A stretch of 64,000 nt of DNA, from NCBI RefSeq assembly GCF_019801145.1, contig NZ_JAHVJQ010000002.1, positions 434,001-498,000 of the forward strand, written 5' to 3'. Below, piece after piece: positions 1-64,000 of the stretch (the first letter of the stretch is position 1; every line of letters begins with the position of its first letter). The translations under genes and the position numbers were made by a program. The notes beneath the pieces were generated by a model, which saw only the letters and a program-made list of their open reading frames with translations, was not told the DNA's origin and made no database searches. This DNA is from Leisingera aquaemixtae (GTDB lineage Bacteria; Pseudomonadota; Alphaproteobacteria; Rhodobacterales; Rhodobacteraceae).

Positions 1-879
1 CGGCTTGGCGGTGATTTCACCTATCTAGCAGATCTGGAAAGCACTCTGAACCGGCTCGACAGCTATATGGTTACAAATGGCGAGGTGCAGCTGTTTGCAA
101 CCACGGTCCAGGGCAGCTTAGAAAAGGTTCAAAGCCAGGTGCAGGCTCTGCGCAATGATATCCTGAGGCTGTCGCCGGCAATGGATGTTTACAACGCCGA
201 ACAGTTCGGCAGCCAAGCTAAGCAAAAAATGGAGAGTGCCGTCAACCTTATGAACACGTCTGTTGGCGGGCGCACAATTTTTGCCGGGACCGCAACGGAT
301 ACCAAGCCGCTGAATGATTCCGGCACTCTGATGACTGCGATCCTCACCGAAGTGTCAGGGCTTACGACAAGCAATGACATCATCCAAGCGGTCAAGGACT
401 GGTTTGACGACCCGGCTGGCTTTGATGCGGTCATGTACCAAGGCTCCGCCACAGCCCTGCAGCCCGTGACCGTGGGCGAGGGGGAACAGGTCTCTTTGGG
501 CATTCAAGCCAATGACGACAACCTCAAGCATACGCTGCAAAGCTATGTCATCACGGCGCTGGCCGATGAGCCCGGCCTCGGATTGAACGACGACGTGAAG
601 ATCGATCTGGTCATCGAGGCCAGCAGCGAGCTGACCGAAAGCGAAGACCGGCTGATCAAGGTGCAGGCCGATGTTGGCTTTGTCGAGGGGCGCCTGGACG
701 CGATCAACGCCCGCAACGAGGCCTCCAAAACCAGCCTGAGCATCGTCAAGAACAACCTGGTCTCTGCAGACCCATATGAAACCTACACCCGGCTGCAGGA
801 AGCGCAAACACAGCTCGAAGGCCTTTACACGGTCACCGCGCGCAGCTCGCAGCTTTCCCTGCTGAAGTACATCTCATGA
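1..879 (+). CDS. flgL: Flagellar hook-filament junction protein FlgL (5' end missing)
   Basis: The reading frame is open from base 1, so the gene begins upstream of the window; an internal Met at 67 is not the start. What is left has a flagellin-like C-terminal coiled coil (about the last 80 residues, ending in the SQLSLLKYIS tail) and the segment NLMNTSVGGRTIFAGTATDT, typical of HAP3/FlgL, which joins the hook (through FlgK) to the filament. The stop overlaps the ATG of flgI by 4 bp, so the two are translationally coupled. flgK and flgE would be expected just upstream, but this cannot be seen. Flagellin is encoded elsewhere in the cluster (24254), which supports FlgL rather than a second flagellin. 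Confidence 0.88.
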   Translation, partial: RLGGDFTYLADLESTLNRLDSYMVTNGEVQLFATTVQGSLEKVQSQVQALRNDILRLSPAMDVYNAEQFGSQAKQKMESAVNLMNTSVGGRTIFAGTATDTKPLNDSGTLMTAILTEVSGLTTSNDIIQAVKDWFDDPAGFDAVMYQGSATALQPVTVGEGEQVSLGIQANDDNLKHTLQSYVITALADEPGLGLNDDVKIDLVIEASSELTESEDRLIKVQADVGFVEGRLDAINARNEASKTSLSIVKNNLVSADPYETYTRLQEAQTQLEGLYTVTARSSQLSLLKYIS

Positions 880-1982
880 TTGGAATTCTTCGTCTTCTCA
901 TCTCGTGCCTGTTCCTGCTGCCGGCAGTGGCTCAGGCCAATACAATCCGCCTGAAGGATCTGGTGGAATTCGACGGCGTGCGCGGCAACGACCTGGTTGG
1001 CTATGGCCTGGTCGTTGGTTTGGACGGCACGGGTGACGGGTTGCGGAATTCGCCCTTCACCGAAGAAATCATGTCCAACATCCTTGAGCGGCTGGGGGTC
1101 AACGTGACCGGCGAGCAGTTCCGTCCCAAGAATGTTGCCGCGGTTTTTGTCACTGCGACTCTGCCGCCCTTTGCCCGGGTTGGCAGCACCATTGATGTGA
1201 CAGTATCTGCTATCGGCGACTCCAAAAGCCTGCTGGGCGGCACCTTGATCATGACCCCCCTCAATGCAGCTGACGGGCAGATCTATGCGGTTGCACAGGG
1301 CACCATCCTCGCTGGCGGCGCCGTTGCCGAGGGGGATGCAGCTGTTGTGACCCAAGGGGTGCCGACGGCGGGGGTGATCCCGTCCGGCGCCCGCGTTGAG
1401 CGGGAGATTGATTTTGATCTGGCCTCGCTCAGCTCCATGCGGCTGGCGCTGCGGGAGCCTGATTTCACGACTGCCGGGCGGATCGAACGGGCCATCAACG
1501 CCGAGTTCGGCAGCAATGTCGCCCTGATGCGGGATTCCGGCACAGTTGAGGTTGATATCCGCCGGACCAACACGCGCTCGACGGCTCATGCCGTGGGCCG
1601 GATCGAGAACATTCTGGTGGAGCCCCAGCGCAAGGCGCGGGTGGTGGTCGATCAGCGCTCAGGCACAATTGTGATGGGCAGTGACGTGCGGATCTCCCGC
1701 GTGGCCGTGGCTCAGGGCAATCTTACTCTGCGGATCGAAGAGACCCCGCTGGTTGTGCAGCCGAACCCTTTTGCTGATGGTGAATCGGTTGTCGTTCCGC
1801 GCACCGGTGCCGCCATCGAAGAAGAGGAAGGCATTCAGCTGGCAGAAGTTCCTGAGACCACGTCGCTGTCTGAAGTTGTGGCAGGTCTGAACGCCCTTGG
1901 CGTGTCGCCGCGGGACATGATCGACATACTCAAGAGCTTGAAGGCGGCGGGAGCCCTGCACGCGGAGTTCGTGGTCCGCTGA
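876..1982 (+). CDS. flgI: Flagellar P-ring protein FlgI
   Basis: 368 residues, the usual FlgI length. A Sec signal peptide (about residues 1-21, ending AVAQA) is followed directly by the family hallmark NTIRLKDLVEFDGVRGNDLV and GYGLVVGLDGTGDG. FlgI polymerises in the periplasm into the P ring around the rod, with FlgA as chaperone; flgA and the L-ring gene flgH are both in this window, about 15 kb downstream. The start ATG at 876 overlaps the flgL stop. A GC-rich hairpin just after the stop ends the transcript, so flgL-flgI closes an operon that enters from the left edge. Confidence 0.97.
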   Translation: MIGILRLLISCLFLLPAVAQANTIRLKDLVEFDGVRGNDLVGYGLVVGLDGTGDGLRNSPFTEEIMSNILERLGVNVTGEQFRPKNVAAVFVTATLPPFARVGSTIDVTVSAIGDSKSLLGGTLIMTPLNAADGQIYAVAQGTILAGGAVAEGDAAVVTQGVPTAGVIPSGARVEREIDFDLASLSSMRLALREPDFTTAGRIERAINAEFGSNVALMRDSGTVEVDIRRTNTRSTAHAVGRIENILVEPQRKARVVVDQRSGTIVMGSDVRISRVAVAQGNLTLRIEETPLVVQPNPFADGESVVVPRTGAAIEEEEGIQLAEVPETTSLSEVVAGLNALGVSPRDMIDILKSLKAAGALHAEFVVR

Positions 1983-2005
1983 AGCGACCTGCAGAAAAGA
2001 AAGCT

Positions 2006-2034
2006 GCCCCGGCCTTGCGTGCAATGGCCGGGGC
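2006..2034 (+). terminator. Rho-independent-type terminator after flgI
   Basis: GCCCCGGCC (2006-2014) pairs perfectly with GGCCGGGGC (2026-2034) across an 11-base loop and is followed by TTT, 24 bases after the flgI stop. The T run is short, so termination may be only partial. Confidence 0.7.
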
Positions 2035-2322
2035 TTTCTGTTTCGGAAAATCGTACCCTGCGGCCTTTGGCCGGATCGTCAAATCAGAGACCAAACACCT
2101 GAACGCCTCAAGGTTCTGATGATGAAGTGAGCGGCCGGAGGGGGACAGGTGGAGTGGCGGCTGTGCAGTGTCCCATTCCGGCAAGTGATAAGGGGCGTTT
2201 ATCCGTTGCGGCCTGCAGCGCTGGTTCCTGAGCAGGCAGCACCCAGCATATTGCCGGAACTGACTGCATTGCCGACGGATTGATGGCAATCATTTGCCAG
2301 AAGGGGTAGACGGGCCCAGCTT
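2035..2322. other. Intergenic stretch without a convincing gene
   Basis: Between the convergent flgI and fliP genes lie about 400 bases. Apart from the two terminators I see only short open frames of poor composition and without Shine-Dalgarno sequences. I find no repeats or RNA gene here. Confidence 0.5.
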
Positions 2323-2324
2323 GC

Positions 2325-2353
2325 AAAAAAAACCGGGCACCTTGAATGCCCGG
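2325..2353 (-). terminator. Intrinsic terminator of the fliF-fliH-fliN-fliP operon
   Basis: Read on the minus strand, CCGGGCA (2353-2347) and TGCCCGG (2339-2333) form a 7-bp stem with a 7-base loop, followed by eight U residues (A run at 2325-2332). It lies 25 bases beyond the fliP stop and is a classic intrinsic terminator. Confidence 0.85.
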
Positions 2354-2378
2354 CTTGTTTCAGCGTGAAGCAGCTGAG

Positions 2379-3122
2379 TCAGGGATAGTAACTGCGCACC
2401 AGCGCGGTGGCGATCAGGCTCCAGCCGTCAGCAACGACAAAGAACGCCAGTTTGAACGGCAAGGACACAATAGCGGGCGGCACCATCATCATCCCCATCG
2501 ACATGAGAATCGCTGCCACAACGAGGTCGATCACCAGGAACGGCAGGAAAACCAGAAAGCCGATCTGAAACGCGCGTGCGATTTCCGACAGCAGAAAGCT
2601 GGGAATCAGTGCTGACAGCGGTGCTTCAGGGACCGGGTCCAGGCCCTGGGTCTCGGGTCTGAGATCTGCAATCGCATAGAAAGTGTCGGGATCCAGCCGG
2701 TTGGCCATGAAGGCGCGAAACGGATCCAGGCTGCGGGTGATGGCTTCCCCTGGTTCCAACTGCTCTTCCAGCAGAGGGTTGATCCCGGTGGCCCAGGCCT
2801 CAGTGAAAACCGGTTCCATCACGAAATACGTCAGAAACAGCGCCAGGCTGATAATCAGCATGTTTGGCGGCGCCTGCTGCAGGCCGATGCCCTGACGCAG
2901 GATCGACAGAACCGTCACCAGAAACGGGAAGCAGGTGATCATGATCAGCAGGCCGGGAGCCAGGCTGAGCACGGTAATCAGCAGAATCAGCTGGATTGAG
3001 CGGGCCGAGATCGACTGCCCGTCTGCCAGTGAAAGACTCAATTCTTGAGCCAGGGCGGTGTGCGGCAAGGCCAGCAGGAGCGCTGAAACCAGAGCCGCCC
3101 GCACAAAAGTTGTGTGTATCAT
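2379..3122 (-). CDS. fliP: Flagellar type III export gate protein FliP
   Basis: 247 residues, a standard FliP length. A cleavable signal peptide (about 1-25, ending ALAQE) precedes the conserved block LSLAPGLLIMITCFPFLVTV and later PFLVIDLVVAAILMSMGMMM with PPAIVSLPFKLAFFVVADGW, the FliP family signatures. Four membrane segments are visible. FliP, FliQ and FliR form the core export gate; fliQ (19115) and fliR (13318) are in this cluster, but no fliO is apparent. The start ATG overlaps the fliN stop by 4 bp, so this is the last gene of fliF-fliH-fliN-fliP. Confidence 0.97.
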   Translation of the reverse strand: MIHTTFVRAALVSALLLALPHTALAQELSLSLADGQSISARSIQLILLITVLSLAPGLLIMITCFPFLVTVLSILRQGIGLQQAPPNMLIISLALFLTYFVMEPVFTEAWATGINPLLEEQLEPGEAITRSLDPFRAFMANRLDPDTFYAIADLRPETQGLDPVPEAPLSALIPSFLLSEIARAFQIGFLVFLPFLVIDLVVAAILMSMGMMMVPPAIVSLPFKLAFFVVADGWSLIATALVRSYYP

Positions 3123-3415
3123 CCCAACCCGCTTTGCAGATCGGCGATTTCCGTCAGGCGCACGGCAAGCTGACCCGCCTGGTCGCCTTCCAGTTCTTCG
3201 AGCTGGCCGCGCGCGACCAGCCGGTCGCCGACATAGAGATCCACGGGGTCTTCGACCCGCTTGTCCAAGGTCAGGACAGCGTTCTCACCCAGGCTGACCA
3301 GATCGCGGATCAGCGGCCGGGCTTTGCCGACGGAGACAGTCACCTCTACGGGAACCGAAACAAAGGGATTGCCCGCATCGGCGGATTTAAGGTTCAGATC
3401 GGCAGCATCATCCAT
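3119..3415 (-). CDS. fliN: Flagellar motor switch protein FliN
   Basis: 98 residues from the preferred start at 3415 (MDDAADLNLKSADAG), which has GAGGA eight bases upstream. Longer starts at 3430 or 3475 lie deeper inside fliH and lack such a site. The C-terminal SpoA domain (about residues 15-95) shows VPVEVTVSVGKARPLIRDL, a Gly-Glu turn and VYDP-like VEDPVDLYVGDRLVARG, as in FliN. FliN forms the lower part of the C ring with FliM. FliM is not encoded in this window. The length fits FliN rather than FliM or FliY. Confidence 0.92.
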   Translation of the reverse strand: MDDAADLNLKSADAGNPFVSVPVEVTVSVGKARPLIRDLVSLGENAVLTLDKRVEDPVDLYVGDRLVARGQLEELEGDQAGQLAVRLTEIADLQSGLG

Positions 3416-4007
3416 ACTGGCTGTCCTCATTTGCGTGGTAGGTAAAGGCCTCAATCGAGTCTTGAATCGATTCAAGCAGAGCGTCGCAATTGATTTCGCA
3501 TTCGGTACTGCCGACGCTCAGGTAGGCTTGCCCCGGAGTCAGGACGCTGTCTTCCCGCACGGTCACAGGCACGGAAAAATTCTCCGGCAGGAGGCTTCGC
3601 ACCGCAGCGGCTTCGCCAGGGGAGACCACGATCTGCATCGGCTGGTCAGTCTGGCCTTTGGCCATTTCCGCCAGCTGATCGACAATGTGATGCCCAAAGG
3701 AGGCTGCCATTGCATCCGGCAGTACGGCGCTGGTCAGGACCTTGAACATCGGGTCCAGCGAATCGAGCAACTGGCTTTGCGCTTCGTGGAACGTGAAGCT
3801 GAGGTCTTCGAGGGAACTGGCAAGCTCGGCGGAAATCCGGATGTTTTCCTGGTCCTTGGCAGCTACCGCATCGTCCCAGCCGGCGCTGTAGCCGTTCTCG
3901 AAGGATGCAAGGCGCTGTTCTTCCAGCACTTCCTCGGACACCGCAGGCAAGGCGGGTTCCACCAGAGTTTTCATTCCGAAATCTTCCAGCAAATGTGCAA
4001 TTGTCAT
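3408..4007 (-). CDS. fliH: FliH-like export ATPase regulator
   Basis: 199 residues, acidic and weakly conserved, as usual for FliH. It has a charged helical middle (about residues 25-95, including RLASFENGYSAGWDDAVAA, a recognisable FliH-type segment) and an alpha/beta C-terminal domain. FliH homodimers tether and restrain the ATPase FliI; fliI lies at 20321 in this cluster. The ATG overlaps the fliF stop (ATGA), and position between fliF and fliN is the usual place for fliH. The name rests on this synteny plus sequence style; no catalytic residues are expected. Confidence 0.8.
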   Translation of the reverse strand: MTIAHLLEDFGMKTLVEPALPAVSEEVLEEQRLASFENGYSAGWDDAVAAKDQENIRISAELASSLEDLSFTFHEAQSQLLDSLDPMFKVLTSAVLPDAMAASFGHHIVDQLAEMAKGQTDQPMQIVVSPGEAAAVRSLLPENFSVPVTVREDSVLTPGQAYLSVGSTECEINCDALLESIQDSIEAFTYHANEDSQYG

Positions 4008-5716
4008 CAGGCCTGCTCCTTATTCTCTTCCAGCCAGCCGCGCAGGATCTGGACGGTTTCTTCCTGGCGTTCGCCAATCAGGCTGCGCAGGCGGTCAACA
4101 GGATCATCCATCCCGCCGCCCAGAGCCGGCAGGCCCGCGGCGCCCATCATGTCACCGGTTCCCATGGCCGGCAGGCCGCCCAGCGGTTCGAACTGACCAG
4201 TTTCATTGTTTTGGATTTCACCATCCAGTGCGAGCCCTGCACCGAGGTCAGGCGCTGTCATGAAACCGCCGCCGTCCATGCCTGGCAGACCCGGCAGCCC
4301 ATTTTGGTCCGGCGCAGGCAATGCCGCCGCCGGAGCGGCTTGGTTCGACAGAATCGGCCGCACCACGAAGAGACCCAGGATCAGGCTGACAACGGCCAGT
4401 GCTGCTATCTGAACCAGCGACATGGCATCGAAGTTCAAGTTGTCCATGAAGGAAGCAGTTGCCACTGATCCCTGCGGCTCAACCGCGGGCAGTTCCATCG
4501 ACTTGAGGGTAATGACGTCCCCGCGGTCCGCGTCGTAGCCAACCGCAGCGGAAATCAGTTCCCGCATGGCATCCAGCTCATCCTCGGGCCGGGGCTGGAA
4601 AACGGTTTCGCCTGCATCATTTGTGGTTTCGGTGCCGTTGATCAGGACCGCCACGGTCAGGCGCTTAATGGCGCCCGGACCGCGCAGGATTTCCTTTTCG
4701 GTTTCCGAGATCTCATAGTTGATCCGTTCCCGGGTTGCGCTGGTATTGGCCTTGGTGCCCTGGCCGGAGGCGGCATCACCGTCCGGAATGTTTGAGGCTA
4801 CGGTCACTTCGCCGGACTGGTTGGTAGAGGAATCGGCGCGCTCTTCTACATCGGTGCTGACAGCGACGCGGCTTTTCGGATCCACCCGTTTTTCGCGGAT
4901 CGATTCGGTGTCGGTGACGGTTTCCACGCTCACTTCGACAACTGCATTGCCCTGGCCGACTCGGGCTTCGACCAGACGCAGGACGCGTTCGCGAAGCGTC
5001 TGAGAACGGTCATCTGTCCCGGCCCCGGCTGCCGCAGCTGCGTCCGTGGAGCCGATCAAGGCGCCATTGGCATCAATCACGGCCACGTTGTCCACCGCTA
5101 GGCCGGTGACTGCGGACGAAACCAGAAAGCGGATGGCATTGGCCTGCGGCGGCGTGATGGGCGATCCCATTGGCACGATGGAGACGGATGCCGTTGGTTC
5201 CACAGAACGCTGAAAGGGATTCGAACCGGTATTGGCGATATGCACCCGTGCCTGGCTCACATGCGGGCTGGCGACAATAGTACGGGCCAATTCGCCTTCC
5301 TTGGCGCGCCAGTAGGCGGCGTCGAACATCTGCGAGGTGGTGCCGAACCCGCTGAGCGAATCGAGCAGCTCATAGCCCTTGCCCCCGTTGGCGGGCAGGC
5401 CTTCGCTGGCCAGGGTCATCCGTAGTTCGTCCCGCTGGGTGGACGGCACGTAGATTGAACCGCCGCGCACTTCAAATTGCGTGCCGCGCTGTTCCAGCGC
5501 CCGCACCACATCTCCGGCCGAGCCGCTTTCCAGCCCGGCATAAAGCAGTGTCATTGTTGGCTTGCTTGCCACATGGGACATCGCGATCACGCTGAGAATC
5601 ATGATCACCGTGGCCCCCACGGCAATCAGGCGCTTTCGCATGTCCATTTCTGCCCAGACATTCTTGATCTGCTGCACATTAACCTCCGTCGCACCGGCGT
5701 TCTCTCCGGTCTGCAA
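4007..5716 (-). CDS. fliF: Flagellar MS-ring protein FliF
   Basis: 569 residues. One membrane segment near the N terminus (about 32-50) is followed by the YscJ/FliF ring-building modules (TLLYAGLESGSAGDVVRALE, then VARTIVASP-type and RVHIA motifs) and a second membrane segment near 437-460. The C-terminal tail carries LRSLIGERQEETVQILRGWL, which matches the FliG-binding helix of FliF. FliF is the first part of the basal body to assemble, in the inner membrane. It heads the minus-strand operon fliF-fliH-fliN-fliP and is divergent from fliL, with a CtrA-like site between them. fliG itself is not in the window. Confidence 0.97.
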   Translation of the reverse strand: MQTGENAGATEVNVQQIKNVWAEMDMRKRLIAVGATVIMILSVIAMSHVASKPTMTLLYAGLESGSAGDVVRALEQRGTQFEVRGGSIYVPSTQRDELRMTLASEGLPANGGKGYELLDSLSGFGTTSQMFDAAYWRAKEGELARTIVASPHVSQARVHIANTGSNPFQRSVEPTASVSIVPMGSPITPPQANAIRFLVSSAVTGLAVDNVAVIDANGALIGSTDAAAAAGAGTDDRSQTLRERVLRLVEARVGQGNAVVEVSVETVTDTESIREKRVDPKSRVAVSTDVEERADSSTNQSGEVTVASNIPDGDAASGQGTKANTSATRERINYEISETEKEILRGPGAIKRLTVAVLINGTETTNDAGETVFQPRPEDELDAMRELISAAVGYDADRGDVITLKSMELPAVEPQGSVATASFMDNLNFDAMSLVQIAALAVVSLILGLFVVRPILSNQAAPAAALPAPDQNGLPGLPGMDGGGFMTAPDLGAGLALDGEIQNNETGQFEPLGGLPAMGTGDMMGAAGLPALGGGMDDPVDRLRSLIGERQEETVQILRGWLEENKEQA

Positions 5717-5735
5717 CCGTTTTGACGGATCGCCC

Positions 5736-5750
5736 TTAACATTCGGTTAG
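5736..5750. promoter_or_regulatory. CtrA-like site in the fliF/fliL divergent promoter
   Basis: TTAA (5736-5739), seven bases, TTAG (5747-5750): one mismatch from the alphaproteobacterial CtrA consensus TTAA-N7-TTAA. It sits in the 80-base gap between the divergent fliF and fliL starts. Confidence 0.55.
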
Positions 5751-5796
5751 TTCCTCGCAGGTTATGAAGATGCTGCACGACGTTTTAGGGATAGCC

Positions 5797-6321
5797 ATGA
5801 CAGACGCTGCAGTAGATATCGAAGCACAAGCCCAGGCCAAGAAAAGCAAACTGCCCCTGATTATCGGGGCAGTGCTGGCACTGGCGGGCGCGGGCGGCGG
5901 ATTCTTTGCCGTTCAGTCAGGCCTTCTTCCCTTTGGTCAGAAAGCGGCGCCAGAACCGGTGCCCGCGGCCGAAGCGGCGCCAGAAGGCGTGGACAGTGGT
6001 GAGACGGCGGAGGATATCGCCAATCTTGCCTTTATCGAAATGGACCCGATTCTGATTACCCTGCGCAAAGCCAGCGGTTTGAAGCATTTGCGGTTCCGAG
6101 CACAACTTGAGGTCGGCCTGGAGCACCAGGCCGAGGTTGAAAAAATCCTCCCGCGGGTTGTCGATGTCCTGAACAGCTACCTGAGAGCATTGGAGCTTGA
6201 GGATCTTTCCGATCCGATGGCACTGCCGAAACTGAGAGCGCAGATGCTGCGGCGGATCAACATTGCCACCGGCCAGGGCCGGGTGCGTGATCTGCTGATC
6301 ATGGATTTCGTACTGAACTAG
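5797..6321 (+). CDS. fliL: Flagellar basal-body protein FliL (copy 1)
   Basis: 174 residues from the preferred ATG at 5797 (MTDAAVDIEAQAQAKKSKLP), which has AGGGA six bases upstream; an ATG at 5764 has a poorer site. A short charged cytoplasmic tail, one membrane segment (LPLIIGAVLALAGAGGGFFA, about residues 20-40), a Pro/Ala/Glu linker and the periplasmic FliL domain (FIEMDPILITLRKASGLKHL onward; ends RVRDLLIMDFVLN) are visible. FliL rings stabilise stators around the motor. A second FliL-like gene lies at 15663-16160. This copy heads the motA-containing plus-strand operon. Confidence 0.93.
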   Translation: MTDAAVDIEAQAQAKKSKLPLIIGAVLALAGAGGGFFAVQSGLLPFGQKAAPEPVPAAEAAPEGVDSGETAEDIANLAFIEMDPILITLRKASGLKHLRFRAQLEVGLEHQAEVEKILPRVVDVLNSYLRALELEDLSDPMALPKLRAQMLRRINIATGQGRVRDLLIMDFVLN

Positions 6322-6330
6322 GAGGACAGG

Positions 6331-6777
6331 ATGGACATTATTGCTGATATCCTGCTTGCAGCCGGAGCGCTGGGCGCCGGATTCTACTGTCTGGTGCTGT
6401 CGCGCCGGCTGAAGCGGTTCAATGACCTGGAAAAAGGCGTGGGCGGGGCGGTTGCTGTGCTGTCTGCGCAAGTGGACGATCTGAACAAGTCGCTGCAATC
6501 GGCGCAGCATGTTTCCGACGGATCCAGCAAGGCTTTGCAGCAGCTGACCGGGCGCGCCGAATCGGTGGCTCAGCGGCTGGAGCTGATGATGGCTTCCATG
6601 CACGACATTCCGGAGGCCGGCACTGCGGCAGCGCCCGCTCCGGCGGCAGCGGAAGACGCGGAGATGGCGGCTGCTTACGAGGCTGGTCCGCAGCCTGCTG
6701 ACGAGCCGCAGGAAGAGCCCAAGTCTTCCGGTCTGATGTTTGTGCGCCACAACCGCAGCCAGAACCGGGTGGCGTGA
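6331..6777 (+). CDS. Small single-pass coiled-coil protein in the motor operon
   Basis: 148 residues. An N-terminal membrane segment (about 5-25, ending at the basic LSRRLKRF) is followed by a helical stretch with heptad-like spacing (about 30-95) and an Ala/Pro/Glu-rich acidic tail. GGAGG nine bases upstream supports the ATG at 6331. It is placed between fliL and a motE-like gene, overlapping the latter. Proteins like this occur in alphaproteobacterial flagellar clusters as domains of unknown function (I tentatively think of the DUF6468 group, not confirmed). Membrane anchoring beside stator genes suggests a motor role; this is inference. Confidence 0.7.
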   Translation: MDIIADILLAAGALGAGFYCLVLSRRLKRFNDLEKGVGGAVAVLSAQVDDLNKSLQSAQHVSDGSSKALQQLTGRAESVAQRLELMMASMHDIPEAGTAAAPAPAAAEDAEMAAAYEAGPQPADEPQEEPKSSGLMFVRHNRSQNRVA

Positions 6778-7391
6778 TGGCGAAGGCGGCTAAGAAAACC
6801 AGGCGCTTCCGGCGCAGCGGCACGCTGACGATGCTGGCGGTGCTGCTGATGGGCTCCGCGGCGGTGCGGCTTGGGCTTGAGGCGGGGCCGGCAATTGCCC
6901 GTGAGGTCGCCAGCCTGCAAGAGACTGGCGGCGACTCTCCTGCACACAAAGGCGAGCCGCTCCGGGATGCGATGCCTTCGTCCGCGGAGCTGCAGACCAT
7001 GCTGGCTGCGTTTCAGCAGCGGGAGCAGGAATTGGCTGCCCGCGAAGCGGAGATCCAGGACCGCATGAAAGCGCTGGAAATTGCGGACCAGGCTATTGAC
7101 AAAAAACTCGCCGCGCTGGAGCAGGCAGAGGAAGAGCTGCGCGCGACGCTGGCGCTGGCGGATGGCGCAACCGAGGCCGATGTGACCCGGCTGACGACAG
7201 TTTACGAGCAGATGAAACCCAAGGAAGCGTCGGCGCTGTTCGAGGAAATGGACCCGGCCTTTGCGGCGGGGTTTCTGGCCCGGATGCAGCCTGAGGCCGC
7301 GGCGGGAATCATGGCCGGGCTCAGCCCCGAAGCCGCCTATACCATCAGCGTGGTTCTGGCAGGGCGCAACGGATCCGTGCCCACGGAGTAA
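6777..7391 (+). CDS. motE: MotE-like motor chaperone (MgtE N-terminal-type fold)
   Basis: 204 residues. The ATG at 6777 overlaps the upstream TGA; a GTG one codon earlier is possible. A basic N terminus and signal anchor (about 14-38) are followed by a long coiled coil (about 70-130) and a C-terminal helical repeat with YEQMKPKEASALFEEMDP and RMQPEAAAGIMAGLSPEAA, the pattern of the MgtE intracellular N-domain found in MotE. In Sinorhizobium MotE is the periplasmic chaperone of MotC, which binds MotB. No MotC-like sequence is obvious here, but the large secreted protein at 8336 occupies that position. The name is by family resemblance. Confidence 0.8.
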   Translation: MAKAAKKTRRFRRSGTLTMLAVLLMGSAAVRLGLEAGPAIAREVASLQETGGDSPAHKGEPLRDAMPSSAELQTMLAAFQQREQELAAREAEIQDRMKALEIADQAIDKKLAALEQAEEELRATLALADGATEADVTRLTTVYEQMKPKEASALFEEMDPAFAAGFLARMQPEAAAGIMAGLSPEAAYTISVVLAGRNGSVPTE

Positions 7392-7406
7392 CTTGGGCGC
7401 GGCGGC

Positions 7407-7421
7407 TTAGTCATTCCTTAG
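7407..7421 (+). promoter_or_regulatory. CtrA-like site upstream of motA
   Basis: TTAG (7407-7410), seven bases, TTAG (7418-7421), 49 bases before the motA start. Each half differs from TTAA at the last base only. It lies in a 78-base gap inside an otherwise overlapping gene string, so it could give motA its own promoter. Confidence 0.5.
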
Positions 7422-7469
7422 GAAGACTCGCCTAATCTTATAAAAACCAACGGAATTCGGAGTGGACCT

Positions 7470-8339
7470 ATGATCGGGATTGTAGGCATTGTGGTGATCT
7501 TTGCCATGGTGTTCGGCGGATACCTTCTGGCCGGCGGCAAGATGGCGATCATCCTGAAGTCGCTGCCGTTTGAGATGATGATGATTGGCGGGGCAGCTGT
7601 CGGGGCCTTCCTGATTGCCAACGATATGGGTGGTGTCAAACACACGCTCAAGGACATCGGAAAGGTGTTCAAAGGCCCCAAGTGGAAGCCGGATGACTAC
7701 CGTGATCTTCTCTGCCTGCTGTTTGCGCTGATTCGCATTGCCCGGGCCAACCCTGTCGAGGTGGAGCAGCATATCGAAGACCCGGAAAACTCCTCTGTCT
7801 TCAACAAGTACCCCAAAATTCTGGCCGACAAGGAAGCGGTGAACCTGATCTGCGACACCATGCGCTCAGCCTCTATGAACTACGATGACCCGCACCAAGT
7901 TGAGGAAGTTCTGGAAAAGCGGATGGAAGCCAACCTGCACCACGCTCTGCACTCCAGCCACGCCCTGCAGACGATGGCCGATGGCCTGCCTGCACTGGGG
8001 ATCGTCGCCGCGGTTCTGGGGGTTATCAAGACCATGGGATCGATCGACCAGCCGCCTGAAGTTCTCGGCAAGCTGATTGGCGGCGCGCTGGTGGGTACTT
8101 TCCTGGGCGTTTTCTTGTCTTACGGCCTGGTTGCACCCTTTGCGGGCAAGGTGAAGGCCGTGGTCGAAGAGGATGCCCATTTCTATCAGCTGATCCGTGA
8201 GGTGCTGGTGGCCAACCTGCACAATCATGCGGCGGCCATCTGTATCGAGGTCGGGCGCCAGAATACTCCCTCGCACTTCCGTCCCGGCTTCTCGGAACTT
8301 GAAGAAGCCCTCAAATCGGTGAAACAGGACGCAGCATGA
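7470..8339 (+). CDS. motA: Flagellar motor stator protein MotA
   Basis: 289 residues, typical of proton-type MotA. Two membrane segments lie at the N terminus (about 3-20 and 30-50), a large cytoplasmic loop follows with the charged motif region HHALHSSHALQTMADGLPAL, and two further segments follow (GIVAAVLGVIKTMGSI and LIGGALVGTFLGVFLSYGLV), the most conserved part of MotA. MotA with MotB forms the ion-conducting stator; motB is not in the window. The stop overlaps the start of the next gene (ATGA), tying MotA production to the unknown secreted protein. Confidence 0.97.
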   Translation: MIGIVGIVVIFAMVFGGYLLAGGKMAIILKSLPFEMMMIGGAAVGAFLIANDMGGVKHTLKDIGKVFKGPKWKPDDYRDLLCLLFALIRIARANPVEVEQHIEDPENSSVFNKYPKILADKEAVNLICDTMRSASMNYDDPHQVEEVLEKRMEANLHHALHSSHALQTMADGLPALGIVAAVLGVIKTMGSIDQPPEVLGKLIGGALVGTFLGVFLSYGLVAPFAGKVKAVVEEDAHFYQLIREVLVANLHNHAAAICIEVGRQNTPSHFRPGFSELEEALKSVKQDAA

Positions 8340-10798
8340 TCTGGCGAGCATTTGCCACTGCAGCCGTTCTTCTGACGGCAGGCGCTGCCCAGGCGCAGAC
8401 GATTGTGACCCGCTCGGGCGAGCATAAGGGGTTCACGCGTCTGGTGATGCGGCTGCCGCAAGGCGCAGATTGGTCGCTGACACAAAGCGGAATGACGGCG
8501 ACGGTGAACATCGGTGCGCCGGAAGCGGTTTTCGACACGTCGCGGGTTTTTAATCTGATCCCCCGGACCAGGCTTCAATCACTGGCGCAAAACGGCCCTG
8601 GCCAGCCGTTGAGGCTGCAGTTGGGATGCGATTGCACCGTCACCTCCTATGTGCAGGAAGACGGTTATCTGGTGGTCGATATCCGCGATGGGGGCCGGCC
8701 GGGCGGAAAACAGCAGCGTACATTTGCGGGAAATGTTCTGCCCCTCACAACCCCGCTGCCGCAGACCGGCTACCGGTTCAATTTTCCTCAGTCGGCCGAA
8801 ACAGATGCAAGGCTGGCGCTGGAGCTGGCAGCGGCACTGGCCGGCCAGCAGGGGCGGTCCCAAACGGTTCAGCCGCAGCTAGAGACTGAGCCGGCAATTG
8901 CGGAAACCGAATCTGGCGCTGCGGATGAACCGTTGGCCGAGGCTGCAGAGCCAGGCCTGAAGACGGACGGCAGCCAGCCTGCATTGGAGGCGGATGTCCA
9001 GACAGAGAAGACGGTCCTCGAAATTCCTGAAACCGATTTTCTTATCGATATGGAAGAAACCGAACGTGCTGCGACGGTAAACGAATCCGAGCAGCGGTTG
9101 CTGCAGCAGATCGGCCGGGCAGCGAGCCAGGGTCTTTTGAATGTTGCTGAAGAAGGGCTGGCGGATGCCGGCAGGGCTGCCGGACTTGACCCGCTTGGCG
9201 CAGCGGACAGGCCCCTGAACCCGCTTGCGCATATTTCTGTCACCTCAGCGATCGACCGTGAGACCGGGCTGGTTGCGGCCTCGTCTGGCAACCGCGGCGA
9301 GGCGTCCCACTGTCTTCCGGACCGCGACGTCGCGATTCAGTCCTGGGGCAATGAAAGCCCGTTTGCGGATCAGCTGGCACCTCTGCGCAATGCCCTGGTG
9401 CATGAATTCGATGACGTGAATCCGGCTAGTGTCTATGCTCTTGCGCGGCTCTACCTTTATTTCAGCTTCGGGGCTGAAGCGCGTTCGATTATGACAATTT
9501 TGCCGCCAGAACAGCGCAATGAACCCGAAGTCGCTTTGCTGGGGACGATGGCATTGCTGATGGATGGCACCGCATTGCCGGTCAATCATGCGCTCTCCGG
9601 GCAGCAAGGCTGTGAGAGCGACAGCGCGTTCTGGGGTGCATTGGCCGATGGAGTGATCAAGAAAAGCGCCAATACCGATGCCATCCAGCAGACGTTTTCC
9701 AAGCTGCCGCCGCATTTGAGGGTGCATTTTGGCCCCAAGATCAGCACGATGTTTGCCGACGCCGGAGAGCACCACGTTGCCGAAGCTGTGCTGCGTTCAG
9801 TGGACCGGACCGGGGTGGAAGACGTCCCTGAGATCAATCTGGCCGAAGCAGCAATCGCCGAATTGGAAGGCGACACCGAAAAGATGGCCGAGGAACTGAC
9901 CAGCGAAGTCGCGGAGAGGACCGGGAATGCTCCCGCAGCGCTGATTGATCTGGTGGCTCTAAGCGTCAAAGAACGCAAGGCGCTTTCGCCTGATGTGCCG
10001 GACCTGATCGCCTCTTACGAGCTGGAGCACCGCGACACGGAACTTGGCGCGGAACTGCGCCGCGCCCACGTTGCCTCGCTGGCACTGATGGGGGAGTTTC
10101 ACGGTGCCTTCAGGGAACTGAACAGCGTGAGCGACAGGGACGGGCCGAAAGCGCGGGCAGCAGCCCTGGAACCGCTAATGCTGCTGCTGGCAGAACGAGC
10201 CGATGATGTGACGTTCCTGCAGTACGCGCTGGTTTTTTCCGCGCAGGCGACCCCGGCTGAGGCAGCACCCGTGGCCGCGCAGGTAGCGCGCAGGCTGCTG
10301 AACCTGGGCTTTGCGAGACAAGCTCAGGACCTGCTTACCAAACTTGCTCTTGAGCCTGAGAACGAAACCCGACGCCTGCTGATGGCTGAAGCTGCCCTGG
10401 GCCAGGACAGGCCGCACCGGGCGCTGGTTGAGCTCATGGGGCTGGAAGGGTCAGAAGCCAACCGCATGCGTGCGCAAGCATTGTGGCGCAACGGTGAATT
10501 CGGCCGGGCCGGGGAATACCTGCTGGCCGAAGATGACGCGGACGCGGCTGCCCGGGGTTTTTGGCATTCCGAGAACCTGGGGGCAATTGAGGCCATCGGG
10601 GCAGATTCCGGTGCGGCGTTCGGAGCGGTTGCTTCGGTCACAACGCAAATCGGTGAAACCGCCAAAGACCCCGAAGGACTAGCGCCTTTGGCCCACGCGC
10701 GGGCGCTGGTCGAAAGCAGTGCAGGTACGCGAGGCGGCATAGCAGAACTGCTGAACCAAGTGGGCACAGGACGCGGAAATCCTGAGGTAAGCCAGTGA
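8336..10798 (+). CDS. Large secreted protein of unknown function coupled to motA
   Basis: 820 residues. A Sec signal peptide (about 1-20, ending AAQA) is followed by a beta-rich segment (about 22-120: GFTRLVMRLP, CDCTVTSYVQEDGYLVVDIRD) that looks like an AMIN-type domain, which in other proteins binds envelope polymers. Then come a Glu/Ala-rich low-complexity linker (about 150-330) and a long helical region (about 350-800) with TPR/Sel1-like spacing. I do not recognise a named family. The 4-bp overlap with motA, export to the periplasm and an upstream MotE-like chaperone make it a candidate functional counterpart of MotC; this is inference. It ends before a strong hairpin, closing the fliL-motA operon. 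Confidence 0.8.
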   Translation: MIWRAFATAAVLLTAGAAQAQTIVTRSGEHKGFTRLVMRLPQGADWSLTQSGMTATVNIGAPEAVFDTSRVFNLIPRTRLQSLAQNGPGQPLRLQLGCDCTVTSYVQEDGYLVVDIRDGGRPGGKQQRTFAGNVLPLTTPLPQTGYRFNFPQSAETDARLALELAAALAGQQGRSQTVQPQLETEPAIAETESGAADEPLAEAAEPGLKTDGSQPALEADVQTEKTVLEIPETDFLIDMEETERAATVNESEQRLLQQIGRAASQGLLNVAEEGLADAGRAAGLDPLGAADRPLNPLAHISVTSAIDRETGLVAASSGNRGEASHCLPDRDVAIQSWGNESPFADQLAPLRNALVHEFDDVNPASVYALARLYLYFSFGAEARSIMTILPPEQRNEPEVALLGTMALLMDGTALPVNHALSGQQGCESDSAFWGALADGVIKKSANTDAIQQTFSKLPPHLRVHFGPKISTMFADAGEHHVAEAVLRSVDRTGVEDVPEINLAEAAIAELEGDTEKMAEELTSEVAERTGNAPAALIDLVALSVKERKALSPDVPDLIASYELEHRDTELGAELRRAHVASLALMGEFHGAFRELNSVSDRDGPKARAAALEPLMLLLAERADDVTFLQYALVFSAQATPAEAAPVAAQVARRLLNLGFARQAQDLLTKLALEPENETRRLLMAEAALGQDRPHRALVELMGLEGSEANRMRAQALWRNGEFGRAGEYLLAEDDADAAARGFWHSENLGAIEAIGADSGAAFGAVASVTTQIGETAKDPEGLAPLAHARALVESSAGTRGGIAELLNQVGTGRGNPEVSQ

Positions 10799-10822
10799 CC
10801 TGAACAGGGATGCACGGCTTGT

Positions 10823-10847
10823 AGGCCGCCTTGTCTCAAGGCGGCCT
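10823..10847 (+). terminator. Strong hairpin after the motA-linked gene
   Basis: AGGCCGCCTTG (10823-10833) pairs perfectly with CAAGGCGGCCT (10837-10847) around a 3-base loop, 24 bases past the stop. Only TTGGT follows, so it may act as a Rho-assisted terminator. Confidence 0.65.
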
Positions 10848-11227
10848 TGGTCCCCGATGATAACACTTTGTCAACCGGCTGCCGGTAACGTGACAAACGG
10901 GTGAATCCTGATTTGGAACGGGCAGAATGCCGGAAAACTACTCGAAAAAATGCCCGAACGGGCTGATTCTGCGCGCAACAGGCGCAGAGAGCAGAGCGGC
11001 AGCTCTGCTGAAACTTATTCCCATAGCTGCTTCGTCCTGCTGCCAGCCGGCTGCAGCGGCTGTTGCTGATGCAGTTTCCTTACAGACAGCAGCCGGGCGG
11101 CCTTTTGTGCGGCGTGAGCCGGAGCTGGGTGTCCGCCGTTTGAACAAGCCTCGTCTCACGCTGTCTCCATTACGGTGCAGCCAGGCTTCCAACCCGTTGA
11201 AAGCAATCCAGAAGCGGGGCTTGAACA
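10848..11227. other. Long leader region before flhA
   Basis: About 380 bases separate the preceding hairpin from flhA, unusually long for this compact cluster. A plus-strand open frame at 10927-11235 (102 codons) overlaps the flhA start by 8 bases, and a minus-strand frame at 10938-11228 covers the same ground. Neither has a good ribosome site or a recognisable sequence, so I treat both as unproven. The region presumably holds the flhA promoter. Confidence 0.4.
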
Positions 11228-13321
11228 TTGCCTAAGCTGACAACTGAACAACTTTTCAGCCCGACTGTGCTTCTGGCGCTGGCTTTGATGGCGATCATTG
11301 TGATGATGATCCTGCCAATGCCGGCCTGGGTGCTGGATGTCGGCCTGGCGGCCTCTTTTGCGCTGGCCATCCTGATTTTCACAATCACGCTGTTCATCGA
11401 GCGGCCGTTGGACTTTTCGTCGTTTCCGACGATTTTGCTGGCTTCGCTGATGCTGCGATTGTCGCTGAACGTGTCCTCGACCAAGCTGATCATCGGACAA
11501 GGGCATACCGGCACCGACGCAGCGGGCAATGTGATCGAGGGCTTTGCCCAGTTTGTTATGGGGGGCAGCGTCTTCCTCGGGCTGGTGGTGTTCGGCGTTC
11601 TGCTGATCGTCAACTTCATGGTGATCACCAAGGGTGCCGCGCGGATGGCCGAGGTGGGTGCCCGCTTTGCGCTGGACGGGATGCCCGGCAAACAGCTTGC
11701 AATCGACGCGGATATGTCGGCCGGGGCCATCGACCATCAGACCGCCAAGGAGCGCCGGGAACGCGACCAGCAGGAAACCACCTTCTTCGGCTCGCTGGAC
11801 GGCGCGTCGAAGTTCGTCAAGGGCGATGCCATTGCCGGTTTGCTGATCACCCTGCTGAACCTGGTCATGGGGCTGATCATGGGCGTTCTGGTCCATGGAA
11901 TGCCGGTTGGCAACGCGTTTGAAACCTACGCAATTCTCACGGTTGGCGACGGTCTGGTGTCGCAGATCCCGTCCGTGATCATTTCGATTGCCGCTGCGCT
12001 GCTGCTGGCCCGCGGCGGCACCACCGGTGCCACAGACATTGCCCTGTTCGAGCAATTCGGCCGCCACCCTGCCGCGCTGACGACGGTTGCGGTTCTCATG
12101 GTGCTGTTCGCGCTGGTTCCGGGCCTCCCCTTCCTGCCTTTTGTGATCGGCGGCGGGGTGCTTGGCTATACTGCGTTCCGGATGGCCAAGAAAAAGAAGG
12201 ACGACGCCGAAGCCGAGATCGAAGAGAAGATCGAAGAGGCGTCCGACCCGGCTGCATCGCGGCCGTTGGGCGACATCCTCGACCTTGACGACCTGCATCT
12301 GGAATTTGCACCGGACCTAGTGAGCATGGTGCTGGATGCCGGAACCGGTCTGGATGCACGCATAGCCAATATGCGGTCTCATATTGCCACCACATTCGGC
12401 CTGATTCTTCCCGAGATCCGTCTCACCGACCAGAATGAACTGGATAGGGGAACCTATTTGATCAAAGTGCAGGGCGTTGAACAGGCCCGCGGCACGTTGC
12501 ATCCCGACATGGTTCTGGCACTGATGCCTGACAATCACGATGCGCTGCCAGCCGGCACCGATGTGACAGAGCCGGTTTATGGCGCGCCTGCCCGCTGGAT
12601 TTCCGCCAAGGCGCAGGAGCAGGCCGCCCTGTCCGGGGCGACCGTTGTCACCCCGCCGGAGATTTTGGCGACCCATCTTTTGGAAACCATCAAGCAGAAT
12701 TTCCCGCGCCTGCTGACGCTCAAGTCGCTGCGCCGCCTCCTGGACGAGATGACCCAGCTGTCCGATGGCTTCCGCTCTGAGTCAAACCGTAAACTGCTGG
12801 ATGCGCTGGTGCCGGACAAGGTTCCGATGGATACTCTTCATGCGGTGCTGCGGCTGCTGCTGGAGGAACGGGTGTCTATCCGAAACATGCCGCTGATCCT
12901 TGAATCGATTGCAGAGGCGCGGATGCACACAACCCAGCCGGAGATGATCTGCGAGCATGTGCGCCAGCGGCTGGGCTTCCAGCTTGTGGCTGAGATGAAG
13001 CGCGACGATGGTACCATTCCGCTGATCCAGCTGGCGCCGGAATGGGAGGACAAGTTCTCCACCTATCAAGTGGACGCGCAGGGGGCTGGCCTCGATATTG
13101 CCTTGCCGCCTGACTTGTTCAACAGGCTTGCGGACGGGCTGAGTGACAAACTGGGCACCACGACGGATCAGGGTGTCTTCGCCGCGGTGGTGACCTCAAC
13201 CCGCCGCCGCCGGTATCTTAAGACCATTCTGAAGTCCCGCGGCATCAGCAATCCTGTGCTTTCGTTTGAGGAAATCGGCCTCGAGGCGCGTCCGGCCCTC
13301 GTCGGGATGGTTCAGGCATGA
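11228..13321 (+). CDS. flhA: Flagellar export gate protein FlhA
   Basis: 697 residues, the usual FlhA length. The start appears to be TTG at 11228 (MPKLTTEQLFSP), because an in-frame stop lies immediately upstream and no ATG precedes the first membrane segment; the ribosome site is weak. The N-terminal half has about eight membrane segments and the FHIPEP signature around residues 139-169 (RMAEVGARFALDGMPGKQ). The C-terminal half is the cytoplasmic FlhA-C ring that docks chaperone-substrate complexes. The stop overlaps fliR, which overlaps flhB, giving a coupled flhA-fliR-flhB export-gate operon. Confidence 0.97.
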   Translation: MPKLTTEQLFSPTVLLALALMAIIVMMILPMPAWVLDVGLAASFALAILIFTITLFIERPLDFSSFPTILLASLMLRLSLNVSSTKLIIGQGHTGTDAAGNVIEGFAQFVMGGSVFLGLVVFGVLLIVNFMVITKGAARMAEVGARFALDGMPGKQLAIDADMSAGAIDHQTAKERRERDQQETTFFGSLDGASKFVKGDAIAGLLITLLNLVMGLIMGVLVHGMPVGNAFETYAILTVGDGLVSQIPSVIISIAAALLLARGGTTGATDIALFEQFGRHPAALTTVAVLMVLFALVPGLPFLPFVIGGGVLGYTAFRMAKKKKDDAEAEIEEKIEEASDPAASRPLGDILDLDDLHLEFAPDLVSMVLDAGTGLDARIANMRSHIATTFGLILPEIRLTDQNELDRGTYLIKVQGVEQARGTLHPDMVLALMPDNHDALPAGTDVTEPVYGAPARWISAKAQEQAALSGATVVTPPEILATHLLETIKQNFPRLLTLKSLRRLLDEMTQLSDGFRSESNRKLLDALVPDKVPMDTLHAVLRLLLEERVSIRNMPLILESIAEARMHTTQPEMICEHVRQRLGFQLVAEMKRDDGTIPLIQLAPEWEDKFSTYQVDAQGAGLDIALPPDLFNRLADGLSDKLGTTTDQGVFAAVVTSTRRRRYLKTILKSRGISNPVLSFEEIGLEARPALVGMVQA

Positions 13322-14097
13322 ACATGAACTTCCTGCCGCCAGAGCTGGTTCTGCTGCTGGGGGCAGGGTTCTGGCACGCAGCCATCGTTTTCCTGAGGGT
13401 GTCCGCCATGGTGTCGGTCCTGCCCGCGATGGGGGAGCTGTACGTGCCGACGCGGGTCAAGCTGGCAGTGGCCGTTGCATTCACTTTTGTGGTGGCGCCT
13501 GCGCTTCCAGCGTTTCCCGAACCGGACGGGATCTTCGATTACGCCCGCTTTGCAGTGACTGAAGCGATCATCGGCCTGGCGCTGGGCATCGGTGTGCGGA
13601 TCTTTGTTTTTACGCTTCAGACAGCGGGTGCAATGGCCGCGCAAAGCACGTCGCTGTCGCAAGTGCTGGGGGGCATCGGTGCGGAACCAATGCCGGCACT
13701 TGGAGCCGTGCTCATGATTTCGGGTGTGACCCTGGCGGTGATGCTGGGGCTGCACGTCCGGGTGGCAGAGCTGCTGATCGGGTCATACCAGATGTTTCCT
13801 GCCGGTCAGTTCCCTGCTGCCGCCGGGCTGGCCGAATGGGGAGTGTTCAGGGTGTCGGAAAGCTTCTCACTGGCCTTCACGCTGGCGGCTCCGTTTGTAA
13901 TCACCGCGGTGATCTACAACCTGGCTCTCGGGGTGATTAACAGGGCCATGCCGCAGCTAATGGTCGCGATGGTCGGTGCGCCGGTCATTACTTTCTTCGG
14001 CCTGTTCATCCTGATGGTCGGCAGCCCGATGATACTGGATGTCTGGTCCCGCGCATTGATGACATTTCTCGTGAATCCCGGAGGCGGCATGCCATGA
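13318..14097 (+). CDS. fliR: Flagellar export gate protein FliR
   Basis: 259 residues with about six membrane segments. Conserved FliR features are GEAPGFWHAAIVFLRVSAMV-like N-terminal sequence (here GAGFWHAAIVFLRVSAMVSV), YVPTRVKLAVAVAFTFVVAP and the central GIGVRIFVFTLQTAGAMAAQ. FliR joins FliP5Q4 to make the export channel. It is coupled by 4-bp overlaps to flhA upstream and flhB downstream. Confidence 0.96.
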   Translation: MNMNFLPPELVLLLGAGFWHAAIVFLRVSAMVSVLPAMGELYVPTRVKLAVAVAFTFVVAPALPAFPEPDGIFDYARFAVTEAIIGLALGIGVRIFVFTLQTAGAMAAQSTSLSQVLGGIGAEPMPALGAVLMISGVTLAVMLGLHVRVAELLIGSYQMFPAGQFPAAAGLAEWGVFRVSESFSLAFTLAAPFVITAVIYNLALGVINRAMPQLMVAMVGAPVITFFGLFILMVGSPMILDVWSRALMTFLVNPGGGMP

Positions 14098-15182
14098 GCG
14101 GCGGCGACGACGATTCTGACAAGTCATTCGAGCCAACGGAACAAAAGCTTCGCAAGGCCCGCGAAAAAGGCGAAGTCGCGAAATCCACAGACCTGTCGGT
14201 GGCGGCGGCTTACTTGGGTCTGATTGTTGCCTTTTATGCGGCCGGCAGTAGCAGCGTCGAGGGAACCGGCACCGCGCTGATGGCGTTTCTGGACCAACCA
14301 GACCGGCTGGCACAGCTATTCTTCGAAGGCTCCGCAGCCGCTCCGTCCGGGGGCTTTGCCGGCAGCTTGATACGGCCCATCCTGCCATGGTTCCTAGTGC
14401 CATTTGCGCTTGTTCTGCTTTCGATTGTCGGCCAGCGGGCCCTGGTTTTTGCGCCCAGCAAGCTGGAGCCGAAACTGTCGCGCATTTCCATCATTTCCAA
14501 CGCCAAGAACAAATTCGGCAGGGCGGGACTGTTCGAGTTTCTGAAGAGCTTCCTGAAGCTGTTGCTCTACTCGGTGTGCCTGAGCGTCTATCTGACCCAC
14601 CGGCTGCCGGACATGATTGCCTCCTCCGGCACCGGTCCCCAGTCGGTGGTAACGATGCTGTCGCAATTGGCACTGGAGTTTCTGTTCCTGGCACTGATCA
14701 TTGCATTGGCAATCGGTGTTGTTGATGCAGCCTTTCAGCATGCTGAGCACCGCCGCAAGAACATGATGTCGCGCAAGGAAATCCAGGACGAAATGAAGGA
14801 TTCCGAGGGCGATCCTCATATGAAGGGCAAGCGGCGCCAGCGCGGCCAGGAAATTGCGATGGGGCAGATGATGGCCGATGTGCCGAATGCGGATGTGGTG
14901 ATCGTGAACCCGACCCACTACGCGGTAGCACTCAAGTGGAGCCGCGAGAAGGGGGCCGCACCGGTCTGCGTCGCAAAGGGCGTTGATGAAGTGGCCGCGG
15001 CGATCCGGCGTGTGGCGAATGAAAACGCTGTTCCAATCCACAGCGATCCGCCGACCGCCCGGGCATTGCATGCAGCCATAGAGATCGGCGACGAAATTCT
15101 GGAAGAGCATTATGCGCCGGTTGCCGCTGCGATCCGCTTTGCCGAGGAAATGCGCAAACGCGCCAAGGGGAAAATCACATGA
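14094..15182 (+). CDS. flhB: Flagellar export specificity switch FlhB
   Basis: 362 residues. The start carries the typical FlhB opening (KSFEPTEQKLRKAREKGEVA), followed by four membrane segments and a cytoplasmic domain containing the autocleavage motif NPTH at residues 272-275 (VVIVNPTHYAVALKW). Cleavage between Asn and Pro lets export switch from rod/hook to filament substrates together with FliK (gene at 25224). The start overlaps fliR by 4 bp and the stop overlaps the FliJ-like gene. Confidence 0.97.
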   Translation: MSGGDDDSDKSFEPTEQKLRKAREKGEVAKSTDLSVAAAYLGLIVAFYAAGSSSVEGTGTALMAFLDQPDRLAQLFFEGSAAAPSGGFAGSLIRPILPWFLVPFALVLLSIVGQRALVFAPSKLEPKLSRISIISNAKNKFGRAGLFEFLKSFLKLLLYSVCLSVYLTHRLPDMIASSGTGPQSVVTMLSQLALEFLFLALIIALAIGVVDAAFQHAEHRRKNMMSRKEIQDEMKDSEGDPHMKGKRRQRGQEIAMGQMMADVPNADVVIVNPTHYAVALKWSREKGAAPVCVAKGVDEVAAAIRRVANENAVPIHSDPPTARALHAAIEIGDEILEEHYAPVAAAIRFAEEMRKRAKGKIT

Positions 15183-15577
15183 AGCAAAAGATGCTGGATC
15201 AGATGGCGGCGGTGACCGCAGCGCAATACATGCAGGAACATGCCAAGATCCAGCCTGCCCTGGCCCGCGAAGCGGAGTTGCGCGGCCAACTGGCCAAGCT
15301 GAACGCACAGGTGCAGGCAGCCCGGGAGCAAGCGGATGGCGATCATGCCATGAAGGCCCTGGGCGCGGATCTCCTGTGGCAGGGCTGGCATACCCGCACA
15401 CGGCGCCAGCTGAACATGGAGCTGGCGCAGGCTACTGCGCAGAAGCTGCGGATGATGGATCAGCTGCGTAAGGCTTTTGGACGTAAGCAAGCGGTAGAAA
15501 CCATGGCCGCAGCCGAGCGAAAGCGGCACAAGGCTGCCCAGGAAAAGGCGCTGATGGACAGATTGCTCGACGGCTGA
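15179..15577 (+). CDS. FliJ-like coiled-coil protein
   Basis: 132 residues, highly charged and almost entirely helical, Gln/Ala/Arg-rich, without membrane segments (KIQPALAREAELRGQLAKLN and later RKQAVETMAAAERKRHKAAQ). It overlaps flhB by 4 bp and is the last gene before a terminator. Size, composition and position fit FliJ-type export chaperones, which form a two-helix coiled coil that contacts FliI and FlhA. Sequence identity to FliJ is not obvious by eye, so the function is inferred. Confidence 0.7.
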   Translation: MKQKMLDQMAAVTAAQYMQEHAKIQPALAREAELRGQLAKLNAQVQAAREQADGDHAMKALGADLLWQGWHTRTRRQLNMELAQATAQKLRMMDQLRKAFGRKQAVETMAAAERKRHKAAQEKALMDRLLDG

Positions 15578-15603
15578 CGGGCCTGAGATCCTGCACATAG
15601 AAA

Positions 15604-15631
15604 ACAGGCCGGTCCTTTGGGACCGGCCTGT
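15604..15631. terminator. Bidirectional terminator between converging flagellar operons
   Basis: ACAGGCCGGTCC (15604-15615) pairs with GGACCGGCCTGT (15620-15631), a perfect 12-bp stem with a 4-base loop. It has TTACTT on the plus side and a TTTT run on the minus side, and it lies between flhB's operon and the end of the flgB-to-fliL2 operon. Confidence 0.85.
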
Positions 15632-15662
15632 TACTTCATGGTGGCTGTGGACCGTTTGCCGG

Positions 15663-16160
15663 TCAGACATCCTGACGGGATATCTCCATGATCAGCACGT
15701 CGTGAATTGTCTTGCCGACATGTTTTTGCGCCGCTTCCCGCAAGGCAGTGCGCAGCGGCTCTAGGATGTCGGAGCGCGTGAAGGCGCCGCGGAAGCCGCC
15801 CATGTTGGCGTGATCAAACAGCACTTGCAGAAAAACATCGCGCAGCTTCGGCTCGAAAGCGCGGATTTTCTCACCCGCACCGGGGGCTGTCTCGAGGCTG
15901 AGCGAAATGACGACCAGAGAAGTCAGCTGATCACGGTCGACCACCGGAACCACGAACTGGTTGGTGATCTTGATGTATTCGCGCAGGGCTTCCTCGCCTT
16001 CTTCGGCGGGTTCCTCCGCAAACGCTGCCGGGGCAGGCGCAGCACCGCCGCCTGCAGCGGCGTGCTGTTCCTCAGGAGCAGGCGCCAACATTATACCGGC
16101 GCCGATGCCGCCTCCGGTTCCAAGGATCAGCAGGATGACTGGCAGAAGCTTCGAGAGCAT
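15663..16160 (-). CDS. FliL-family protein (copy 2)
   Basis: 165 residues: an N-terminal membrane anchor (LLPVILLILGTGGGIGAGIM, about 5-25), an Ala/Glu/Pro-rich linker (about 28-60) and a periplasmic domain with FVVPVVDRDQLTSLVVISLS, LRDVFLQVLF and a C-terminal VLIMEISRQDV like that of FliL. The ending parallels that of copy 1 at 5797 (LLIMDFVLN). It follows flgH by 8 bases and is the last gene of the flgB-flgC-fliE-fliQ-flgF-flgG-flgA-flgH operon. Two divergent FliL proteins suggest specialised stator or ring partners; this is inference. Confidence 0.85.
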   Translation of the reverse strand: MLSKLLPVILLILGTGGGIGAGIMLAPAPEEQHAAAGGGAAPAPAAFAEEPAEEGEEALREYIKITNQFVVPVVDRDQLTSLVVISLSLETAPGAGEKIRAFEPKLRDVFLQVLFDHANMGGFRGAFTRSDILEPLRTALREAAQKHVGKTIHDVLIMEISRQDV

Positions 16161-16168
16161 GGCAATCC

Positions 16169-16909
16169 TCAGAACGGCAGGACAACGTCAAGCAGCTGCT
16201 GGCCGTAGCGGGGCTGCTGCACATCAGTGATCTGACCGCGGCCGCCATAGGACACCCGGGCAGAGGCGATCTTGTCATAGGTGATTTCATTCTGGCGGCT
16301 GATATCCTGCGGCCGGACATAGCCGGTGACCAGAAGTTCGCGAAGTTCGAAATTCACCCGCAGCTCCTGAGTGCCGCTGATCGCCAGCACGCCATTCGGC
16401 AGCACGTCGACGACGGTCGCGGCAACTCGCAGCTCCAGCTTTTCGCTGCGCTTGACGGACCCTTTGCCGCCTGAGGCGCTGGAGCTGCCAATCTCTACAG
16501 CGTCTGCAGAGGACGCACCTTCCGGAAGTTTCCGGTCCAGACGCTGCGGCAGGCCCAGAAGCTGAGGCATGTTCATGCTTTCAGAGCCTGAACGCGACCG
16601 CTGGGTATCGTTGGAAATCTCCGCTTCCTCGTCGATCTCGATCACCACTGTCAGGATGTCGCCACGCTTTATGGCACGGCGGTCGCCCAGGAGCGACTGC
16701 TGCGAGCCGCTCCACAGAGAGGAGCCGTCGACCGTGCGCCGGGTCTGCGTTTGCATTGGCAGCCCCTGATACAGCATTGCAACATGTTCAGGCGTTTCAT
16801 TGGCCGGGGTGAATGTGGGCGGCTTGCCCAGATGGTCCATCCGGCCGCAGGCGCCCAGCAAAGCCAGTCCGAAAAGCAGCGGTTTGACGCGGGAAAATTG
16901 CATAGTCAT
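16169..16909 (-). CDS. flgH: Flagellar L-ring lipoprotein FlgH
   Basis: 246 residues. A lipoprotein signal with lipobox LLGAC places the acylated Cys at residue 21. The mature part holds the FlgH pattern SLWSGSQQSLLGDRRAIKRG, DILTVVIEIDEEAEISNDT and the C-terminal GYVRPQDISRQNEITYDKIA. FlgH forms the outer-membrane ring around the rod, stacked on the FlgI P ring. The start overlaps the flgA stop by one base (TAATG-type junction). Confidence 0.97.
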   Translation of the reverse strand: MTMQFSRVKPLLFGLALLGACGRMDHLGKPPTFTPANETPEHVAMLYQGLPMQTQTRRTVDGSSLWSGSQQSLLGDRRAIKRGDILTVVIEIDEEAEISNDTQRSRSGSESMNMPQLLGLPQRLDRKLPEGASSADAVEIGSSSASGGKGSVKRSEKLELRVAATVVDVLPNGVLAISGTQELRVNFELRELLVTGYVRPQDISRQNEITYDKIASARVSYGGRGQITDVQQPRYGQQLLDVVLPF

Positions 16910-17331
16910 CAGTTTACCTCTACGGAGCCGTCGCCGTTGATCCGGCCGGTGACAGTGGTGCGGGAAGAAAGGTTCATGACCCGGACGGCTTCGCCTGCAG
17001 CGCCGCGGCCCAGAGAACGCCCTTCCGCGGCAATGGTCAGCCCGCCCTGGCGGAAGATCAGGGTCACAAGGTCATTGCGTTCGATGATGGCCGGCGGGCC
17101 GATGTCGCCCGGGCGCATGGGCCTGCCTGCATAAAGCGCGACCCGCGCTTCCATGCCGATCACCTCCGACGGGTCGGTCAGTGCGCCCAGGATCTCGCCT
17201 TTTTTCAAGGCCAGGTCCTCGGCATTCACGATCTCCTTTGCGCGGATCGTGCGCAAAGGTGTCAGGTATTCCGCCCAGGCTGGGGGAGCGCACAGCGCCG
17301 CGGCTGTCAGGCAGGCAAGAACACGTTTCAT
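16909..17331 (-). CDS. flgA: Flagellar P-ring assembly chaperone FlgA
   Basis: 140 residues, short for FlgA: a signal peptide (about 1-20, ending PPAWA) followed only by the SAF/ChapFlgA region (IRAKEIVNAEDLALKKGEIL, ARVALYAGRPMRPGDIGPPA, IERNDLVTLIFRQGGLTIAA). The N-terminal extension of enterobacterial FlgA is missing. FlgA helps FlgI polymerise in the periplasm. It overlaps flgG by one base upstream and flgH downstream. Confidence 0.94.
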   Translation of the reverse strand: MKRVLACLTAAALCAPPAWAEYLTPLRTIRAKEIVNAEDLALKKGEILGALTDPSEVIGMEARVALYAGRPMRPGDIGPPAIIERNDLVTLIFRQGGLTIAAEGRSLGRGAAGEAVRVMNLSSRTTVTGRINGDGSVEVN

Positions 17332-18116
17332 CAGCGCACCTGTGTGGTTGCACTCATCATCTGGTCGACTGCCGAGATGACCTTGGCGTTCATTTCATAA
17401 CCGCGCTGGGCTTCGATCAGCTCGGTCACTTCGCGCACCGCGTCAACGGAACTGGCTTCCAGATACCCCTGGCGCAATGTGCCGAGCCCGTCTTCGCCAG
17501 CTGTCGATACGGCGGCAGCGCCGGAGGCTTCCGTTTCCGTGAACAGGTTGCTGCCGATTGCCTCCAGCCCCTTGGGGTTGGTGAAACTTGCCAGCGTGAA
17601 CTGACCCAGCAACTGGCCTTCCGTCGTTTCGTTGAAGTACCCGTAGACTTCGCCTTCGGCATTGATCGAGATGCTGGTTGCGTCATCGGGGATTGTGACT
17701 TCGGGCGAAACGGCGAAGCCGTCAGAGGTGACAATCAGCCCTTCTGCCGAGCGCTTCAGCGCGCCGTCGCGGGTATAGGCGGTCTGGCCGGACGGCAGGG
17801 TCACTTCCAGATACCCGTTGCCGTCAATGGCGATGTCCAGGTCGTTGTTGGTCTGCTGCAGAGCGCCCTGCGACAGATGCACGGATACGGCGGCGGGGCG
17901 CACGCCCAGGCCTACTTGCACACCGGTTGGAAGCACGGTTCCGTCGGACGCGTTCACGGTGCCGGCGCGCGAAATCTGCTGGTAATGCAGGTCGGCAAAC
18001 TCGGCCCGCCGCGCGTTGTACGCGGTGGTGTTCATGTTGGCGAGGTTGTTGGAGATGGTCTCCACCCGCAGTTGCTGGGCGCTCATGCCGGTCGCGGCGA
18101 TCTTCAGGGCACGCAT
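17331..18116 (-). CDS. flgG: Flagellar distal rod protein FlgG
   Basis: 261 residues, canonical FlgG length. The N terminus MRALKIAATGMSAQQLRVET with NNLANMNTTAYNARRAEFAD and the C terminus EVTELIEAQRGYEMNAKVIS are the flg_bb_rod and C-terminal signatures of the distal rod. It lies between flgF and flgA, the usual rod gene order. Confidence 0.97.
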   Translation of the reverse strand: MRALKIAATGMSAQQLRVETISNNLANMNTTAYNARRAEFADLHYQQISRAGTVNASDGTVLPTGVQVGLGVRPAAVSVHLSQGALQQTNNDLDIAIDGNGYLEVTLPSGQTAYTRDGALKRSAEGLIVTSDGFAVSPEVTIPDDATSISINAEGEVYGYFNETTEGQLLGQFTLASFTNPKGLEAIGSNLFTETEASGAAAVSTAGEDGLGTLRQGYLEASSVDAVREVTELIEAQRGYEMNAKVISAVDQMMSATTQVR

Positions 18117-18126
18117 CTGGATTCTC

Positions 18127-18843
18127 CTAGGTCTTGATCAGGTTCTTGATGGCATTGCGGATGCGCTCGTCTTCCGACTGCAGGAAGCTCTGGCCCATTT
18201 CATAGGCGCGCTGCACTTCGATCATGCGGGTCACTTCGGAAATTGCGTTCACGTTGGATCCTTCCAGGAACCCCTGCAGGACCTTCGAATCGAAGGACTG
18301 CTCGATCTCCCCTTCGACGCGGAACATGACCCCGTCTTCCCGAACCATCGTGTGCTGATCCATTGGCTTGAAGAGGCCCAGCTGGCCCAGCAGACGCCCG
18401 TCTGCACTGATTGAGCCGTCGGAACCGACTTCGATCTTGCCGGCATCCGGCGGCACAAAAACCGGCGCACGGCCTGCGTCGAGCACCCGGAAGCCGTCCA
18501 TGGTCACGAGGTCGCCGGCCGCATTGGAAGAGAACGCACCGGAACGGGTCAGCCGTTCGCCCTGGGGCGTCTCGACCATGAAAAACCCGTCGCCTTCGAT
18601 TGCGAAATCAAATGTGCCGGCCGTCTGGGTGAACTGGCCTTGTTCCATCGACGTGTTGAAAATGTTCGCACGCGACATCGACAACGATTGCTGCCCCGGA
18701 GACGACTGCACGAATTCCGAGAAAATCAGCCCTTCCTGGCGGTATCCGGTCGTGGCTGAGTTGGCGATGTTGTTCGCAACAACGCGCATCTCCCGGATCA
18801 GACCGGACTGGCGTGAAAGCGTGGCGTAACCTGCAGTTTCCAT
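18127..18843 (-). CDS. flgF: Flagellar proximal rod protein FlgF
   Basis: 238 residues from the ATG at 18843 ([20 protein letters not shown]), which overlaps the fliQ stop by one base. The frame stays open further upstream, but that part is only the out-of-frame image of fliQ. NNIANSATTGYRQEGLIFSE at the N terminus and MIEVQRAYEMGQSFLQSEDE at the C terminus are rod-family signatures; length and lack of the FlgG insertion favour FlgF. Confidence 0.95.
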   Translation of the reverse strand: METAGYATLSRQSGLIREMRVVANNIANSATTGYRQEGLIFSEFVQSSPGQQSLSMSRANIFNTSMEQGQFTQTAGTFDFAIEGDGFFMVETPQGERLTRSGAFSSNAAGDLVTMDGFRVLDAGRAPVFVPPDAGKIEVGSDGSISADGRLLGQLGLFKPMDQHTMVREDGVMFRVEGEIEQSFDSKVLQGFLEGSNVNAISEVTRMIEVQRAYEMGQSFLQSEDERIRNAIKNLIKT

Positions 18844-19115
18844 TACGAACCTCCGGCAATCATCGGAATGATGTGGCCGTCGAAGAAGGCCACCAGCGTT
18901 TGCGTCATGAAGCCCATGGTCATCCAGAACACGACCAGAATGGCCGTCAGCTTGGGAACGAAAGTCAGGGTCATTTCCTGCACCGACGTCAGGGCCTGAA
19001 ACAGGCCAATGGCCAGACCGACAACCAGCGCAACGATCAGGATCGGGGTTGCCATGGTCACGGCCGCCCAAATTCCCTGGCGCAGCGTGTCATAGAAGAG
19101 GCTTTCGCTCATCAT
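18843..19115 (-). CDS. fliQ: Flagellar export gate protein FliQ
   Basis: 90 residues with two membrane segments (about 18-38 and 55-77). The sequence [20 protein letters not shown] with [16 protein letters not shown] is diagnostic of FliQ. Two adjacent Met codons (19115 and 19112) are both possible starts. FliQ forms the export channel with FliP and FliR; the three genes are in three different operons here. Confidence 0.97.
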
Positions 19116-19118
19116 GGC

Positions 19119-19415
19119 TCAGACCGGCATCCTCAGGATTTCCTGGTACGCCTCGACCACTTTGTTGCGCACCGTGACGGCAGTCTCGACCGCCAGTTCA
19201 GTCTGCGCCAGCGCTTGCACCAGTGCATGCGGGTCCGCCTGCGAAGTCATTGATTGCACGGAGACCTGCTCACTGCTCTGCAGGGTCGTTGCAAAGTGCT
19301 CGAAACTCTCTTTCAGACGGGCGCCAGCGCCAGCAGCTTCATGGTTGGGGTCGGCCTTGGTGGCTGGCCTGGCGGCGGCATAGCCGCCTGCGGCGGAAAG
19401 ACTGTGAATATCCAT
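19119..19415 (-). CDS. fliE: MS ring-rod junction protein FliE
   Basis: 98 residues, entirely helical, with a variable Ala/Gly-rich N terminus and the conserved C-terminal part SFEHFATTLQSSEQVSVQSM, ALVQALAQTELAVETAVTVR and NKVVEAYQEILRMPV, typical of FliE. FliE links the FliF ring to the rod. It lies between flgC and fliQ. Confidence 0.96.
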   Translation of the reverse strand: MDIHSLSAAGGYAAARPATKADPNHEAAGAGARLKESFEHFATTLQSSEQVSVQSMTSQADPHALVQALAQTELAVETAVTVRNKVVEAYQEILRMPV

Positions 19416-19437
19416 TCTGGATCTCCAAATTTTTCGG

Positions 19438-19830
19438 TTAGCGTCTCAAAAGGTCCATCAGCGAGGCTGACATCGAGCGGGTCTGTTCAAACATCTTCAG
19501 ATTGGCTTCGTAGCTGCGCTGGGCTTCGCGGGCGTCGGCAATCTCGATCATCAGGTCGACATTGGAGCCCTCGTAGTGGCCGCTGTCATCGGCAAGCGGG
19601 TGCGAAGGATCGTAGACTTTCTCCAGGTCCCGGCGGTCCAGATTGATCCGGCCGGTGCGCACATGCTCCACATCGGTTTGCAGTTCGCGCACGGCCTCGA
19701 ATGGCACGGTCTTGCGCCGGTAGCCCGGAGTATCCGCATTGGAGATGTTCTCAGACACATGCCGAAGCCGTGCAGCCTGCGCCTTAAGGCCGCTGGAAGT
19801 GACGGAAAGGGCTCTTGAAAACTCACTCAT
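19438..19830 (-). CDS. flgC: Flagellar proximal rod protein FlgC
   Basis: 130 residues. N-terminal rod motif LRHVSENISNADTPGYRRKT and C-terminal EGSNVDLMIEIADAREAQRS with YEANLKMFEQTRSMSASLMD match FlgC. It lies directly downstream of flgB with a 12-base gap and upstream of fliE. Confidence 0.96.
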   Translation of the reverse strand: MSEFSRALSVTSSGLKAQAARLRHVSENISNADTPGYRRKTVPFEAVRELQTDVEHVRTGRINLDRRDLEKVYDPSHPLADDSGHYEGSNVDLMIEIADAREAQRSYEANLKMFEQTRSMSASLMDLLRR

Positions 19831-19842
19831 CGCTCATCCCCC

Positions 19843-20232
19843 TCAGTTCTTGCCGAGGCTGGCGCGCAGAATGTTCATGGAAGATTTGTAGATCGCCATG
19901 GCGCGTTTGTGCTGCCGGGCGACTTCGACGCCCTTCAGCAGCTCGGTTTCGACGGAGACGGAATTGTCGTTGGGGTCGCTGCCGGCCTCGGTAGAAGTGA
20001 CGGCCCAGTCCAAATTGCTGTTTGAGTTGCCATTCAAATGGCTGCCGCGGGATGCGATCATTCCGGTCGGGCGGGCGCCTGCAGCAAAGACCTCTTTGAA
20101 TGGCTTGATGTCCTTGGCGTGGTAACCCGGCGTATCGGAATTAGCGATATTCTGGGAAACCAATGCCTGGCGTTTCCCGGCATGGGTTGCCATCGAATAG
20201 GCGATTTTGAATACGTTCAATTCTGTGAACAC
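19843..20232 (-). CDS. flgB: Flagellar proximal rod protein FlgB
   Basis: 129 residues from GTG at 20232 (VFTELNVFKIAYSMATHAGK); AGGGAG lies eight bases upstream, which decides against a TTG at 20259. SQNIANSDTPGYHAKDIKPF is the FlgB rod motif and LLKGVEVARQHKRAMAIYKS the C-terminal helix. It heads the long minus-strand operon through to the second fliL and is divergent from fliI with a possible CtrA site between them. Confidence 0.95.
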   Translation of the reverse strand: MFTELNVFKIAYSMATHAGKRQALVSQNIANSDTPGYHAKDIKPFKEVFAAGARPTGMIASRGSHLNGNSNSNLDWAVTSTEAGSDPNDNSVSVETELLKGVEVARQHKRAMAIYKSSMNILRASLGKN

Positions 20233-20255
20233 CAGGGTTTCTCCCTTGATCGATT

Positions 20256-20270
20256 TCAATCAAGGCTTAA
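20256..20270. promoter_or_regulatory. CtrA-like site in the flgB/fliI divergent promoter
   Basis: TCAA (20256-20259), seven bases, TTAA (20267-20270) followed by C: one mismatch from TTAA-N7-TTAAC. It lies in the 88-base gap between flgB and fliI. Confidence 0.45.
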
Positions 20271-20320
20271 CCCCGATTCCTTTAGAAATTGTTTTCAGGA
20301 CATGAAGGGAGACCGCTGCG

Positions 20321-21649
20321 ATGAAAGCAGAGCTGCAAGCACTGACCCGTCAGATCGCCGGAAAACGCCTGGCGACAAAGATGGGCCGGGTGACGGGGAT
20401 CTCGGGCGGGGAAATCGAAATCGGCGGGCTGGCTTCCTCGGCGCGGATTGGCGACAGGCTGATCTTGCGGCGTGGGCCGCAGGATGCATTGCATGGCGAA
20501 GTTCTGAAGATAAATGGCAGCAATATTAGCATGTTACCGGATAGGGCGCCGGATGGGGCCGCCATCGGAGATCCGGTTTTGCTGAACCCGTCTCCGGAAT
20601 TTGCACCCAGCGATCATTGGATTGGACGCGTTATCGATCCCTTTGGCGAGCCGCTGGACGGCCGCCCAATGCTTCCCGGCAGTGAGCCGCGCGATCTGAT
20701 GGCGCCGCCGCCCAAGGCTGCTGGCAGGCGGCCCATGGGAGAGCGGCTGGCCACCGGGCAGGCGGTTCTGAATACGATTCTTCCGATTGTACGGGGGCAG
20801 CGAGTCGGCCTCTTTGCCGGGTCCGGGGTCGGTAAATCCTCATTGCTGGCCAAACTTGCCCAAGCAATGCAGGCCGATGTGGTTGTGATGGCACTGATCG
20901 GCGAGCGCGGCCGGGAGGTGAACCACTTCGTTGAGCAGGTCCTGGGACCGGAAGGCATGCGCCGCGCCATTGTGGTCGCCGCGACCTCCGATCAATCCGC
21001 GCTGGTCAGGCGCCGCTGCGCGTGGGCTGCCATGACCGTGGCAGAGCACTTCCGCGATCAGGGAAAGAACGTTCTGTTCCTGGCGGATTCGGTCACGCGT
21101 TTCGCCGAAGCGCACCGGGAGATTGCGGCCGCCTCCGGCGAGGCGCCGGCGCTGCGCGGCTACCCGCCTTCGGTGACGCCGCTGATTACCGGCTTGTGCG
21201 AACGGGCGGGGCCGGGGGCCGAGGGCCAGGGCGATATCACGGCGGTATTCAGTGTCCTGGTTGCTGGGTCGGACATGGACGAGCCGATCGCGGATATTCT
21301 GCGCGGGGTTCTCGACGGGCATATCGTCCTGAACCGGGAAATCGCCGAACGCGGACGGTTTCCCGCAATCGACGTGTCCCGCTCTGTGTCGCGCAGCCTG
21401 CCAGCCGCAGCGACAGCCGATGAAAATGCTGCGATCCAGGACGTGCGCAAGTACCTGGGGGCTTATGAGCAGTCCGAGGTCATGATCCGCGCGGGTCTTT
21501 ACGCTGAAGGCAACGATGCGGTCCTGGATCAGGCCGTGAAACTGTGGCCGGAGCTGGATGCGTTTTTCGGCCGGGAAGATCCGGAAGGTATCACCAGCAG
21601 CTTCAACCGCCTGCTGCTTCTGCTGCGCCGGGCCAAGGCCGGGCGCTGA
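20321..21649 (+). CDS. fliI: Flagellar export ATPase FliI
   Basis: 442 residues. P-loop GSGVGKSS at about 167-174, VVMALIGERGREVNHFVEQV, Walker B-region NVLFLADSVTRFAEAHREIA and the downstream ALRGYPPSVTPLI are the signature of the FliI/YscN family, related to F1-beta. It energises or times substrate entry into the export gate and is restrained by FliH. AAGGGAG nine bases upstream supports the start. It is a single-gene transcript, divergent from flgB and closed by a shared hairpin. Confidence 0.97.
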   Translation: MKAELQALTRQIAGKRLATKMGRVTGISGGEIEIGGLASSARIGDRLILRRGPQDALHGEVLKINGSNISMLPDRAPDGAAIGDPVLLNPSPEFAPSDHWIGRVIDPFGEPLDGRPMLPGSEPRDLMAPPPKAAGRRPMGERLATGQAVLNTILPIVRGQRVGLFAGSGVGKSSLLAKLAQAMQADVVVMALIGERGREVNHFVEQVLGPEGMRRAIVVAATSDQSALVRRRCAWAAMTVAEHFRDQGKNVLFLADSVTRFAEAHREIAAASGEAPALRGYPPSVTPLITGLCERAGPGAEGQGDITAVFSVLVAGSDMDEPIADILRGVLDGHIVLNREIAERGRFPAIDVSRSVSRSLPAAATADENAAIQDVRKYLGAYEQSEVMIRAGLYAEGNDAVLDQAVKLWPELDAFFGREDPEGITSSFNRLLLLLRRAKAGR

Positions 21650-21718
21650 AGCCGGCGCCTGTACTTGTCAGCCCGGCTGGGAAGTGCAGGTGCTGGTTAC
21701 CCTCTGGGAAAATGCGAA

Positions 21719-21752
21719 AAGGGTGCAGCCAGACTGAACTGGTGGCACCCTT
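21719..21752. terminator. Hairpin between fliI and the DUF1217 gene
   Basis: AAGGGTGC (21719-21726) pairs with GCACCCTT (21745-21752), with an inner CCAG/CTGG extension. It is followed by TTCTTGAGTTTT on the plus strand and faces the convergent gene at 21785, so it could serve both. Confidence 0.7.
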
Positions 21753-21784
21753 CTTGAGTTTTCCGTGTTATCTGGCCCGCTTGT

Positions 21785-22576
21785 TCAGCTGGTCAGCAGC
21801 ATCAATGCGGTTGAGCCGGAAGAAACGCTTGCCTGGAAATCGGCAATTTCTGACCGCACCAGGTAAGTGTTGATCAGCTTTTCCATTTTTTCCGGATCAG
21901 AGAAAACTGCGAGATCATCAGAGCCGAACACTTGTTTTGACTTGTCTTTGAAGACTTCCAGCTGCTGGTCCAGATCGATCTGTGCCAGGCTGGTTGGCAA
22001 GCCCAGGGCGGTTTCGAACAGCTCCCGCAGTGCCTGCTGGCCCATGACATTGAACCACTTGGTGTTCACAGCGGTTCCATCTTCGGCAAGGTTCAGGACT
22101 TCGCGTTCGCCAAACATGGCCACGCGCATAGAGTTGTCCTGTTCACCAACAGCGGCCTCGAAGGATTGCACCTGATTGGTGTGAACCAGGTCAAACATCG
22201 CCTTCAGATCGCCGGTTTTGAGCGATTGCCCCGGGCCAAACCCGAAAGCCTCGCTCAGCTGGACATAGCGGTCATCCCCCATCCGGTTGGCCAGCGCGTC
22301 GTCGGCCTCGGTGCCTTCCTGAAAAATCCGTTCCAGGAAGGCTTTCTTGTAGCTGTCCTCTTCCAGCCCGAATGCGCCAAGGGCAACATTCAGCAGCCGC
22401 GAGTCGCCAATGAGGTCCTCTGCTGTTTTCACGTTCCCGATGTTTTCCATGAAATAATCGGTTTCGCGTTTCAGGACCGCGTCATTTTTGAAAACGTCGA
22501 ACTGCTTGTCATAGGTCGCCTGGAGGAAGTTCCACCCGGCGATACCTGTGGCTGGCAAGAGGGGCTGAAAGTTCAT
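21785..22576 (-). CDS. DUF1217 flagellar-cluster protein
   Basis: 263 residues, helical, acidic, no signal peptide. The opening GIAGWNFLQATYDKQFDVFK, the central DDRYVQLSEAFGFG and FEAAVGEQDNSMRVAMFGER resemble the DUF1217 family, which sits in alphaproteobacterial flagellar loci. Its biochemical role is not established. It follows flbT with a 4-base overlap, so it is expressed with the flagellin-regulatory genes. It might be an export substrate or a regulator. Confidence 0.8.
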   Translation of the reverse strand: MNFQPLLPATGIAGWNFLQATYDKQFDVFKNDAVLKRETDYFMENIGNVKTAEDLIGDSRLLNVALGAFGLEEDSYKKAFLERIFQEGTEADDALANRMGDDRYVQLSEAFGFGPGQSLKTGDLKAMFDLVHTNQVQSFEAAVGEQDNSMRVAMFGEREVLNLAEDGTAVNTKWFNVMGQQALRELFETALGLPTSLAQIDLDQQLEVFKDKSKQVFGSDDLAVFSDPEKMEKLINTYLVRSEIADFQASVSSGSTALMLLTS

Positions 22577-22977
22577 GACGGCCGGACCGCGAACAAGCGG
22601 TCTTCCCGCGGCAGCAAGGTGCGCAGCGCCTTCAGGCAGCGGTAGTGGTTGTTGTTGATCAAGGCGTCCGTGGCTTCGGCAATGGATGACCGGCTGTCAG
22701 GGTCGGTAAAGACCTGGCTCAGTTCTTCGATCCGGCGCAGCATCGGCAGGCGTTCCTCATCAGGGTCTGCATCGCCCGACAGGATCAGCTGGGCGGCGTA
22801 GCACACCCGGCGCACTGGCGTATTCGCTTCTTCCGGATGGATTGCATCACGAAGGCGCAGGATATTGGCGTCCGGTGTAACAATGGACAGGCGGCTTCGG
22901 CGGTCGCCGTTTTCGATCACCGCGCCATTTACAAGGACACGCTCTTTGGGGGCAAGTTTCAGGACAAGTCCGCTCAT
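22573..22977 (-). CDS. flbT: Flagellin mRNA regulator FlbT
   Basis: 134 residues. The N terminus MSGLVLKLAPKERVLVNGAV with IENGDRRSRLSIVTPDANIL and LRLRDAI is the FlbT family pattern. In Caulobacter FlbT binds the 5' leader of flagellin mRNA and destabilises it until hook assembly is complete; FlaF acts antagonistically and as a flagellin secretion helper. Gene order flagellin-flaF-flbT matches that pairing. A two-base gap separates it from flaF. Confidence 0.95.
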   Translation of the reverse strand: MSGLVLKLAPKERVLVNGAVIENGDRRSRLSIVTPDANILRLRDAIHPEEANTPVRRVCYAAQLILSGDADPDEERLPMLRRIEELSQVFTDPDSRSSIAEATDALINNNHYRCLKALRTLLPREDRLFAVRPS

Positions 22978-22979
22978 AT

Positions 22980-23351
22980 TCAGGATGCTCCGCTGCGGAG
23001 GCCACGCAGGATGGCCGTATTGATTTCCACCAGCGGCCGGACATTGGCCTTGCGCTGAAGCACTTTGCTGGTGTGCTGTCTCGTGAATTCCGCCAGTTCG
23101 AAGAGATTCCGCTTGAGATCATCCGGCAGTGGATTCGCCTCCATCGAGAGATCTGCGGTGAAAATGGACCAAAGCTTGCGGTTGTCATTCAGTGCTTGAG
23201 CAAGATCACTGAAGCCATCGCCGCCTTTCTGCGCAGCCGTGATCAGCCGGCGGGTAACGCGGGCGACCACTTCATACTCGAAATTCTTTGCTGTCCGGGT
23301 CGGGGACTTTGCCGCCGAATAGGCACTCTTCGCCTTCAGAAGGGCATTCAC
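22980..23351 (-). CDS. flaF: Flagellin regulator/secretion factor FlaF
   Basis: 123 residues, helical. SAKSPTRTAKNFEYEVVARV near the N terminus and DLKRNLFELAEFTRQHTSKV near the C terminus are FlaF signatures. FlaF is needed for flagellin translation or secretion in alphaproteobacteria and works opposite FlbT. It follows flagellin after a hairpin, so read-through probably sets a lower dose than flagellin. Confidence 0.95.
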   Translation of the reverse strand: MNALLKAKSAYSAAKSPTRTAKNFEYEVVARVTRRLITAAQKGGDGFSDLAQALNDNRKLWSIFTADLSMEANPLPDDLKRNLFELAEFTRQHTSKVLQRKANVRPLVEINTAILRGLRSGAS

Positions 23352-23397
23352 GTGTTTTCCTAACGTTTTATTCTTCAGGTTCTCTGAGAAGGGAAGA

Positions 23398-23420
23398 CCG
23401 GGGCGCGTTTAGCGCCCCGG
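23398..23420 (-). terminator. Hairpin between flagellin and flaF
   Basis: CCGGGGCGC (23398-23406) pairs perfectly with GCGCCCCGG (23412-23420) around a 5-base loop, ten bases after the flagellin stop. No long U run follows on the minus strand, so it probably acts as an attenuator or 3'-end stabiliser. Confidence 0.7.
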
Positions 23421-23429
23421 TAAGGGCTG

Positions 23430-24254
23430 TTAACGGAACAGCTGCTGCAGGGTCGACGGCGCCTGGTTGGCGATGGTCAGCGACTGCACGGCCAGCTGCT
23501 GCTGGGTCTGCAGCGCCTTCAGGCGGGCAGATGCCTCTTCCATGTTGGTGTCGGTCATCGCGCTGACGCCGGTCTTCAGCGAGTCGGTCAGCTTGGACAC
23601 AAACTCGTTCTGGTCGGTGATGCGCTTGGAGTCCGCACCAAGTGCCGCTGCATCGTCGATCGCACCTGCGATAAGGGTGTCGATTTCACCGAGCGCAGAG
23701 GCTGCAGTGGTTGCATCGGTGATCGTAGTGAGAACACTTGCGGTCCAATCAAGATCGTTCTCCATGTCTACGGCATCGACGGTGATCGATGTCGAGCCGT
23801 CGACGGAACCAAGCACCGTCAGCGACGAAGCAGTGCCGTCAACAGTGGCATTCAGAAGGTTTGCGCCATTGAATTCCGCAGAAGAAATGATTGCGGTAAT
23901 CTGCTCCTGTTTCTTTTCAATGTCGTTCTGGATCTTGGCGTGGTCAACGTTTTCCGAGTTCGCGGAAACAATCAGCTCCTTCATGTCCTTCAGAGCTTCG
24001 ACGATCTGCTCCGCACCGGAAGATGCTACGGCAACGGTTGCTTCGCCAAAGTTCAGAGCGTCGCTCACGGCTTCATAAGCCTGGATGTCGGATTCCATAG
24101 TCTTGGAGATGGCCCAGACAGCGGAGTTGTCCTTGGCCATGCCGACCTCTTTACCAGTCGAAATCTGGTTCTGAGTGTCGCTCAGGTCATTGTTCACCGA
24201 ACGCAGAGTCTGCAGAGCAACCATTGCGCCGTTGTTGGTCAGAATGCTGGTCAT
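23430..24254 (-). CDS. fliC: Flagellin
   Basis: 274 residues, compact as in alphaproteobacterial flagellins. The conserved N-terminal D0/D1 helices (ALQTLRSVNNDLSDTQNQIS, TGKEVGMAKDNSAVWAISKT) and the C-terminal helices (MEEASARLKALQTQQQLAVQ, SLTIANQAPSTLQQLFR) flank a short variable middle. It is the filament subunit, exported last. It has its own promoter gap with a CtrA-like site and about 200 bases of leader and promoter DNA, and it is followed by flaF and flbT, which control its mRNA. Confidence 0.97.
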   Translation of the reverse strand: MTSILTNNGAMVALQTLRSVNNDLSDTQNQISTGKEVGMAKDNSAVWAISKTMESDIQAYEAVSDALNFGEATVAVASSGAEQIVEALKDMKELIVSANSENVDHAKIQNDIEKKQEQITAIISSAEFNGANLLNATVDGTASSLTVLGSVDGSTSITVDAVDMENDLDWTASVLTTITDATTAASALGEIDTLIAGAIDDAAALGADSKRITDQNEFVSKLTDSLKTGVSAMTDTNMEEASARLKALQTQQQLAVQSLTIANQAPSTLQQLFR

Positions 24255-24401
24255 AGCTTTTTCCTTTAGCTGCGGGGCGCTTTGACCCCATTATTCCTTG
24301 CCCCTGGGGGCGCTGTGTGACGTCTTTCTGACAGTGCGTTCCGCCGTCCGGCTTCCGCGCCACCTTTCATCAGGTGCAAGGCGACATTGGCGCATCAGTT
24401 G

Positions 24402-24416
24402 CTAAGGGAGTGCTAA
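24402..24416 (-). promoter_or_regulatory. CtrA-like site upstream of flagellin
   Basis: On the minus strand TTAG-N7-TTAG (halves at 24416-24413 and 24405-24402), about 150 bases before the flagellin start. The region between it and the ATG would form the leader on which FlbT is expected to act. Confidence 0.5.
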
Positions 24417-24456
24417 TGGCGGCATTTGGTTTTTTAGAATTTTCTCCAAATTGCGC

Positions 24457-24816
24457 TCAGGCTCTTTTTTCCAGTTTGGTTGCCCCGCGGGTGCCAAAGC
24501 GGTTCCGGCGCCCGGACTGGTCATAGACGTCCAGGCCCCTGCGGATGCGGCGCAATTCGGCCATCCGGGCAGCGACGGATCGGATCCCCTCCATCGCACT
24601 GTCGAGAAGCTGCTGGTTGCGCGACAATTTGGTCTGCACCAGTTCCAGCGCCTCGCGCTCAAGCTCTGTCACAGAGTTCAGTTTGCTGATGACTTTCTCT
24701 TTTTTCGCCAGAAGCTCTTCCAGCTTGCTCAGGTCGCCTGCCATCAGGGCAACGCGTTCGCGGTCGAGAATATTATCGAGCTCATCAATGAGCTGCTGCG
24801 GTTCAGGGTTGCTCAC
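24457..24816 (-). CDS. flgN: FlgN-like export chaperone
   Basis: 119 residues, all helical: LIDELDNILDRERVALMAGD, SKLEELLAKKEKVISKLNSV and a basic C terminus (RRNRFGTRGATKLEKRA). This is the FlgN pattern; FlgN is the chaperone for the hook-filament proteins FlgK and FlgL. It overlaps the rod-binding protein gene by 14 bp. Sequence conservation in FlgN is low, so the call relies on pattern and context. Confidence 0.75.
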   Translation of the reverse strand: MSNPEPQQLIDELDNILDRERVALMAGDLSKLEELLAKKEKVISKLNSVTELEREALELVQTKLSRNQQLLDSAMEGIRSVAARMAELRRIRRGLDVYDQSGRRNRFGTRGATKLEKRA

Positions 24817-25102
24817 CTTGGGTCTCCTTCAATGCGTGATAAAGTGATTCGGCCAGGCCAATGCCGCCAGAGCGGGCGATCTGCGTTGCTTGCTCGCGGA
24901 TCAGAAAGCTGGAAAACTGCTCTTCGCCAGCGCCGCCTCCGAAGCTTTCACTGGCTTCGCCGAGGCCTGCGGATTTGAGCATTTCAGCAAGAAATGTGGC
25001 TTCCAGTTCAATTGCCGCCTCGCGCAGCGGGTCGCTCTTGGCGGGCCGCACCGGGGTGGCCGCAGAGGAAGTCTGAAGCTGGATGGGCAATATGTCTGTC
25101 AT
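24803..25102 (-). CDS. flgJ: FlgJ-type rod-binding protein without muramidase domain
   Basis: 99 residues. LREAAIELEATFLAEMLKSA followed by EEQFSSFLIREQATQIARSG and GIGLAESLYHAL corresponds to the N-terminal rod-binding domain of FlgJ (Rod-binding family). The C-terminal glucosaminidase domain of gammaproteobacterial FlgJ is missing, as is usual in alphaproteobacteria, so a separate lytic enzyme must open the wall for the rod. It is divergent from fliK. Confidence 0.88.
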   Translation of the reverse strand: MTDILPIQLQTSSAATPVRPAKSDPLREAAIELEATFLAEMLKSAGLGEASESFGGGAGEEQFSSFLIREQATQIARSGGIGLAESLYHALKETQGEQP

Positions 25103-25162
25103 GTCCGGTTCTCCGGTTGAAACTCGAATTCCATCGATTTTCTGAAGTTGCCCCGGAACCGG

Positions 25163-25177
25163 TTAAAATTGCCGTAA
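25163..25177. promoter_or_regulatory. CtrA-like site in the flgJ/fliK divergent promoter
   Basis: TTAA (25163-25166), seven bases, GTAA (25174-25177) followed by C; one mismatch in the second half. It is placed in the 121-base gap between the divergent flgJ and fliK starts. Confidence 0.5.
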
Positions 25178-25223
25178 CCGCTTTGGGGTAGGTGTGTCCG
25201 GGTCGAGATAGAATATCCGGAAC

Positions 25224-27044
25224 ATGACCATGATGATGAATTCGATCCTTGGAATTGAGGCTGCCAGCGGTGGAAAGCCGTTGGCGGCCAACGCGAGGAC
25301 TCAAGAAAAATCAAATAGTTCCAGTGATTTTTCAGCTTTTGTGGCTGCAGAAAATGGGCGGGGCGAAGTCCCGGAAAAAGTTTCTGAAAATGCTGCTGAA
25401 CCAGCCGGCGAATCTGCGGTGCCCAAAGCCGAAGCCGGTCAGGAAGGCACCTCTGCCGAAACCAGCAGTGAGGACGCCAATGCTGGTGCCGGCAGCGAGA
25501 CGGCAGCGGCCGGTGGGCAGTCCGACACTGCCCCAGAGACCGGAATCGGGAGCGCAGGCGCAAAGCCAGAAGGTCCCGGTGCGGTTGAATTCGCCGCCAT
25601 TGAGATTGACAGAAAACCCGGCATGGAAGCAGGGAACGGCACCGAACCGGACGCGGCGGGAGTTGGCTTGGAACCTGAAGACATGTCTGAGACCAAGGCA
25701 GCGAACATCGATGAGACAAGCCGCCTGCCTGACAGTGATGACATTCCGCGTCTTGCATCGGACCCCGGCAGCAAGACGCCGGGCACCGCGGACCGTATGG
25801 TGCCAGAGCGTGTAGAGCCAGACCGTGCGGCACCAGGCCGTGGGGAACTGGCGGCAGCCGGCAGCAGCAGCCAAGATGCGCACGGTGCAGTCGCCGCAGC
25901 CGCTCAGCAGGGCTCAACACCAGGAGAGGTTAGCAGCCTGGCAGTCCAAAGTGTTTTGAGCGGAAGGCAAACCAAGCCGGACCAACCTTTGGCAGACGGT
26001 GAGCGCAAAATTGTTTCCGGCACGGCAGCGGCGGGGCTGGAAGCAAGTACAGCGGCACCGCCTGCCGTAAATGGCAGCCGCGGCAGCGGCCATACTGTGC
26101 CAGCCGATTCTGCGGTGAGGCCTGCTCCTTCGTTCAGCGCCAGCGCTGCTTCGGGTCAAGCCTCCGATGGGTCTGGCCGAGCCCTGCCACTTTCAGGTTT
26201 TCCAAATGCGCAGGCTGTTGAGAAACTGGCCGCGGTGCAGCCCGAAGGCGTGGCGCGCGCCGTTGCGGCTGGCGCGCAAGGCGCAGTTCAAGCGCTTGCC
26301 GCAGGCCAGCCAGTGACACCGGCGCCACATCAGAAAGCGCAGCCGGACCTTTCTGGCATGAAAGTCTTTGACGAGGTTTCAGAGGCAGCAGCTGAAGTGG
26401 CGAAAGCCGCATCCGCAGATGTCAGGACCGGAACTGCCCAGGTCGCCTCAGCACCGCAAGCGGCGCTTCCGGCTGCGGCGGTTATCCAGTCGTTACAGGC
26501 TGGCGGGATGGCTGAGGCCTCCGCAGAGACCGATTTTCTGTCCCTTGCGCTTGGCATGACCGGTGACTCACCGGGGCTGACCCAGCTTCTGGCGGAAGCG
26601 TCGTTTGGCACGCAAGCCGGGCACCGGCCGGAAATGCCCCGGATGATCGCAGCCCAGATTGCCGAGGCATTTGCAGCCAAGGGCGAACAGAAAGTCGAGG
26701 TGAGCCTGAACCCGCAGGAGCTGGGGCATGTGAAAATGCGGGTGGTGACCAGCGAATCGGGCATCACGATGATCATCCAGACAGAACGCCCGGAAACCGG
26801 CGACCTGATGCGGCGCCATATCAACGAGCTGGCCGAAGAATTCCGCCGCATGGGGTACGAAGATATCTCTTTTGAATTCAGCGGCGGCCAGACCGGCGGC
26901 GGGCAGCAGGGTGAAAATGAACAAGGCGGTTCGGCGCAGGCCGGCGGCAGAGGTGAGACGGAAATGTCCGGTGGAATGGCCGCCGGAGCGCCAGCAACAC
27001 AGAATCTCCGGCTTGGCGCTGCCGGTGTGGATATGAGGGTCTGA
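25224..27044 (+). CDS. fliK: Hook-length control protein FliK
   Basis: 606 residues. The first about 440 residues are low-complexity, Ala/Glu/Gly/Pro-rich, as in secreted FliK rulers. The C-terminal Flg_hook domain (about 480-560) is clear: QKVEVSLNPQELGHVKMRVV, TMIIQTERPETGDLMRRHIN, ELAEEFRRMGYEDISFEFS. FliK is secreted during hook growth and triggers the FlhB switch. Several Met codons cluster at the start (25224-25236), so the exact one is uncertain. flgD follows after 4 bases. Confidence 0.94.
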   Translation: MTMMMNSILGIEAASGGKPLAANARTQEKSNSSSDFSAFVAAENGRGEVPEKVSENAAEPAGESAVPKAEAGQEGTSAETSSEDANAGAGSETAAAGGQSDTAPETGIGSAGAKPEGPGAVEFAAIEIDRKPGMEAGNGTEPDAAGVGLEPEDMSETKAANIDETSRLPDSDDIPRLASDPGSKTPGTADRMVPERVEPDRAAPGRGELAAAGSSSQDAHGAVAAAAQQGSTPGEVSSLAVQSVLSGRQTKPDQPLADGERKIVSGTAAAGLEASTAAPPAVNGSRGSGHTVPADSAVRPAPSFSASAASGQASDGSGRALPLSGFPNAQAVEKLAAVQPEGVARAVAAGAQGAVQALAAGQPVTPAPHQKAQPDLSGMKVFDEVSEAAAEVAKAASADVRTGTAQVASAPQAALPAAAVIQSLQAGGMAEASAETDFLSLALGMTGDSPGLTQLLAEASFGTQAGHRPEMPRMIAAQIAEAFAAKGEQKVEVSLNPQELGHVKMRVVTSESGITMIIQTERPETGDLMRRHINELAEEFRRMGYEDISFEFSGGQTGGGQQGENEQGGSAQAGGRGETEMSGGMAAGAPATQNLRLGAAGVDMRV

Positions 27045-27048
27045 ACAC

Positions 27049-27726
27049 ATGACAACAGCAGTCACTTCCGCGGGCAGCTCTGCGGCACAAACCTACGCGC
27101 AGCCGGCGGCCTCCCAAGGCACTTCCGGGCTGACATCCGATTTCGAAACCTTCGTGAAGATGCTGACCGCGCAGGCCACGAATCAGGATCCATTGGAACC
27201 GCTTGATTCGACCGAATATGCGGCGCAACTGGCGCAGTTCTCGATGGTTGAACAGCAAACCAAAAGCAACACCCTGCTGGAGGGGCTGCAGTCGCAGCTT
27301 GGCCTCGCCAACATGGCGGCGCTGTCGGGCTGGGTCGGCATGGAGGCGCGGGGCGTGGCGCCCGGCTATTTCGACGGCAGCAATGAGATCACCATTGCAC
27401 CCAACCCGGCCGCCGCGGCGGATTCGGTGACACTGGTCGTGCAGAATGCCAATGGCACTGAAGTGCAGCGCGTCACCTTGCCGGTGTCGGCTGAGCCCTA
27501 TCAGTGGAATGGCCTGGATGACGACGGCAACCCGCTGGAAACTGGAGAGTATTCCTTTATCGTAGAAAGCAGGAAGGGCGATGACCTGTTGCTGCAGGAA
27601 TATGCCGAGATCTATTTCAAGGTGAACGAAACCCGGATGCAGGGCGGAGATGTGGGGCTGATTACCGAGGGCGGCTCGGTGGTTCTCGCCTCCTCGGTCA
27701 GTGCGTTGCGCGAACCTGCAGGGTAA
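27049..27726 (+). CDS. flgD: Hook assembly scaffold FlgD
   Basis: 225 residues. The N-terminal FlgD motif SDFETFVKMLTAQATNQDPL EPLDSTEYAAQLAQFSMVEQ is intact (about residues 27-66), followed by the FLIP_D Ig-like region (YQWNGLDDDGNPLETGEYSF). FlgD caps the growing hook. It is cotranscribed with fliK, and a hairpin follows, marking the right end of the flagellar genes in this window. Confidence 0.96.
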   Translation: MTTAVTSAGSSAAQTYAQPAASQGTSGLTSDFETFVKMLTAQATNQDPLEPLDSTEYAAQLAQFSMVEQQTKSNTLLEGLQSQLGLANMAALSGWVGMEARGVAPGYFDGSNEITIAPNPAAAADSVTLVVQNANGTEVQRVTLPVSAEPYQWNGLDDDGNPLETGEYSFIVESRKGDDLLLQEYAEIYFKVNETRMQGGDVGLITEGGSVVLASSVSALREPAG

Positions 27727-27763
27727 TCCGGCGGTAGGCGCTGACGGAAAAACTGTCTAAGAA

Positions 27764-27792
27764 CAGGGCGGCCAACACCGGAGACCGCCCTG
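27764..27792 (+). terminator. Hairpin after flgD
   Basis: CAGGGCGG (27764-27771) pairs with CCGCCCTG (27785-27792), 13-base loop, 37 bases past the flgD stop. No U run follows. It argues against starting the next gene upstream of about 27793. Confidence 0.5.
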
Positions 27793-27834
27793 CAACCGCT
27801 GCCCGATCAGTTCGAAGCCCGTTTCTTTGCGCAT

Positions 27835-28650
27835 TTGTCTGCACAGGGGCTGCATGTGCCTGCCCCGCGGCGTCTGACCGGCGGGCGGTCAAACCACGTC
27901 TGGCGGGCCGGCGGGCTGGTGATCAAGCTTTACGCCGAAGATGGAGCAAATCCGCTGTTCGCCAATGACCCGGCGCGCGAGGGGGCGATACTGGCGGCGC
28001 TGTCCGGTACCGGAATGGTGCCGCCACTGGTGCAGACCGGTGCATTCGAAGGCCGGAATTGGCTGAGCTATGCCCATGTCAACGGCAGCCCCTGGCAGGA
28101 AGACACCGCCCATGTGGCAAGGCTCCTGGGGCGGTTGCACGATGTGTCGCCGCCACCTGGGCTGCCGCAGGGGATAAACGGCAGTTCGGCTTTGGAAACG
28201 CAAACTCTGGGTATTCTCAAGAACTGCAAGGACCCTGACCAATTGGCAGCCCTGCGCCCGCTGGGCCGGGTTCCGCCTCTGCCGCAGCCGGTGCTCATCC
28301 ATGGCGATCCGGTGCCGGGAAACCTTCTGGCGCATGATGGCACCCTGACGCTGATCGACTGGCAATGCCCGCAGATCGGCGACCCGGCAGAGGATCTGTC
28401 TCTGTTCCTGTCCCCGGCAATGCAGCTGATGTACCGGGGGGCGCCGCTGACGAAGGCCGAGGAAGACAGCTTTCTGAGGGCCTATCCCGATCCGCGTATT
28501 GCAGGCCGGACGCTAGCGCTGAAACCCTGGTTTCACTGGCGCATGGCAGCCTACTGCCTGTGGCGGGCCGAACAGGGCGGAGAGAAGGACCGGCAAGGCT
28601 ATCAACTGGAACGCGCGGCGCTTCAGTCCATCAGGCCTAGAACCGCATAG
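27835..28650 (+). CDS. Choline/aminoglycoside phosphotransferase-family protein
   Basis: 271 residues from TTG at 27835. The frame is open further upstream without ATG or GTG (a CTG at 27799 is possible), so the start is uncertain. The kinase-like fold shows Lys31 in VIKLY, the catalytic loop HGDPVPGN (about 156-163) and the metal-binding IDW (Asp175), as in choline/ethanolamine kinase and APH proteins. The substrate is unknown. It overlaps the convergent oxidase gene by 28 bp and sits at the edge of the polyamine genes, which may hint at an amino-alcohol or amine substrate; this is speculative. Confidence 0.75.
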   Translation: MSAQGLHVPAPRRLTGGRSNHVWRAGGLVIKLYAEDGANPLFANDPAREGAILAALSGTGMVPPLVQTGAFEGRNWLSYAHVNGSPWQEDTAHVARLLGRLHDVSPPPGLPQGINGSSALETQTLGILKNCKDPDQLAALRPLGRVPPLPQPVLIHGDPVPGNLLAHDGTLTLIDWQCPQIGDPAEDLSLFLSPAMQLMYRGAPLTKAEEDSFLRAYPDPRIAGRTLALKPWFHWRMAAYCLWRAEQGGEKDRQGYQLERAALQSIRPRTA

Positions 28651-29942
28651 GCGGGCGGCATCAGCACCCGGCGGGCGCGGCCGAATGGAAAGCGCGGCAT
28701 CTTTTGCACTGCAGGCGAATAGGGCAGCTCTGGCCTGCACCCCTGCACCAGGTCGCTGAGAATCCGCCCGGCATAGCTGCCCATCGCAACCCCGTTGCCG
28801 TGATAGCAGAGGCCGGCAAACATTCCAGGACTCTCGGGCACCGGCCCGATGAAAGGCACCAGATTGCGCGACAGGCAGACCATGCCGGACCAGCAATGGG
28901 TGGTTTCCACATTCCGCCACTCCGGGAACATGGCTTCGAAATCCTGCCGCAGCTTGTGCCGGATGCCTGCCTCGGCACGGGGCGAGGCCAGCAGCCCGCC
29001 GCGCATGCCAAACAGGAAACGCCGGTCCGGCATCAGCCGGAAGTAGTGCAGCAGGTGGCGGGTGTCATAGGCCATCTGCTGAGAAAACCAGCCTTGCTTC
29101 TGCAGCTCTGCCTCTGTCAGGGGGCGAGTTACCATGACCGTCGATTGTGCGGGCATGTAGCGCCCCGCCAGCCATTCGGGCAGGTCCTCAGAGGAGTAAC
29201 CATTGGTGGCGATGACAACCTTGGATGCCCTCAGAATCCCTTTTTTAGTCTCTATCTCATACCCGCCGGCCGCCTGTTTTATGGATAGGGCCGGACTGTT
29301 CTGAAACAGTTTGGCGCCTGCTTTCCCGGCAGCGGCGGCCAGGCCGAACAGGTATTTGCGCGGGTTCAAGGCAAAGCCCACCGGCGTGGTCAGCGCGGCA
29401 TGGAAACTGCCGTTCAGACCGTGGTCCGCCAACTGGCGGCGGGCAAGGAACTCCACCTCTTCGCCCGCCCTTTGCAGTTCCTCGGCCTGTGCTGACAGGC
29501 GGCGCGCAGCTTTTTCGCTGTGCGCCAGCTGCGTCTCCCCGCGGGAGTGGGTGTCGGCCGCTATGCCGTGAGAGGAAAGCAGTTCTTGCACAAGGTGCAC
29601 CGCAGCCTCTTCGCTGGCCTCGTAAACGTCTGCGGCGGAACTGCCGAACAGCCTGCGCATTGCGGTGCCGGAAAGTTTCGAGCCGCCAAGGCAGCAGAAC
29701 CCGCCGTTGCGCCCTGACGCACCCCAGCCCGGTGTCTCCGCTTCCAGCAGGGCAACGGAAACCCCGCTTCCGGTCAGGTGCAGGGCTGCCGACACGCCGG
29801 TGAAACCGCCGCCGATGATGGCAACATCGGTAACGGCTTCCCCTTTAAGAACGGGCCAGTCCGGTGCCGGGATGGTCTCGTCCCACCAGCAATTGCTGCG
29901 CGGGCCGGGACCATAGGCATAGCCGGAAAAGATCCGGCGCAT
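28623..29942 (-). CDS. FAD-dependent amine oxidase, gamma-glutamylputrescine oxidase-like
   Basis: 439 residues of the DAO (D-amino acid oxidase) fold. The dinucleotide-binding motif VAIIGGGFTGVSAALHL lies at about 40-56, GWGASGRNGGFCCLGG follows (flavin region), and a C-terminal THCWSGMVCLSRNLVPFIGP with GLCYHGNGVAMGSYAG closes the FAD site. The arrangement (NCWWDE start, GRNGG) resembles PuuB/OrdL. It is the last gene of potFGHI, its ATG overlapping the potI stop, which supports a role in oxidising imported putrescine or its gamma-glutamyl derivative. No puuA is visible in the window. Confidence 0.85.
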   Translation of the reverse strand: MRRIFSGYAYGPGPRSNCWWDETIPAPDWPVLKGEAVTDVAIIGGGFTGVSAALHLTGSGVSVALLEAETPGWGASGRNGGFCCLGGSKLSGTAMRRLFGSSAADVYEASEEAAVHLVQELLSSHGIAADTHSRGETQLAHSEKAARRLSAQAEELQRAGEEVEFLARRQLADHGLNGSFHAALTTPVGFALNPRKYLFGLAAAAGKAGAKLFQNSPALSIKQAAGGYEIETKKGILRASKVVIATNGYSSEDLPEWLAGRYMPAQSTVMVTRPLTEAELQKQGWFSQQMAYDTRHLLHYFRLMPDRRFLFGMRGGLLASPRAEAGIRHKLRQDFEAMFPEWRNVETTHCWSGMVCLSRNLVPFIGPVPESPGMFAGLCYHGNGVAMGSYAGRILSDLVQGCRPELPYSPAVQKMPRFPFGRARRVLMPPAYAVLGLMD

Positions 29943-30757
29943 CAGGTGCGCACCGCAGCCTGTTCCTCGCGCTTCTGGCGGGCCACCTGATGCTTGGTCA
30001 CCAGCGAGGCGGTGATGACGCCCACGGTGACGATCGAGATCATGATCGTCGACAGTGCGTTGATTTCGGGGCTGACACCCAGGCGCACGGCCGAGAAGAT
30101 CTTGATCGGCAGGGTGGTGGCTGAGGGGCCGGAGGTGAAGGATGCAATCACCAGGTCATCGAGCGACAGGGTGAAGGCCAGGAGCCAGCCGGAAATCACC
30201 GCGGGCGCAATGATCGGCAGGGTCACCAGTCGGAACGCCTCAGACGCGGAACAGCCCAGATCCAGCGCAGCCTCCTCCAGCGAGCGGTCGAATGTCACCA
30301 GCCGGGAGGACACCACCACCGAGACATAGCACATCGAGAAGGTGGTATGCGCCAGCACGATGGTGAACACGCCGCGATCCAGGCCGATGCCGATGAACAA
30401 CAGAAGCAGTGACAGGCCGGTGATCACCTCGGGCATCACCAGCGGCGCATAGATCATGCCGGAAAACAGCGTCCGCCCCATGAACCGCCCGCCGCGCACC
30501 AGCACATAGGCGGCAATAGTGCCCAGCACGGTCGCCATCGTGGAGGAGAACACCGCCACCTTGATGGTCACCCAGGCGGCATTCAGGAACGCCTCGTTCT
30601 GCAGCAGCTCGCCGTACCACTTGGTTGAAAACCCGGCCCAGACGGTGACCAGCTTGCTTTCGTTGAAGCTGAAGATCACCAGGATCACCATCGGGATGTA
30701 TAGGAAGGCAAAGCCGAGGGTCAAAGATACGGCGTTAAACCAGCTCATACGGTTCAT
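29942..30757 (-). CDS. potI: Putrescine ABC importer permease, PotI type
   Basis: 271 residues from ATG at 30757, which overlaps the potH stop by 4 bp; the frame upstream is only a shadow of potH. Six membrane segments and the permease loop EEAALDLGCSASEAFRLVTL PIIAPAVISG (EAA motif) are visible. SLDDLVIASFTSGP is typical of PotC/PotI. With PotH it makes the inner-membrane channel of the importer. Confidence 0.93.
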   Translation of the reverse strand: MNRMSWFNAVSLTLGFAFLYIPMVILVIFSFNESKLVTVWAGFSTKWYGELLQNEAFLNAAWVTIKVAVFSSTMATVLGTIAAYVLVRGGRFMGRTLFSGMIYAPLVMPEVITGLSLLLLFIGIGLDRGVFTIVLAHTTFSMCYVSVVVSSRLVTFDRSLEEAALDLGCSASEAFRLVTLPIIAPAVISGWLLAFTLSLDDLVIASFTSGPSATTLPIKIFSAVRLGVSPEINALSTIMISIVTVGVITASLVTKHQVARQKREEQAAVRT

Positions 30758-31635
30758 TGCTCTGCCTCCTGCTGTTTCTGCTGGTTGCGCTGGAACAGCA
30801 CGATCGGGATCACCAGGAGCAGCAGCAGAACCACCGCCACCGCGGATGCCACCGGCCAGTCGCGGTTGGAGAAGAACTCTTCCCACAGCACCTTGCCGAT
30901 CATCAGCGTGTCGGATCCGCCCAGCAGCGACGGGATCACGAATTCACCGAGCACCGGGATAAAGACCAGGAAACTGCCGGCAATGATGCCGGTCTTGGAC
31001 AGCGGCACGGTTACCAGCCAGAAGGCCGTCAGGCGCGAGCATCCAAGGTCCTCGGCAGCCTCGATCAGCGAGCCGTCCAGCCGTTCCAGTGCCGAATAGA
31101 CCGGCAGGATCATGAACGGCAGGTAGGTGTAGACGATGCCGATATAGACTGCGGAATTGGTGTTGAGGATGGTCAGCGGCTCGGAAATCACTCCGATCCA
31201 CATCAGGAACTGGTTGAGAAAGCCCTCGTTCGACAGGATCCCCATCCACGCATAAACGCGGATCAGGAAAGAGGTCCAGAACGGCAGGATCACCAGCATC
31301 ATCAAGGTCGGGCGCCATTCTTCCGGCGCGCGCGCCATGCCATAGGCAATCGGATAGCCGGCTAGCAGGGTGAAGAAGGTCGAGACCACCGCGATCTTCA
31401 GAGAGCTGAGGTAGGCCTTCCAATAAAGATCGTCTTCGGTCAGCCAGACGAAGTTCTCAAAGTCCAGCTCTGCGATGAAGGCTGCGATGCCCTCGGCCCA
31501 GTCGAACTGCGGGAAATAGGGCGGGCGGGCCACCGCGGCATCCGACAGGGAGATTTTCAGAACGATGGCAAATGGCACCAGGAAGAGTGCCAGAAGCCAG
31601 ACATAGGGGATGGCAATCAGGACAAAGCGGCGCAT
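30754..31635 (-). CDS. potH: Putrescine ABC importer permease, PotH type
   Basis: 293 residues from ATG at 31635 (MRRFVLIAIPYVWLLALFLV), which overlaps the potG stop; an earlier Met is within potG. Six membrane segments, the periplasmic N-terminal loop and the EAA loop EAAEDLGCSRLTAFWLVTVP LSKTGI are seen; PVLGEFVIPSLLGG is a PotB/PotH signature. It is the partner of potI. Confidence 0.93.
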   Translation of the reverse strand: MRRFVLIAIPYVWLLALFLVPFAIVLKISLSDAAVARPPYFPQFDWAEGIAAFIAELDFENFVWLTEDDLYWKAYLSSLKIAVVSTFFTLLAGYPIAYGMARAPEEWRPTLMMLVILPFWTSFLIRVYAWMGILSNEGFLNQFLMWIGVISEPLTILNTNSAVYIGIVYTYLPFMILPVYSALERLDGSLIEAAEDLGCSRLTAFWLVTVPLSKTGIIAGSFLVFIPVLGEFVIPSLLGGSDTLMIGKVLWEEFFSNRDWPVASAVAVVLLLLLVIPIVLFQRNQQKQQEAEQ

Positions 31636-32762
31636 CAGTCTGCCAGCAGAACGCCTGCCGTGGCAGTCCATGACAGCCAGACAGTGTCTTCCCAGGTGAA
31701 GGCGCGGCGGGCGATGCGGCGGGTGTTGGCGGTCTGCGCCTTGATCACCGCGCCGGTGGGCAGTTCCACATGGTAGGTGGAGATATTGCCAAGATAGGCG
31801 ATATCCAGAATGCGGCCCTGTACGGCGTTATCCGCCTCGGCCGGCTTTTCGGCGCTGATCGCCACTTTTTCGGGCCGGATCGCCAGATGGCACTTCTGCC
31901 CGTCGGAAAACGCGGTCGGTGACTTGACGGTCAGCGGTTCATGGCCCTCGTGCCAGGACATGGCGTAGGCTTCGCTGCCGTTGAGCTTGGCCGTGCCTTC
32001 GATCAGGTTCACGTCGCCAATAAAATCAGCCACATAGACAGAGTTCGGGCTTTCATAGATCCGGTCCGGCGTCGCCACTTGGATGATCTTGCCGTGATCC
32101 ATCACCGCCACGCGGGAAGCGACGGTCATCGCCTCTTCCTGGTCGTGGGTCACGATCACAAAGGTGGTGCCGGTTTTCTCCTGAATGTCCATCAATTCGA
32201 ACTGGGTGTCCTGGCGCAGTTTCTTGTCCAGCGCGCCCAGCGGTTCATCGAGCAGCAACAGCTTCGGGTGTTTCGCAAGCGAACGGGCGAGGGCAACACG
32301 CTGGCGCTGGCCGCCGGAAATCTGATGCGGCTTGCGGCGGGCGAATTTCTCCAGCCGGGTCAGCCGCAGCATTTCATCAACGCGGTCGTTGATGTCATGC
32401 TTGGGCATCTTCTCGCGCTTCAGGCCAAAGGCGATGTTTTCCCAGATCGAAAGATGCGGGAACAGCGCGTAGGACTGGAACATCATGTTCACGGCCCGCT
32501 TGTTCGGCGGCACCGGGGCAATATCCTGCCCGGCCAGGAAAATCTTGCCTTCGGTCGGGGTCTCGAATCCGGCCAGCATCCGCATCAGCGTGGTCTTGCC
32601 GCAGCCGGACGGGCCCAGCAGCGCGTAGAATTCCCGCTCGTAGATGTCGATGGTCAGGTTGTCGATGGCGGTGAACTCACCATACCGTTTGGTGACGTTC
32701 TGGAAGTGGATCAAGGGCTTAGCCTCAGGATCGTTCCAAGGTTCGAATACGGAAGCAGTCAA
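31635..32762 (-). CDS. potG: Putrescine ABC importer ATPase, PotG type
   Basis: 375 residues. Walker A GPSGCGKT (50-57), signature ISGGQRQR (148-155), Walker B LLLLDEP (168-174) and the H-loop VTHDQEEA are intact, followed by a C-terminal TOBE domain (about 285-370). Motif order and the polyamine operon context identify the PotA/PotG group. It drives uptake with potH and potI. There is a 117-base gap from potF, in which the stop of potF and a ribosome site occur. Confidence 0.94.
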   Translation of the reverse strand: MTASVFEPWNDPEAKPLIHFQNVTKRYGEFTAIDNLTIDIYEREFYALLGPSGCGKTTLMRMLAGFETPTEGKIFLAGQDIAPVPPNKRAVNMMFQSYALFPHLSIWENIAFGLKREKMPKHDINDRVDEMLRLTRLEKFARRKPHQISGGQRQRVALARSLAKHPKLLLLDEPLGALDKKLRQDTQFELMDIQEKTGTTFVIVTHDQEEAMTVASRVAVMDHGKIIQVATPDRIYESPNSVYVADFIGDVNLIEGTAKLNGSEAYAMSWHEGHEPLTVKSPTAFSDGQKCHLAIRPEKVAISAEKPAEADNAVQGRILDIAYLGNISTYHVELPTGAVIKAQTANTRRIARRAFTWEDTVWLSWTATAGVLLAD

Positions 32763-32879
32763 GCCGGGCCTCTTCTGCGAATTGTCGCGCGGATGTCTTG
32801 GGGGGCCGCGCGAGGGAACCCCAGGCGCGTCAGGATTTGCGGGGCGGCGAATGCGCCCCGCGGGTCAAGCAACGGCTGA

Positions 32880-33968
32880 TCAGGTGCCGGATTTGACCTT
32901 GGTCCACATGCGGGTGGCCTTGCGCTGTACTTTCGGCGGGTAGCCTTCCTTGATGTACAGGTTCTGGACGGTTTCTTCGTTGGGATAGATTGCCGGATCG
33001 CCGATCACATCCTCTTCCAGGAATTCCTGGCTCGCCTTGTTGCCGTTGGCGTAATAGACGTAGTTGGACGCAGCCGCCATGTTCTGCGCATCCATGATGA
33101 AGTTCAGGAACTTGTGCGCGCCTTCCGGGTTCGGGGCATCGACCGGGATGGTCATCTGGTCGAACCACATCAGCGCGCCTTCCTTGGGCGCGTTGTATTC
33201 GATCTCGACGCCATTGTCTGCTTCGACCGCACGGTCGCGCGCCTGCAGAATGTCGCCGGACCAGCCGAAGGCCACGCAGATATCGCCGTTGGCCAGGGCG
33301 TTGATGTATTCGGAGCTGTGGAACTTGGTGATGTAGGGGCGAACAGCCAGCAGCACTGGTTCTGCCTTTTCAACGACATCGGCATCCATGCTGTTGGGAT
33401 CTTCGCCGATGTATTTCAGCGCCGCCGGGATCATTTCGTCCGGGGCATCCAGGAAATGCACGCCGCAGCTTGCAAGCTTTTCCATATTGGCCGGGTTGAA
33501 CACCAGCTCCAGCGAGTCGATTGGGGCGTCGTCGCCCAAAACTTCTTTCACCTTGGCAACGTTCACGCCGATGCCAGTGGTGCCCCACATGTAGTTGATG
33601 GAGTATTCATTGCCGGGGTCATACTTCGCGGTGCGCTCCTCGATTGCGTCCCACATGTTTCCCTTGTTCGGCAGTTTCGACGGGTCCAGCTTCTGGAAGG
33701 CGCCGGCCTGGATCTGGCGCGCCATGAAGGAGCCGGTCGGCACCACAACATCATAGCCCGAGCCGCCTGCCAGCATCTTGGTTTCCAGAACCTCGTTGCT
33801 GTCGAAGACGTCATAGATCAGGTCGATGCCGGTTTCCTTCTCGAACTTTTCCAGCAGGCCTTCGTCGATATAGTCCGACCAGTTGTAGACGCGAACCTCC
33901 TCCGCCGTGGCGGCGGCTGCCGTGCCAAGGGCAACGACGGCGGTCATGGTCATCGTTTTCAGTGTCAT
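32880..33968 (-). CDS. potF: Putrescine-binding periplasmic protein, PotF type
   Basis: 362 residues from ATG at 33968 with AGGGAGA upstream. Signal peptide (about 1-22, ending AAATA) then VRVYNWSDYIDEGLLEKFEK ETGIDLIYDVFDSNEVLETK, GVHFLDAPDE and FHSSEYINALANGDICVAFG, which align closely by eye with E. coli PotF, including the aromatic and acidic positions around the ligand. This makes putrescine the most likely ligand. It heads potFGHI plus oxidase and is divergent from the GntR gene. Confidence 0.93.
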   Translation of the reverse strand: MTLKTMTMTAVVALGTAAAATAEEVRVYNWSDYIDEGLLEKFEKETGIDLIYDVFDSNEVLETKMLAGGSGYDVVVPTGSFMARQIQAGAFQKLDPSKLPNKGNMWDAIEERTAKYDPGNEYSINYMWGTTGIGVNVAKVKEVLGDDAPIDSLELVFNPANMEKLASCGVHFLDAPDEMIPAALKYIGEDPNSMDADVVEKAEPVLLAVRPYITKFHSSEYINALANGDICVAFGWSGDILQARDRAVEADNGVEIEYNAPKEGALMWFDQMTIPVDAPNPEGAHKFLNFIMDAQNMAAASNYVYYANGNKASQEFLEEDVIGDPAIYPNEETVQNLYIKEGYPPKVQRKATRMWTKVKSGT

Positions 33969-34015
33969 GAAATTCTCCCTGTGCGTGCCGGCTTCCAGGT
34001 CCGGCTGTAAATAGA

Positions 34016-34024
34016 TTTGATCAA
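34016..34024. promoter_or_regulatory. TTGATCAA palindrome upstream of potF
   Basis: The perfect palindrome TTGATCAA (34017-34024), preceded by T, lies 48 bases from the potF start, between potF and the divergent regulator gene. A second TTTGATCA copy occurs on the other side of the regulator (34817). Both look like operators of the local GntR protein. Confidence 0.5.
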
Positions 34025-34110
34025 GTTTTGCCGCGTTCGGCAATACTCTTTATGTTTTCACTTGGCTCAGGATGGTGCAAGCTGGCCAAAATCGAGGAGG
34101 AAACCCCCAG

Positions 34111-34797
34111 GTGACAGAGACCACTTCGCCCCCCGCAGCGGCGCAGGAAAGCCCGGCGAAACTGCCCGCGCATGAGATCGTTTACCAGAAGCTCAGGGCG
34201 CAGATTCTGTTCGGCGAACTGGTGCCCGGGCAGGCCGTGACAATCCAAGGTCTGGTCGAGACGCTGGAAGCCGGCATGACGCCGGTGCGCGAGGCGATCC
34301 GCAGGCTGATTTCCGATGGGGCGCTGATGTTCCAGGGCAACCGTCGGGTGTCGGTTCCTCTGCTCGGGCCGCAGGACCTGGAGGAGCTTATTTTCGCAAG
34401 AAAAACAATCGAATGTGAGCTTGCACGCCGGGCCACGATGCAGATTGCTGCCGCCGATATCGAAGAGCTGGTGACCATTGATAACGCGCTGGACAAGGCG
34501 ATCGCGACCGGTGATGTCGCGGGCTATCTGGTGCAGAACTACAGCTTTCACACGGCGCTTTATTCCCATGCGAAAGCGCCCATTCTCAGCGACATTGCCG
34601 ACCGCCTGTGGCTGCGCTTCGGCCCCTCGCTGCGGGTGGTCAGCGGCCGCCTCGGCACCCAGAGCTTTCCGGACCGGCACAAGGACATCCTCGACGCGCT
34701 GCGGCGCCAGGACCCGGAAATGGCCGCCTTGGCGATGGAGCGGGACGTCTTTGAGGGCATGGAGCATGTGGTTCAGGGTCTGCGGGCCGCGAACTGA
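34111..34797 (+). CDS. GntR-family (FCD) regulator of the polyamine genes
   Basis: 228 residues from GTG at 34111, chosen because GAGGAGG lies ten bases upstream; an ATG at 34072 in frame has no such site. The N-terminal winged helix (about 20-85) shows VYQKLRAQILFGELVPGQAV and GMTPVREAIRRLISDGALM, the GntR pattern; the C-terminal helical FCD domain (about 90-220) should bind a small ligand or metal. It sits between potFGHI and the aminotransferase, with TTGATCA sequences on both sides, so it most likely controls both. Confidence 0.88.
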   Translation: MTETTSPPAAAQESPAKLPAHEIVYQKLRAQILFGELVPGQAVTIQGLVETLEAGMTPVREAIRRLISDGALMFQGNRRVSVPLLGPQDLEELIFARKTIECELARRATMQIAAADIEELVTIDNALDKAIATGDVAGYLVQNYSFHTALYSHAKAPILSDIADRLWLRFGPSLRVVSGRLGTQSFPDRHKDILDALRRQDPEMAALAMERDVFEGMEHVVQGLRAAN

Positions 34798-34814
34798 TTC
34801 GATTGACACCTGAG

Positions 34815-34830
34815 AATTTGATCATATTCT
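34815..34830. promoter_or_regulatory. GAAT-T-TGATCA-T-ATTC operator-like palindrome
   Basis: A 16-base near-perfect palindrome (34815-34830) with the core TTTGATCA (34817-34824), the same core as at 34016. It lies 34 bases before the aminotransferase start and just after the GntR gene. Confidence 0.5.
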
Positions 34831-34863
34831 GGTGCCAATCAGTTATTCTCAGGAGCGAGTCTC

Positions 34864-36258
34864 ATGACCGTGATCACCAACCACATGCCGACGGCCGAGC
34901 TGCAGGCGCTGGACGCCGCCCACCACATGCACCCGTTCACCTCCAATGGCGAGCTGTCGCAAAAGGGCGCGCGCATTATCACCCGCGCCGATGGCGTGCA
35001 TCTGACCGACAGCGAAGGGCATCAGATCCTTGATGCGATGGCGGGTCTGTGGTGCGTCAACATCGGCTACGGCCGTGAGGAGCTGGCCGAGGTGGCCGCC
35101 CGCCAGATGCGCGAGCTGCCCTATTACAACACCTTTTTCCAGACCACCCATGTGCCGGCCATCGCGCTGGCGGCCAAGATCGCCGAGCTGGCGCCGGGCG
35201 ACCTGAACAATGTGTTCTTTGCCGGTTCCGGCTCTGAAGCCAACGACACCAACATCCGCATGGTGCGCCATTACTGGGCGCTCAAGGGCAAGCCGTCGAA
35301 ATCCGTCATCATCAGCCGCAAGAACGCTTATCACGGCTCCTCTGTCGGCAGCGGTTCTTTGGGCGGCATGAGCGGCATGCATGCCCAAGGCGGCATGCCG
35401 ATCCCGGATATCCACCATATCAATCAGCCGAACTGGTGGGCCGAAGGCGGCGACATGCCGCCGGAAGATTTCGGCCTGCAGCGTGCCCGCGAGCTGGAAG
35501 AGGCGATCCTGGAGCTGGGTGAAGACCGTGTGGCTGCCTTTATCGCAGAGCCGGTGCAGGGGGCCGGGGGCGTGATCGTGGCGCCAGACACCTATTGGAC
35601 GGAAATCCAGCGGATCTGCGACAAGTATGAAATCCTGCTGATCGCGGATGAGGTGATCTGCGGTTTCGGGCGCACCGGCAACTGGTTCGGCAGCGAAACC
35701 CTGAACATCCGCCCCGACATCATGACCATCGCCAAGGGCCTCAGCTCCGGATACGCGCCGATCGGCGGCTCTATTGTCAGCGATGAGATTGCTTCGGTGA
35801 TCGCAAGCGACGAGTTTAACCACGGCTACACCTACTCCGGCCACCCGGTGGCCGCAGCGGTTGCGCTGGAAAACCTGCGCATCCTGGAAGAGGAAAACAT
35901 CCTGGGCCACGTGCGCGACGTCGCGGCCCCGTATCTGAAGCAGAAATGGGAAGCGCTGACCGATCACCCGCTGGTGGGCGAGGCCAAGATTGTCGGCATG
36001 ATGGGCTCGATTGCGCTGACCCCGAACAAGGAAACCCGCGCCGCGTTTGCATCTGATGCCGGCACCGTCGGCTACATTTGCCGGGAGCGCTGCTTTGCCA
36101 ACAATCTGGTCATGCGCCATGTCGGCGACCGCATGATCATCTCGCCGCCGCTGGTGATCACCCCGGAGCAGATCGACGTGCTGATCGAACGCGCCGTCAA
36201 GTCGCTGGATGAATGCTACGCGGAACTGAAAGCGAAGGATCTGCTGCACAGCGCTTGA
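34864..36258 (+). CDS. Class III aminotransferase, putrescine-pyruvate type
   Basis: 464 residues with AGGAGCG upstream of the ATG. PLP-enzyme features: GSGSEANDTNIRMVRHYW (about 121-138), Asp262 in IADEVICGFGRTGNWFG and the Schiff-base Lys291 in IAKGLSSGYAPIGG. The overall sequence is of the omega-amino acid:pyruvate/SpuC type. SpuC converts putrescine to 4-aminobutanal with pyruvate as acceptor. Position between two polyamine importers supports that; taurine or beta-alanine aminotransferase is an alternative. It closes with a strong terminator. Confidence 0.87.
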   Translation: MTVITNHMPTAELQALDAAHHMHPFTSNGELSQKGARIITRADGVHLTDSEGHQILDAMAGLWCVNIGYGREELAEVAARQMRELPYYNTFFQTTHVPAIALAAKIAELAPGDLNNVFFAGSGSEANDTNIRMVRHYWALKGKPSKSVIISRKNAYHGSSVGSGSLGGMSGMHAQGGMPIPDIHHINQPNWWAEGGDMPPEDFGLQRARELEEAILELGEDRVAAFIAEPVQGAGGVIVAPDTYWTEIQRICDKYEILLIADEVICGFGRTGNWFGSETLNIRPDIMTIAKGLSSGYAPIGGSIVSDEIASVIASDEFNHGYTYSGHPVAAAVALENLRILEEENILGHVRDVAAPYLKQKWEALTDHPLVGEAKIVGMMGSIALTPNKETRAAFASDAGTVGYICRERCFANNLVMRHVGDRMIISPPLVITPEQIDVLIERAVKSLDECYAELKAKDLLHSA

Positions 36259-36293
36259 TTCCATATCCGGCTCCGATTCAGGGGTAGACTCAT

Positions 36294-36324
36294 AAGGCCC
36301 GGCAATATTATTGCCGGGCCTTTT
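36294..36324 (+). terminator. Intrinsic terminator after the aminotransferase
   Basis: AAGGCCCGGCAAT (36294-36306) pairs with ATTGCCGGGCCTT (36310-36322) across 3 bases and is followed by TTCTCTT. It is a 13-bp perfect stem. Confidence 0.88.
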
Positions 36325-36381
36325 CTCTTCGGTTCCGGGGGTAAAAGAGTCGGTTTCCAGCCAAGGTTTCGCAGTTTGCGG

Positions 36382-36416
36382 CGCAAAATGTCCGAAGTGG
36401 GTCGCAAAGCGTCCGA
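36382..36416 (+). repeat. Two-helical-turn direct repeat upstream of the second importer
   Basis: CGCAAA-N2-GTCCGA occurs at 36382-36395 and again at 36403-36416, start to start 21 bases apart, 12 of 14 positions identical. The spacing puts both copies on one face of the helix, as for a dimeric activator or repressor. It is about 200 bases upstream of the second pot operon. Confidence 0.45.
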
Positions 36417-36483
36417 TCATCCAGGGCGGAACAGGACTAGGGTTCCGCTAGGGTATTCTTTTCCGTCAGGAGGGGACCGAAGT

Positions 36484-36531
36484 ATGAATTTCGTACGCTC
36501 ACCGGTGAAAGAATATTTTTTTCATATCTAG
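36484..36531 (+). CDS. Possible 15-residue leader peptide
   Basis: ATG at 36484 follows AGGAGGGG with 8-base spacing, the best ribosome site in this gap, and opens a 16-codon frame (MNFVRSPVKEYFFHI, then TAG). It ends 81 bases before the ATPase gene of the second importer. Such a frame might be a regulatory leader peptide or chance. No known leader matches. Confidence 0.35.
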   Translation: MNFVRSPVKEYFFHI

Positions 36532-36612
36532 CGCTTGGTAGCTTTGGTGTGATTAACTTCGAATAAGTGCAGAGCCAATCTGCCGGAATGACAAAACTAC
36601 GGGGAGCCTGCT

Positions 36613-37713
36613 TTGGCTGATGCGTCAAACGTTGATGCGTTCGTTGAATTCGAACGCGTCCAAAAGAGCTATGATGGCGAAAATCTCGTTGTCAAAGACC
36701 TTAACCTCACCATGCCCAAGGGCGAGTTTCTGACCATGCTTGGCCCTTCCGGGTCCGGGAAAACCACCTGTCTGATGATGCTGGCTGGTTTTGAAACGGC
36801 AACCCACGGCGATATCCGCCTGGACGGAACATCGATTAACAATATTCCGCCGCACAAGCGCGGCATCGGCATGGTGTTCCAGAACTACGCCTTGTTTCCG
36901 CACATGACGATTGCGGAAAATCTCTCCTTCCCGCTGGAAGTCCGCAAGATGGGCAAATCTGAACGCGAAGAAAAGGTGAAGCGGGCGCTGGATATGGTGG
37001 AAATGGGCGCCTTTGGCGGCCGCCGCCCGGCACAGCTTTCGGGTGGCCAGCAGCAGCGGATCGCACTGGCCCGCGCGCTGGTGTTCGAACCCGAACTGGT
37101 TCTGATGGACGAACCGCTGGGCGCGCTCGACAAGCAGCTGCGCGAAAAGATGCAGTTCGAGATCACCCATCTCGCCCACCGTCTGGGGATCACCGTGGTC
37201 TATGTGACCCACGACCAGACCGAGGCGCTGACCATGTCCGACCGCGTTGCCGTGTTCGACGACGGCCGCATCCAGCAGATCGCGCCGCCGGACCAGCTTT
37301 ATGAAAGCCCGGAAAACAGCTTCGTGGCCCAGTTCATCGGCGAAAACAACACGCTCGAAGGCACCGTCAAGGAAATCAACAACGGTATCGCGCTGGTGCA
37401 GCTGGACGATGGCGAGCTGATCGACTGCAAGCCGGTCAATGTCTCGAAGCCCGGCGAGCGCACCCGCGTGTCGATCCGTCCGGAGCGGGTGGAATACAAC
37501 AAGAGCCGCCTGCGCGAAGGCGTGCATACCCTCAAGGCGGAAGTTCTGGAGTTCATCTACATGGGCGACATCTTCCGCACCCGTCTGCGGGTTGCCGGCA
37601 ACGATGAGTTCATCATCAAGACCCGGAACGCCCCGGACCAGACCCGTCTCCAGCCCGGTCAGCAGATCGAAATCGGCTGGCTGCCGGAAGACTGCCGCGC
37701 GCTGGACGCCTGA
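36613..37713 (+). CDS. potA: Polyamine-type ABC importer ATPase (second system)
   Basis: 366 residues from TTG at 36613 with GGGGAG seven bases upstream; no ATG or GTG lies near. Walker A GPSGSGKT (44-51), LSGGQQQR (142-149), LVLMDEP (162-168) and VTHDQTEA are intact; a TOBE domain follows (about 285-360). It differs clearly from PotG at 32762, so this is a separate system rather than a recent duplicate. It heads ATPase-binding protein-permease-permease. Confidence 0.88.
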   Translation: MADASNVDAFVEFERVQKSYDGENLVVKDLNLTMPKGEFLTMLGPSGSGKTTCLMMLAGFETATHGDIRLDGTSINNIPPHKRGIGMVFQNYALFPHMTIAENLSFPLEVRKMGKSEREEKVKRALDMVEMGAFGGRRPAQLSGGQQQRIALARALVFEPELVLMDEPLGALDKQLREKMQFEITHLAHRLGITVVYVTHDQTEALTMSDRVAVFDDGRIQQIAPPDQLYESPENSFVAQFIGENNTLEGTVKEINNGIALVQLDDGELIDCKPVNVSKPGERTRVSIRPERVEYNKSRLREGVHTLKAEVLEFIYMGDIFRTRLRVAGNDEFIIKTRNAPDQTRLQPGQQIEIGWLPEDCRALDA

Positions 37714-37728
37714 TCCGCGCGCGCCGAA

Positions 37729-37753
37729 CCCCCGGCAGAAGAACGACCGGGGG
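37729..37753 (+). other. Intercistronic hairpin before the binding-protein gene
   Basis: CCCCCGG (37729-37735) pairs with CCGGGGG (37747-37753) in the gap between ATPase and binding protein. With the hairpin at 38913 it brackets the binding-protein mRNA, a common device for raising that segment's abundance. Confidence 0.5.
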
Positions 37754-37793
37754 GCATCTCACATCTGTGAATTTCAACAAGGAGAGACTCTCT

Positions 37794-38894
37794 ATGAAAC
37801 TCAGCAAACTGTCTGCACTGGCGATGACCACCGCCCTTTGCGCCCCTTCGGCCTTTGCCGAGGAAATGGCCAATGAGCTGACCCTGGTGTCCTGGGGCGG
37901 TGCCTATCAGACCAGCCAGCACAAGGCTTATGTTGAGCCCTATCTGGCCGCCAACCCCGATGTGAAAGTGGTTTGGGACGAAAGCTCGGCTGAAGCCGTG
38001 GCCAAGATCCGTGCCATGAACGAAGCCGGCAATGTGACCTGGGACCTGGTCGATGTTGTGGCCTCCGACTCCATGCGTCTTTGCGACGAAGGCCTGGCGG
38101 AAGAAATCAACCATGACGAAGACCTGGCAGCGGCGCCGGACGGCACCGCCGCCTCCGAGGACTTCGGCGACCTGATCGTCAGCGACTGCTTCGTCCCGCA
38201 GATCGTTTACTCGACCACCTTCGGCTACCGCACCGACCTGATCGACCAGCCGGATTCGGTCTGCGCGATCTTCGACACCGAGAAATACCCGGGCAAGCGC
38301 TCGCTGCAGAAGCGTCCGATCGACAACATGGAGTGGGCTCTCTACTGCGACGGCGTGGCCAAGGATGAGATCTACGACGTGCTGGGCACTGACGAAGGTG
38401 TGGCGCAAGCTCTGGCCAAACTCGACACCATCAAGGACCAGGTGGTGTGGTGGACCGCAGGCGCGGAAACCCCGCAGCTGCTGGCCGACGGCGAAGTGGT
38501 GATGGGCTCGACCTTCAACGGCCGCCTGTTCTCCGCAATCGCCGAGCAGGGCCAACCGATCGGCATGCTCTGGGACATGCAGTCCTTTGACCTCGACGGC
38601 TGGGTTGTTCCGGCAGGCCTGCCCGCGGACCGCAAGGCCCGTGTGATGGACTTCCTGAAATTCGCAACCGACACCCAGCGTCTGGCTGACCAGGCCGCCT
38701 ATATCTCTTATGGCCCGGCCCGTGCCTCCTCGGCACCGCTGGTGGGCAAGCACGCCGAACTGGGCATCGAAATGGCGCCGCACATGCCGACCGATCCCGC
38801 CAACGCCGGCAACGTGCATGTCTATGACTACGAATGGTGGGCAGACAACCGCGATGATCTGGACGCCAAGTTCCAGGCATGGCTGGCCAAGTAA
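37794..38894 (+). CDS. ABC importer substrate-binding protein (second polyamine-type system)
   Basis: 366 residues from ATG at 37794 with AAGGAGA upstream. Signal peptide (about 1-22, ending PSAFA) is followed by ELTLVSWGGAYQTSQHKAYV EPYLAANPDVKVVWDESSAE and IRAMNEAGNVTWDLVDVVAS. This is the PotD-related group 6/8 of binding proteins, but it lacks the NWSDYI motif of PotF, so the ligand may be spermidine, GABA or another cationic compound. It is flanked by stem-loops. Confidence 0.85.
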   Translation: MKLSKLSALAMTTALCAPSAFAEEMANELTLVSWGGAYQTSQHKAYVEPYLAANPDVKVVWDESSAEAVAKIRAMNEAGNVTWDLVDVVASDSMRLCDEGLAEEINHDEDLAAAPDGTAASEDFGDLIVSDCFVPQIVYSTTFGYRTDLIDQPDSVCAIFDTEKYPGKRSLQKRPIDNMEWALYCDGVAKDEIYDVLGTDEGVAQALAKLDTIKDQVVWWTAGAETPQLLADGEVVMGSTFNGRLFSAIAEQGQPIGMLWDMQSFDLDGWVVPAGLPADRKARVMDFLKFATDTQRLADQAAYISYGPARASSAPLVGKHAELGIEMAPHMPTDPANAGNVHVYDYEWWADNRDDLDAKFQAWLAK

Positions 38895-38912
38895 TCTGAC
38901 CCTTCCAAGATT

Positions 38913-38943
38913 GCAGGGGGCCTGCTGCGTCCAGGCCCCCTGC
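38913..38943 (+). other. Intercistronic hairpin after the binding-protein gene
   Basis: GCAGGGGGCCTG (38913-38924) pairs with CAGGCCCCCTGC (38932-38943), 7-base loop. It is followed by an A run, not a U run, so on the plus strand it is more likely an mRNA 3'-end stabiliser than a full terminator. Confidence 0.65.
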
Positions 38944-38974
38944 CCAAAAAAATAAAGACCCGACGGGGAACCCT

Positions 38975-40246
38975 ATGACTGACATTAGCCAATCCGGCCC
39001 GGTGCTGGCCGCGGACGGCACGCCGCTGAAGCGCAGCCTGGCGCGGGCACTGCGGATGCAGAAGCTGCGCGCGCTGATGCTGATTGCGCCGCTCCTGCTG
39101 TTCATCCTTGTGACCTTCATCCTGCCGGTGGCTGATATGCTGTTCCGCTCGGTGGAGAACCGGATCGTCCAGGACACGCTGCCCCAAACGGTCGAAGCGC
39201 TGGCGGACTGGGACCCAGCGTCAGGACAGCTGCCTGAAGAGGCAGTGTTTGCCGCCATGGCCGCGGATCTCCAGATCGCAGCCCGCGCGAAAACCCACAC
39301 CAAGGTCGCCAAGCGCCTGAACTATGAAAACCCGGGCGTTTCCTCTGTGTTCCGCAAATCGGGCCGCAAAGTCAGCAAATGGGATCTCGCTGCAGACGGT
39401 CCGTTCCGTGAAAAGCTGATCGAAATTGACGATGGCTGGGGCGACGTTGAACTGTGGCGCACCATCAAGACCTATTCCGGCTCCGTAACATCCGGCTACT
39501 TCCTGAACGCCGTCGATATGCAGCTGGGCGCTGAAGGCCCGGAAATCCGGCCCGAGAACGAGCGGATCTACAACACCATGCTGATCCGCACCATGCGGAT
39601 GTCCCTGATCATCACCTTCAGCTGCATCCTGCTGGGCTACCCTGTCGCGTGGATCCTGGCCAACCTGCCGGCACGCAAGGCGAACCTGCTGCTGATCCTG
39701 GTGCTGCTGCCCTTCTGGACTTCTCTCCTGGTGCGGACCTCCGCTTGGAAGATCCTGCTGCAGCAGCAGGGTGTGATAAACGATACACTGGTCTGGATCG
39801 GGCTTGTGGACGATGCCAACCGATTGGTTCTGATCAACAACGAGCTCGGCACGATTATCGCGATGACGCACATCCTGCTGCCGTTCATGATCCTGCCGAT
39901 GTACTCCGTCATGCAGACCATCAACCCGTCCTACCTGCGCGCCGCCAAATCGCTGGGCGCAACTGACTGGACAGCCTTTTGGCGGGTCTATTTCCCGCAG
40001 ACCGTGCCGGGCATCGGCGCAGGCTCGATCCTCGTTTTCATCCTGGCTGTGGGCTACTACATCACTCCGGCCCTGGTCGGCGGCACCAAAGGCACCTTCA
40101 TCTCCAACCTGATTGCCTACCACATCTCGACCTCCGGCAACTGGGGCCTGGGTGCGGCACTGGGCGCAATCCTTCTGGCGGTCGTCCTGCTCCTCTACTG
40201 GGTCTACGACAAGGTCGTCGGCATCGACAACGTTAAGCTGGGATAA
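38975..40246 (+). CDS. ABC importer permease with enlarged periplasmic loop
   Basis: 423 residues, about 120 longer than a usual PotB/PotH. Membrane segment 1 is at about 30-52; then a hydrophilic loop of about 150 residues (to about 205) precedes the other five segments. The EAA-type loop AAKSLGATDWTAFWRVYFPQ TVPGIGAG is intact and VGYYITPALVGGTKG matches the PotB family end. The long loop may help dock the binding protein. It pairs with the next permease. Confidence 0.9.
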   Translation: MTDISQSGPVLAADGTPLKRSLARALRMQKLRALMLIAPLLLFILVTFILPVADMLFRSVENRIVQDTLPQTVEALADWDPASGQLPEEAVFAAMAADLQIAARAKTHTKVAKRLNYENPGVSSVFRKSGRKVSKWDLAADGPFREKLIEIDDGWGDVELWRTIKTYSGSVTSGYFLNAVDMQLGAEGPEIRPENERIYNTMLIRTMRMSLIITFSCILLGYPVAWILANLPARKANLLLILVLLPFWTSLLVRTSAWKILLQQQGVINDTLVWIGLVDDANRLVLINNELGTIIAMTHILLPFMILPMYSVMQTINPSYLRAAKSLGATDWTAFWRVYFPQTVPGIGAGSILVFILAVGYYITPALVGGTKGTFISNLIAYHISTSGNWGLGAALGAILLAVVLLLYWVYDKVVGIDNVKLG

Positions 40247-40251
40247 CCGAT

Positions 40252-41106
40252 ATGAGCGCACTTCCTCCTTATGCGACCGTTGGCCAGCGCACCTGGCACT
40301 ACACTTTCCGGGTAATCTGCGGTCTGGTCTTCTTCTTCCTGATCGCACCGATCGTGGTGATTATCCCGCTCAGCTTCAACGCGCAGGACTTCTTCACTTT
40401 CACACCGGAAATGCTGCGGCTGGACCCGGAAGGCTACTCGCTGAAGCACTACCGCGATTTCTTCAACAATGACTCCTGGCAGTCTGCGATGTGGAATTCG
40501 CTGAAGATCGCGCCGATGGCCACCATCGTCTCGGTCACCTTCGGCACGCTGGCCGCCATCGGGCTCAGCCAGCCGCATGTGCCATTCCGCCGGGCGATCA
40601 TGGCGATCCTGATCTCGCCGATGATTGTGCCGCTGATCATCTCTGCGGCCGGCATGTACTTCTTCTACAGCCGCATCGGCCTGCAGGGGACCTACATCGG
40701 CGTGGTTCTGGCGCATGCCGCACTGGGCATCCCCTTCGTGATCATCACTGTGACGGCGACGCTGGTGGGTTTTGACCGTTCGCTGACCCGCGCCGCGGCC
40801 AACATGGGTGCCGATCCGGTCACCACCTTCTTCCGGGTGCAAATGCCGCTGATCCTGCCAGGGGTGATCTCGGGCGGTCTGTTCGCCTTCATCACTTCCT
40901 TCGACGAAGTGGTTGTGGTGCTGTTTGTCGGCTCGGCCGGGCAAAAAACGCTGCCCTGGCAGATGTTCATTGGCCTGCGCGAGCAGATTTCGCCGACCAT
41001 CCTGGCGGTGGCGACGATCCTGGTGGCGATCTCCATCATGCTGCTGGCCACGGTCGAAATGCTGCGCCGCCGCTCTGAGCGCCTGCGCGGGATGTCTCCC
41101 GGCTGA
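40252..41106 (+). CDS. ABC importer permease, PotC type
   Basis: 284 residues, six membrane segments. LTRAAANMGADPVTTFFRVQ MPLILPGVISG is the EAA loop, and FDEVVVVLFVGSAGQKTLPW is the PotC-type segment following it. It ends at a strong terminator 25 bases after the stop, closing the second importer operon. Confidence 0.92.
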   Translation: MSALPPYATVGQRTWHYTFRVICGLVFFFLIAPIVVIIPLSFNAQDFFTFTPEMLRLDPEGYSLKHYRDFFNNDSWQSAMWNSLKIAPMATIVSVTFGTLAAIGLSQPHVPFRRAIMAILISPMIVPLIISAAGMYFFYSRIGLQGTYIGVVLAHAALGIPFVIITVTATLVGFDRSLTRAAANMGADPVTTFFRVQMPLILPGVISGGLFAFITSFDEVVVVLFVGSAGQKTLPWQMFIGLREQISPTILAVATILVAISIMLLATVEMLRRRSERLRGMSPG

Positions 41107-41131
41107 TCACCGCAAGGATCATTGAACAGAA

Positions 41132-41154
41132 AAGGCCCCGCATTGCGGGGCCTT
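41132..41154 (+). terminator. Intrinsic terminator after the second importer
   Basis: AAGGCCCCGC (41132-41141) pairs perfectly with GCGGGGCCTT (41145-41154) around ATT and is followed by CATCTTTTTT. Confidence 0.88.
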
Positions 41155-41228
41155 CATCTTTTTTACTGCTGCCAGTTGGCGAGCCAAAGGTCTTTGTCCC
41201 AGGAGGGGACAGGCCCCCTCCGCCGGTG

Positions 41229-42557
41229 CTACCGCAGCCGCTGCAACAGCCGCAGCGAGGCATAGCCATCCGGCGTCAGCCCGTTTGCAACCTGATAGGC
41301 GCGCACTGCCCCGATGGTCTTGGGCCCGATCTTGCCGTCGATACCGTCGGTATCGAACCCGGCGCTGGTCAGCCGCTGCTGCATCTCTTCGCGCTCTGCC
41401 AGGGACAGCGCCCGGTCGCCGCGCGGCCAGCTGCCCTGGATTGGCCCGCCGCCCCTGATCCGGTCCGCCAGATGCCCGACCCCGATCACATAGGCATCCG
41501 CAGTGTTGTAGCGTTCCAGCACCGCAAAGTTCCGGAAAATCATGAAGGCCGCGCCCTTGCTGCCCGCAGGCAGCAGGATTGAGGCGGGCCCGTGATCCTT
41601 CACCGCACGCCCATCCAGCCCCTTGATGCCGAGCGCCGCCCATTCTGCCGGCGGTTTCTCGATGTCGCGATCAGCCAGGGTGTAATCAAACCCCTTGGGC
41701 AGGGTCACTTCCACTCCCCAGGGCTGGCCTTTCACCCAGCCGAACTGCTTTAGGTAGGTTGCAGTAGACGCCAGTGCATCGGCCGGGTTGTCCGACCAGA
41801 TATCCCGCTTGCCGTCGCCGGTGAAATCCACCGCGTAGTCCAGGTATGATGTCGGAATGAACTGGGTGTGGCCCATTGCCCCGGCCCAGCTGCCGGTCAT
41901 CTTGCCGGCGGCAACATCACCGGCCTGCAGGATCTTCAGCGCTGCAACCAGTTGACCCTCAAAGAACTCCCCGCGCCGCCCGTCAAAGGCCAAGGTTGCC
42001 AGCGAGCGGACCACATCCATCTTGCCGCGGAAGGTGCCATAGCTGCTTTCCAGCCCCCAGATCGCAACCACAATCTCTTTCTCGACACCGTATTTGGCCT
42101 CGATCTGATCCAGCCGCACCTGCTGGTTGCGCAGCGCTGCCTTGCCGTTCTTCACCCGCAGTTCCGAGGCGGCGCTGTCGAGGTAATCCCAGATCGCCTT
42201 GGTGAACTCCGATTGGTTTCGGTCGCGGCGGATCACTTCGGGATCATAGCGCACCCCGGCAAAGGCGCTGTCCAGCACAGAGGCGCTGATGCCCTGCGCC
42301 AAGGCGCGGTCTTTGAATTCCGAGATCCAGCCTTTGAAGTTCAGCTCCGCCGCCGCCAGTTCCACCGCGGCCTCCTGAGGCGCAACAGGCCTGGCGACCG
42401 GTCTCAAGGTTGTGGCCGAAGCCAGCTGATAGCTTTCACCTTGCCTCTCCTGCTTCGCGGCCCCGGGCCGCTCGGCAGGCCTCAAGGAGTTGTCCGGCGC
42501 GGCCTCTGCCGCCATTGCACTGCCTGCCACCAGCGATACAGCTACCCATTTGCGCAT
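41229..42557 (-). CDS. Lytic murein transglycosylase, MltB type (GH103) with peptidoglycan-binding domain
   Basis: 442 residues. A signal peptide (about 1-19) and Pro/Ala linker precede the SLT_2 catalytic domain: IWGLESSYGTFRGKMDVVRS with the catalytic Glu, GSWAGAMGHTQFIPTSYLDY and DGKRDIWSDNPADALASTATYL. A C-terminal PG_binding_1 domain (about 375-440: TDGIDGKIGPKTIGAVRAYQ) anchors it to the wall. It cleaves the glycan chain to give 1,6-anhydro ends. No lipobox is seen, so it is probably soluble periplasmic. Confidence 0.94.
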   Translation of the reverse strand: MRKWVAVSLVAGSAMAAEAAPDNSLRPAERPGAAKQERQGESYQLASATTLRPVARPVAPQEAAVELAAAELNFKGWISEFKDRALAQGISASVLDSAFAGVRYDPEVIRRDRNQSEFTKAIWDYLDSAASELRVKNGKAALRNQQVRLDQIEAKYGVEKEIVVAIWGLESSYGTFRGKMDVVRSLATLAFDGRRGEFFEGQLVAALKILQAGDVAAGKMTGSWAGAMGHTQFIPTSYLDYAVDFTGDGKRDIWSDNPADALASTATYLKQFGWVKGQPWGVEVTLPKGFDYTLADRDIEKPPAEWAALGIKGLDGRAVKDHGPASILLPAGSKGAAFMIFRNFAVLERYNTADAYVIGVGHLADRIRGGGPIQGSWPRGDRALSLAEREEMQQRLTSAGFDTDGIDGKIGPKTIGAVRAYQVANGLTPDGYASLRLLQRLR

Positions 42558-42655
42558 GATGCACCTCGTTATTCACTGCCCAGCTCCAGTTTAGCGGCAG
42601 CGCGAACCGGGTAAAGAGGCCACTACTGGCGTGTGCGGGGTGCCGCCTGCCTGTC

Positions 42656-43360
42656 CTACTGACGATGCTCTTGCCGGTGCTCCTGGCGCATCTGTTCCAA
42701 GGCCTCCCGCAGCATTGGCACCCGGTGCGGGCGAAAACTCTGCTCCGTCACCTCCAGCCCGCGCATCCGGTCCAGCCGGAACACCCGCACCGCTTGACGC
42801 AGGCAGCACCAGGCGATCAGCACGGTCGAGCGGTCGAAATAAACCACGCTCAGTGGTTTCACCTGCCGCTCGGTCACTGCGCCGTAGCCGTCCGTGTAGC
42901 CAAACCGCACCTCGACCTCGTCCCATGCCGCCTGACGCAGATCCTGTGCGGAAATCGCGGGCGGAATCGGGCGTTCGAACCGGTAGGGCGCCAGCACAGC
43001 GTGGCGCAGCCGGTGCGCCTGCCTCGGCGGCAGCCGCGCCTGCAGCTTGCGCAGGGCTTCAGAGGCTGCGGTGGCCAGCTCCGGGTCACCGATCAGCTCG
43101 ACTTCCCGCAGCCCCAGAACCAGCGCCTCCAGTTCGGTGTCGCGAAATCCCATCGGCGGCAGTGCATTGTCCTCGATCAGTGTAAAGCCGTATCCCGCCT
43201 CGCCGTCGATCACCGCGCCCATCTCGCGCAGGGTCGCGATATCGCGGTGGATGCTGCGGGCCGACACGCCCAGTTCCTCCCCCAGCCGGGCCGCGGTATG
43301 CGGGCCAGGCCCCAGGCGCAGGGCCTGCATCAGTTGAAAGAGGCGATGAGTTCGGGACAT
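42656..43360 (-). CDS. HTH/WYL-domain transcriptional regulator
   Basis: 234 residues. N-terminal HTH_11 winged helix (LFQLMQALRLGPGPHTAARL, VSARSIHRDIATLREMGAVI) and C-terminal WYL region (VKPLSVVYFDRSTVLIAWCC LRQAVRVFRLDRMRGLEVTE; the W-Y-L triad is degenerate as VYF/AWC). These YafY-like proteins usually regulate the adjacent divergent gene. A perfect TGATGACA palindrome lies in the gap before the GST gene. Confidence 0.9.
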   Translation of the reverse strand: MSRTHRLFQLMQALRLGPGPHTAARLGEELGVSARSIHRDIATLREMGAVIDGEAGYGFTLIEDNALPPMGFRDTELEALVLGLREVELIGDPELATAASEALRKLQARLPPRQAHRLRHAVLAPYRFERPIPPAISAQDLRQAAWDEVEVRFGYTDGYGAVTERQVKPLSVVYFDRSTVLIAWCCLRQAVRVFRLDRMRGLEVTEQSFRPHRVPMLREALEQMRQEHRQEHRQ

Positions 43361-43379
43361 GCCTGACTATCCTATGCAC

Positions 43380-43400
43380 TGATGACACTAACTGTCATCA
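43380..43400. promoter_or_regulatory. Perfect palindromic operator between WYL regulator and GST gene
   Basis: TGATGACA (43380-43387), five bases, TGTCATCA (43393-43400): perfect 8-bp arms. It lies 20 bases from the regulator start and 48 from the GST start, an ideal place for autoregulation and divergent control. Confidence 0.7.
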
Positions 43401-43447
43401 GCAGGGATTAGAAAAAACCTGTAAGCGTAACGAACAGGATTTCAGCA

Positions 43448-44146
43448 ATGCTTTCCCTCCTCACCTTCCCCACCGGTTTCGGTTTGTTCAGCATGAGTCC
43501 CTTCTGCATCAAATCCGCCTTGATGCTGGAGCTGTCCGGCCAGCCCTGGCAGCGCAGCGACATGCTGGATCCGACCGAAATGCCGCACCGGAAGCTGCCG
43601 GTTCTTGCGACGCCTGACGGACAGATTGCCGACAGCGACGGCATCCGCGACTGGCTGGAAGGGCAGGGGGCCGATTTCGACACAGGGCTGGATGCGGCCT
43701 CCCGCGCCTACGCCCGCGCCTGGGTGCGGCTGGCGGAATACCACTTGGGCCTGCACCTGCTGCAAATGCGCTGGAATGATGACACGGTCTGGCCCGAGGT
43801 GCGGGATCAGATCTTTCAGCCGGTTCCCGAACCCATGCGCGATGAGATCAGCGCCCCGGTCAGGAAGGAAATCCAGGCCGGGCTGCACTGGCAGGGCCTC
43901 GCACGCTTCAGCAAAGCGGAGCGGATGCACCGGCTGGAGCAGGACCTGAAGCCTATCTCCGTGCTTGCCAGTGAACGTCCGTTCCTGATGGGCGGCAGCA
44001 TCACCTCTGCTGACTTGAGCGTGGCGCCGTTCCTGATCTCCATGCTGCACACCTCTGAGGCTTCGGCAGTCAGCAAACGCTTGCGGGGCGACAAGGTTTT
44101 ATGCGCCTATCTGAGCCGTGTGTTCGAAACGGTGCCCTTGCCATGA
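43448..44146 (+). CDS. Glutathione S-transferase-family protein
   Basis: 232 residues. The N-terminal thioredoxin-like half has SMSPFCIKSALMLELSGQPW, HRKLPVLATPDGQIADSDGI RDWLE (cis-Pro KLPVL and the DSDGI glutathione-carboxylate motif). The C-terminal half is helical and ends SADLSVAPFLISML. The Cys in SPFC could make it an omega/thiol-transferase-like enzyme. It overlaps the DUF1801 gene by 4 bp and is divergent from the WYL regulator. Confidence 0.85.
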   Translation: MLSLLTFPTGFGLFSMSPFCIKSALMLELSGQPWQRSDMLDPTEMPHRKLPVLATPDGQIADSDGIRDWLEGQGADFDTGLDAASRAYARAWVRLAEYHLGLHLLQMRWNDDTVWPEVRDQIFQPVPEPMRDEISAPVRKEIQAGLHWQGLARFSKAERMHRLEQDLKPISVLASERPFLMGGSITSADLSVAPFLISMLHTSEASAVSKRLRGDKVLCAYLSRVFETVPLP

Positions 44147-44565
44147 AACCTGCCTTTGCCACCCCGGAGATCGCGGCTGCCTTTGCGGTGTCTGACCCGC
44201 TGGCGCGGGAAGGGCTGCTGCGGCTCAGGCAGCTGATATTTGATACCGCCGCCGAAACACCGGAAGCCGGGCGGGTGGAGGAAGTGCTGCGCTGGGGACA
44301 GCCGTCTTACGTCACGCCTGAGACCAAGGCGGGTTCCACCATCCGGCTGGGGGTGCCAAAGGGCGCGCGCTTTGCCCTGTTTGTGCATTGCCAAAGCCGG
44401 CTGATTCCGGAGTTTGCCGCGGCCTTCCCTGCCTGGGACCGGTTCGAAGGCACCCGCGCGGTCCTGTTCAACCTCCCGGAGGAGGTTGAACCCATCCGCC
44501 ATGGCTGGCTGATCAAACGGGCGCTGACCTACAAGACCCGCCCGCCGCTGAAAACTCCAGCGTGA
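44143..44565 (+). CDS. DUF1801 (YdhG-like) protein
   Basis: 140 residues from ATG at 44143, which overlaps the GST stop (ATGA). EEVLRWGQPSYVTPETKAGS TIRLGVPKG and FALFVHCQSRLIPEFAAAFP match the DUF1801 pattern, a small alpha/beta domain of unknown function. Coupling to the GST gene and likely control by the WYL protein suggest a stress or detoxification setting. Confidence 0.82.
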   Translation: MKPAFATPEIAAAFAVSDPLAREGLLRLRQLIFDTAAETPEAGRVEEVLRWGQPSYVTPETKAGSTIRLGVPKGARFALFVHCQSRLIPEFAAAFPAWDRFEGTRAVLFNLPEEVEPIRHGWLIKRALTYKTRPPLKTPA

Positions 44566-44599
44566 GAGAAAACTGGCCTGTCCGCGTGGCAACAGAGGC

Positions 44600-46873
44600 C
44601 TATTTCCGCCGCTTGCGTTCCACCTTGCGCTTCACCTTGGCGGCCTTGTGCTTGGACTTGGCCGCCTTGCGCTTGACGGTCCGGCCCGCCGGGCTGCGGC
44701 GGCCGCGCTGGCTGCCGCCAGCGGGCATGGGCGCGTCCTCCAGCGCCAGCAGCTCCAGCTCCAGCCCGCCGGTGACAGGCGCCGCCTGAGTCAGCCGCAC
44801 CGTCACCCGCTGGCCAATGGCCAGGGTCATGCCGGTGTCCGCCCCCGTCAGGGTTCCGGCCTGGGCGTCGAAATGAAAGAACTCCCGCCCGATGGAGCGC
44901 ACCGGCACCAGCCCGTCTGCGCCGGTCTCGTCCAGCTTCACAAAGGCGCCGAAGCGGGCGATGCCGCTAATCCGGCCTTCGAATTCATTGCCCACCCGCT
45001 CACTGAGGTAGGACGCCAGGTAGCGGTCCGTGGTGTCCCGTTCCGCAATCATCGAGCGCCGCTCGGTTTCAGAAATATGGGTGGCAGTGTCTTCCAGCCG
45101 CTCGATCTGGGCGGCATCCAGCCCGTCATCGCCCCAGCCGTGCGAAGAGATAAGCGAGCGGTGCACGATCAGGTCGGCATAGCGGCGGATCGGCGAGGTG
45201 AAATGCGCGTAGTTCCTGAGCGCCAGGCCGAAATGCCCAAAGTTTTCCGGGTTGTAATAGGCCTGCTGCATCGAGCGCAGGGTGGAAATGTTGATCAGCT
45301 CTGCATCGTCTGTTCCCGCGGCCTGGTTCAGCAGGGCATTCAGATGCCGGGTCTGCAGCACCTGCCCCTTGGCAAGGCTGAGGCCCGCCGCTTGCGCGGT
45401 CTCGCGCAGCGCTTCCAGCTTCTCCTGCGCCGGCTCCTCATGCACCCGGAACAACAAGGGCGACCGTTTTTTGATCAGCGTCTCTGCCGCAGAGACATTG
45501 GCGAGGATCATGAATTCCTCGATCAGTTTGTGCGCATCCAGCCGGTCGCGGAAGGCAACCGAGGTGACATGGCCGTCGTCATCCAGCACGATTTTGCGCT
45601 CAGGCAGGTCCAGATCCAGCGGCTCGCGCGCAGTTCTTGCCCTTGTTAGAGCCTTGTAGGCTGCAAACAGCGGCTTGATCACATCGTCCAGCAGCGGTGC
45701 GGTCTTGTCGTTCGGATTGCCGTCCTGCGCCTCCTGCACCTCGGCATAGTTGAGTGAGGCCACAGAGCGCATCAGCCCGCGCACGAACCTGTGCGACAGC
45801 TTGTTGCCCTCGGCATCCACCTGCATCCGCACTGCGATACAGGCTCGCGGCACGCCTTCGTGCAAACTGCACAGGTCGCCGGACAGCCGGTCCGGCAGCA
45901 TCGGCACCACCCGGTCGGGGAAATAGCTGGAATTGCCGCGCTTCTTCGCCTCGCGGTCGAGCGCCGAGCCGGGGCGCACATAGGCAGCGACATCGGCAAT
46001 CGCCACCCAGATCACATGGCCGCCGGGGTTCTTGGGGTCGTCATCGGCGTGGGCATAGCAGGCGTCGTCATGGTCGCGGGCGTCTGCCGGATCGATAGTG
46101 ACCAGCGGCAGTTCACGCAGGTCCTCGCGGCCCTTCAGCCCTGCGGGTTTGGCCGCATCGGCTTCTGCCATCACCGGATCGGGGAAATGATCAGGGATGC
46201 CGTGCTGATGAATGGCGATCAGCGACACCGCCTTGGGGGCGGTGGGGTCGCCCAGCCGTTCCACGATGCGCGCGCGCGGCAGGCCCATGCGGCCCTTTGG
46301 ACCGGCCTGCTCGGCCTCAACCAGTTCGCCGTCTCTGGCGCCATTGACTGCGTCTTGCGCCACCATCCATTCACTCGACGCAGCCTTGTCGATCGGCACA
46401 ATCCGCCCGCCCTCAGACCCTTTGCGGAAGATGCCCAGAACCCGCTTGGGGTTGGTTCCGATGCGGCGGATCAGCCGCGCCTCGTAATTGTGGTCCTGAT
46501 CCGGGACCATCTGCAGCTTCACCAGGATCTTGTCGCCCTCTCCCAGTGCCGGGTCCGAGGGTTTGGTCAGGATCAGGATGATAGGTTCCACGCCCTCGCC
46601 ATGCCATTCCAGCGGACGGCCATACAGGTCGCCATCCTCGTTCGGCGCCTTGACCTGCAGCACCGTCACCGGCGGCAGCTGGTCCGGGTCGCGGTAGGTT
46701 TTCTTGCGCTTCTGCAAATGCCCTTCCGCCTCCAGCTCCTTCAGGATGCGCTTGAGGTCGATGCGGTCGGCGCCCTTGATGCCAAAGGCCTTGGCAATGT
46801 CGCGCTTGGAGGTATGGGTCGGGTTGGCGGAGATCCAATCGAGGATTTCGGCCTTGGAGGGAATACGGCTCAT
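44600..46873 (-). CDS. rnr: Ribonuclease R
   Basis: 757 residues. An N-terminal winged helix (about 1-60), cold-shock-type OB folds (about 65-230), the RNB catalytic domain with the Mg-binding DARDHDDA motif (264-271), an S1 domain (about 640-720: GNEFEGRISGIARFGAFVKL) and a Lys/Arg-rich tail are all present in RNase R order. It is a 3'-5' exoribonuclease that degrades structured RNA. RNase II is excluded by length and the basic tail. Confidence 0.96.
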   Translation of the reverse strand: MSRIPSKAEILDWISANPTHTSKRDIAKAFGIKGADRIDLKRILKELEAEGHLQKRKKTYRDPDQLPPVTVLQVKAPNEDGDLYGRPLEWHGEGVEPIILILTKPSDPALGEGDKILVKLQMVPDQDHNYEARLIRRIGTNPKRVLGIFRKGSEGGRIVPIDKAASSEWMVAQDAVNGARDGELVEAEQAGPKGRMGLPRARIVERLGDPTAPKAVSLIAIHQHGIPDHFPDPVMAEADAAKPAGLKGREDLRELPLVTIDPADARDHDDACYAHADDDPKNPGGHVIWVAIADVAAYVRPGSALDREAKKRGNSSYFPDRVVPMLPDRLSGDLCSLHEGVPRACIAVRMQVDAEGNKLSHRFVRGLMRSVASLNYAEVQEAQDGNPNDKTAPLLDDVIKPLFAAYKALTRARTAREPLDLDLPERKIVLDDDGHVTSVAFRDRLDAHKLIEEFMILANVSAAETLIKKRSPLLFRVHEEPAQEKLEALRETAQAAGLSLAKGQVLQTRHLNALLNQAAGTDDAELINISTLRSMQQAYYNPENFGHFGLALRNYAHFTSPIRRYADLIVHRSLISSHGWGDDGLDAAQIERLEDTATHISETERRSMIAERDTTDRYLASYLSERVGNEFEGRISGIARFGAFVKLDETGADGLVPVRSIGREFFHFDAQAGTLTGADTGMTLAIGQRVTVRLTQAAPVTGGLELELLALEDAPMPAGGSQRGRRSPAGRTVKRKAAKSKHKAAKVKRKVERKRRK

Positions 46874-46924
46874 ACTTCCCGCGTAGCATGGCGCGGGGGC
46901 GGCGTCATGGTGAAAAGCGAAGCG

Positions 46925-47497
46925 TCAGCGCCGCGGCAGATCCGCGGCGGTGTCGACATCCTGCAGGGTATCGGTCAGCGCAATGCGCCAGCCGGGCAGG
47001 GTGTTCAGCGTGTCGGCCAGCGCGTGTTCGGTGGACCAGCGGACATTTTCGAACATGCCTTTTGGCAGGCGGGATGGATGCTTGGCACCCACCAGCCAAT
47101 AACCGCCGTCCGCTGCTGGACCGAAAACCGCGTCATGACCGCCAAGGGCTGCAAAGGCGCGGGCGATATGGGCCCGGGTGATGCCAGGGATGTCGGCGCC
47201 GATCAGGCAGACAGGCCCAGGAGCAGCCCGCAGCATCCGTTTCATTCGCTGACCCAGATCACCGCCCCCTTGCGGCAGGCGGGGTAAATCAGCGGGCCAG
47301 ACTTTTGAAGCGGCTGCGGTATCCGGTGCCACCGCCAGCACGATCTGCCAGCGCGGGTCGCACAGCCTGCGGATCAGCCGGGCGGACTGATGGCGGAACC
47401 ACCAGGTGGCGGGGATCACGCCAATGTCCCCCCCCAGCCGGGTCTTGACCCGGCCGGGGCGCGGTTCCTTGACCATGATGATCAGGGAGCGTTTCAC
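46925..47497 (-). CDS. DUF2064/TIGR04282-type glycosyltransferase-like protein
   Basis: 190 residues with a nucleotide-diphospho-sugar transferase-like fold: MVKEPRPGRVKTRLGGDIGV at the start, GPVCLIGADIPGITRAHIAR in the middle, GPAADGGYWLVGAKHP and DVDTAADLPRR at the end. This set is the DUF2064 family; some members are linked to arsenosugar synthesis, but no arsenic genes are nearby. The start overlaps the GNAT stop by 4 bp, so it is the third gene of a dapE-GNAT-DUF2064 string. Confidence 0.85.
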   Translation of the reverse strand: MKRSLIIMVKEPRPGRVKTRLGGDIGVIPATWWFRHQSARLIRRLCDPRWQIVLAVAPDTAAASKVWPADLPRLPQGGGDLGQRMKRMLRAAPGPVCLIGADIPGITRAHIARAFAALGGHDAVFGPAADGGYWLVGAKHPSRLPKGMFENVRWSTEHALADTLNTLPGWRIALTDTLQDVDTAADLPRR

Positions 47498-47919
47498 GTG
47501 AAATCGCGCACCATGTCCCGGTGATCGATACCGGCATCGTCATAGACCGGGCCAAAGGCAGTGAAGCCAAGCTTCTCATAGAACCCGAGCGCATGGATCT
47601 GCGCGCCAAGCTTGGCCTTTGTTATCCCGGGACGTGCTCGGGCGGCATCCACTGCGGCCTCAATCAATTTGGCGCCAAGCCCGGTGCCGCGGGCGGAGCA
47701 CAGCACACAGACCCGGCCGATCTTGGCGGTACCGCCCTTGAACACAATCCGCGCCGTCCCCACCGGAACACCGTCCTGCAGCGCCAGAAGATGGGTGGCA
47801 GTGGCGTCCAACTCGTCCTGCTCCTCCTCCACCGGCACACCTTGCTCCTCCACGAAAACTTGGTGGCGCAAGGCAAAGCATGTCTTGAGATCCTCGGTGA
47901 CCGAAATGCTCAGGTTCAT
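47494..47919 (-). CDS. GNAT-family N-acetyltransferase
   Basis: 141 residues. [32 protein letters not shown] is the N-terminal GNAT part typical of ElaA-like proteins, and [20 protein letters not shown] the acetyl-CoA pyrophosphate loop (R-x-x-G-x-G/A). The substrate is unknown. It overlaps dapE upstream and the DUF2064 gene downstream by 4 bp each. Confidence 0.88.
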
Positions 47920-49061
47920 GCGAAATAGTCCTGCAGGATTCGGGTATAGATGGCTTTCAGCTGGTGGATCTGGGCGACCTCGACCCGCTCATCCACCTGG
48001 TGCATGGTTTTGCCAACCAGACCGAATTCCACCACCGGGCAGTGGTTTTTCACAAACCGCGCGTCGGAAGTGCCGCCGGTGGTCGACAGTTCCGGAACCT
48101 TTCCGGTCTCCGCCTCAACTGCTTTTGAGACCAGGTCCGACAGCGCGCCCGGCGGGGTGATGAAGCTCTCGCCGGAGATTTTCACCTTCATCCCGATTTC
48201 GACGCCGAATTCCGCTGCCACCTTGTCCGCCTCACCCTGCAGCCACTCCGTCAGGCCGGCGCCGGAATGGGCGTCGTTGAAGCGGATGTTGACGGCAGCG
48301 GTGGCCTGCGCCGGGATCACGTTGGTGGCGGTGTTGCCGGTGTCGATGGTGACAACGGCCAGAGTGGACGCATCGAAATGTTCAGTCCCCTGGTCCAGTT
48401 CATGGCTGGCCAGCCGGTCCATCAGCCGCGCCATTGCGTTCAGCGGATTGTTGGCACGGTGCGGGTAGGCCGAATGCCCCTGCACACCGGTCACCGTGAA
48501 CCAGGCCGTCATCGAGCCGCGGCGGCCGATCTTGATCATCTCGCCCATCTCATTGGGGCAGGTGGGCTCGCCCACCAGGCAGACGGACATCTGCTCGCCC
48601 GCATCTGCCATGTAGTCCAGCAGAGCGGTGGTTCCGTCCACTGCATCGCCTTCCTCATCGCCGGTGATGGTCAGGATGATGGCGCCATCCGGCGGGGTGT
48701 CCTGCACGAGGTCCACGGCAGCCGCGGCAAAGGCGGCAACACCCGACTTCATGTCGGTGGCACCGCGGCCGTACATGAACCCGTCCTTCTCCTCGGCGCC
48801 AAAGGGAGGCATGGTCCAGGCGGCCTCGTCCCCCAGCGGCACCACATCGGTGTGGCCGTTGAAGCCAAAAGTCTTGGCGTGGCCCTTGGCGCCCCAGCGG
48901 GCAAACAGGTTGCTGACCTCGCCGCGGTCGGTGCGGGTGCACTCAAAGCCCGCACCACTCAGAAGCTCCTCCAGCAGCACCAGCGCACCGCCTTCTTCGG
49001 GCGTGACCGACGGGCAGCGGATCAGGTCAGCAGTCAGGCGGGCGGGATCGGTTTGCGGCAT
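47916..49061 (-). CDS. dapE: Succinyl-diaminopimelate desuccinylase
   Basis: 381 residues. Zinc-binding [12 protein letters not shown] (His70), [14 protein letters not shown] (Asp103), the catalytic/bridging Glu pair in [12 protein letters not shown] (136-137), a dimerisation domain and the final [20 protein letters not shown] with a ligand His are all in place. It hydrolyses N-succinyl-LL-diaminopimelate to LL-DAP and succinate in lysine/peptidoglycan synthesis. dapD, of the same pathway, lies at 53000 but in another unit. Confidence 0.95.
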
Positions 49062-49344
49062 CGGTGGGCTCCTCGGGTTCCGGTTGGCACAGGCCTAGCG
49101 CGGATCGGCACGCGGCGCAATTCACAGCGGAGACAGCGAAATGGGCGCAAAGGCCGTTGGCCTAAGGGAGGCAAGCCGAGGCTGCCCCCAACCGCAAACT
49201 GTTGCTGCCGCCAGACCTCTGCGCAGCGGATTGCCTGACACAGTTCCGGTGGCAATTCTGCCGCCGCGGCCAAAGCGCTTGCGTGAAAATGGTGATCCGC
49301 CTAAGGACGTTGAAACCCTTTCAGAGGCCAATCCGAGCGTTTCC

Positions 49345-50400
49345 GTGCTGTATCTCCGTCTGATCACCGCCGCCCTGTTCATGCTCTGGGGGCAACTGCT
49401 CTCTGCGCAGGTTCTGACGGTCAACACTGTCACCCGGCCGCCGTTTTCCATGGTGGAAGAGGGGCGCGACACCGGCTTTTCGCTGGAGCTGTTCGGGATT
49501 TTGGCGGAACGGCTGGGCTGGGATTACCGCATCAACCGCACCGGCAGCTTTGCAGAGATGCTGGACGGTGTGCGCACCGGCGAGGCCGACCTGGCTGCCG
49601 CCAATATTTCGATCACAGCCTCCCGCGAAATCCTGATGGATTTCAGCCACCCGGTTTTCGAAAGCGGTCTGCAGATCATGGTTCAGGCCGATGACGTCCG
49701 CCAGCCGTCGCTGTTGCGGGCGCTGATGTCCTGGGATCTGGCCGCTGCTATCGGCATCGCCTTTCTTCTGCTGTTCGGCGGCGGCATGGTGATGTGGGCC
49801 TTTGAACGCCGCGCCCAACCCTATTTCGACCGCCCCTTGAATGAGGCTTGGTTCCCGTCGTTCTGGTGGGCGCTGAACCTAGTGGTGAATGGCGGCTTCG
49901 AGGAACGGGTGCCGCGGACACCGGTCGGCCGCATGTTCGGTGTGGTGCTGGTGGTCTCGTCGCTGTTCATCGTCTCGGTCTTCGTCGCCAAGATCACTGC
50001 AGTGATGACCGTCGAGGCAATCAGTGGCTCGGTGAATTCGGTGAACGATCTTTATGGCAGATCCGTCGGCACCATCAGCGGTTCGACGGCAGCCGGCTTC
50101 CTGGACCGGCGCGAGATCGACTACGCCGCCTTTTCCGGGCTGGAGGACATGCTGGCTGCCTTTGAGACGGGAGAGATCAAGGCAGTTGTCTTTGATGCGC
50201 CGGTGCTGAACTACTACGAGAAGCAGGGCGGGCACAAATTCGGGCAGACCATTGGCCAGCCGTTCCTGCGCGAAAACTACGGGCTGGTTTTTCCGGCCGG
50301 CTCGCCGCTGGTGGAAGAGGTCAACCAGGCGCTGCTGGCGATGCAGGAGGACGGCAGCTATGACGCCCTCTACCGCAAATGGTTCGGCAGCCAGGACTGA
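49345..50400 (+). CDS. Glutamate-receptor-like ligand-gated channel protein
   Basis: 351 residues from GTG at 49345, chosen to place a signal peptide (about 1-22, ending LLSAQ) at the front; the frame stays open to an ATG at 49141, but the added part is Pro/Arg-rich and not protein-like. Layout: half a periplasmic binding domain (S1, about 23-125, with [19 protein letters not shown]), membrane segment (about 132-153), re-entrant pore-like region with [13 protein letters not shown] (about 168-190), second membrane segment (about 193-215), then the other binding half (S2, about 220-351, with [13 protein letters not shown] and [12 protein letters not shown]). This is the GluR0 plan. The filter TVGYGD of GluR0 is replaced by VNGGFE, so potassium selectivity is unlikely. 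Arg and Asp at the ligand positions suggest an amino acid ligand. Confidence 0.8.
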
Positions 50401-50409
50401 GGTCTGCGG

Positions 50410-50757
50410 TCAGTGGAACACTGGCTCTTCGCCGTCGAAGAACGGGGTCATCTGCGCGACGATCACCGCGTTTTCCTCCAGCGCCCGCTGCATCAGGTCA
50501 CGCTCCTCTTCGCCGATCTCATGGCCTTCGGCCTCGCGTTCTTCCAGCGTGCCGTAGCCGGTCACGTCCAGCGGCGCGGTGTCGGCCTGCTTGAGGATCG
50601 CCACGGTTTCCCGCACCGCCTCAGCTTCATCAATGCCCGATGCATAGATCATCAGCGCCGCGCCTGTGGCGCCGTCGGGCAGGCCGTCTCCGTCCTTGCG
50701 GCCGATCTGGACAAGCAGGGTATAAACTTGCTGGCGGGAGGGTTTCTTCTTTTCCAT
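50410..50757 (-). CDS. Small acidic protein of unknown function
   Basis: 115 residues from ATG at 50757 (MEKKKPSRQQVYTLLVQIGR). No signal peptide or membrane segment. The N-terminal half is mixed (DGATGAALMIYASGIDEAEA VRETVAILKQ) and the C-terminal half is acidic (YGTLEEREAEGHEIGEEERD). I do not recognise a family. It faces the end of the receptor gene with 9 bases between stops. Composition matches the neighbours. Confidence 0.7.
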   Translation of the reverse strand: MEKKKPSRQQVYTLLVQIGRKDGDGLPDGATGAALMIYASGIDEAEAVRETVAILKQADTAPLDVTGYGTLEEREAEGHEIGEEERDLMQRALEENAVIVAQMTPFFDGEEPVFH

Positions 50758-50902
50758 GCCGCCGCCATAGCGCCGGGGTAGGGGGATGGTCAATCAAATT
50801 GCGGTGCCGCTGCAGGCCCGATGAGCGGGAAACGGAAAGCTTGCGGTTCCTGGCATCCGGGATTTATGCCTGGGTTGAAAGATCGGCTGCAAGGATCCTG
50901 CA

Positions 50903-51436
50903 ATGCGCTTCTCCGCCATGACTGCCCATCCCGTGCCATGGAAGAACGGCGGCGGTGTGACCCGGGAACTGGCCACGCACGCTGAAGACGGAAGGATGGT
51001 CTGGCGCCTGAGCCTGGCGGACATCACCCGTGATGGCCCGTTTTCCGCATTCCCCGGCCTCGCCCGTATCCATTGCATCGTCGAAGGGGCCGGGCACACC
51101 CTGTCGAATGAAACCACGCGGCTGGAGGCCCGGCCGCTGGAACCGCTGCGCTTCGATGGCGGGTCGCCGCTGGACTGCCGGTTGCGCGATGGGCCCTGCA
51201 AGGCCTTCAACGTGATATATGACCCGGCGCGGGTGACGGCGGGATCCGAAATCCTTGTGGACGGCCCTGTTCCGGCTGTTGAAGGACGGCAAGTGCTTTT
51301 TGTGGTCTCCGGCAGCTTGGAAGGCGTGGACGCAGACCGCCTTGGTCCCGGGGAGGGGATCGTGACCGGGACCGCCGCCGGCGCTGTGGTCACCGGCGGC
51401 GGCACTGTTGTCCAAGTGCGGATTCTGCCTGTTTAG
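50903..51436 (+). CDS. hutD: HutD/Ves-family cupin
   Basis: 177 residues. PVPWKNGGGVTRELATHAED near the N terminus is the HutD hallmark; WRLSLADITRDGPFSAFPGL ARIHCIVEGAG continues the bicupin. HutD genes sit in histidine-utilisation loci and are thought to limit pathway flux, but no activity is firmly assigned. Its stop overlaps that of the convergent hutF by 4 bp. Confidence 0.9.
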   Translation: MRFSAMTAHPVPWKNGGGVTRELATHAEDGRMVWRLSLADITRDGPFSAFPGLARIHCIVEGAGHTLSNETTRLEARPLEPLRFDGGSPLDCRLRDGPCKAFNVIYDPARVTAGSEILVDGPVPAVEGRQVLFVVSGSLEGVDADRLGPGEGIVTGTAAGAVVTGGGTVVQVRILPV

Positions 51437-52800
51437 AGACTGTTCAACAGTTCTTTAATGGCCGTCTTGTAGCCGGCAACCACGCTGTCCCGCGCGATAT
51501 GGCGGCCTTGATTCACCACATGGCGGCCGGCGCTCCAGACGTCTGTGACCGTGTCATCGCCTGCAGCAAAGCAGAGGCCGTCGAGCAGTTGCTCCGGCTT
51601 CAGCGCGCAGAGAGCGGGCACGCCGCTGTCAATCGCAACCAGATCTGCAAGCGCGCCCTCTTCGATCCGCCCGGCGTCGCGACCCAAGGCCTGCGCCCCG
51701 CCTTGCGCCGCGCCCAGGTACAGGGTTTCGCCAACCGAGCCCTCACCCGGCACCAGCACGTTGCGGGCAAAGTCCCGAAGACGCTGGGAATATTCCAGCG
51801 TGCGCAGCTCTTCGGGCAGAGAAATCCGCACGTTAGAGTCTGATCCCACCCCAAACGCACCCTTCTCCGCCAAGTATTCCACACCGTTGAACGGGCCGTC
51901 GCCCAGGTTGGCTTCGGTGATCGGGCACAAGCCCGCCACGGCGCCGGACCGCGCCATGCCTGCGGTTTCAGAGCTGGTCATGTGGGTCGCATGGATCAGG
52001 CACCACTTGCCGTCGACCGCCGCGTTGTCCAGCAGCCATTCGACCGGCCGCGCACCCAGCCAAGCGCTGATGTCGGCAACTTCCTTGGGCTGCTCCGAGA
52101 TGTGGATATGCACCGGCAGACCGTTCTGGATCTGCAGCACCTCTGCCAGATCCTCGGGGCAGGTGGCACGCAGCGAATGCGGGGCGATGCCAACGCAGGC
52201 GTCGGACGGCAGCTCGCGGGCGGCAATTTCACGGGCGCGGCTGACAAGCTCGGTGAATTCAGCCACCGAATTGCCGAACCGCTGCTGGCCGCCGCTCAGC
52301 TCCTGCTTGCCGGCACCGCCGTAGGTGTAAAGCACCGGCAAGTGGGTCAGGCCGATGCCGGTCTGGCCGGCGGCCGCAAACACCCGCTCGCTTAGCTCTG
52401 TCACCGACGTAAAATGCGCACCGCCCGGCTGGTGGTGGACATAGTGGAATTCGCCCACAGAGGCATATCCTGCCTCCAGCATCTCCATGAACACCAGCGC
52501 GGCAATCGCCTCGTATTGCTCGGGCGTGATGCGGTCCATGAAGCGGTACATCAGTTCGCGCCAGGTCCAGAAGCTGTCCTTGCCTGCGGCCCGGTACTCC
52601 GTCATCCCCGCCATCGCGCGCTGGAAACTGTGGGAGTGCAAATTGCCCAGCGATGGCAGCAGCACATCCGCCCGGGTATCCCCTGCCTGCGGTTCGGCAC
52701 CGGTTTCCAAGGAAGAAATCCGGCCCTCAGAAATCGTCAGCCGGAGGTTCTCTGCCCATCCCTGGGGCAGGCGGGCGCGCTGGGCGAATATGGTCTGCAT
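51433..52800 (-). CDS. hutF: Formimidoylglutamate deiminase HutF
   Basis: 455 residues of the amidohydrolase superfamily. The metal-binding GNLHSHSFQRAMAG (His55, His57), HIHISEQPKEV, IHATHMTSSETAGMARSGAV and GSDSNVRISLPEELRTLEYS match HutF. It deiminates N-formimidoyl-L-glutamate to N-formyl-L-glutamate, the five-step histidine pathway. hutH, hutU, hutI and hutG are not in the window. The gene faces hutD end to end. Confidence 0.95.
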   Translation of the reverse strand: MQTIFAQRARLPQGWAENLRLTISEGRISSLETGAEPQAGDTRADVLLPSLGNLHSHSFQRAMAGMTEYRAAGKDSFWTWRELMYRFMDRITPEQYEAIAALVFMEMLEAGYASVGEFHYVHHQPGGAHFTSVTELSERVFAAAGQTGIGLTHLPVLYTYGGAGKQELSGGQQRFGNSVAEFTELVSRAREIAARELPSDACVGIAPHSLRATCPEDLAEVLQIQNGLPVHIHISEQPKEVADISAWLGARPVEWLLDNAAVDGKWCLIHATHMTSSETAGMARSGAVAGLCPITEANLGDGPFNGVEYLAEKGAFGVGSDSNVRISLPEELRTLEYSQRLRDFARNVLVPGEGSVGETLYLGAAQGGAQALGRDAGRIEEGALADLVAIDSGVPALCALKPEQLLDGLCFAAGDDTVTDVWSAGRHVVNQGRHIARDSVVAGYKTAIKELLNSL

Positions 52801-52948
52801 CTGACCCTCTTATGTGTAGATGTAATGGTATTAGCAGCAGGCTTAATGCGCGGCAAGGTTTTCGTGCAGGAGGGGGCGCCGTCCCGGGGCCTAACGGCCT
52901 CTCCGCGGGTATTTTTACCAGAAACAAGCAGGCGCTTCAGAAAAAGAA

Positions 52949-52974
52949 AAACGCGCCCGGAATGGGGCGCGTTT
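52949..52974 (-). terminator. Intrinsic terminator after dapD
   Basis: On the minus strand AAACGCGCCC (52974-52965) pairs with GGGCGCGTTT (52958-52949) and is followed by TTCTTTTT. It lies 25 bases past the dapD stop. Confidence 0.88.
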
Positions 52975-52999
52975 CTGGTCTTAGACTGCGGGGCGCGGA

Positions 53000-53827
53000 T
53001 CAGTCGCGCAGCAGCTCGTTGATGCCGGTCTTGGAGCGGGTCTTCTCGTCGACACGCTTCACGATCACCGCGCAGTAAAGGCTGATGTTGTTCTTCGACG
53101 GCATCGAACCCGCCACCACAACCGAGTAGGGCGGCACTTCGCCGTACATCACTTCGCCGGTCTCGCGGTCGACGATCTTGGTCGACTTGCCGATGAACAC
53201 GCCCATGCCCAGAACCGAGCCTTCGCGCACGATGCAGCCCTCGACCACCTCGGAACGGGCGCCGATGAAGCAGTTGTCCTCGATGATGGTGGGGCCGGCC
53301 TGCATCGGCTCCAGCACGCCGCCGATGCCGACGCCGCCCGACAGGTGCACGTTCTTGCCGATCTGCGCGCAGGAGCCGACGGTGGCCCAGGTGTCGACCA
53401 TGGTGCCTTCGTCGACATACGCGCCGAGGTTCACGAAGGAGGGCATCAGCACTGCGCCCGGTGCGATATAGGCGGATTTGCGGACAACGCAGTTCGGCAC
53501 TGCGCGGAAGCCTGCGGATTTCCAGTCAGCTTCGCCCCAGCCGTTGAATTTGCTGTCGACCTTGTCCCACCAGCCGCCGGCCTGCGGGCCGCCTTCGTGG
53601 ATTTCCATGTCTTTGATGCGGAAGCCCAGCAGCACCGCCTTCTTGGCCCACTGGTTCACATGCCAGTCGCCGTTCTCCAGCTTCTCGGCCACCCGCAGCT
53701 TGCCCGAATCGAGCGCATTCAGGGTGTCTTCGATGGCTTCACGCTGTTCGCCGGTGGTGGCGGGGGTGATGGTGTCGCGCGCCTCCCAGGCGGCTTCGAT
53801 CGCTGCTTCCAGCTGGGCGTTGGACAT
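53000..53827 (-). CDS. dapD: Tetrahydrodipicolinate N-succinyltransferase
   Basis: 275 residues from ATG at 53827 ([20 protein letters not shown]); AGGAA lies seven bases upstream. The frame is open further but that part is not conserved. Left-handed beta-helix hexapeptide repeats are obvious ([40 protein letters not shown]), and length and N terminus are standard DapD. It succinylates tetrahydrodipicolinate with succinyl-CoA, upstream of DapE. A terminator follows. Confidence 0.97.
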
Positions 53828-53945
53828 GGATGTTCCTCCGGCGTCGGTTTGAGTCGCAGCTTCATAGCGGCAAACTGCCTGCAGGTCATGTCCGGATTGC
53901 GTCCAAATTGCCGCTCCTGACGGCGTTTTGCCGGGTTCCTGCCGG

Positions 53946-54545
53946 TCAGCGCACCCGGCGCAAGTGGCGGCGCAGGATCTCGCAGGCGCCGGCGGCATCG
54001 CGCCGGGCCATCGCCTGGACGATGGCGGCATGGTCTGCGTCCACCCGGCGGCTCCATTGATGCTGCCAGTTGGCAAACAGATGCCGGGCGGCGGCGATGT
54101 GCAGATCGTCGATCGAGGCCAGCAGCCTGGGCATTGCGCAGGGGGCCAGGATCACTTTGTGGAAGGCACGGTTGAGCCGCTCCCAGCCGGCCATGTCCTC
54201 TGCCGCGTCACAGGCCAGGCGGGCGGCCTCCGCGGCGTCGATGTCCTCAGCTGTCAGGCGGCCAAAGGCGTGGGTGAGCGCCAGAACCTCCAGCGCCACC
54301 CGCATCTCGATCACCTCGCGGATCTCCGCCGGGTTCAGCGCGCTGACACGGGTGCCGCGGCGGGGTTCGGAAACAGCAAGCCCGTGCGCCTCCAGCCGCA
54401 ACAGCGCCTCGCGCACGGGCACGTGGCTGGCTTCGAACTCCCGCGCGATATGGTCCTGGCGCAGCTTTTCCCCGGCAGGCAGGCTGCCGGTGATGATGCG
54501 TTCGCTCAGGGCGTGGTAGATCGTATCAGCGATGGTTGCAGACAT
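53946..54545 (-). CDS. GntR-family (FCD) regulator
   Basis: 199 residues. The winged helix (about 5-70: [40 protein letters not shown]) and FCD helices ([54 protein letters not shown]) are complete; the Asp/His positions for metal binding are present. It lies 38 bases downstream of the dehydratase gene on the same strand and probably regulates it. Confidence 0.9.
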
Positions 54546-54583
54546 ATTATGGCGATACCTGTGCGGATTCCGGCCCGCAAGGA

Positions 54584-55504
54584 TTATACCAGCGGGTCCG
54601 GGGCAATGTTGCCCCCGCAGATCAGTACCGCCACACGTTCACCCGGCGCCGGCCTGTAGGTGCCGGACATCAGCGCTGCCAGTGCCGTGGCGCCAGCGGG
54701 CTCGGCCAGGATCCGGCGTTCGCGCCACAGGGCAGTCTGCGCCTGGGTGATTGCGCTGTCCGGAACGGTGAGGGAGGTGACGCCCTGCGCAACGGCCAGT
54801 TCAAAGCAGATATTGCCAATCCGCTTGGCGCCAAGCGCGTTGGCGGCCACGCCGGAGACTTCCACATCCACCGGCTGTTGCGCCGCCAGAGCGGCATTCA
54901 GCGCGCAGGAGTTCTGCGGTTCCACAGCGACGATCTTCTTTGCCCCCTGGAACCAAGCCAGCGCGCCGGCAATCAGCCCGCCGCCGCCCACCGCGATCAG
55001 CAGGGTATCCGCCTGCAGCCCCTGGGACTGCCACTCGGCAAAGCAGGTGCCTTGTCCCGCGACGGTGGCGGGCGCGTCATAGGCGTGGACCTGCATCGCT
55101 CCAGTCTCCCGCTCATAGGCCTGCGCCTGCTCCAGCGCGTTGGCATATGCGCCGGGCACAACCTGCAGATCGGCGCCGGTGCGTTCGATCAGCGATATCT
55201 TGGCGGGGCCTGCCATCTCCGGCACATAGATCCGGGCCCGGTGGCCCAGCTGATGCGCGGCATGGGCCGCTGCGGCGCCGTGATTGCCGCCCGAGGCAGC
55301 GACCAGCCCGGCCGCGGGCACTTCCTGGCTCAGCAGCGTGTTGAAGGCGCCGCGGGCCTTGAAGCTGCCGGTGTGCTGCATGTGCTCCAGCTTCAGCTCC
55401 AGCGGATAGTCCAGCCCGAAACCGCGGGTCTGCATCACCGGGGTCTCTTGCACATGCGGGCGGATGCGCTCTGCCGCTGCCTTGATTTCTTTCTGCCAAT
55501 CCAT
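54584..55504 (-). CDS. Threonine/serine dehydratase-like PLP enzyme
   Basis: 306 residues, fold-type II. PLP lysine K49 in TGSFKARGAF, the ASGGNHGAAAAHAA substrate loop (about 80-93) and the glycine-rich phosphate loop VGGGGLIAG are visible. No C-terminal ACT regulatory domain, so it is of the catabolic or serine/threonine deaminase/racemase type rather than biosynthetic IlvA. Substrate could be threonine, serine or a hydroxy-amino acid. The neighbour GntR gene suggests inducible use. Confidence 0.87.
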   Translation of the reverse strand: MDWQKEIKAAAERIRPHVQETPVMQTRGFGLDYPLELKLEHMQHTGSFKARGAFNTLLSQEVPAAGLVAASGGNHGAAAAHAAHQLGHRARIYVPEMAGPAKISLIERTGADLQVVPGAYANALEQAQAYERETGAMQVHAYDAPATVAGQGTCFAEWQSQGLQADTLLIAVGGGGLIAGALAWFQGAKKIVAVEPQNSCALNAALAAQQPVDVEVSGVAANALGAKRIGNICFELAVAQGVTSLTVPDSAITQAQTALWRERRILAEPAGATALAALMSGTYRPAPGERVAVLICGGNIAPDPLV

Positions 55505-55652
55505 GCGCTGCCCTCCTGCCTGCTGCGCCGGAACCTTATCGGTGCCGGGCCCGGGCGCAAGCGGAACGGCGCGTTCTCCTGCATTCTTGATTGGCGCTAA
55601 CAGCCAAGGGCGGTTACAAAGGAGGTCCTGTTATTTTTTACCTGGATTATCC

Positions 55653-56501
55653 ATGACCGAAGACCGCCACAGCCGTTTCAGCGATGCCCATACCGACCGG
55701 AACCGGGCAGAGCATGTTCCCGCCACGCCGCAGACCCGGTCGCCTGCCTACCGCCTGGCCTTTGCCGACCAGGATTTCATGTACCGCGAGGAGCTGCGCC
55801 CGGTGCGGCTGCAGCTGGAGCTTTTGAAACCTGAGCTCATGCTGAACGAGCGCGGCATCGAAAGCACCATCGTGATGTTCGGCGGCGCCCGCATTCCGGA
55901 CCCGGAGCACAAGGACAAGGCGCGTACCCAGACGCTGGCGGACCTGTCGCATTTTTATGATGAGGCACGCGAATTCGCCCGGCTGATGACGGAGAAATCC
56001 AAGCAGAGCGGCGGCCGTCAGAATGTCGTGGTAACCGGCGGCGGCCCTGGCGTGATGGAGGCGGGCAACCGCGGCGCACAGGATGCGGGCGGCCATTCCA
56101 TCGGCCTGTCGATCGTGCTGCCGCATGAACAGGCGCCCAATGGCTTCGTGACCCCGGATCTCAGCTTCAACTTCCACTACTTCGCGATCCGCAAGATGCA
56201 TTTCCTGATGCGGGCGCGGGCGATCACGGTCTTCCCGGGCGGTTTCGGCACGATGGATGAGCTGTTCGAAAGCCTGACCTTGATCCAGACCGGGCGGATG
56301 GAGCGGGTGCCGTTCCTGCTGTTCGGCAAGGAATTCTGGGACAGGATTATCAACTGGGAGGCGCTGGCCGATGCCGGCACCATCTCGGATCAGGATCTGG
56401 ACCTGTTCCGGGTGGTCGATACCGCGCAGGAAGCGGTGAAGATCATTGAAAACTGGGAGCCTGCGCCGCCGCGCGACAGCCTGCCGGGCCGCGAGCGCTG
56501 A
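55653..56501 (+). CDS. LOG-family protein (nucleotide 5'-monophosphate phosphoribohydrolase-like)
   Basis: 282 residues from ATG at 55653. TGGGPGVMEAGNRGAQDAGG (about 128-147) and the active-site loop PGGFGTMDELFE (195-206) define the LOG family, often mislabelled lysine decarboxylase. An extra N-terminal about 65 residues makes it the longer LOG type. LOG enzymes release base from cytokinin or purine monophosphates; in bacteria the natural substrate is often AMP-like. It is a single gene. Confidence 0.92.
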   Translation: MTEDRHSRFSDAHTDRNRAEHVPATPQTRSPAYRLAFADQDFMYREELRPVRLQLELLKPELMLNERGIESTIVMFGGARIPDPEHKDKARTQTLADLSHFYDEAREFARLMTEKSKQSGGRQNVVVTGGGPGVMEAGNRGAQDAGGHSIGLSIVLPHEQAPNGFVTPDLSFNFHYFAIRKMHFLMRARAITVFPGGFGTMDELFESLTLIQTGRMERVPFLLFGKEFWDRIINWEALADAGTISDQDLDLFRVVDTAQEAVKIIENWEPAPPRDSLPGRER

Positions 56502-56528
56502 GCGCAGCGTGAACTGCTGCTGCCGGGA

Positions 56529-56738
56529 TCAGGCGAATTCCGGCGGCAGTCTGCCCACTTCATCTCCGGTGGTCAGCCGGGTGAGGATCTGGGTGCCTTC
56601 CACGGTTTTCACTGCATAACCGTAGCCGCGCAGGCGGAATTGCCACTCCCGCGGGCTCAGCGCTTTTTGCCGTTCGCTGCGGATCAGGTCCAGTACGCTG
56701 GGGTCGATCGGGGCGGTCTTTCGTTCCATCGGAGCCAT
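56529..56738 (-). CDS. Small protein of unknown function
   Basis: 69 residues (start at 56738, or four codons later at the second Met). No signal or membrane segment. A basic segment RSERQKALSPREWQFRLRGY and a beta-like end (AVKTVEGTQILTRLTTGDEV) are visible. The codon pattern looks coding. No family recognised. It faces the end of the LOG gene with 27 bases between stops. Confidence 0.55.
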   Translation of the reverse strand: MAPMERKTAPIDPSVLDLIRSERQKALSPREWQFRLRGYGYAVKTVEGTQILTRLTTGDEVGRLPPEFA

Positions 56739-57070
56739 CTGCGTTTCCTTCTGAAAATTTGATTGTCCGTAATCTGGAAACTGTTTGCCGCAAGCGGCGG
56801 AAATGGAACCGGATTGGGGAAAGAATGCGGCGGCGGCTCAAGCGTCAGGCACTGTGCCCGCCTTGCAACAGGCGTGGAGGCTGCTGAACCGCCGGCGGCC
56901 GTGCCGGGCGGACCGGCCGGAATCCGCGCCCAGGCGCGTCCCTAACACGCAGATATCCGCCATTTACAACAAACCTTAACGTGTTTGCGCCGGTTGCGCC
57001 TGAAAAGCGGCCAAACTTGGCCGTATTTGCAAACAATACCTTACCGGCGGTGGAGCAGTGGAGAGCAAGG
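56739..57070. other. Promoter gap before the RTX protease with a perfect inverted repeat
   Basis: 332 bases without a supported gene. CGGCCAA (57008-57014) and TTGGCCG (57017-57023) form a perfect 7-bp palindrome with a 2-base centre, 47 bases before the protease start, and could be an operator. Nothing else stands out. Confidence 0.4.
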
Positions 57071-58312
57071 ATGTCCGAAGTCTCAGACTACACGTCACTT
57101 CTGGCCTATACGTCGAATGGCAATTACCGCTGGAACAGTCAGGTTAGCCTCGGCACTCAAACGGTTGTGACCTATAGCTTCGTCAGCAGCGGTGAACTGG
57201 ATGACGCGTCCAGTGATCCTTATGGCGCAACCGGCTACTGGTCCTTCAACGAGACGCAGCGCGACTATTTCCGCCTGGCGCTGGCCGAATTCGAGGAGGC
57301 CGCCGGGCTGATCTTTGTCGAAACCGATGGCCCGGCGATGATCAATGTGTTCGGCTACGATGGCGGCAGCGCCGCAGGCTGGGCTCATTATGCCTGGTCC
57401 AGCGCCTACTCTACCGGGCAGGGGCAGCTGGCAATCCAGGGCAGCAGCATGGCGCCGGGTTCATACGGCTATGAAACGATCCTGCACGAAATCGGCCATG
57501 CTGTGGGGCTGGAGCATCCCCATGATGGCGAAAACACGCTGGCAGGGCATCTCGACGACCAGGCCCATTCGGTCATGACCTACAACTACGGCGGCTACAA
57601 TGCCACCGAACTTGGCATGTTCGATCTGCAGGCGCTGCAGCACCTTTACGGCGGCACCGGCGGCACAGAGGGCTGGACTGCAAGTCTCAATCAGGCCGGC
57701 CGTGTTGTGATCGAGGCCAGCGAACGTTCCGAGACGGTGCTTGCGACCGGTCAGGATACGGTGATCCGGGCAATGGCCGGCAGCGACACGGTGCTGGGCC
57801 GCGAAGCGGATGACAGGCTGTTCGGCGGCGGCGGTGCGGACACTGTCAGCGGCGGCCAGGGCGCCGACCGGATTTGGGGCGGCAAGGGCCATGACGTGCT
57901 TCATGGCGGTTCGGACAGCGGGGATTATTCAGGCGGAAGCAATGACAGCGACATCCTGCGCGGTAATGGCGGCAATGACACGCTGTTCGGCGGCCGCGGC
58001 GATGACACTTTGAACGGCGGCGCCGGCCGCGACAGAATTGTGGGTGGCGACGGCTCTGATGTTCTGACCGGCGGCGCCCGCGCCGACGTGTTTGTCTTTG
58101 TCTATGCGGATTACTGGGAAGACGAGACCATCACCGATTTCGGCAGTGGCAACGACAGGATCGAGTTTTCGGCAACAGTGGTCAGCGGCTTCGGCGATCT
58201 GACCATCACAGAGCAGGGCGGCAACACGCTGATCAGTTACTACGGCAACCACGACATTGAGCTCACCGGTTACACCGGCGGGCTGACCGCGGACGACTTC
58301 ATTTTCAGTTAA
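57071..58312 (+). CDS. Serralysin-type RTX metalloprotease (M10)
   Basis: 413 residues from ATG at 57071 (GGAG seven bases before); GTG at 56981 is in frame but less likely. Zinc-binding HEIGHAVGLEH (139-149) with the Met-turn MTY (169-171) define the M10 family. RTX nonapeptide repeats (GGxGxDxLx; about 265-345: GGGGADTVSGG, GGKGHDVLHGG, GNGGNDTLFGG, GGRGDDTLNGG) bind calcium, and the C terminus ends in a typical type I secretion tail (LTADDFIFS). No N-terminal signal peptide. It is expected to be secreted by a type I exporter, which is not in the window. Confidence 0.94.
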   Translation: MSEVSDYTSLLAYTSNGNYRWNSQVSLGTQTVVTYSFVSSGELDDASSDPYGATGYWSFNETQRDYFRLALAEFEEAAGLIFVETDGPAMINVFGYDGGSAAGWAHYAWSSAYSTGQGQLAIQGSSMAPGSYGYETILHEIGHAVGLEHPHDGENTLAGHLDDQAHSVMTYNYGGYNATELGMFDLQALQHLYGGTGGTEGWTASLNQAGRVVIEASERSETVLATGQDTVIRAMAGSDTVLGREADDRLFGGGGADTVSGGQGADRIWGGKGHDVLHGGSDSGDYSGGSNDSDILRGNGGNDTLFGGRGDDTLNGGAGRDRIVGGDGSDVLTGGARADVFVFVYADYWEDETITDFGSGNDRIEFSATVVSGFGDLTITEQGGNTLISYYGNHDIELTGYTGGLTADDFIFS

Positions 58313-58324
58313 GGCAGCCGGGGA

Positions 58325-58340
58325 CCCCGCCGCAGCGGGG
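58325..58340. terminator. Short hairpin between the RTX protease and rlmN
   Basis: CCCCGC (58325-58330) pairs with GCGGGG (58335-58340) around CGCA in the 40-base gap between the two convergent stops. No U run is present on either strand, so it may be a weak or Rho-aided terminator. Confidence 0.45.
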
Positions 58341-58352
58341 CCGGAGCCGGGG

Positions 58353-59540
58353 TTACTTCATCCCGGCTTCGGCCTCAATCTGTTTGCGGCTCTTGCGGGC
58401 GCGCTCAGTGGCCGATTTCAGCTGGCCGCAGGCGGCCATGATGTCATCGCCGCGGGTCTTGCGGATCGGCGAGGCGTAACCTGCCTGATAGATGATATTG
58501 GCAAAGGCCCGGATGCGGTTGTTGGAGGACCGCTTGTACGGGCTGCCCGGCCATTCGTTGAACGGGATCAGGTTGATCTTGGCCGGGATGTTGTAGCGCT
58601 TGATATGGTCGATCAGACGGTGCGCGTCCTCGTCCGAGTCATTCACCCCGTCCAGCATCACGTATTCAAAGGTGATCCGCTCAGAGTTGGAGGCCTTGGG
58701 GTAATCCGCCAGCGCCTGCAGCAGCTCGTCAATGTTCCAGCGCTTGTTGATCGGCACCAGCACGTCGCGGGTCTCGTTGGTGGTGGCGTGGAAGGAGATT
58801 GCCAGCAGGCAGCCGATTTCCTCGGCTGTGCGGGCAATTTCCGGCACCACGCCGGAGGTCGACAGCGTGATCCGGCGGCGGCTGAGGGAAATGCCCTCCG
58901 GGTCCATCGCAATCTTCATCGCGTCGCGCACGTTGTCGAAGTTGTAAAGCGGCTCGCCCATGCCCATCAGCACGATGTTCGACAGCAGGCGCGTCTCTTC
59001 CTTGGGCGCACCCGGCACCGGCCACTCCTCCAGATCGTCGCGCGCCATCATCACCTGGCCGACGATCTCGGCCGGGGTCAGGTTACGCACCAGCTTCTGG
59101 GTGCCGGTATGGCAGAAGGAGCAGGTCAGGGTGCAGCCCACCTGGGAGGAGATGCACAGGGTGCCGCGGTCATCCTCGGGGATATAGACCACCTCGACCT
59201 CATGGCCGCCGTTGATCCGCACCAGGTATTTGCGGGTGCCGTCGGTCGACACCTGCTTGCTCACCACCTCGGGGATGCGGATCTCAAACGTCTCCGCCAG
59301 CTGCGCGCGGTAGGCCTTGGCCAGGTTGGTCATGTCGGCAAAGTCGCGCTTGCCCCATTGGTAGATCCACTGCCAGATCTGGCCGACCCGCATCTTGGCC
59401 TGCTTCTCCGGGGTGCCGTGTTCGATCAGAACTTCGCGCATCCGCTCGCGGGTCAGGCCGACAAGATTGATCTTGCCGCCCTCGGGCTCCTTGCGGGGCA
59501 GGGTCATTACGTCCTGGGTGATCGGCGCGCTGGCGGTCAT
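58353..59540 (-). CDS. rlmN: Dual-specificity RNA methyltransferase RlmN
   Basis: 395 residues. Radical-SAM cluster CxxxCxxC at Cys136, Cys140 and Cys143 (GCTLTCSFC), the Cys130-region CISSQVGC, and the C-terminal MAACGQL carrying the methyl-accepting/catalytic Cys are all intact. It methylates C2 of A2503 in 23S rRNA and A37 of certain tRNAs. Cfr is excluded by chromosomal context and sequence style, though the two share the fold. Confidence 0.96.
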
Positions 59541-59648
59541 GGCAAAAGCCTCGGATGATGGTGGGCGGATGCGGCTCTATATAGGATTTCGAACGGAGAT
59601 CAAAAGGAATCCGCCAAAACACATTTCAGGCAGCGGGGCGGACAAGGT

Positions 59649-60044
59649 TCATTTGCTCAGCCGCACCAGTTCCTCAACCCTTGCCCGGCCCAGCTTGGTC
59701 CAGCACGCGCGGGTGGCAATGCCGGCTTCTTCAGGCACTGGATGCGCCGTTCCGATGTAACTGCAGTGTGCTGCCCGGAAAGCTTCCCAAGTGTTCTGGC
59801 TCTGCATCAGCGCCGCCTCCGACGCCGTTCCGCCGCTGGTATTGTCCCGCTCTGCAGCCGTGATCATTGCCGCTTCCAATGCATTGAAGAGCGCCGCTTC
59901 GACACCTTCCTCATCCTCGGCCACGCAGGAGCCGACTTCCTCCTGGCTGCCCTGGCCGCATTCCAGTGCCGGATTGGCCCAGGCGGGCAGTGCAAGCAGA
60001 AGAACTGCAAGGCAAGGGATCGGGGGAAAGACAGAGTTCAGCAT
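59649..60044 (-). CDS. Secreted LprI/DUF1311-type protein
   Basis: 131 residues from ATG at 60044, with AGGAGG eight bases upstream; a GTG at 60053 would overlap that site. Signal peptide (about 1-23, ending LPAWA), then ECGQGSQEEVGSCVAEDEEG and QSQNTWEAFRAAHCSYIG, the four-Cys pattern of the lysozyme-inhibitor LprI N-terminal family. Function here is not proven. Confidence 0.85.
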   Translation of the reverse strand: MLNSVFPPIPCLAVLLLALPAWANPALECGQGSQEEVGSCVAEDEEGVEAALFNALEAAMITAAERDNTSGGTASEAALMQSQNTWEAFRAAHCSYIGTAHPVPEEAGIATRACWTKLGRARVEELVRLSK

Positions 60045-60095
60045 GGGCAGCACCTCCTGCCCTCATGCTACGCGCCCCGCGGCCTTCAAACAAGA

Positions 60096-60119
60096 AAACC
60101 CCGGCGCGGGCCGGGGTTT
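60096..60119 (-). terminator. Intrinsic terminator after the IalB-like gene
   Basis: On the minus strand AAACCCCGGC (60119-60110) pairs with GCCGGGGTTT (60105-60096) and TCTTGTTTG follows. It lies 25 bases beyond the stop at 60145. Confidence 0.8.
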
Positions 60120-60144
60120 GCCAGATTTCCGCGCATGCAGAGGG

Positions 60145-60675
60145 TTACTTGCTGCAGCGCTTTTCCGCGTCTTCGACCGCCGCGGTGAACCCCAGCAGCG
60201 AGAAGGTGTCCTTGGTCTGGGTGCCCCGCGCCGAACGCGCGGTCAACACCGCATCGGCGCCGCGCTTCATGGCGGTGACGATCTTGGCATCATCCGCGGG
60301 GGTTGCCGGCCAGGCCCATTCGCCCTCGGTGAACAGCTCGAACTCGGACTCGCCGATTGCCATGTTCACGGTCGACCCCGGCGCAAACGGGTAGCCGCCG
60401 GTGAAGCTCACTTCGCCCTTGGGCGCATCGCCGCTGCGGAAGGTGACAAACAGCTGGATCTCGCTGCGGCGCACCGCCACGACGCGGCCGTCGCGGGTGT
60501 TCACGGTCTCCTTCGGTGCGGAAACCCCCCAGCATTCATTCGGATCGTTGCCCTCGAAGACGCTCCAGTCCACCTTGGCTGCAACCCGGTTGTTCGACGT
60601 TTCCTGCGCAGTTGCGGTGGTTGCCAATGCTGCCAGACACAGGCCCGCAGCCACGCGGGCGAGTTTCAATGCCAT
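60145..60675 (-). CDS. Invasion-associated locus B (IalB)-family periplasmic protein
   Basis: 176 residues from ATG at 60675 with GGAG upstream. Signal peptide (about 1-24, ending ATAQ), then WSVFEGNDPNECWGVSAPKE, IQLFVTFRSGD, EVSFTGGYPFAPGSTVNMAI and a final Cys. This is the IalB family, widespread in Rhodobacterales in several copies; named after a Bartonella factor but its role in free-living species is unclear. Two Cys could form a disulfide. Confidence 0.85.
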   Translation of the reverse strand: MALKLARVAAGLCLAALATTATAQETSNNRVAAKVDWSVFEGNDPNECWGVSAPKETVNTRDGRVVAVRRSEIQLFVTFRSGDAPKGEVSFTGGYPFAPGSTVNMAIGESEFELFTEGEWAWPATPADDAKIVTAMKRGADAVLTARSARGTQTKDTFSLLGFTAAVEDAEKRCSK

Positions 60676-60867
60676 TTGTCCCGACTCCAAGACTGTTCTC
60701 TTATACCTCAAAACCAAGCAAAGGGCCCGCAGCGTTCATCCGCTGTCTGGTCCCGATCCCCTCGCTTGCGCTACACAAGCACACTAACGTAACTAGCACC
60801 ACGGGCGAAAGTGCGTTTTGGCAGGATTTCGCCCAGAAATCCGCATGCAAACATGAGGGGAGACATC

Positions 60868-61866
60868 ATGCCGAATCCAGTGCCCATGGCCGAAGTCTGG
60901 CGCGGCCCGCTGCTGGAAAGCCTGCACCTGGGCCATGCCGTCATCTGCGATGACAGTGGCCAGGTGGTGCGCAGCTGGGGCGACCCGGATGCAGTGATCT
61001 ATCCGCGCAGTTCCGCCAAGATGATCCAGGCGCTGCCGCTGATCACCTCCGGTGCGGCCGCGCGCTATGGGCTGACCTCTGAACAGCTGGCGCTGGCCTG
61101 CGCCTCCCACAACGGCGCGCACATTCATACGGACCGTGTTAACTCCTGGCTGGATCAGCTGGGCATGGATGATGACGATTTCCGCTGCGGCCCGCAGCTG
61201 CCGGACGACATTCCGGCCCGCAACGAGCTGATCAAGACCGACAGCAGCCCCTGCCAGGTGCACAACAACTGCTCCGGCAAACACGCGGGCTTCCTGACCC
61301 TGAACCAGTACCTGGGCGGCGGTTCGGAATACATCGAGATGGACCACCCGGTGCAGCAGGCCTGCTTGGCGGCGTTTGAGGAAACCACCGGCCAGGACAG
61401 CCCCGGCTATGGCATCGACGGCTGCTCGGCGCCGAACTTTGCCACCACCGTCACCGGGCTGGCGCGTTCGATGGCCTGGTTTGCCAGCGCCGCGGACCGC
61501 TCCGACCGCGCGTCCGACGCGGCGCAGCAGCTGGTTGCCGCTATGACCGCGCATCCCGAGCTGGTGGCCGGCGAAACCCGCTGCTGCACCAACCTGATGC
61601 GCGCCATGGACGGCAAGGTGGCAATCAAGACCGGGGCCGAGGCGGTGTTCATCGCCATCCTGCCGGAACAGAAACTGGGCGTTGCGCTGAAGATTGCCGA
61701 TGGCACCACCCGTGCCAGCGAATGCGCGATTGCGGCGCTGATGGTCAGCCTCGGCGTGCTGGACGCGGACCACCCGGAGACCCGCAAGTACATGAACAAG
61801 ATGCTCTACAGCCGCCGCGGGCTGGAATGCGGGTCAATCCGCCCCGCCGCCGAACTGCTGTTCTGA
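60868..61866 (+). CDS. L-asparaginase, Rhizobium (ReAV) type
   Basis: 332 residues from ATG at 60868 with GGGGAGA upstream. The sequence carries PRSSAKMIQ (Ser48, Lys51), ACASHNGAH (Ser80), NNCSGKHAGF (Cys135, Lys138) and GIDGCSAPNF (Cys186), which line up with the serine-lysine catalytic pairs and zinc ligands known from R. etli AnsA/ReAV. It hydrolyses asparagine to aspartate and ammonia; it is unrelated to E. coli AnsA/B. It is followed by a bidirectional hairpin. Confidence 0.92.
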   Translation: MPNPVPMAEVWRGPLLESLHLGHAVICDDSGQVVRSWGDPDAVIYPRSSAKMIQALPLITSGAAARYGLTSEQLALACASHNGAHIHTDRVNSWLDQLGMDDDDFRCGPQLPDDIPARNELIKTDSSPCQVHNNCSGKHAGFLTLNQYLGGGSEYIEMDHPVQQACLAAFEETTGQDSPGYGIDGCSAPNFATTVTGLARSMAWFASAADRSDRASDAAQQLVAAMTAHPELVAGETRCCTNLMRAMDGKVAIKTGAEAVFIAILPEQKLGVALKIADGTTRASECAIAALMVSLGVLDADHPETRKYMNKMLYSRRGLECGSIRPAAELLF

Positions 61867-61871
61867 AAACG

Positions 61872-61899
61872 AATGCCCCGGGCTCAAACCCGGGGCATT
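61872..61899. terminator. Bidirectional terminator between asparaginase and YciI genes
   Basis: AATGCCCCGGG (61872-61882) pairs with CCCGGGGCATT (61889-61899), perfect 11-bp stem with a 6-base loop. TGCG follows on the plus strand and CGTTTTC on the minus strand; it serves the convergent stops at 61866 and 61904. Confidence 0.8.
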
Positions 61900-61903
61900 T
61901 GCG

Positions 61904-62224
61904 TTACATCTCCATCTCGATGATCTCTGCGACTTCGACCGAGCCGCTGCCATCCGCCACCATCGGGCAGCCCTTGGCCATTTCGCAAGCCGCGTCCTGA
62001 TCGGCGGCTTCCACCACCGAATAGCCCGACAGCGGATTGGCACCGCCATTGTCCGCCACCCCGCCGGCGCTGACGGTCTTGGACAGGCCGACCGGCGCGC
62101 CCGGCACCTTCAGGGCATCCCCCATCGCCCCCATCCAGTCCTTCCAGGCCTGCATGACCTTGGCGCCCTCTTCCTCGCTCTCCGGAGTTTTGCCGCCGTG
62201 ATAAGCAAAAATGAACTGTGGCAT
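61904..62224 (-). CDS. YciI-family protein
   Basis: 106 residues. MPQFIFAYHGGKTPESEEEG at the start, PVGLSKTVSAGGVADNG and NPLSGYSVVEAADQDAACEM match the YCII-related ferredoxin-like fold (DGPI-type group). Such proteins often lie with SRPBCC and ArsR or ECF sigma genes; catalytic role unknown. It is the last gene of the ArsR-SRPBCC-YciI operon. Confidence 0.85.
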   Translation of the reverse strand: MPQFIFAYHGGKTPESEEEGAKVMQAWKDWMGAMGDALKVPGAPVGLSKTVSAGGVADNGGANPLSGYSVVEAADQDAACEMAKGCPMVADGSGSVEVAEIIEMEM

Positions 62225-62257
62225 TGGTCTTCTCCCTTGGTTGCGGTGAAACCCTGT

Positions 62258-62695
62258 TCAGGAACTCTTGGCCAGCTCCGCTTCCAGCTTGCGCAGGGTG
62301 GAGGTCCAGCCTTCCTCGTGGCGCGCGGCAATGCCGTCGTCACCCAGATCGCGGTGATCAACCACCAGCATGGCGCCATCCCCGGCGGCCGCGATGGTTA
62401 AGGTCACATGGCTTTCGGCGCCGCGGCTGCCGTCCTCCTCATGCCAGGCCCAGGTGAAACCGACGGATTTCGGCACATCCACATGGGTCACCTGGCCGGA
62501 AACATGGAACCGCTGGCCGTCGCTGTTCTGCATGACCGAATACCAGGGGCCGGTGCGGCTCAGGTCGAGGTCATGCTCCGGAATGGAAACTCCTTCCGGC
62601 CCCCACCATTTCAGCAGCTTGTCCGGCGTGGTCACCCAGCCGAACAGTTTCTCCGGGCTGACCGGAAAGGTCCGTCTCAGCTGCAGGTCGCTCAT
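62258..62695 (-). CDS. SRPBCC (AHSA1-type) domain protein
   Basis: 145 residues. FPVSPEKLFGWVTTPDKLLK WWGPEGVSIPEHDLDLSRTG and GWTSTLRKLEAELAKS are the AHSA1 pattern, a hydrophobic-cavity ligand-binding fold. The start overlaps the ArsR stop by 4 bp, so the two are coupled. The ligand is unknown. Confidence 0.9.
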   Translation of the reverse strand: MSDLQLRRTFPVSPEKLFGWVTTPDKLLKWWGPEGVSIPEHDLDLSRTGPWYSVMQNSDGQRFHVSGQVTHVDVPKSVGFTWAWHEEDGSRGAESHVTLTIAAAGDGAMLVVDHRDLGDDGIAARHEEGWTSTLRKLEAELAKSS

Positions 62696-63027
62696 GCATC
62701 ATCCTCCATCAGGGCCGCTTCCAGCCGGTCCAGGCTGCGTTCCCAGAAGGCACGGCGCGATTGTGTCCACTCAGCAATCATCCGCAACCCTTCGGGGCGG
62801 GCGGAATACAGCCGCCGGGTGCCTTCCGCCCGCTGCGAGATCAGCCCCGCCTCGCGCAGGACTTTCAAATGGCGTGATATGGCGGGGGCCGAAATACCGG
62901 CGCCTGGCGCCAGATCGCCTGCAGGCAATTCGCCTTGGGAAATCAGCTGGTCCACAATTGAAAGGCGGGTCTCGTCCGACAGGGCGGCAAAGGACTTCAG
63001 AATCGGTGTCATGCCCATTTTTAGCAT
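62692..63027 (-). CDS. ArsR/SmtB-family regulator
   Basis: 111 residues. FAALSDETRLSIVDQLISQG ELPAGDLAPGAGISAPAISR HLKVLREAGLISQRAEGTRR is a full ArsR winged helix. The classic metal-binding CVC motif is absent, so it probably senses something else. The start could be 63027 or an inner Met at 63018; little leader is present. It leads the SRPBCC-YciI operon and is likely autoregulatory. Confidence 0.9.
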   Translation of the reverse strand: MLKMGMTPILKSFAALSDETRLSIVDQLISQGELPAGDLAPGAGISAPAISRHLKVLREAGLISQRAEGTRRLYSARPEGLRMIAEWTQSRRAFWERSLDRLEAALMEDDA

Positions 63028-63077
63028 GATTGTTAATTAATAAAAAGGTTAACTACTGGTGAGGCTGCAACCAGCCG

Positions 63078-63836
63078 TCACACCATGTCCCACAGCAGCT
63101 TGGCAGCCAGCGATACGGACGTCACCACCAGCAGCGGCTTGATCACCCTGGCGCCCTGTTTCTTTGCCAGCCCCGCGCCCGCCCGTGCCCCGGCGATCTG
63201 GGCACAGCCCATCAGCAGGCCGGTGATCCACCAGGGGGTCGCAAAGAAGGAAAACGCAACCAGCCCGCCCGCGTTGGAGGCGAAATTCAGCAGCTTGGTA
63301 TGCGCCGTGGCCTTGAGAATGCCGTAGCCCGCCAGCGACACAAAGGCGAGCATGTAAAAACTGCCAGCCCCCGGGCCCAGCAGCCCGTCATAGGCGCCGC
63401 ACAAGGGGATCATGGTGGCGGTGAACAGGGCAGGGGACAGGCGCCGGTGCCGGTCCAGATCGCCCAGCCCCTTCTTCAGGGCAAAGAAGACCGCAATGGC
63501 GATCAGCAGCACCGGCAGGATCATCCTGATCCATTCGGTGGGCAGGTAGGCGACCAGAAACGCGCCCGCAACTGCCGCCGCAAAGGCAATCAGCGCAGGC
63601 CCGACCTGGGCCTTCAGGTCAACATGCCCGGCGCGGGCATATGTGGCCGCCGCAGTTGCCGCGCCGAACAAACCTTGTATCTTGTTGGTCGACAGCGCAG
63701 TGACCGGATTGGCCCCGGCCAGCAGCAGAACCGGCACGGTGATCAGCCCGCCGCCGCCGGCAATCGCGTCGATGAACCCGGCGGCAAACCCCGCTGCCAG
63801 CAACAGCAGCAGGGTTTCAATACCCACTTCCAGCAT
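63078..63836 (-). CDS. TSUP (TauE/SafE)-family permease
   Basis: 252 residues from ATG at 63836 (MLEVGIETLLLLLAAGFAAG); the upstream open frame belongs to serB. About seven to eight membrane segments, with the repeat motif GFIDAIAGGGGLITVPVLLL and the later GAYDGLLGPGAGSFYMLAFV. These permeases export sulfite, sulfoacetate or related anions; the substrate here is not apparent. It starts 8 bases after the serB stop. Confidence 0.92.
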   Translation of the reverse strand: MLEVGIETLLLLLAAGFAAGFIDAIAGGGGLITVPVLLLAGANPVTALSTNKIQGLFGAATAAATYARAGHVDLKAQVGPALIAFAAAVAGAFLVAYLPTEWIRMILPVLLIAIAVFFALKKGLGDLDRHRRLSPALFTATMIPLCGAYDGLLGPGAGSFYMLAFVSLAGYGILKATAHTKLLNFASNAGGLVAFSFFATPWWITGLLMGCAQIAGARAGAGLAKKQGARVIKPLLVVTSVSLAAKLLWDMV

Positions 63837-63844
63837 GCGGTCGA

Positions 63845-64000
63845 TCAGCCCTTGAAGTCGTCCTGGGCATAACCCTGAATGTACAGCAGCGCCGTCAGAT
63901 CGCCGTGGTTGATGCGGATATCGCATTCCGCTGCGACAGAGGGCTTGGCGTGCAGCGCCACCCCCGCGCCCGCGCGCTTCAGCATGCCCAGGTCATTGGC
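63845..64000 (-). CDS. serB: Phosphoserine phosphatase, C-terminal end (gene runs off the window)
   Basis: The last 51 residues and stop of a minus-strand gene that begins beyond 64000. ANDLGMLKRAGAGVALHAKP and INHGDLTALLYIQGYAQDDF are the end of the HAD phosphatase SerB (motif III region GDGANDL cut by the edge, then the conserved AKP and NHGDLTALLY). It releases serine from phosphoserine. It has no start codon in the window. Confidence 0.88.
   Translation of the reverse strand, partial: ANDLGMLKRAGAGVALHAKPSVAAECDIRINHGDLTALLYIQGYAQDDFKG

Follow-up and report, generated by a model that had tools for sequence, protein, structure and literature searches.

An 820-residue exported protein is encoded directly behind motA in the 64,000-nucleotide stretch of DNA analysed here (the window), and the locus raises the question of what this protein is and what it does at the flagellar motor. 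In the first-pass annotation it was considered a possibly new partner of the stator with no recognised name. Both points had been overtaken: the protein and its gene are already known, having been published as MotK in 2024 (PMC10954123) and as CP4 in 2025 (PMC12363192).

Gene organization of the locus

The ORF listing of the window placed a MotE-like gene, motA and the 820-residue ORF together at 6777-10798 on the plus strand. The ORF coordinates bear out the coupling to motA described earlier, the ATG of the large gene and the stop of motA sharing a 4-bp ATGA beside the MotE-like gene. The three genes adjoin as had been stated, but the run also takes in fliL and pflI upstream (Table 1). The motE ATG has one base in common with the pflI stop, and an alternative GTG start lies at 6774. 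Among 79 named loci, 78 have motA, and in 69 of these the gene ends in ATGA, so the coupling is not a matter of chance. Between motK and flhA there is only a 102-residue ORF, which had no Pfam match. An OmpA-domain ORF, taken as motB, was located upstream of the window at C2:430628.

Table 1. Features of the flagellar gene run and of the 820-residue protein (window coordinates)
Feature	Position	Strand	Evidence
fliL	5764..6321	+	opens the gene run; Pfam FliL 8.8e-14, above cut-off
pflI homologue (CP2 of Phaeobacter), 148 aa	6331..6777	+	DUF6468 0.00085, under cut-off; place as in PMC10954123
motE (CP3), 204 aa, E-ring type	6777..7391	+	MgtE_N, FlbB and blastp scores
motA, stator subunit	7470..8339	+	TIGR03818 364 bits, E 3.3e-109, above cut-off
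motK (CP4), probable orthologue, 820 aa	8336..10798	+	ORF; neighbour genes
MotK signal peptide, residues 1-20	8336..8395	+	by eye
MotK predicted AMIN-type beta-sandwich, residues 21-117	8396..8686	+	predicted structure, TM-scores, profile matches
MotK conserved linker stretch with predicted helix, residues 248-268	9077..9139	+	mean JS 0.540; helix 250-264 (model)
MotK helical TPR-like part, residues 343-776	9362..10663	+	predicted structure, Foldseek, TPR_19
Conserved part of MotK C-terminal helix, residues 784-806	10685..10753	+	mean JS 0.502; helix 784-814 (model)
flhA, next recognised gene	11228..13321	+	FHIPEP 8.7e-225

Identification of the 820-residue protein

With a probability of about 0.88, the protein is the MotK (CP4) orthologue of a Leisingera-like genome and serves the flagellar motor of Alphaproteobacteria as a scaffold in the periplasm. 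This assignment draws on synteny and on the family as it appears in relatives. Searches of Pfam, NCBIfam, PHROGs and PDB sequences returned no family for the protein beyond weak TPR and HepT matches and one weak PHROG; the HepT match was taken as chance. The gene was marked as motK because it occupies the last place in the order fliL-pflI-motE-motA-X. The published order is fliL2-pflI-motE-motA2-motK in Cereibacter sphaeroides (PMC10954123) and CP2-CP3-motA-CP4 in Phaeobacter inhibens (PMC12363192), and the first of these is reproduced in the window. An AMIN-type N-terminal domain followed by a TPR-like helical domain, as in MotK, was likewise found. In the distant locus L155, the protein at the pflI place exceeds the DUF6468 cut-off.

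CP2, CP3 and CP4 most likely correspond to PflI, MotE and MotK, in which case they did not arise within Rhodobacterales. The words MotE, MotK and PflI are missing from the main text of the 2025 paper on CP1-4, and so is the name of the first author of the 2024 MotK paper (PMC12363192).

The MotE-like neighbour has an N-terminal hydrophobic segment, a charged helical stretch and an MgtE_N-like C terminus. It reached 3.2e-05 with MgtE_N (24.8 bits against a cut-off of 25.9) and 9.2e-07 with the FlbB model (28.8 bits against a cut-off of 110). By blastp it matched the MotE of all 20 distant loci, with E-values from 1.5e-5 to 4.1e-17. A role of MotE as a chaperone only, as assumed in the first-pass annotation, is doubtful, since a 2026 review argues that MotE is the E-ring subunit (PMC13023049).

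Domain structure and conservation

Alignment A3 consists of the window protein and those of 48 of the 79 named loci. Of the 31 not used, four have starts that are truncated or in doubt (L082, L087, L094, L106) and 27 were redundant. Nine rows (L091, L099, L102, L104, L105, L107, L111, L115, L117) begin with GTG or TTG, probably upstream of the true start. Set A6 holds 42 of the 49 A3 sequences.

By eye, the N terminus of MotK resembles a Sec signal, with AQA ahead of residue 21. In the predicted structure, residues 21-117 form a beta-sandwich and 343-776 helical repeats, mostly with pLDDT above 90 (95.7 for residues 21-120). The first domain carries RSGEHKGFTRLV at 26-37 and a CxC motif (C98, C100), and its cysteines are kept in all 49 members. 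The structure of the proposed AMIN-like N terminus was compared with known folds. The modelled domain superposed on the B2 domain of PilQ with a TM-score of 0.73 (4aqz), on a second PilQ with 0.65 (4av2) and on AmiC with 0.61 (4bin), and the two highest TM-scores among the 50 matches listed belong to PilQ. Against this, none of these 50 matches had an E-value below 0.001, small heat-shock proteins hold the first 12 ranks by E-value, and 4zja (TM 0.62) is level with AmiC. The window protein did not reach the cut-off of Pfam AMIN or AMIN-like, and one of the 49 members gave an AMIN-like Pfam match (best 5.1e-4). In a picked sample of eight short ORFs among the MotK-profile matches, seven were AMIN-Amidase_3 enzymes. 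On the TM-scores and the amidase matches, the N-terminal domain is taken to have an AMIN fold of the AmiC/PilQ type.

The linker is otherwise disordered, and residues 248-268 are a candidate docking site: mean JS is 0.540 within this stretch against 0.184 and 0.265 in its flanks. The helical repeats noted earlier were recovered, both in the model and by TPR_19, which matched 14 of the 49 members at E ≤0.01; the window protein itself scored 18.1 bits, under the cut-off of 25. C426 lies inside the helical part and C326 just ahead of it. When the protein was compared by Foldseek with 350,542 PDB chains, rank 1 by E-value (4.6e-05) was 9hmf_K, from the motor periplasmic scaffold of Campylobacter jejuni. 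The overall fit was poor (TM 0.17-0.18, rmsd 41), and the next matches were eukaryotic repeat proteins.

Distribution of MotK

MotK matches were found in 144 of 196 genomes of Rhodobacterales. motA adjoins motK in 30 of 30 loci, the window being one of them, and among the 79 named loci motA was present in 78, motE in 76, pflI in 76 and fliL in 74. FlhA was detected in 81 of the 83 genomes with a long match. Where motE and motK share a contig in the class genomes, they lie side by side and co-oriented, with motK downstream, in all 72 testable cases. TPR proteins are common and the Pfam matches of the 820-residue protein are weak, which would fit a generic periplasmic repeat protein of non-flagellar function that entered the cluster by chance. 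The gene neighbourhoods contradict this, as do the published motility phenotypes of orthologue mutants (PMC10954123, PMC12363192), and the probability of such an origin is negligible.

According to the published view, CP4 is restricted to Rhodobacterales (PMC12363192). Outside this order, profiles found MotK-type proteins of 945-1354 residues beside motE. The 20 distant loci used were the best matches, which makes the long ORF a matter of construction; the motE neighbour was not. The profile from Rhodobacterales and that from the distant loci scored 99.9% with each other. A class profile built from the 20 distant loci and 10 rows of A3 was tried on a further 20 loci that have MotE and no MotK match. 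It was positive in 15 (L159-L161, L163-L169, L171, L173, L175, L177, L178) and negative in five (L162, L170, L172, L174, L176). In the scan with the MotK profile that yielded the short ORFs, no more than three candidates were scored for each genome, and a genome without a match in that scan says little. Judged from these sequences, relatives of MotK are widespread in Alphaproteobacteria, against the published confinement of CP4 to one order.

In 23 of 35 distant loci, two MotB-like genes stand between motE and motK. It is possible, though on the tentative side, that MotE and MotK make up a unit of ring and spoke that is ancestral in Alphaproteobacteria, that sequence and synteny reveal in many families of the class, and that in many lineages has a hetero-pair of MotB type of its own. 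Of this pair, one protein would have an OmpA wall-binding domain and the channel aspartate, and its partner mostly the plug region only. For contact with the wall this second protein would depend on the AMIN domain of MotK, giving an asymmetric stator or anchor bound to the spoke, and Rhodobacterales would have replaced the pair by motA and moved fliM away.

As to fliM, Pfam FliM was matched in 14 of 101 Rhodobacterales genomes and not in the window's own genome. A statement that this genome has no FliM was dropped because a 441-residue protein with a FliM/FliN C-terminal domain is present; it is perhaps a divergent FliM.

Proposed role at the flagellar motor

MotK of the C. sphaeroides Fla2 system is periplasmic, binds MotE and MotB2 and is required for rotation, and its polar focus depends on MotA2 and MotB2 (PMC10954123). 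A stator-associated partner, as first suggested, is therefore in line with experiment. Wall binding, the other part of that suggestion, is probable.

MotK probably connects the torque-generating units with the cell wall and with a ring around the motor. It would be exported by Sec to the periplasm, where its C-terminal helical part may touch the ring of MotE close to the MS ring. The N-terminal AMIN domain, on its flexible linker, would extend to the peptidoglycan and to the portion of MotB in the periplasm, giving the protein a spoke-like build. In this way MotA/MotB units could be brought to the motor or activated there.

Alternatively, MotK might chiefly be an assembly factor that builds the basal body with MotE and PflI, the rotation defect being secondary. 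In P. inhibens, flagella were undetected in CP2 and CP3 mutants and FlgH was the sole flagellar protein released, while the CP4 mutant, unable to swim, released a smaller set of flagellar proteins (PMC12363192). However, this set still includes FliC, FlgK and FlgE (PMC12363192), and the motE and motK mutants of C. sphaeroides are paralysed but bear filaments, with hook protein release similar to the parent (PMC10954123). An assembly role is thus unlikely to be the main one. The two species give conflicting mutant phenotypes.

Identifying the protein as MotK joins two reports on the same gene, from 2024 and 2025, and turns the conflict between the two mutant sets into a clear, testable question. 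It also opens other alphaproteobacteria to studies of the coupling between binding to the wall and recruitment of stators.

Comparison with known systems

MotC, known from the literature as a periplasmic partner of MotE, was the analogue proposed in the first-pass annotation. MotC sequences from Phyllobacterium, Sinorhizobium and Shinella plasmids are 400-441 residues long; they gave a six-row alignment (A7), two rows of which (L193, L194) are a few residues short at each end. With this alignment, the Rhodobacterales MotK profile scored 1.9% and the distant one 8.6%, against 1.9% and 82.7% with BamD, an unrelated TPR family, so that no similarity beyond the TPR control was found on these six rows. 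Searching 289 genomes of the class for MotC gave no match, which by itself shows nothing, and none of the nine MotB loci inspected by eye, out of ten from 8 genomes, showed MotC. True homology to rhizobial MotC, with an AMIN domain in addition, would fit the partnership with MotE that both proteins have, and the 2026 review infers such homology from structure (PMC13023049). The profile scores speak against it, the two MotK profiles finding each other and not MotC, and so does gene position, MotC following motB and the 820-residue protein motA; common descent is accordingly improbable. The analogy holds in function, as the work with C. sphaeroides MotK indicates (PMC10954123), and fails in sequence.

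PflA of C. jejuni, to which the 773 residues of 9hmf_K point, belongs to another phylum and its overall fold match with MotK is poor (TM 0.17). Common to both are an N-terminal beta-sandwich (AMIN in PMC11870540), an unstructured linker, a TPR superhelix and an E-ring protein as partner (PMC12222027, PMC11870540).

CP4 of P. inhibens (PGA1_c35690) also follows motA in a fla1-type cluster and is needed for swimming; the table of that paper has sltF between CP4 and flhA, whereas no sltF is seen there in the window (PMC12363192). With MotK of C. sphaeroides Fla2, the protein has in common the gene order, the MotE and MotA neighbours, the signal peptide, the AMIN-like N terminus, the disordered linker and the TPR-like C terminus (PMC10954123). 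The C. sphaeroides protein has 652 residues against 820 here, and by the boundaries of the paper and of the model both the linker and the helical part are longer in the window protein (PMC10954123).

Gene context and published counterparts

The window carries a Rhodobacterales flagellar cluster whose + strand reads fliL, a short gene resembling pflI, a MotE-like gene, motA, the 820-aa ORF and flhA. The start of motE shares one base with the stop of pflI. The ATG of the 820-aa ORF overlaps the motA stop by 4 bp, and an ATGA closes motA in 69 of the 78 named loci holding it. Among 79 loci, the nearest relatives of the large protein were found in ten Leisingera records (73-77% identity) and three Rhodobacteraceae records (73-75%). 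A MotK gene 69% identical to that of the window occurs in L051, a record titled Nocardioides marinus that is probably a mislabelled genome.

The gene order equals fliL2-pflI-motE-motA2-motK of C. sphaeroides (PMC10954123) and CP2-CP3-motA-CP4 of the P. inhibens mutant table (PMC12363192), in which CP2, CP3 and CP4 most likely correspond to PflI, MotE and MotK. Gene order, together with the family found in related genomes, makes the window protein very probably the orthologue of MotK/CP4. The P. inhibens table also holds sltF, where an insertion was non-motile, whereas no sltF was seen between motK and flhA in the window (10799-11227).

C. sphaeroides MotK (652 aa) carries a signal sequence; its beta-rich N terminus was modelled on the AmiC AMIN domain, its C terminus is TPR-like, and motK mutants are paralysed but have flagella (PMC10954123). 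Its binding partners are MotE and, with weaker binding, MotB2; in its absence the MotE level is severely reduced, and its polar focus requires MotA2 and MotB2 (PMC10954123). In P. inhibens, the mutant table contains six non-motile CP4 insertions, and complementation of CP mutants restored swimming (PMC12363192). The first-pass annotation had proposed a new stator-associated or MotC-like partner. The function largely fits, but the part is not new, since mutant, binding and localisation results are already published for MotK and CP4 in relatives.

The published mutants differ for MotE/CP3. Flagella were undetectable on the CP2 and CP3 mutants of P. inhibens, from which FlgH alone was released (PMC12363192), whereas the C. 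sphaeroides motE mutant was flagellated but paralysed (PMC10954123). Sections 9 and 12 of PMC12363192 themselves disagree: in the results the CP1 and CP4 mutants still secrete hook and filament proteins, while the discussion names CP1 and CP3 as late-acting.

Distant locus L155 has fliM between fliL and pflI; in the window these two genes are just 9 bases apart (6321/6331). As Pfam FliM had no match in the window's own genome, a 441-aa protein (Table) may be a very divergent FliM.

Coordinates of the features described
Feature	Location	Strand	Basis or context
Beta-sandwich	residues 21-117		AlphaFold model
Linker, largely disordered	between the beta-sandwich and the helices		AlphaFold model
Helices	residues 343-776		AlphaFold model
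Long helix	residues 784-814		AlphaFold model
441-aa protein	own genome C1:846125-846328; L216:1051-2376	-	FliM/FliN C-terminal domain, acidic low-complexity tail
378-aa protein	L221:1063-2196	-	MotK-type N-terminal domains
Tandem MotB-like pair	L143, L145, L149, L150, L153, L155, L163, L177 and others		between motE and motK

Anatomy of the large protein

The AlphaFold model, built with 49 sequences, had a mean pLDDT of 81.1, and its helices bear out the helical repeats proposed earlier. Residues 21-120, modelled separately, reached 95.7. This part was called AMIN-like at first pass. In a PDB fold search with its model, PilQ gave the two highest TM-scores among the 50 matches listed (0.73 and 0.65); next came a small heat-shock protein at 0.62 and AmiC at 0.61. 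No match had E < 0.001, and by E-value ranks 1 to 12 all went to small heat-shock proteins, for the most part with an rmsd of 9-14. Independent evidence for AMIN came from the class search with the Rhodobacterales MotK profile, which also matched short ORFs. Seven of the eight chosen were AMIN-Amidase_3 enzymes, with E values of 1.3e-6 to 3.1e-9 (small set) or 9.9e-4 to 2.4e-6 (per genome). The eighth, of 378 aa, holds two MotK-type N-terminal domains with a weak AMIN-like match only. This protein lacks the long helical part; in genome G446 its gene is found some 2.4 kb away from motE.

Conservation in the linker peaks at residues 248-268, where the mean JS is 0.540, compared with 0.184 and 0.265 for the flanking linker on its two sides. 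Given that PflB is bound by the linker and beta-sandwich of C. jejuni PflA, this stretch is a reasonable candidate docking site. Cysteines 98, 100, 326 and 426 were invariant in 49/49 Rhodobacterales MotK sequences, and 25 of 26 distant homologues had none or one; order-specific disulfides are possible. The N-terminal signature R-x-G-x-H/Y-x-x-F/Y-S/T-R was present in 36/49 Rhodobacterales sequences and 17/26 distant proteins.

Distribution in the class

The large protein was detected in 144 of 196 genomes of the order, and its profile matched in 90 of 289 class genomes. In 83 of these 90 the ORF had at least 900 aa or the genome was a member of the order; FlhA was present in 81 of them. With at most three candidates scored per genome, 97 FlhA-bearing genomes had no such match. 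Linkage to MotE was evaluated for 86 MotK places from the class search list, four of them from Rhodobacterales, including the window. Seventy-two were on the same contig as a listed MotE match, 11 on other contigs and 3 without a listed MotE place. In all 72 pairs the two genes share a strand and motK is the downstream one, at a distance of 0.55-6.05 kb from the MotE match. A class profile applied to 20 further loci with MotE and no first-round MotK match revealed a MotK-type ORF of 945-1301 aa beside motE in 15, and none there in 5. When the profile of Rhodobacterales MotK was compared with that of 26 distant proteins, the result was 99.9% over 432 columns, all within the helical part; BamD TPR controls gave 1.9% and 82.7%.

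CP1-4 are stated to occur solely in fla1 clusters of Rhodobacterales (PMC12363192). The distribution found here argues against this restriction in the case of CP3 and CP4. The argument is weaker for CP2, whose homologues were matched in only some of the distant loci, at no better than E 0.008 to 6e-8. The wide distribution of MotK may already be in print, in a supplement, since a preprint searched Alphaproteobacteria with MotK, MotC and CC_2058 (PMC11870540) and Caulobacter homologues were proposed from structure (PMC10954123).

The region between motE and motK was inspected in 35 distant loci holding both genes (20 best-hit loci and the 15 class-profile positives). Two MotB-like ORFs were found there in 23 and at least one in 24; cheZ-like ORFs were present in 19 and cheY-like in 17, and six loci had none of the three types. 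When six pairs were scanned, both members matched MotB_plug in every pair (two members below the cut-off), and OmpA was detected in one member of five pairs, never in the other. By eye, the channel aspartate was absent from one member in 7 of 8 pairs; in L167 both members keep it. Typically, one member has the OmpA domain and the aspartate and the other is plug-only. A brief literature search returned no paper on this tandem pair.

Comparison with known systems

The first-pass comparison with MotC did not hold at the level of sequence profiles: six MotC sequences (Sinorhizobium, Shinella, Phyllobacterium) were matched no better than BamD by either the Rhodobacterales or the distant MotK profile. 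With this small set, the published idea of MotC-MotK homology gains no support from sequence, although it may still hold.

Export, binding, localisation and a requirement for rotation have been demonstrated by others for MotK (PMC10954123). MotK probably acts as a spoke that is bound to the wall and links the MotE ring to MotB. It would contact the wall through its AMIN domain and the E-ring through its C-terminal part. In the fold search, the leading matches were repeat proteins of unrelated complexes except for the first by E-value, the C. jejuni flagellar scaffold, with a low overall TM. This first rank agrees with published work that groups MotK and PflA together.
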